Shown in pieces: positions 1 through 15,296 of a stretch of DNA of 15,296 nucleotides. The stretch's first letter is position 1, and each line of letters starts with the position of its first letter. A program made the position numbers and the translations under genes. The stretch is taken from the NCBI GenBank assembly GCA_947629065.1, contig CANRCH010000028.1:1-15296 (forward strand), in the 5' to 3' direction. The notes under the pieces are model-generated. The model saw only the letters and a program-made list of their open reading frames with translations. It made no database searches and was not told where the DNA came from. Source of the DNA: an uncultured Aliarcobacter sp. Its GTDB lineage: Bacteria; Campylobacterota; Campylobacteria; Campylobacterales; Arcobacteraceae.

Positions 1-21
1 ATTAAAAATATTATTAATTTA

Positions 22-53
22 TTGCTTAAGAGATTTTAGAATCTCTCAAGCAA
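22..53 (-). terminator. Hairpin terminator downstream of the truncated dctA
   Basis: Arms 22-35 and 40-53 pair over 14 positions around a 4-base loop (36-39). The only imperfect position (28/47) is an A·C mismatch if read on the plus strand but a G·U wobble on the minus strand, so the structure favours minus-strand RNA. It lies 11 bases past the dctA stop. The following minus-strand bases are A/T-rich with a five-T run some 12 bases on, so the U-tract is weak. Confidence 0.7.
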
Positions 54-64
54 AATTAAAAAAA

Positions 65-1186
65 TCAACCAATAGAACTCTCTATTTTATTTGGGTTATC
101 TAAAGCATATTTGAATTTTTCCATATCTACCTTTTTATCCCAAACACCTACAACAACAGCTGCAACTGCATTTCCACAAAGATTTCCAACTGCTCTTAAT
201 TCACTCATAAATTTATCAACTCCAAGTAAAACAGCAACAGTAACCATAGGAATAGCTCCACCCATAGCACCAAGTGTTCCAGCAAGAACTATAAATCCAC
301 TACCAGTAACTCCAACTGCTCCTTTTGAAGTAATCATTAAAATAACAATTATAAATAGTTGTTGTTCAATAGTTAAAGGAAGATTAAAGGCCTGTGATAA
401 AAATATTATTGATAAAGCAAGATAGATATTTGTACAGTCAAGATTAAATGAATAACCTGTTGGTAAAACTAAACCTGTAACAGATTTATTAACTCCAGCA
501 GCTTCAAGTCTTCTCATAAGTGGTGCAAGTGCTGATTCACTAGAACTTGTTGCAAATACAATAAGAACCTCTTTTTGAATATATCTCATAAATTTAAATA
601 TATTAATTTTAAAAAAAGCTGTAATAATTCCTAGAATAACAAAAATAAATGCTAGAACAGAAGCAAGCATAACAAGAAGTAAACTTCCCATTTGAATCAG
701 TGAACCTATACCAAACTTACCAATTAAAAATGCCATAGCACTAAAACTAGCAAGTGGAGAGAACCACATAATAAAAACTAGGATTTTAAAGAAAAAGTTT
801 TGTGCAACTTCAACTGGTTTTAAAATTTTTGGTTTATATTTTCCACCAAATAAAGATACTAAAATTGCTATTGTTAAAGCCATAACTAAAACTTGTAGAG
901 TTTGACCTGTTAAAAATGGTGTGATTGGGTCTGTTGGAATTGCATTTTTCATAATCTCCCAAATATCTCCAACCTTATCTGGATCTACACTTGTATATTT
1001 TTCTACACTTTTTGCATCAAGTGCTGAAACATCCAAGTTCATTCCATCTCCTGGTCTAAACCAGTTTCCAAAAATAACACCAATAGCCAAAGCAAAAGTA
1101 CTTACAATCTCAAAATAGATAAATGCCTTAAATCCAAGGCTTCCAAGCTCTTTTAAGTTTTCAAGACTTACAATTCCATTTACCAA
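65..1186 (-). pseudogene. dctA: 5'-truncated C4-dicarboxylate:cation symporter (DctA, DAACS family)
   Basis: The frame is open for 373 codons and clearly belongs to the dicarboxylate/amino acid:cation symporter family: the segment AFIYFEIVST, the hairpin-1 serine motif SSSES (214-218), PTGYSFNLD (242-250), GVTGSGFIV (292-300) and DKFMSELRA (324-332). E. coli DctA has 428 residues; residue 2 here aligns with about residue 58 there, so the first two membrane spans are missing. The DNA that should encode them is lnt. The only start that keeps the whole frame is a TTG (1184-1186) without a Shine-Dalgarno, two bases after the lnt stop, and there is an in-frame stop 7 codons upstream of it. Two family glycines also appear changed: Cys at 251 in the sodium-site NxDGT motif (codon 434-436), and Ser in the APxGAFGAMAF motif (here SPLASFSAMAF). 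I read this as a deletion-truncated gene, probably non-functional, although translation coupled to lnt cannot be excluded. Confidence 0.75.
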
Positions 1187-1188
1187 AA

Positions 1189-2418
1189 TTATTTGTATAT
1201 ATTATTTAAACTTCCATTTACTGTATGAAAAATCATTACACTATATTTTTTTGAGTAGTATTTTAAAAGAAGATGTTGCAAAGTTGGTTCAATTGATGGA
1301 GTAAACCAAGCATTATTTGAAGTCATAATAATATATTTAACATCATCTAAATTTTCATAAATTTTATCAGTTGTACCTTCATAACAAATTGCATTTCTAA
1401 ATTTTGTATCATTTATTATAAAATCTGTTGGTTTTTGTGCTTTACTATAATCAACGGCACCATCATAGAAAATATTATTAATTAAATCTACAAAAAACTT
1501 TGGAAGAGGTATCTCTTCACCAAAAGGAACTAAAACTACTTTTTTTGCAACTTCAAAACTTCCCTGTTTAAACAAATATGTAGCATTAAATATCTCTTTA
1601 TTTTCATAATATAGTGACCCTAAAACAATATTTATCTCATTTGATAGTTCTATTAATCTATGCATTAAATCTTTTTTTGTATTTAAAACAAGTGCAAAAC
1701 TAGTTTCTGGAAGTATTATTAAATCTTTTTTTTCATTTATTGCTGTTTGTATTAAAGAAAAATTATCTTCAATTAAAACATGTAAGTTCTCTTTTTGCCA
1801 TTTTAAATCTTGAGAAACATAAGTTTGAGGCATAAAAATATCTAATTTTGGAGCAGGAATGTCCTCTTTTTTTGAGAAATCAAGTGCAAAAATTAGTAAA
1901 AATAGGGCTAAAAAATTGTATTTTTTTAGCACTTCAAAAATTACAAAAGAGATTAATATTACAATAAATGCTATTTTTGAAGTACTAAAATATGAATCAA
2001 CAAAAATTAACTCCAACTTCATCCAGTTGAAGCCAAATGGAGCTATAAAAGTAAAAATAAATATTGCAATGGCTTTAAAATATATACTATTTTTTATTGC
2101 AAGTATATAGAAAATTAGTGCATAAACTAATGATATTCCAATTAAAACTAGTGGAAAAATATAGATTAAATCATAATATTGAAGGCTAACAGCCATCCAA
2201 TTACACCAAAACAGTCCCATAAAAAAACCGCTACTTGCCATTTGATATTTATTATTTGACAATAAAAGATATATTCCAATAATTCCTAAAATAGAGTTAA
2301 TAATTTTTATTTCAATATTAAAATATGCTAAATATATGAAGCAAGATAATAAAAATGCTGTAGTGAAGCCTTTTATTATATTATTTTTGTTAAAATATTT
2401 AGTTTTTAAAAGAAACAT
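1189..2418 (-). CDS. lnt: Apolipoprotein N-acyltransferase
   Basis: Lnt transfers an acyl chain from phospholipid to the N-terminal cysteine of lipoproteins at the outer face of the inner membrane. This 409-residue protein has several hydrophobic spans in residues 15-180, followed by a nitrilase-type domain. The catalytic triad can be placed: Glu238 in ILPETS, Lys293 in KKVVLVPFGE and Cys345 in AICYEG. The signature SNNAWFTPS (367-375) also fits. It is shorter than the 512 residues of E. coli because it lacks the C-terminal membrane span, as in other campylobacterotal Lnt proteins. The ATG at 2416-2418 is 28 bases from the divergent yajC start and has only a weak ribosome site. The last residues after the VNGS motif (LNNIYK) adjoin the truncated dctA, so the extreme C-terminus may not be the ancestral one. 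LptE, encoded further along, is a likely substrate. Confidence 0.9.
   Translation of the reverse strand: MFLLKTKYFNKNNIIKGFTTAFLLSCFIYLAYFNIEIKIINSILGIIGIYLLLSNNKYQMASSGFFMGLFWCNWMAVSLQYYDLIYIFPLVLIGISLVYALIFYILAIKNSIYFKAIAIFIFTFIAPFGFNWMKLELIFVDSYFSTSKIAFIVILISFVIFEVLKKYNFLALFLLIFALDFSKKEDIPAPKLDIFMPQTYVSQDLKWQKENLHVLIEDNFSLIQTAINEKKDLIILPETSFALVLNTKKDLMHRLIELSNEINIVLGSLYYENKEIFNATYLFKQGSFEVAKKVVLVPFGEEIPLPKFFVDLINNIFYDGAVDYSKAQKPTDFIINDTKFRNAICYEGTTDKIYENLDDVKYIIMTSNNAWFTPSIEPTLQHLLLKYYSKKYSVMIFHTVNGSLNNIYK
2388..2396 (+). promoter_or_regulatory. Candidate extended -10 promoter for yajC-secD-secF
   Basis: TGTTAAAAT matches an extended -10 element (TG-n-TAtAAT) and lies within the 5' coding part of lnt. 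Transcription would start near 2403, giving a leader of about 44 bases with an AAGGA ribosome site at 2436-2440. No -35 is evident, as is usual in this phylum. Inferred from sequence only. Confidence 0.4.
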
Positions 2419-2446
2419 TATAGACTACTTTTATAAAGGAAATTTG

Positions 2447-2722
2447 ATGGAAGGATCAAGTGCAGATTTATTAAGCTCATTATTACCTCTTGTTGCTTTA
2501 TTTGGTATTTTTTACTTTTTAATTATAAGACCACAACAAAAACAAGCAAAAGCTCATAAAGAGATGATTGCAGGTCTACAAAAAGGTGACAAAATTGTAA
2601 CAAATGGTGGCTTAATGGTAGAAGTTTCAAAAGTTGAAGAGACTTATTTTGCTGTTAAAAATAGTGATGGAAGTGAGCTTAGACTAGCTAAAGAGTTCGT
2701 TGCTAGAAAGATTGAAGATTAA
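2447..2722 (+). CDS. yajC: Preprotein translocase subunit YajC
   Basis: YajC is the small single-span partner of the SecD-SecF complex in the inner membrane. The 91-residue product has a hydrophobic span at about residues 11-26 followed directly by the family signature RPQQKQAK, then a soluble tail with the motif GDKIVTNGGL typical of YajC. The start at 2447 is chosen because AAGGA lies 6 bases upstream and the usual YajC length results; a longer in-frame extension back to 2336 would run through lnt and add an unrelated 37 residues. It heads the yajC-secD-secF cluster, which fits its role. Confidence 0.95.
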   Translation: MEGSSADLLSSLLPLVALFGIFYFLIIRPQQKQAKAHKEMIAGLQKGDKIVTNGGLMVEVSKVEETYFAVKNSDGSELRLAKEFVARKIED

Positions 2723-2725
2723 AAT

Positions 2726-2753
2726 TTATAAGATATGGTTTCATATCTTATAA
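2726..2753 (+). other. Perfect 12-bp hairpin between yajC and secD
   Basis: TTATAAGATATG (2726-2737) and its exact complement (2742-2753) are separated by the four bases GTTT. It begins 3 bases after the yajC stop. It is followed by mixed A/T sequence without a clean U-run, so it looks more like a processing, stability or partial attenuation element between yajC and secD than a full terminator. Confidence 0.55.
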
Positions 2754-2781
2754 TTTAAACTTCTAAATTTAAGGATAAAAA

Positions 2782-4347
2782 TTGAAAATTTTTAATTTCA
2801 AACTTGTTATTTTTATAATTAGTATTATTTTAGGTGTTGTTTTAGCAATCCCTTCTTTACTCCAAACAGATTATGGAAAAAAAGTAAATCTAGGTCTTGA
2901 TTTACAAGGTGGACTTCATATGCTTTTAGGTGTAAATACACACGAGGCTGTTAATTCGAAAATGAGATCAATTGCAACTGCAATTAAGCATTTTAGTGAT
3001 GAAGAAGAGATTTTAATTGACGGACTTACTATTGAAGAAGAGAACATTAATTTTTCACTTTTAGACAAAGATGATATAGCAAAAATTGATAAAATGCTAA
3101 GTGAAATTAGTGGTTTAGAAATAAACAAAGATAGTATTGATTATAAAATTAACTTAACAAATGAAGAGATAATTAAAACAAAAGATTACTCAGTTGCACA
3201 AGCTGTTGAAACTATTAGAAATAGACTTGATCAATTTGGACTTAGTGAACCAACAGTATTAAGACAAGGTGAAACTGATATTGTGGTTGAACTTCCTGGA
3301 ATTAAAACAGCCGAAGAAGAAAAATCTGCAAGAGATTTAATTTCAAAACCTGCAAATTTAGAACTTATGGCGGTTGATGAAGAGAGAATGGATCAAGTTT
3401 ACCAAATGACAAGCTCTCAAGCTGCTGCTTATGGAAATCTAATTTTAGAAGATATTAATGATTCAAATAGAAAATATCTTGTAAAAGAGATTCCAATTTT
3501 AGATGGAAGCCAAATAGTTGATGCACAAGTTGCATTTAGTCAAACAAATCAACCAATTATTAGCTTTACATTAAATAGTAGTGGAGCTAGAATTTTTGGA
3601 GATTTTACAGGTAAAAGTGTAGGCAAAAGATTAGCAATTGTACTTGATGGAAAAGTATATTCAGCACCAAATATAAATGAAAGAATTGGTGGTGGAAGTG
3701 GGCAAATTAGTGGTGGATTTACAGTTGCTGAAGCTGGAAATGTGGCAATTGCATTAAGAAGTGGAGCTTTACTTGCTAGTGTTACTCTTTTGGAAAAAAG
3801 AAGTGTTGGACCATCACTTGGAGCTGATAGCATAAAAGCTTCACTTGTTGCACTTGTATCTGGAACAGCTTTAATTTTTCTATTTATGTTGGTTTATTAT
3901 AGAAGAGCTGGAATGATTGCAAATATAGCTTTAATCGCAAATGTATTTATTATTTTAGCAGTTATGGCACTTTTTGGTGCAACATTAACACTTCCAGGGA
4001 TGGCTGGAATTATTCTTACAATGGGAATGGCGATTGACTCAAATGTTATTATTAATGAAAGAATAAGAGAGGTTTTAAGAACAGGTGCAAGTGTGCAAAA
4101 AGCAATAGAAGATGGATATTCAAATGCCTTAAGAGCAATTATTGATTCAAATATCACTTCTCTTTTAGTGGCAATCGTACTATATGCTTATGGAACAGGT
4201 GCTATTAAAGGGTTTGCAGTTACTATTTCTATTGGAATTTTAACTTCAATGCTTACAGCAATTGTTGGAACTCACGGTATTTATCAAGCACTTTTACCAA
4301 AAATTGCAAAAGATAAAAACAATAAAAAATGGTTTGGAGTAGCATAA
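2782..4347 (+). CDS. secD: Protein translocase subunit SecD
   Basis: SecD with SecF uses the proton-motive force to pull exported proteins out of the SecYEG channel on the periplasmic side. The 521-residue product has an N-terminal span (about 8-26), the signature LGLDLQGG (37-44), a large periplasmic region including the segment IVVELPGI, and a C-terminal RND-type membrane domain with five spans. The conserved span-4 motif reads GMAIDSNV with Asp419 as the expected proton-relay residue. The start is a TTG at 2782; it is preferred because AAGGA (2771-2775) lies 6 bases upstream and no better ATG precedes the first span. Its stop overlaps the secF ATG by one base. Confidence 0.95.
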   Translation: MKIFNFKLVIFIISIILGVVLAIPSLLQTDYGKKVNLGLDLQGGLHMLLGVNTHEAVNSKMRSIATAIKHFSDEEEILIDGLTIEEENINFSLLDKDDIAKIDKMLSEISGLEINKDSIDYKINLTNEEIIKTKDYSVAQAVETIRNRLDQFGLSEPTVLRQGETDIVVELPGIKTAEEEKSARDLISKPANLELMAVDEERMDQVYQMTSSQAAAYGNLILEDINDSNRKYLVKEIPILDGSQIVDAQVAFSQTNQPIISFTLNSSGARIFGDFTGKSVGKRLAIVLDGKVYSAPNINERIGGGSGQISGGFTVAEAGNVAIALRSGALLASVTLLEKRSVGPSLGADSIKASLVALVSGTALIFLFMLVYYRRAGMIANIALIANVFIILAVMALFGATLTLPGMAGIILTMGMAIDSNVIINERIREVLRTGASVQKAIEDGYSNALRAIIDSNITSLLVAIVLYAYGTGAIKGFAVTISIGILTSMLTAIVGTHGIYQALLPKIAKDKNNKKWFGVA

Positions 4348-5315
4348 TGGAAATATTTAATACAAATAAAACCTATGATTTTATGGGGAAAAAGATACCA
4401 TTTTTAATGGTATCTGCAATATTAATTATTGCTTCAATTGTTCTACTTACAACTAGAGGTTTAAACTATGGAATTGATTTTGTTGGTGGAACAATTGTTC
4501 AAGTAAAATATGACAAAGATGCACCAATAGAAAAAATTAGAGAAGTTTTACACAATACAAAATATGCAAACTCAGTTGTAACAGAGTTTGGTACAAAAGA
4601 TGAAATTACAATAAGATTTACAGGAAGTTCTAGTGATTTAACTCATGATATTAGTGATGAGATGAATAAAATTCTAGTTCCAACTGGAAATTTTGAGATT
4701 AGAAAAATTGATATGGTTGGGGCTAAAGTTGGAGCTGAACTTAAAGAAAAAGGAATTACTGCACTAGTAATTGCAATGTTTGCAATGCTTGCATATATTA
4801 CTTTTCGATTTGAGTATAGATTTGCTATTGCTTCTGTTATTGGGCTTGTACACGATGTTATAATCTCTTTAGGGTTTATAAGCTTATTTAAAATTGATGT
4901 AAACCTTGATATGGTTGCAGCTATTTTAACGCTTATTGGATATACAATAAATGATACAATTATTGTAAATGACAGAATTAGAGAGTCATTACAAAAAACA
5001 AAAGAGACAAACCTTGATAAGTTAATAAATGAATCAATTAGTAGAATGCTATCAAGAACTATTTTAACATCATCAACAACTCAATTTGTTGTAATTACAA
5101 TGTTATTATTTGGTGGAGAAATCATTTATGCCTTTACATTTACACTATTTGTAGGAATTATTGTTGGAACTTATTCATCAATTTTTGTTGTTTCTCCATT
5201 TATTAAATTCTTAGGATTTAAGATAGATGACTATAGAAGTAAAGAGATTAAAAAAGAGCTTGAAAGAAAAGAGAAAGAGAAGCTTCGAGCTATGTATGAA
5301 CAAGGAAGAGTTTAA
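4347..5315 (+). CDS. secF: Protein translocase subunit SecF
   Basis: SecF is the second RND-fold subunit of the SecDF export motor. The 322-residue protein shows an N-terminal span (about 17-35), the signature GIDFVGGT (42-49), a short periplasmic domain, and five C-terminal spans with the motif IGYTINDT (197-204) carrying the conserved Asp203, followed by the NDRIRE loop. The ATG at 4347 overlaps the secD stop in a TAATG arrangement and has GGAG at 4336-4339, so translation is probably coupled. A start 6 codons upstream (4329) lies inside secD and is not supported. The tail is highly charged (KEIKKELERKEKEKLRA), as expected for the cytosolic end. Confidence 0.95.
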   Translation: MEIFNTNKTYDFMGKKIPFLMVSAILIIASIVLLTTRGLNYGIDFVGGTIVQVKYDKDAPIEKIREVLHNTKYANSVVTEFGTKDEITIRFTGSSSDLTHDISDEMNKILVPTGNFEIRKIDMVGAKVGAELKEKGITALVIAMFAMLAYITFRFEYRFAIASVIGLVHDVIISLGFISLFKIDVNLDMVAAILTLIGYTINDTIIVNDRIRESLQKTKETNLDKLINESISRMLSRTILTSSTTQFVVITMLLFGGEIIYAFTFTLFVGIIVGTYSSIFVVSPFIKFLGFKIDDYRSKEIKKELERKEKEKLRAMYEQGRV

Positions 5316-5330
5316 GATTAGTTCTTAAAC
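5310..5330 (+). other. Short hairpin across the secF stop codon
   Basis: GTTTAAGA (5310-5317) and TCTTAAAC (5323-5330) form an 8-bp stem with a 5-base loop. It includes the secF stop and ends just before the AAGGA site of the next small gene. It is AT-rich and may be weak; an effect on translation of the downstream gene is possible but inferred. Confidence 0.3.
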
Positions 5331-5344
5331 TTAAGGAAAAAAGA

Positions 5345-5509
5345 ATGAAAACTATAAAAATATTGATAGCTATTTTAGTAGCTTTACTAATTGTTGTAGT
5401 GATTGTTTTTGCAAAAATACTAATGCCCGAAAAAGAAGAGAAAGAGATTAATAAAAACCCAAGCACTATTCAAGAGAGAAAAGATGCTTTAAAAAATGTT
5501 TTTAAATAG
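5345..5509 (+). CDS. Single-span micro-protein downstream of secF
   Basis: This is a 54-codon frame starting at an ATG preceded by a good ribosome site, AAGGA at 5333-5337 with 7 bases of spacing. The product has a Lys-rich start (MKTIK), one strongly hydrophobic segment (about residues 6-23) and a hydrophilic, highly charged tail (EKEEKEINK…QERKDALKNVF). The topology suggests an inner-membrane anchor with one exposed tail. I do not recognise a named family. It follows secF by 29 bases on the same strand and is probably co-transcribed with yajC-secD-secF. Its last 8 bases overlap the end of the convergent gene. The evidence that it is real is the ribosome site, the clean membrane-protein composition and the context. 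Confidence 0.7.
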   Translation: MKTIKILIAILVALLIVVVIVFAKILMPEKEEKEINKNPSTIQERKDALKNVFK

Positions 5510-5921
5510 AGTCTCTTTTTAATAATAAAAATATAAAATAAGCACCAATAAAACTCATTGGTGCTAAAACTAACTTAGAAAAATCACTATTATGGCTTAA
5601 ATAAGCAAATGAATTTATAAGAAAAAGAAAAATCATAACTCTTAGGCTAAATACTACATATTTATTTAATAGATCAAATTTAATCATCTCAAGCTTTATA
5701 AAAACAATTGATAAGAAATATAGATTTATTAAAAATGAGATAAAAGAGAATAGAAAATAGTTTAGAGTTATCATATTATAAAGTGCAATAAGTATAAAAG
5801 AAGAAGTTACAAAAATCGAACCATACTTTCCTATATTATTTAGTTCAAGAGCTTTTTTCATACAGCATTTTGAAGTTGGCCAAAGTTTTCTAAACTTCTT
5901 TTTTTTACTCTCATCTTTCAT
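5502..5921 (-). CDS. Small polytopic membrane protein encoded after motB
   Basis: The 139-residue product has a basic N-terminus (KDESKKKKFRK) with a Cys pair (KCCMKK, residues 18-23) and then four hydrophobic segments at roughly 34-50, 54-75, 86-107 and 115-134. I do not recognise the family. The ATG at 5919-5921 lies only 3 bases after the motB stop, so translation is probably coupled to motB and the gene is the third member of a motA-motB unit. A role beside the stator is suggested only by this position. The 3' end overlaps the convergent micro-protein gene by 8 bases. Confidence 0.75.
   Translation of the reverse strand: MKDESKKKKFRKLWPTSKCCMKKALELNNIGKYGSIFVTSSFILIALYNMITLNYFLFSFISFLINLYFLSIVFIKLEMIKFDLLNKYVVFSLRVMIFLFLINSFAYLSHNSDFSKLVLAPMSFIGAYFIFLLLKRDSI
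5541..5565 (-). other. Hairpin with U-rich flank inside the last codons of the motAB unit
   Basis: AGCACCAAT (5541-5549) and ATTGGTGCT (5557-5565) are exact complements with a 7-base loop. On the minus strand the hairpin is followed by a T-rich stretch (TATTTTATATTTTTATT), resembling a terminator, although the stop codon of the gene is about 37 bases further on. On the plus strand the flank is A-rich, so it would not terminate the secF-side transcript. It could be chance coding sequence. Confidence 0.3.
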
Positions 5922-5924
5922 ATA

Positions 5925-6671
5925 CTACTCTACAATTCTATCGAATATTGATTCTATATCCATATCCCCAATATTTTCAATCTCTTTTTTAGTATGAAGT
6001 TCAAATGCAACAACTTTTTTATCTTTTAAGCTTTGTGGAGCATTTGAAGAGTGACCTGAGGATACAAGTCTATCTTTTGGGATATTTAGTTTAATTAACT
6101 CTCTTACAACACTATTGGCCCTTGCAGTTGAAAGTTCAAGAGCATCTGGATATTTAGATCTTGAAACTTCACTATCAAGTGCATAACCTTTTACATTTAT
6201 CTCTGTATCATTTGGCATAGTATTTAAAAGTTGTGCTAGTTTTCTTAGGAAACTAGGGGCATGTGAATTTGTAATATCAGCTCTTCCTGTTTCAAATACA
6301 AGTTGTGCTGGAATTGTCATTACAGTTCCTTCACTTGATTCAACAATATGACCACCTTTTATATTCTTTTTTTCTAATTCATCAAGTTTAGAGTATGCTT
6401 CAAGAATAGATCTAGATCCTTCTTCAGGATCATCCATAGGATCAGTTGTTGTAGATTTTTCTGTGTATTCAGGCTCTTTTAAAGTATCTGATGCAGCATT
6501 AAAATTATAAATTTTTATAAATTCATCTTTAAGTGCTTTTTGCTTTTCAACATTAACAGATGCTAGTGCATAAAGTGCAATAAAAAGTGCAAGAAGAAGA
6601 CTTAAGAAATCGGCATAAGGTACAGCCCACTTCTCTCCACCAGGACACTCACATTTCTTTTTTTTAGCCAT
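5925..6671 (-). CDS. motB: Flagellar motor stator protein MotB
   Basis: MotB anchors the stator to peptidoglycan and carries the ion-binding Asp of the flagellar motor. The 248-residue protein has a short cytosolic start with a CECPGGEKW motif, then one span (about 18-38) in which VPYADFLSLL supplies the essential Asp21 (equivalent to Asp32 of E. coli MotB). Residues 40-110 form the plug/linker. The OmpA-like peptidoglycan-binding domain covers about 118-230, with LVFETGRADI (124-133), ELSTARA (179-185) and the SSGHSSNAP segment. It is shorter than E. coli MotB (308), as in Campylobacter and Helicobacter. It follows motA by 14 bases, with a weak ribosome site in the gap. Confidence 0.93.
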   Translation of the reverse strand: MAKKKKCECPGGEKWAVPYADFLSLLLALFIALYALASVNVEKQKALKDEFIKIYNFNAASDTLKEPEYTEKSTTTDPMDDPEEGSRSILEAYSKLDELEKKNIKGGHIVESSEGTVMTIPAQLVFETGRADITNSHAPSFLRKLAQLLNTMPNDTEINVKGYALDSEVSRSKYPDALELSTARANSVVRELIKLNIPKDRLVSSGHSSNAPQSLKDKKVVAFELHTKKEIENIGDMDIESIFDRIVE

Positions 6672-6685
6672 AAATTATTTCCAAA

Positions 6686-7438
6686 TTATAGTGGCATTGG
6701 AGTTATTAATTTTTCCAATTTAAGTTTTAACTCACCTGGTGCATCACCTCTTGCCATACCTTTTACAGCTGCAAGAATTAGTTGTTGCTCTTTTATTACA
6801 ACAGCACCTTTTCCTTTTAGTTTAGCACCCCAAGCACCTAAAAATAAGTATGAACCTCCAATTCCCATAACTGTAGCAGTAAATGCTCCAGCAATTCCAG
6901 CTGCCATGGCTGGTGGATTATCAAGTTGTTGTAAAGCCCCAATAAGACCAAAAACGGCACCAACAAGTCCAATAGTTGGAGATGTTTCACCTGCATGTAA
7001 CCAGTAATGAGCAGCACCGTTGTAATACTCCTCAGTTGCATCAATAACAGGCTCAAGACTCTCTTCTATTTGCTCCTCTTTTGCCCCATCAACAACCATA
7101 CTAAGAGCCTCTTTTAAGAACTTATGATTTAAACCTTGAACATCTTTTTCTAAGGCTAAAACTCCTTGTTTTTTAACGACAATTGCATATTCAATAAGTT
7201 CATCAATTCTTGTTTCAAAATTAATTGGAAGCTTTTTAAAAATCATTTTAAACTCTTTAAAAGCAGCCTTTACATGGTGTGATTCAGTAGCTGTTACGGC
7301 TGCTAACATTGCAGTTGGAATAACGATAATAAATGATGCAATATGAAGAACTCCAGCAGGATTTCCCCCTTCTAAAAGAACTCCTATAGAAATAGAACTC
7401 AAAGATCCTATTAAACCAATTAGTACAGATATATCCAT
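6686..7438 (-). CDS. motA: Flagellar motor stator protein MotA
   Basis: MotA forms the pentamer around a MotB dimer that turns ion flow into torque on FliG. The 250-residue product shows four spans (about 3-22, 31-50, 150-171 and 179-203). The cytoplasmic loop has the charged stretch ETRIDELIEYAIVVKKQGVLALE that contacts the rotor. The span-3 motif SPTIGLVGAVFG contains Pro154, matching Pro173 of E. coli. The second family proline (E. coli Pro222, and a Pro before the Trp-Gly pair in my recollection of Campylobacter MotA) is Ala202 here, in FLGAWGAKLK. The N-terminus SLSSISIGVLLEGGNP is typical of the campylobacterotal type. The start has an AGGA site 8 bases upstream (7446-7449). Confidence 0.93.
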   Translation of the reverse strand: MDISVLIGLIGSLSSISIGVLLEGGNPAGVLHIASFIIVIPTAMLAAVTATESHHVKAAFKEFKMIFKKLPINFETRIDELIEYAIVVKKQGVLALEKDVQGLNHKFLKEALSMVVDGAKEEQIEESLEPVIDATEEYYNGAAHYWLHAGETSPTIGLVGAVFGLIGALQQLDNPPAMAAGIAGAFTATVMGIGGSYLFLGAWGAKLKGKGAVVIKEQQLILAAVKGMARGDAPGELKLKLEKLITPMPL

Positions 7439-7465
7439 TTGTTGTCCTACAAAAAAAATTATTAA

Positions 7466-7473
7466 ATAATATC
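7466..7473 (-). promoter_or_regulatory. Candidate -10 element for motA-motB
   Basis: Read on the minus strand, GATATTAT lies about 28 bases before the motA ATG. Transcription would start near 7459 and leave a short leader holding the AGGA ribosome site. It looks like a housekeeping sigma-70 element; I see no sigma-28 or sigma-54 flagellar consensus here. Confidence 0.35.
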
Positions 7474-7501
7474 TAAAAGAAATTAAATATTTGCTTTTAA
7501 T

Positions 7502-7521
7502 CTAAAAAAGTAATTTTTTAG
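7502..7521. other. A/T hairpin in the divergent motA / 7573 gene promoter region
   Basis: CTAAAAAA (7502-7509) and TTTTTTAG (7514-7521) are exact complements around a 4-base loop. The T-run lies just upstream of the plus-strand -10 element, where housekeeping promoters in this phylum usually have a T-rich tract, and the A-run serves the same place for the other strand. It is more likely a shared upstream promoter tract than an operator. The rest of 7439-7572 is A/T-rich leader and promoter sequence. Confidence 0.35.
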
Positions 7522-7529
7522 TGTTATTT

Positions 7530-7538
7530 TGATATTAT
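7530..7538 (+). promoter_or_regulatory. Extended -10 promoter for the 7573-14184 gene unit
   Basis: TGATATTAT fits an extended -10 (TG-n-TATAAT with one change) with a T-tract upstream at 7514-7519. Start would be near 7545, with a leader of about 28 bases ending in the AGAGGA ribosome site (7562-7567). No other clear promoter is seen before the stop of the last gene at 14184, where genes follow with overlaps or gaps of at most 5 bases. Confidence 0.5.
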
Positions 7539-7572
7539 GCAAATTTAAAAATTAAAGAAAAAGAGGAACAAA

Positions 7573-7917
7573 ATGGATTGGGGAAAGGTAAATTATATTT
7601 TTTTTACTTTAATGTCACTAACAACAACAGCAGGTTTTTTATATGAACCAAATATTATTGCACTTTTTGTTGCAGCTGGTGTTAATTTGATTTCAACTAT
7701 TTTAAAACTAGGTGTAAAAAATCTACTATCAGCTGAACTTCTTGCGAGTTCTTTTGTTGCTGATTTACACTTAATCCCAGCATTTTTAGTATTCGTATTT
7801 ACTGAAAATTTAAAACTTGCAATGGCTTTAGTAATAGGTGCTATTGTGGCAAATTTATTCTCAATAGCATTAGTTTTAATTGAGAGTGCAAAAAATAAAG
7901 AAAAGGATGAATTTTAA
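7573..7917 (+). CDS. Small four-span membrane protein, probably DUF6394 family
   Basis: The 114-residue protein is almost entirely hydrophobic with four likely spans (about 6-22, 27-46, 53-75 and 80-103) and a short Lys-rich cytosolic tail ([11 protein letters not shown]). Conserved-looking polar positions inside the spans include [13 protein letters not shown] near the first loop and [15 protein letters not shown] in the third span. From memory this resembles the uncharacterised campylobacterotal family DUF6394; that assignment is not certain. Function is unknown. It has a strong ribosome site (AGAGGA, 5 bases before the ATG), begins the transcription unit and overlaps the leuS ATG by one base (TAATG). 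Confidence 0.8.
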
Positions 7918-10382
7918 TGCAATATAGTGCAAAAGATATTGAATATAAGTGGCAAGAGTATTGGGATAAAAATGACTCTTTTGAACCAGAAGATAGTTAT
8001 AAAAAAGAGAAAAAATATATATTAAGTATGTTTCCATATCCAAGTGGAAGAATACATATGGGACATGTAAGAAACTATTGTATTGGTGATGCATTTGCAA
8101 GAAATTTTAGAAAACAAAACTTTAATGTTCTTCATCCAATAGGCTGGGATAGTTTTGGAATGCCAGCTGAAAATGCAGCAATAAAAAACAAACTACATCC
8201 TAAAAAATGGACTTATGAAAATATAGATTATATGAGAAAAGAGTTAAGTTCACTTGGATTATCTTTTAGTAAAAATCAAGAGTTTGCAACAAGTGATGAG
8301 CTTTATACAAAATGGGAACAAGAGTTCATAATAAAAATGTATGAAGCGGGAATTATTTATAAAAAGAATGCAACTGTAAATTGGTGTAATGAGTGTGCAA
8401 CAGTTTTAGCAAATGAGCAAGTTGAGAATAACTGCTGTTGGAGATGTGATAATGAAGTAGTTCAAAAAGAGATGCCAGGGTATTATGTAGGGATTACAAA
8501 ATATGCACAAGAGCTTCTTGATGATTTAAAGCTTTTACAAAATTCATGGCCTAGTCAAGTTTTAACAATGCAAGAGAACTGGATAGGAAGAAGTGAAGGT
8601 TTAGAGTTTAAATTTGAGCTATCAATTGAAACAAGAATGAAACTTGATAGAGCATTTACAAAATTCTTTGTATTTACAACAAGACCTGATACTATTTATG
8701 GAGTTTCATATTGTGCTTTGGCACCTGAACATCCAATTGTAAAATATATTGTAGAGAAAAATTTACTTCCACAAAATAAAATCAAAGCTATTTTAAATAT
8801 GCAAAAAGTTGCACAAAGAGATAGAGCAACTCAAGAAAAAGAAGGGCTAGATTTAGAAATAGAAGCAATTCATCCTTTAACAGGACAAAAAGTTCCAGTT
8901 TGGGTTGCAAACTTTGTACTTAGTACTTATGGTGATGGTGCAGTTATGAGTGTTCCAGCACATGATCAAAGAGATTTTGAGTTTGCACAAAAATATGATT
9001 TACCTGTAAAACAAGTTGTTGTTGGAAATGATGGTGAAATTGAAAATCTAAAAGAGGCTTTTGTTGATGATGGAGTTTTAATAAATAGTGAAAGCTTTAG
9101 TGGTTTAAATAATCAAAAAGCAAAAGAGGTAATTATTTATCACTTTGAACAAAACTCTTTTGGTGTAAAAAAAGTAAATTATAAATTAAGAGATTGGGGA
9201 GTTTCAAGACAGAGATATTGGGGAGCACCAATTCCTTTTATTCATTGTGAAGATTGTGGTTTAGTTCCAGAAAAAATAGAGAATCTTCCAGTTGCATTAC
9301 CAGAAGATGTAGAGATAACAGGCGAGGGAAATCCACTTGAACTTCATCCTACTTGGAAAAACTGTTCTTGTCCACAATGTGGGAAAGATGCAAGAAGAGA
9401 GACGGATACACTTGATACTTTTGTACAATCTTCTTGGTATTTCTTAAGATATGCAACAAATTATAAAAAGTGGCAAAAAGAGGGAATTTCAAAAGAAGAT
9501 ACAAAATATTGGATGGATGTTGATCAATATATTGGTGGAATAGAACACGCAATTATGCACCTTTTATATGCAAGATTTTTTACAAAAGTTCTAAGAGATT
9601 TAGGATATACAGAATCAAGTGAACCATTTAAAAATCTTTTAACTCAAGGAATGGTTTTAAAAGATGGTGCAAAAATGAGTAAGAGTAAAGGAAATGTTGT
9701 TGATCCTGATATTTTAATAGAGAAATATGGAGCAGACACTGCAAGATTGTTTATTCTTTTTGCAGCACCACCAACAAAAGAGCTAGAGTGGAATGATAGT
9801 GCAGTTGAGGGCTCTTTTAAATTTATAAAAAGATTTTACGAAAGAGCTGTAAATGCTAAAAAAGAGCTAGTTTTAGATATTAAAAATATTGATAATAGTA
9901 AGCTAAACAAAGAAGAGAAAGAAGCTAGAAAAAAAGTTTATGAAGCATTGAATAAATCAAATGAAGTATTTAATAAAACACACGCTTTTAATACTTTAAT
10001 AGCTGCTTGTATGGAAGCTATGAACTCTTTATCAAATCAAAACAACGATTTAGTTTGGACAGAAGCATACTATATTTTAACAAATATTCTAGAGCCAATT
10101 ATTCCACACACTGCTTGGGATTTATCAAAAGAGCTGTTTGATCTTAAAAACTTTGATGAAATTTTAGAAGTAAAAGATGAAGTTTTTGTTCAAGATAGTA
10201 TAGTTTTAGCTGTTACAATAAATGGTAAAAAAAGATGTGAAATTGAAGTTAATCCAAGTGCTTCAAATGATGAGATTTTATCTATTGCAAAAGAAGCTGG
10301 TTCTAAATGGCTTCTTAATATGCAAATAATCAAAGAGATAGTTGTACCTAAAAAACTAGTAAATATTGTAGTAAAGGCATAA
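7917..10382 (+). CDS. leuS: Leucine--tRNA ligase
   Basis: LeuS charges tRNA-Leu in the cytosol. The 821-residue enzyme (E. coli: 860) has the class I signature HMGH at 47-50 within [15 protein letters not shown], the KMSKS loop at 586-590, and a CP1 editing domain at about 220-420 with TTRPDT (254-259) and HDQRDFEFA, so proofreading is probably retained. Cysteine clusters CNEC…CCWRC and CEDC…CSCPQC are compatible with zinc sites. [14 protein letters not shown] and [18 protein letters not shown] complete the catalytic core; the C-terminal part is the anticodon-binding bundle and small terminal domain. The ATG overlaps the previous stop, with AAGGA 9 bases upstream. LptE follows after one base. 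Confidence 0.97.
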
Positions 10383-10383
10383 T

Positions 10384-10908
10384 ATGAGAGCTTCAAAAAA
10401 CCATATAATAGGCAGTTTTTTACTTATATTTGCACTTTTTTTTACAGCTTGTGGATATAAGCCAACAGCTTTTTATGCAAAACAAGAGTTAAAAAAAGAT
10501 GTTTTTGTGGATTTAAAAGTAAGAGTTGAAGATCCACAAAACTCAGTGTTAGTAAAAGACTCAGTTACAAAGATTTTAATGCAAAAAATTGGAAGTAATA
10601 TGGTTGATAAAAAGGAGCTAGCAGTTGTTTTAATGGATTTAACAATAAGTAGTGTTAGTTTTTCAACTCTTAGTTATGATAAAGATGGTTATAACAAACT
10701 ATATAAAGCAAATGTTGTTATAGGTGTAAAATATTTTGATAAAGAGAGTAAAAAAACGAAGAACTTCACAGTTGATGGAGAGCATGATTTTGTTGTTGAT
10801 ATTGGTGGAACGATAAATGATTCACATAGATTTGAAGCTATTTCAAAAGCAAGTGATATGGCTGTAACTGAAATACTTTCTAAAATAGCAGTTGCTTCAT
10901 TTAAATAA
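10384..10908 (+). CDS. lptE: LPS assembly lipoprotein LptE
   Basis: LptE is the outer-membrane lipoprotein that plugs the LptD barrel and helps insert LPS or LOS. The 174-residue product has a lipoprotein signal peptide: basic start (MRASKNH), hydrophobic core, and a lipobox FFTAC with Cys23 as the lipidated residue. The first mature residues CGYKPT match the CGY(K/H) start usual in LptE. The body is an alternating alpha/beta type with the segment VFVDLKVRVEDPQNS. Position between leuS and folC matches the order known in Campylobacter and supports the call, which would be weaker on sequence alone. AAAGG lies 6 bases before the ATG. Its N-acylation would depend on the Lnt encoded nearby. Confidence 0.82.
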   Translation: MRASKNHIIGSFLLIFALFFTACGYKPTAFYAKQELKKDVFVDLKVRVEDPQNSVLVKDSVTKILMQKIGSNMVDKKELAVVLMDLTISSVSFSTLSYDKDGYNKLYKANVVIGVKYFDKESKKTKNFTVDGEHDFVVDIGGTINDSHRFEAISKASDMAVTEILSKIAVASFK

Positions 10909-10913
10909 ATAAG

Positions 10914-12083
10914 ATGGAAAATTTAAAAACTTATTCTTTAAAAGAGTTTTTAGAGTACAAAACAATGTACTACGATAAAATAGATTTTAGCTTTGTAAAA
11001 AAAGCTTTTTCTATTTTAAATGATAAAATAGAAATCCCTTTTGTGATTCATATTGTAGGAACAAATGGAAAAGGAAGCACAGGAAGGTTTCTTTCTCACT
11101 ATTTGTTTCAAAAAAACTACAAAACGCTACACTATAGTTCACCACATATTTTAAAATTTAATGAAAGAGTTTGGCTAAATGGAGCTGATATTGATGATAA
11201 ATCTTTAGAAGATGCACATAAGTTTTTACAAACTATTTATGATGTTGAACTTTTAAAAATTCTTACATATTTTGAATATACAACACTTCTAGCTATATAT
11301 TTAAGCAAAAATTGTGACTATTTAGTACTAGAAGCTGGGCTTGGAGGAGAGTTTGACGCTACAAATGTAGTAAAAAACAATCTTTCTTTAATTACAACAA
11401 TAGATATTGACCACACAGATTTTCTAGGAAATAGTGTGGAAGAGATAGCAAGAACAAAGATGCGTTCTGTTGATACAAAGATGATTTTAGGTTATCAACT
11501 TTATGATGAGGTTTATAAAACAGCATTTAGTGTAAAAGATGAAGTTAAAAAAGAGTTTAATAAAGATATAGAGATTTTAAGGCTTCAAGATTTTAATAAA
11601 TATGAACTAGATAGTAGTTTTGCAAGTTATTTAAAAAGAAATTTACACCTAGTAATTGCTTGTTTGGAAGAGTTAAAAATTCCACTAGATTTAAATTTGT
11701 TTAAAAATACACCACTATTTGGAAGATGTCAAAAAATCAAAGAAAATATAACTATTGATGTAGGACACAATCCTTTAGCTGCAAAAGTTTTGTATGAAGA
11801 GTTTAAAGATAGAAAAATAAACTTAATTTACAACTCATATAAAGATAAGGATTTTAAAGAGGTTTTAACTATTTTAAAACCTTGTATAAAATCTCTTTAT
11901 ATTATGAATTTAGATGATAAAAGAGTTGTGCAAAAAGAGCTTTTAGAAGAAATTATAAAAGGTTTAAATATAGAGATAGTTCCTAAACTAGATATAAAAG
12001 ATGAGGAAGAGTATTTGGTTTTTGGTTCGTTTTTGGTAGTTGAGAAATTTTTAAGGCTATTTAAATATGAGTTTAGAGCTTGA
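10914..12083 (+). CDS. folC: Bifunctional dihydrofolate / folylpolyglutamate synthase
   Basis: FolC adds glutamate to dihydropteroate and to folates using ATP, in the cytosol. The 389-residue protein belongs to the Mur ligase superfamily. It has the ATP loop GTNGKGST (49-56), the FolC signature HYSSPHILKFNERVWLNG, the motif EAGLGGEFDATNVV and the central block ITTIDIDHTDFLGNSVEEIARTK with the conserved Lys of the ligase active site. The C-terminal domain starts near ITIDVGHNPLAAKVL, typical of the family. It follows lptE by 5 bases with only a poor ribosome site, which suggests coupling. Its last 17 bases are shared in another frame with the next gene. Confidence 0.93.
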   Translation: MENLKTYSLKEFLEYKTMYYDKIDFSFVKKAFSILNDKIEIPFVIHIVGTNGKGSTGRFLSHYLFQKNYKTLHYSSPHILKFNERVWLNGADIDDKSLEDAHKFLQTIYDVELLKILTYFEYTTLLAIYLSKNCDYLVLEAGLGGEFDATNVVKNNLSLITTIDIDHTDFLGNSVEEIARTKMRSVDTKMILGYQLYDEVYKTAFSVKDEVKKEFNKDIEILRLQDFNKYELDSSFASYLKRNLHLVIACLEELKIPLDLNLFKNTPLFGRCQKIKENITIDVGHNPLAAKVLYEEFKDRKINLIYNSYKDKDFKEVLTILKPCIKSLYIMNLDDKRVVQKELLEEIIKGLNIEIVPKLDIKDEEEYLVFGSFLVVEKFLRLFKYEFRA

Positions 12084-14184
12084 AAAAGTTTTAGAGGATC
12101 TATATTTTCAAAAACAGAAGATTGAAGCAGAAATTGCAAGAGTTCAAACTTTAATAAAAGATGAAAAACCTATAAAAAAAGATTTAAATAAAGATGAAAA
12201 AATTGAACTTTTTAAATCTTTATTTGTAGCAAGAAGTGATATTTATGCTAAAAAATGGAAAAGTAAAGATGGATTAAAAGAGGGATTTTTTCCTGTTACT
12301 GCTACATTTAAAGGTGAAGATTATCTACCAATAACTAATTATGAAATAGAGCAACACTTAAGAGGAAATATCTTTTTAGCAACATATTTAATTGATAGTA
12401 AAAACAGTTCTAAATATGTTGTGTTTGAGTTAAATAGTGAAGATGTTTTTATGTTTTTAAGAGTTTTAAATGATTTAAATTTAAAAGCATATTTTTCTTT
12501 TTCTTCATACTCTTCAATTTTTGCTTGGATATTTTTTGAAGAAGAAGTAGCTTCAAAAGTTGCATATAACTTTGCACTATTTATTCAGCAAAAAGCAAGA
12601 ATTTCTGCAAAACTATATCCAAATAAAGAGTTTGCAACAAAAGAGAGTTTGGGCTTTCCTTTAGAACTACCTTTACAACTTTTTTATAGAAATAGAAACA
12701 AAACACTATTTTTTGATATTAATACAAACAAAGTTTTTGCTGATCAGTGGGAAGTTTTACAAAATATTAAGCCCATTTCAAAAGAGATTATTTTTAGATA
12801 TTCACAAACTCCTAGCAGTAAAAATGTAGAAAAAGATTTGAAAAATATTGAGTTCCCAAAATTCAAACTAAAAATTATTTTAGATAGTAGTCTAAAAATA
12901 GCTACAAAAGATTTATCAAAATCACTTTTAAGTCGTCTTAAATCATTTGCTAGTTTTGAAAATCCACAAATAAAACTTCTTATGTCACTTAGAAAACCAC
13001 TTTACAACACTCCAAAATATATAAGAGGTTTTGATGAAGATGAGAATTTTTTATATCTTCCAAGAGGTTTAAAAGATAAAGTTTTAGAGTTTTTTTCAAA
13101 CTATGGAGCTAATTTTGAGCTTATTGACAGTAGAGTTTGTGAAAAAATAGAGACAAAAAAAGTAAAGTTTACATTAAGACCTGAACAAGATGAGGCAATA
13201 AATGAGATTAAAAAAAGAGATTTTTCTATTTGTGTAGCGCCACCAGGATTTGGAAAAACATTAATTGGAGCAAAAGCTTTTGAAACTAGAGCTGTTAAAA
13301 CTTTGATAATTGTAAATAAAAATATGCTTTTAGATCAGTGGATAAGTAGATTTGTTGATTATTTTTCATATACAAAAAAAGATATAGGAATACTTGGAAA
13401 AGGTAAAAATACTTTAAATGGAAGCTTAGATATTGCAACAATGCAGAGTTTAAACAACAATCCTGAGTTTATAAAAAACTACTCATTTGTAATTGTTGAT
13501 GAGTGCCATCATATTCCAGCACTAACTTTTGAACAAGTTATAAAACATTTTAGTGGAAAATATATTTTAGGTCTTAGTGCTACTCCAAATAGAAAAGATG
13601 AACTTGAACCCATACTTTTTCAGCAGTTAGGTGAAATTTCATACTCATACAAAAAGAAAAAAACTCATACAAATAAGCTTCAAATAGTAAGAACAGAGTT
13701 TACAAGTAGCGTGGATAATTATGCAAATTTAATAAATGAGCTTTGCTTAGATGAAAATAGAAACAAATTAATCGTTGAAACAATCAAAAAAAATCTAAAT
13801 AGAAAAATACTTCTTCTAACAGATAGAATTGAGCATATTAATATTTTGGAAAATCTGCTTGAACTTGAAAAGATTCCTTTTGTTGCAATTCATGGAAGTC
13901 AAAATAAAAAAGAGCAAGTAGAGAATATGGAAAAGATAAGAAATAGTTCTTTGATTTTAGCAACAAGTTCATTTTTTGGAGAGGGAATAGATTTCCCACA
14001 CTTAAATACAATTCTTTTTGCAACACCTATTTCATACTATGGAAGATTGATTCAATATCTTGGACGAATAGGAAGAGGAAGTCAAGAGTGTTTAGCAATA
14101 GATTTTCTTGATTATAAAAATGCAATGCTAAATTCAAGCTATAAAAAAAGGCTTGAAGGTTATAAGCAGATGCACTATAAATAA
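12067..14184 (+). CDS. TOTE-type primase-like domain fused to an SF2 helicase
   Basis: This 705-residue protein has two recognisable parts. Residues about 45-235 resemble the archaeo-eukaryotic primase (AEP) domain of TOTE conflict systems: FKSLFVARSDIYAKKW, HLRG (97-100), the WIFFEE strand (154-159), ELPLQ (200-204) and LFFD…ADQWEVL. Residues about 265-370 (ending LPRGLKDKVLEFFSNYGANFELID) resemble the segment before UvsW/XPB-like helicases. The SF2 helicase follows: Walker A APPGFGKT (391-398), DECHH (478-482), SAT (504-506), the GEGIDFP motif V and QYLGRIGRG (663-671), so ATPase function looks intact. In the AEP part the DxD metal motif aligns with Glu121-Leu-Asn123, and the SGxGxH motif with Tyr148-Ser-Ser-Ile-Phe152, so polymerase activity is doubtful. 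It overlaps folC by 17 bases and ends a housekeeping unit; no transposon genes are beside it. Role unknown; DNA repair or replication restart is an inference. Confidence 0.85.
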   Translation: MSLELEKVLEDLYFQKQKIEAEIARVQTLIKDEKPIKKDLNKDEKIELFKSLFVARSDIYAKKWKSKDGLKEGFFPVTATFKGEDYLPITNYEIEQHLRGNIFLATYLIDSKNSSKYVVFELNSEDVFMFLRVLNDLNLKAYFSFSSYSSIFAWIFFEEEVASKVAYNFALFIQQKARISAKLYPNKEFATKESLGFPLELPLQLFYRNRNKTLFFDINTNKVFADQWEVLQNIKPISKEIIFRYSQTPSSKNVEKDLKNIEFPKFKLKIILDSSLKIATKDLSKSLLSRLKSFASFENPQIKLLMSLRKPLYNTPKYIRGFDEDENFLYLPRGLKDKVLEFFSNYGANFELIDSRVCEKIETKKVKFTLRPEQDEAINEIKKRDFSICVAPPGFGKTLIGAKAFETRAVKTLIIVNKNMLLDQWISRFVDYFSYTKKDIGILGKGKNTLNGSLDIATMQSLNNNPEFIKNYSFVIVDECHHIPALTFEQVIKHFSGKYILGLSATPNRKDELEPILFQQLGEISYSYKKKKTHTNKLQIVRTEFTSSVDNYANLINELCLDENRNKLIVETIKKNLNRKILLLTDRIEHINILENLLELEKIPFVAIHGSQNKKEQVENMEKIRNSSLILATSSFFGEGIDFPHLNTILFATPISYYGRLIQYLGRIGRGSQECLAIDFLDYKNAMLNSSYKKRLEGYKQMHYK

Positions 14185-14204
14185 GATTTTCTTATAAGAA
14201 ATAT

Positions 14205-14226
14205 TAATATTAGAATATTAGTTTTT
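14205..14226 (+). terminator. Possible weak terminator after the helicase gene
   Basis: TAATATT (14205-14211) and AATATTA (14214-14220) are complementary and are followed by GTTTTT. The stem is all A/T with a very tight loop, so stability is low. A separate 12-bp palindrome, TTCTTATAAGAA, lies just upstream (14189-14200). Either could mark the end of the leuS unit; the remainder of 14185-14286 is the promoter and leader of the next gene. Confidence 0.25.
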
Positions 14227-14228
14227 AT

Positions 14229-14234
14229 TATAAA
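14229..14234 (+). promoter_or_regulatory. Candidate -10 element for the rhodanese gene
   Basis: TATAAA would start transcription near 14241, leaving a leader of about 46 bases that ends in a strong AGGAG ribosome site (14274-14278, 8 bases before the ATG). TATATT at 14262-14267 is a second -10-like match but would start transcription at the ribosome site itself, so it is less likely. Confidence 0.3.
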
Positions 14235-14286
14235 TTAACCAAAATTTCTATAGACTCAAAGTATATTTTACTTAGGAGAATTAGAT

Positions 14287-14802
14287 ATGAAATTTGGAAA
14301 AATAATTTTAGCTACATCACTACTTGCAGGTTCACTATTTGCTGGTGAATTTTTAGGATATAGTGATTTATCAAAAAAACTAAAAGATGAAGCAAAAAAA
14401 GAGGGAACATTAGCAACAACTGATGATGTAAAAAAAGCATTAGAGTCAAAAGAGTGGGCTGTTGTAGATGTTAGAACTATGGAAGAGTGGACGGGTGGAG
14501 CTATTAAAGGAAGCTTTAGAGTAGGAAGAGAAGCACCTGAAAAAGCTTTAGAGAACATAGTTTTAGATGATGATGATAAATTTGTAAAAAGAAAGCTAAT
14601 TGTAGTTTGTAATACTGCAAGTAGAGCTGTAATAAATGCACAAACATTTAGACAAATGGGATTTGATGAGGTTAAATCTTATGGAATTACTACTTGGATT
14701 GATGAGTGTAACCCTGTTGTTACAAAATATAGTAGTGAAGAAAATAAGAGTGGAACTAAAACAAAATTTGGTAGCTACTACGCTGAGCACTGCAAAAAAT
14801 AA
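14287..14802 (+). CDS. Periplasmic rhodanese-like domain protein
   Basis: The 171-residue protein starts with a Sec signal peptide (KFGKIILATSLLAGSLFA) with likely cleavage after Ala19. The mature part is a single rhodanese fold: AVVDVRTMEEWTGGAIKGS (58-76) is the CH2A-type substrate of the fold, and the active-site loop is C108-N-T-A-S-R113, with six residues from Cys to Arg as in sulfurtransferases. Cys141 (WIDECNP) and Cys169 near the C-terminus (EHCKK) are extra thiols that could form a disulfide or relay sulfur. Such exported single-domain rhodaneses are common in sulfur-metabolising campylobacterota; the substrate is not evident. It has its own strong ribosome site and promoter region and is followed by a terminator-like hairpin. 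Confidence 0.88.
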   Translation: MKFGKIILATSLLAGSLFAGEFLGYSDLSKKLKDEAKKEGTLATTDDVKKALESKEWAVVDVRTMEEWTGGAIKGSFRVGREAPEKALENIVLDDDDKFVKRKLIVVCNTASRAVINAQTFRQMGFDEVKSYGITTWIDECNPVVTKYSSEENKSGTKTKFGSYYAEHCKK

Positions 14803-14825
14803 TTAAAACAATCTTAAATATTTTA

Positions 14826-14834
14826 TGATAAAAT
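14826..14834 (+). promoter_or_regulatory. Extended -10 promoter for the DUF445 gene
   Basis: TGATAAAAT is a near-perfect extended -10 (TG-n-TATAAT with one change). The expected start near 14841 falls inside the hairpin described separately, so this transcript would lack the hairpin's 5' arm and leave the AGGGGG ribosome site free. Confidence 0.5.
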
Positions 14835-14864
14835 CCCCTATTAGACTTTAAAAGGGGGTTTTAT
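14828..14864 (+). terminator. C4/G5 hairpin with T-run overlapping the DUF445 gene start
   Basis: CCCCT (14835-14839) pairs with AGGGG (14853-14857). Pairing continues outward from a T·G wobble through A-T pairs to 14828/14864, and inward over 14841-14843 with 14849-14851 after one A/A mismatch, leaving the loop GACTT. The G-run is followed by TTTTA. Read from the rhodanese side it resembles an intrinsic terminator 26 bases past the stop, and its 3' arm contains the ribosome site and the AT of the ATG of the next gene. Confidence 0.6.
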
Positions 14865-15296
14865 GAAAAAAACTGACATTATAAATCTTGTTTGTGTTCT
14901 AATTATGGCACTTGGATACTCAAACGACAACAATATAGTTTTCCTTGTTGGACTTTTTGCACTAAGTGGTGCTGTTACAAACACTTTAGCTATTCATATG
15001 CTGTTTGACAAAGTTCCATATCTATATGGAAGTGGTGTAATTGAGCAAAAGTTTTCTACTTTTACAAAATCAATCTATGATTTAATTATGAATCAATTTT
15101 TTACAAAAGAGAATTTAGATAAATTCTTCAACGAAGAGATAAATAGCAGTAATCAAAATATAGATATAGAAAGTTTAATCTCAAAAACAGATTTTTCACT
15201 AGCTTTTATTTCACTAAAAGATACAGTTGTTCAATCTCCTTTTGGAGCTGCTTTAGAGATGTTTGGTGGAGAAAAAGCACTTGATGGATTAAAAGA
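14863..15296 (+). CDS. DUF445 family membrane protein (partial, 3' end outside window)
   Basis: An ATG at 14863, 4 bases after the run AAGGGGG, opens a frame that continues without a stop to the window edge (144 codons). The N-terminus has two hydrophobic segments (about 5-18 and 25-45), followed by a soluble helical region. The stretch SGAVTNTLAIHMLFDKVPYLYGSGVI (residues 35-60) is characteristic of DUF445 proteins, where a G-x-x-T/G-N-x-x-A-I-x-M-L-F motif is conserved. The family is uncharacterised, inner-membrane associated, and usually ends with another C-terminal span. Being cut by the window, its length and C-terminus cannot be judged. Confidence 0.8.
   Translation, partial: MKKTDIINLVCVLIMALGYSNDNNIVFLVGLFALSGAVTNTLAIHMLFDKVPYLYGSGVIEQKFSTFTKSIYDLIMNQFFTKENLDKFFNEEINSSNQNIDIESLISKTDFSLAFISLKDTVVQSPFGAALEMFGGEKALDGLK

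Follow-up and report, generated by a model that had tools for sequence, protein, structure and literature searches.

A degenerate archaeo-eukaryotic primase domain on a probably domesticated XPB/UvsW-like helicase of Arcobacteraceae

The window, a stretch of 15,296 nucleotides from an uncultured Aliarcobacter sp. (contig CANRCH010000028.1), contains a gene whose product joins a long N-terminal helix, an archaeo-eukaryotic primase (AEP, Prim-Pol) domain and an SF2 helicase motor (Table 1). The 17-base overlap with the preceding folC-like gene that the earlier note had described agreed with the ends of the two reading frames. A profile search, also proposed there, identified the AEP-TOTE family PF22548 in the window protein (Pfam; E=1.2e-42, 146.5 bits against a gathering cut-off of 27), together with ResIII (residues 368-509) and Helicase_C (residues 567-670) in the motor. 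Databases name such proteins "TOTE conflict system archaeo-eukaryotic primase domain-containing protein" or "DEAD/DEAH box helicase". The gene is surrounded by housekeeping neighbours, and a Pfam scan of the 10 window proteins revealed neither defence nor cas-like families, no linkage to a CRISPR-Cas operon at the locus, and none of the linkage to mobile elements or conflict partners that is a trait of AEP-TOTE genes.

Table 1. Features of the primase-helicase gene and its upstream neighbour (window positions; residue numbers refer to the 705-residue protein).
Feature	Position	Strand	Evidence
Whole gene: N-terminal helix, degenerate AEP and XPB/UvsW-like SF2 helicase; 705 aa, ATG start	12067..14184	+	ORF, Pfam, model
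folC-like Mur-ligase gene, upstream, overlapping the helicase gene	10914..12083	+	Pfam Mur_ligase_M; name folC from reading
Long N-terminal helix, residues 2-32, also present in AEP-less orthologues	12070..12162	+	Predicted structure, alignments
AEP (Prim-Pol) domain, residues 44-242	12196..12792	+	Pfam PF22548
E95-x-H-L-R99 segment	12349..12363	+	Row comparison, degenerate against intact
AEP motif I site, E121-L-N123 replacing DxD	12427..12435	+	Alignments, hhalign
AEP motif II site, residues 146-154, SSYSSIFAW replacing SxSGNGxHxW	12502..12528	+	Alignments
Likely motif III, LFFDI with D217 retained; intact relatives have D or N there	12706..12720	+	Alignments
Domain between AEP and motor, about residues 263-362; XPB/UvsW fold match starts here (263-267)	12853..13152	+	Model
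SF2 helicase motor, residues 365-705	13159..14181	+	Pfam, fold match
Walker A APPGFGKT, residues 391-398	13237..13260	+	Motif comparison with relatives
Helicase motif II DECHH, residues 478-482	13498..13512	+	Motif comparison with relatives
Helicase motif III SAT, residues 504-506	13576..13584	+	Motif comparison with relatives
Helicase motif VI QYLGRIGRG, residues 663-671	14053..14079	+	Motif comparison with relatives

The helicase half of the protein is complete. SF2 motifs I, II, III, V and VI were all present, the four that had been read from the sequence alone (Walker A, DECHH, SAT and QYLGRIGRG) being conserved in relatives, and the assignment to XPB/UvsW-like motors was borne out by a fold match covering the motor and the domain preceding it. 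The full-length model had a pTM of 0.49, and the arrangement of AEP domain and motor is not readable from it.

The AEP half is different. According to PMC5862659 and PMC10778844, AEP domains bind metal through motif I (hhhDhD/E) and motif III (hD/E), and the nucleotide through motif II (sxH). In the window protein motif I reads FELN and motif II SSYSSIFAW, with F152 at the place of the histidine, and neither the hhhDhD/E nor the sxH of the AEP-TOTE signature is found. E121-L-N123, S146/S147 and F152 occupied the positions claimed for them and both motif II glycines were missing; the active site is degenerate as the earlier note had proposed, and acids at both 121 and 123 occurred in 0 of 51 aligned Arcobacteraceae rows. 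D217 is present, and since 35 of the 41 intact rows have D and 6 have N in this column, the identity of motif III is uncertain. As to the motif II histidine, its loss was real, and its use as a sign of inactivity was insufficient alone: Gln, Tyr, Arg or Lys occupies this position in several AEP families (PMC5862659), so that the loss was dropped as proof of a dead domain and the argument is carried by motif I. Double DxD mutants of two CAPPs (D177A/D179A and D86A/D88A) lack activity (PMC8211822), as does PolpTN2 after mutation of DID to LIL (PMC5862659). Since the substitutions hold family-wide, chance is not an issue. From the residues lost, we infer that the Prim-Pol domain no longer catalyses two-metal nucleotidyl transfer.

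This argument depends on the register of motif I. An alignment artefact, with the catalytic residues lying elsewhere and the earlier motif alignment shifted, was raised by a pairwise phmmer comparison of single sequences, which set the DID of the solved CAPP Prim-Pol opposite window residues 108-110. With intact relatives as intermediates, the ELN of the window protein aligned with their DLD (hhalign, 100%, E 2e-54), and their DLD in turn with the CAPP DID by profile alignment; the structure model has a strand at residues 114-122, at the end of which residue 121 is found. Judged from these profiles and strand positions, the metal site stands at E121-L-N123. The shift that the earlier note had named as a way of overturning its reading was thus contradicted, and an artefact of this kind is highly improbable.

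A scan of named genomes gave 158 relatives, 80 loci of which were taken into the survey; these overlap with the genomes of the Campylobacterota surveys reported below, and the surveys are not independent. Among the 80 listed loci, 52 had no folC in the flanking sequence covered and 28 were folC-linked. DxD and SGxGxH were both present in 41/41 loci of the first group with a readable motif I, and both absent in 26/26 of the second; the remaining loci had motif I cut off (4 and 1, respectively) or lacked AEP residues (7 and 1). One of these eight loci without AEP residues (L160) is a fragment of an intact-type copy. Intact loci in this list came from Campylobacterota, Nitrospirota, Pseudomonadota, Bdellovibrionota, Elusimicrobiota, Spirochaetota, Actinomycetota and others. 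A pattern search found DLD in 118 and SGxGxH in 117 of 120 homologues listed for the intact form, and one E-I-D among 120 listed close homologues (105 of them readable by the pattern).

For the Arcobacteraceae alignments and their trees broken copies (L005, L038) were excluded, and duplicate genomes were removed before orthologue alignment; partial copies (L089, L098, L099, L100) were excluded before the 51-row motif counts and the trees, L101 from the trees only, and two long branches (L010, L044) from the careful motor tree. Position 121 was E in 38 of the 51 rows, K in 5, Q in 4, C in 2 and S in 2, never Asp, and position 123 held ten different residues. The persistence of His152 in three rows (L026, L031, L044) suggests that motif I was lost before the motif II histidine. 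When 47 degenerate rows were compared with 41 intact ones, D121, D123, S146, H152, R167 and Q187 proved invariant or nearly so in the intact form and variable in the degenerate one, and H97, W154, P185, P202 and W228 were invariant in both. The reverse pattern was shown by E95 (47/47 degenerate rows) and R99 (45/47), both variable in the intact rows. Net charge of the AEP domain (mean +4.6 in degenerate rows, n=51; +1.9 in intact rows, n=41; +2 in the window protein) was set aside as evidence of DNA binding, the rows being related and the window protein ordinary.

D217 was present in 45/51 Arcobacteraceae rows, and acids stood at both 121 and 217 in 35/51, so some metal binding is possible on residue content. 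A cryptic catalyst, in which Glu121, Asp217 and nearby acids would hold a metal and the domain would polymerise or cleave nucleic acid by an altered mechanism, could draw on these residues, on D126 (43/51 degenerate and 8/8 intact rows of the same alignment) and on the intact predicted fold. The ten residues found at 123, the K, Q, C or S at 121 in 13/51 rows, the loss of the motif II histidine and R167 from most rows, and the inactive DxD double mutants of related enzymes cited above (PMC8211822, PMC5862659) make it very improbable.

PF22548 matched 79/397 Campylobacterota genomes, and 36/43 Arcobacteraceae genomes in a count of its own on the same list. Strong full-length copies outside the family were confined to 7/354 genomes, all with DxD; the other matches in the phylum were weak, and six of them that were examined are DUF1882-type proteins. 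A separate count by whole protein found an orthologue in 51/61 Arcobacteraceae genomes and none in 10, four of the latter from one genus. The AEP domain was full or truncated in 36 of these 51 orthologues, shrunken in 4 and absent in 11, and DxD occurred in 0 of the 35 AEP-bearing ones with motif I read (the 36th being the broken copy of G292). When 298 genomes of the phylum were searched at E <= 1e-40, 25 matched. The earlier note had proposed a survey of orthologues after folC in other Campylobacterota as well; none were found in this search, all five matches outside Arcobacteraceae being intact types with no folC in the flanking sequence covered. Two genomes of the genus of the window (G318, G334) carry an intact-type and a degenerate copy together, the intact-type copy of G318 being split into two frames. 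The order leuS-lptE-folC-helicase is spanned by 23 loci; in other genera M23 peptidase and bactofilin genes lie between folC and the helicase gene (Pfam, L041 and L015), and ORFs similar to this pair were also seen in L023, L045 and L098.

The intact form is often plasmid-borne. At E <= 1e-30 it had matches in 100 plasmid records; 88 of these matches covered 80% or more of the protein, and 43 records were predicted to be conjugative. Arcobacter and Aliarcobacter plasmids gave the six best matches, with 84-88% identity, and one of these six copies is split in two frames. Motif I read D[LF]D in 11/11 plasmid copies examined, and motif II SxSGxGxHxW in 9/11, including all six from Arcobacter and Aliarcobacter; the other two (L187, L193) fall outside the strict motif II pattern and have DxD intact. 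The window protein matched 13 records at E <= 1e-60 with 30-53% identity, namely the same six and others from Escherichia or Pantoea, all also matched by the intact query, and the degenerate kind was on none of these 13. A phage origin of the intact form was rejected, as no match at E <= 1e-20 was obtained in 50,697 phage records. These data bear on whether the window gene is a chromosomal defence gene, that is, a helicase-based conflict protein still acting against phages or plasmids. The window protein does match PADLOC models for PrimPols and helicases associated with defence, and an AbiEii-type gene lies near the intact copy in 6/6 Arcobacter and Aliarcobacter plasmids (directly upstream in five, second gene downstream in one). 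However, the window kind occurs throughout the family and in conserved order behind leuS-lptE-folC, unlike patchy defence genes, and Pfam assigned no defence family to the 10 window neighbours; we consider this explanation improbable.

A tree of the motor region separated 37 Arcobacteraceae rows from 12 intact rows with support of 100/100. Four shrunken and nine AEP-less rows formed one clade (95/98), within which support was 86/75 for the AEP-less and 100/100 for the shrunken rows; a quick tree of 91 rows gave the same groups, and a firm order of the deepest branches inside Arcobacteraceae was not obtained from the motor tree. The tree is unrooted; as the intact form is spread over many phyla and the degenerate one is confined to a single family, the latter was taken as the derived state. 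In eight complete orthologues without an AEP domain (474-477 aa), both the N-terminal helix and everything from about residue 262 onwards are retained, and therefore the AEP domain is missing between intact flanks. Four of these eight, all from one genus (g2), are encoded next to a der-like gene, and no folC was seen there. Motor motifs were alike in degenerate, shrunken and AEP-less forms except for conservative changes. Since the AEP domain is shrunken or gone in 15 of the 51 gene-carrying Arcobacteraceae genomes, it is not indispensable.

Selection on the retained domain was estimated from dN/dS. In 18 pairs of the degenerate clade, values for the AEP domain were 0.019-0.165 (median about 0.10) and for the motor 0.012-0.129 (median 0.07); seven intact pairs gave 0.064-0.091 for the AEP domain (median 0.07). 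AEP dN/dS exceeded that of the motor in 13/18 degenerate pairs versus 6/7 intact pairs, and AEP pN exceeded motor pN in 15/18 versus 5/7, with a median ratio of 1.7 versus 1.0. The low values in the degenerate clade indicated that the domain is under constraint, though to a somewhat lesser degree than in the intact form. It might nevertheless be a passive relic, functionless since the ancestor and kept as a spacer that must fold while it decays towards loss; the higher pN and the shrunken (4) and absent (11) domains among the 51 genomes speak for this, and the faster evolution of AEP than motor in most degenerate pairs, with absence in 11/51 genomes, fits slow decay too. However, AEP dN/dS is well below 1 in 18/18 pairs, the domain persists in 36/51 genomes, and E95 and R99 became fixed in the degenerate clade, having remained variable in intact relatives. 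On these sequence comparisons the newly fixed residues favour an accessory role and the reduction in one sublineage favours a relic, which we regard as a rather unlikely account, albeit a stronger one than those of catalyst or defence gene. Purifying selection and the newly fixed residues indicate that the AEP fold does something in the lineages keeping it.

We consider it probable that the gene is a domesticated primase-helicase, its dead Prim-Pol domain kept as an accessory of a chromosomal XPB/UvsW-like translocase. A gene of the AEP-TOTE/CAPP-helicase kind, which rides plasmids elsewhere, would have become fixed in the chromosome behind folC in the Arcobacteraceae ancestor, where loss of AEP motif I would have left the Prim-Pol domain unable to perform two-metal nucleotidyl transfer. 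The remainder, to judge by its motifs and fold, would act as an ATP-driven XPB/UvsW-like translocase on duplex DNA. The AEP fold would most likely bind DNA (a single-strand/double-strand junction or a primer terminus) or a partner, and may help to bring the motor to stalled or damaged forks or to position it there; the role as nucleic-acid sensor or clamp proposed in the earlier note is likewise hypothetical. In one sublineage the domain is shrunken or deleted between the intact N-terminal helix and the motor, and its contribution would therefore be auxiliary. More tentatively, and with less than an even chance, the domain could be a pseudo-primase: a Prim-Pol fold devoid of polymerase chemistry, with a newly fixed E-x-H-L-R patch, remade to read DNA ends or junctions or to gate the motor of a chromosomal XPB-like translocase, and caught at the stages of plasmid enzyme, dead accessory, shrunken remnant and deletion between intact flanks. 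Prim-Pol enzymes are commonly taken to be polymerases, and here a whole bacterial family would keep the fold without the chemistry; as intact, shrunken and deleted relatives coexist, a non-polymerase role of the AEP fold is testable within one gene family. The domesticated reading would also illustrate clearly how a plasmid-type gene can turn into a core, repair-type gene, for which current annotation names suggest an active conflict primase.

Among known helicases, Sulfurisphaera XPBII and T4 UvsW share about 20% identity with the window protein, which adds the N-terminal AEP domain. Its score against the XPB equivalog NF045503 (NCBIfam) was 63.4 bits for a cut-off of 610, and it also fell short of the 720 bits required for RadD; the RadD/YejH repair helicase is not known to carry an AEP domain. 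HP0184/DUF1882 (PDB 2atz), described in PMC8065100 as an AEP subfamily of Campylobacterales, is a stand-alone protein of 180 aa that keeps the motif II histidine and has no helicase; its genes adjoin a glyA-like gene in six loci examined, and it was not found in 61 Arcobacteraceae genomes. The complementary distribution of DUF1882 and the degenerate AEP domain was dropped as functional evidence, since it could reflect one lineage event. AEP-helicase fusions themselves are known, as CAPP-helicase (PMC8211822) and SF2-like fusions (PMC5862659); in the literature searched no description was found of an inactivated AEP-helicase or its loss series, of an archaeo-eukaryotic primase in Arcobacter, or of the partner genes defining a TOTE system. 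The predicted AEP domain has the Prim-Pol fold of a CRISPR-associated Prim-Pol (CAPP; 7nqd), and alignment of the AEP model placed it in the same fold as the AEP-TOTE/CAPP-helicase fusions (PF22548; third CAPP_A type of PMC8211822), with which the window protein shares the order helix-AEP-helicase and, for the intact homologues aligned, 40-46% full-length identity. It differs from these fusions in lacking DxD and SGxGxH, and between the same landmarks the AEP domain of its kind measures 196-198 aa, whereas complete AEP domains have 212 or more. The domesticated descent suggested by the earlier note agrees with the remaining difference: the degenerate form is chromosomal, folC-linked and family-wide, whereas the intact members have a patchy distribution and are often found on plasmids.

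Gene order around the helicase was compared in other genera. In one of them (coded g2; loci L083, L084, L086, and L088), the gene directly upstream of the helicase lacking the AEP domain is not folC but codes for a der-like GTPase, so loss of the AEP domain is accompanied there by a different gene position. In other genera (L015, L023, L041, L045, and L098), folC and the helicase gene are separated by genes for an M23 peptidase and a bactofilin; the folC-helicase interval of the window contains neither gene. An AEP-less helicase of Arcobacteraceae type was also found in L184. This record bears the title "MAG: Helicobacter pylori PMSS1 isolate MiH-14oct19-106", and probably either it is wrongly titled or its bin is contaminated.

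Copies of the intact type, with DxD and SGxGxH motifs, were located on Arcobacter and Aliarcobacter plasmids (L188, L189, L190, L191, and L192, plus L186, pACLO). In five of the six plasmids read, an AbiEii-type nucleotidyltransferase gene is followed within a few bases by the intact AEP-helicase gene, and in pACLO both AbiEii and HipA genes lie near it. This plasmid neighbourhood looks like a small conflict cassette. Broken copies were present at L005, L038/L072, L089/L160, L100, L121, L129, and L190: intact-type copies were split or shortened in L005, L121, L129, and L190, and L089/L160 is a fragment. In genome G292 a dead-type copy carries an internal TAG, and the AEP-less copy of genome G405 contains several stops.

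Features located in the window and in surveyed loci
Feature	Location	Strand	Basis of name
Lnt-like gene	window 1189-2418	-	reading and context
LptE-like gene	window 10384-10908	+	reading and context
DUF1882 protein (H. pylori HP0184 family)	L046:5656-6198
DUF1882 protein (H. pylori HP0184 family)	L050:4769-5314

The Lnt-like and LptE-like genes had no match in Pfam at 1e-5. Further DUF1882 proteins were found in the other Campylobacterota loci L047-L049 and L051. Two scanned DUF1882 proteins scored 29.6 and 27.7 bits with the Pfam profile AEP-TOTE (cut-off 27), and six aligned ones matched the intact AEP profile at 93.5% (hhalign); their motif I reads D-x-N. By fold comparison, the HP0184 structure (PDB 2atz) was the next-nearest fold to the AEP domain, after CRISPR-associated Prim-Pol (CAPP). 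DUF1882 was present in 119 of 150 Campylobacterota genomes and in none of the 61 Arcobacteraceae genomes searched, and its distribution complements that of the dead AEP-helicase. The recognition of HP0184 as an AEP is already in print (PMC8065100).
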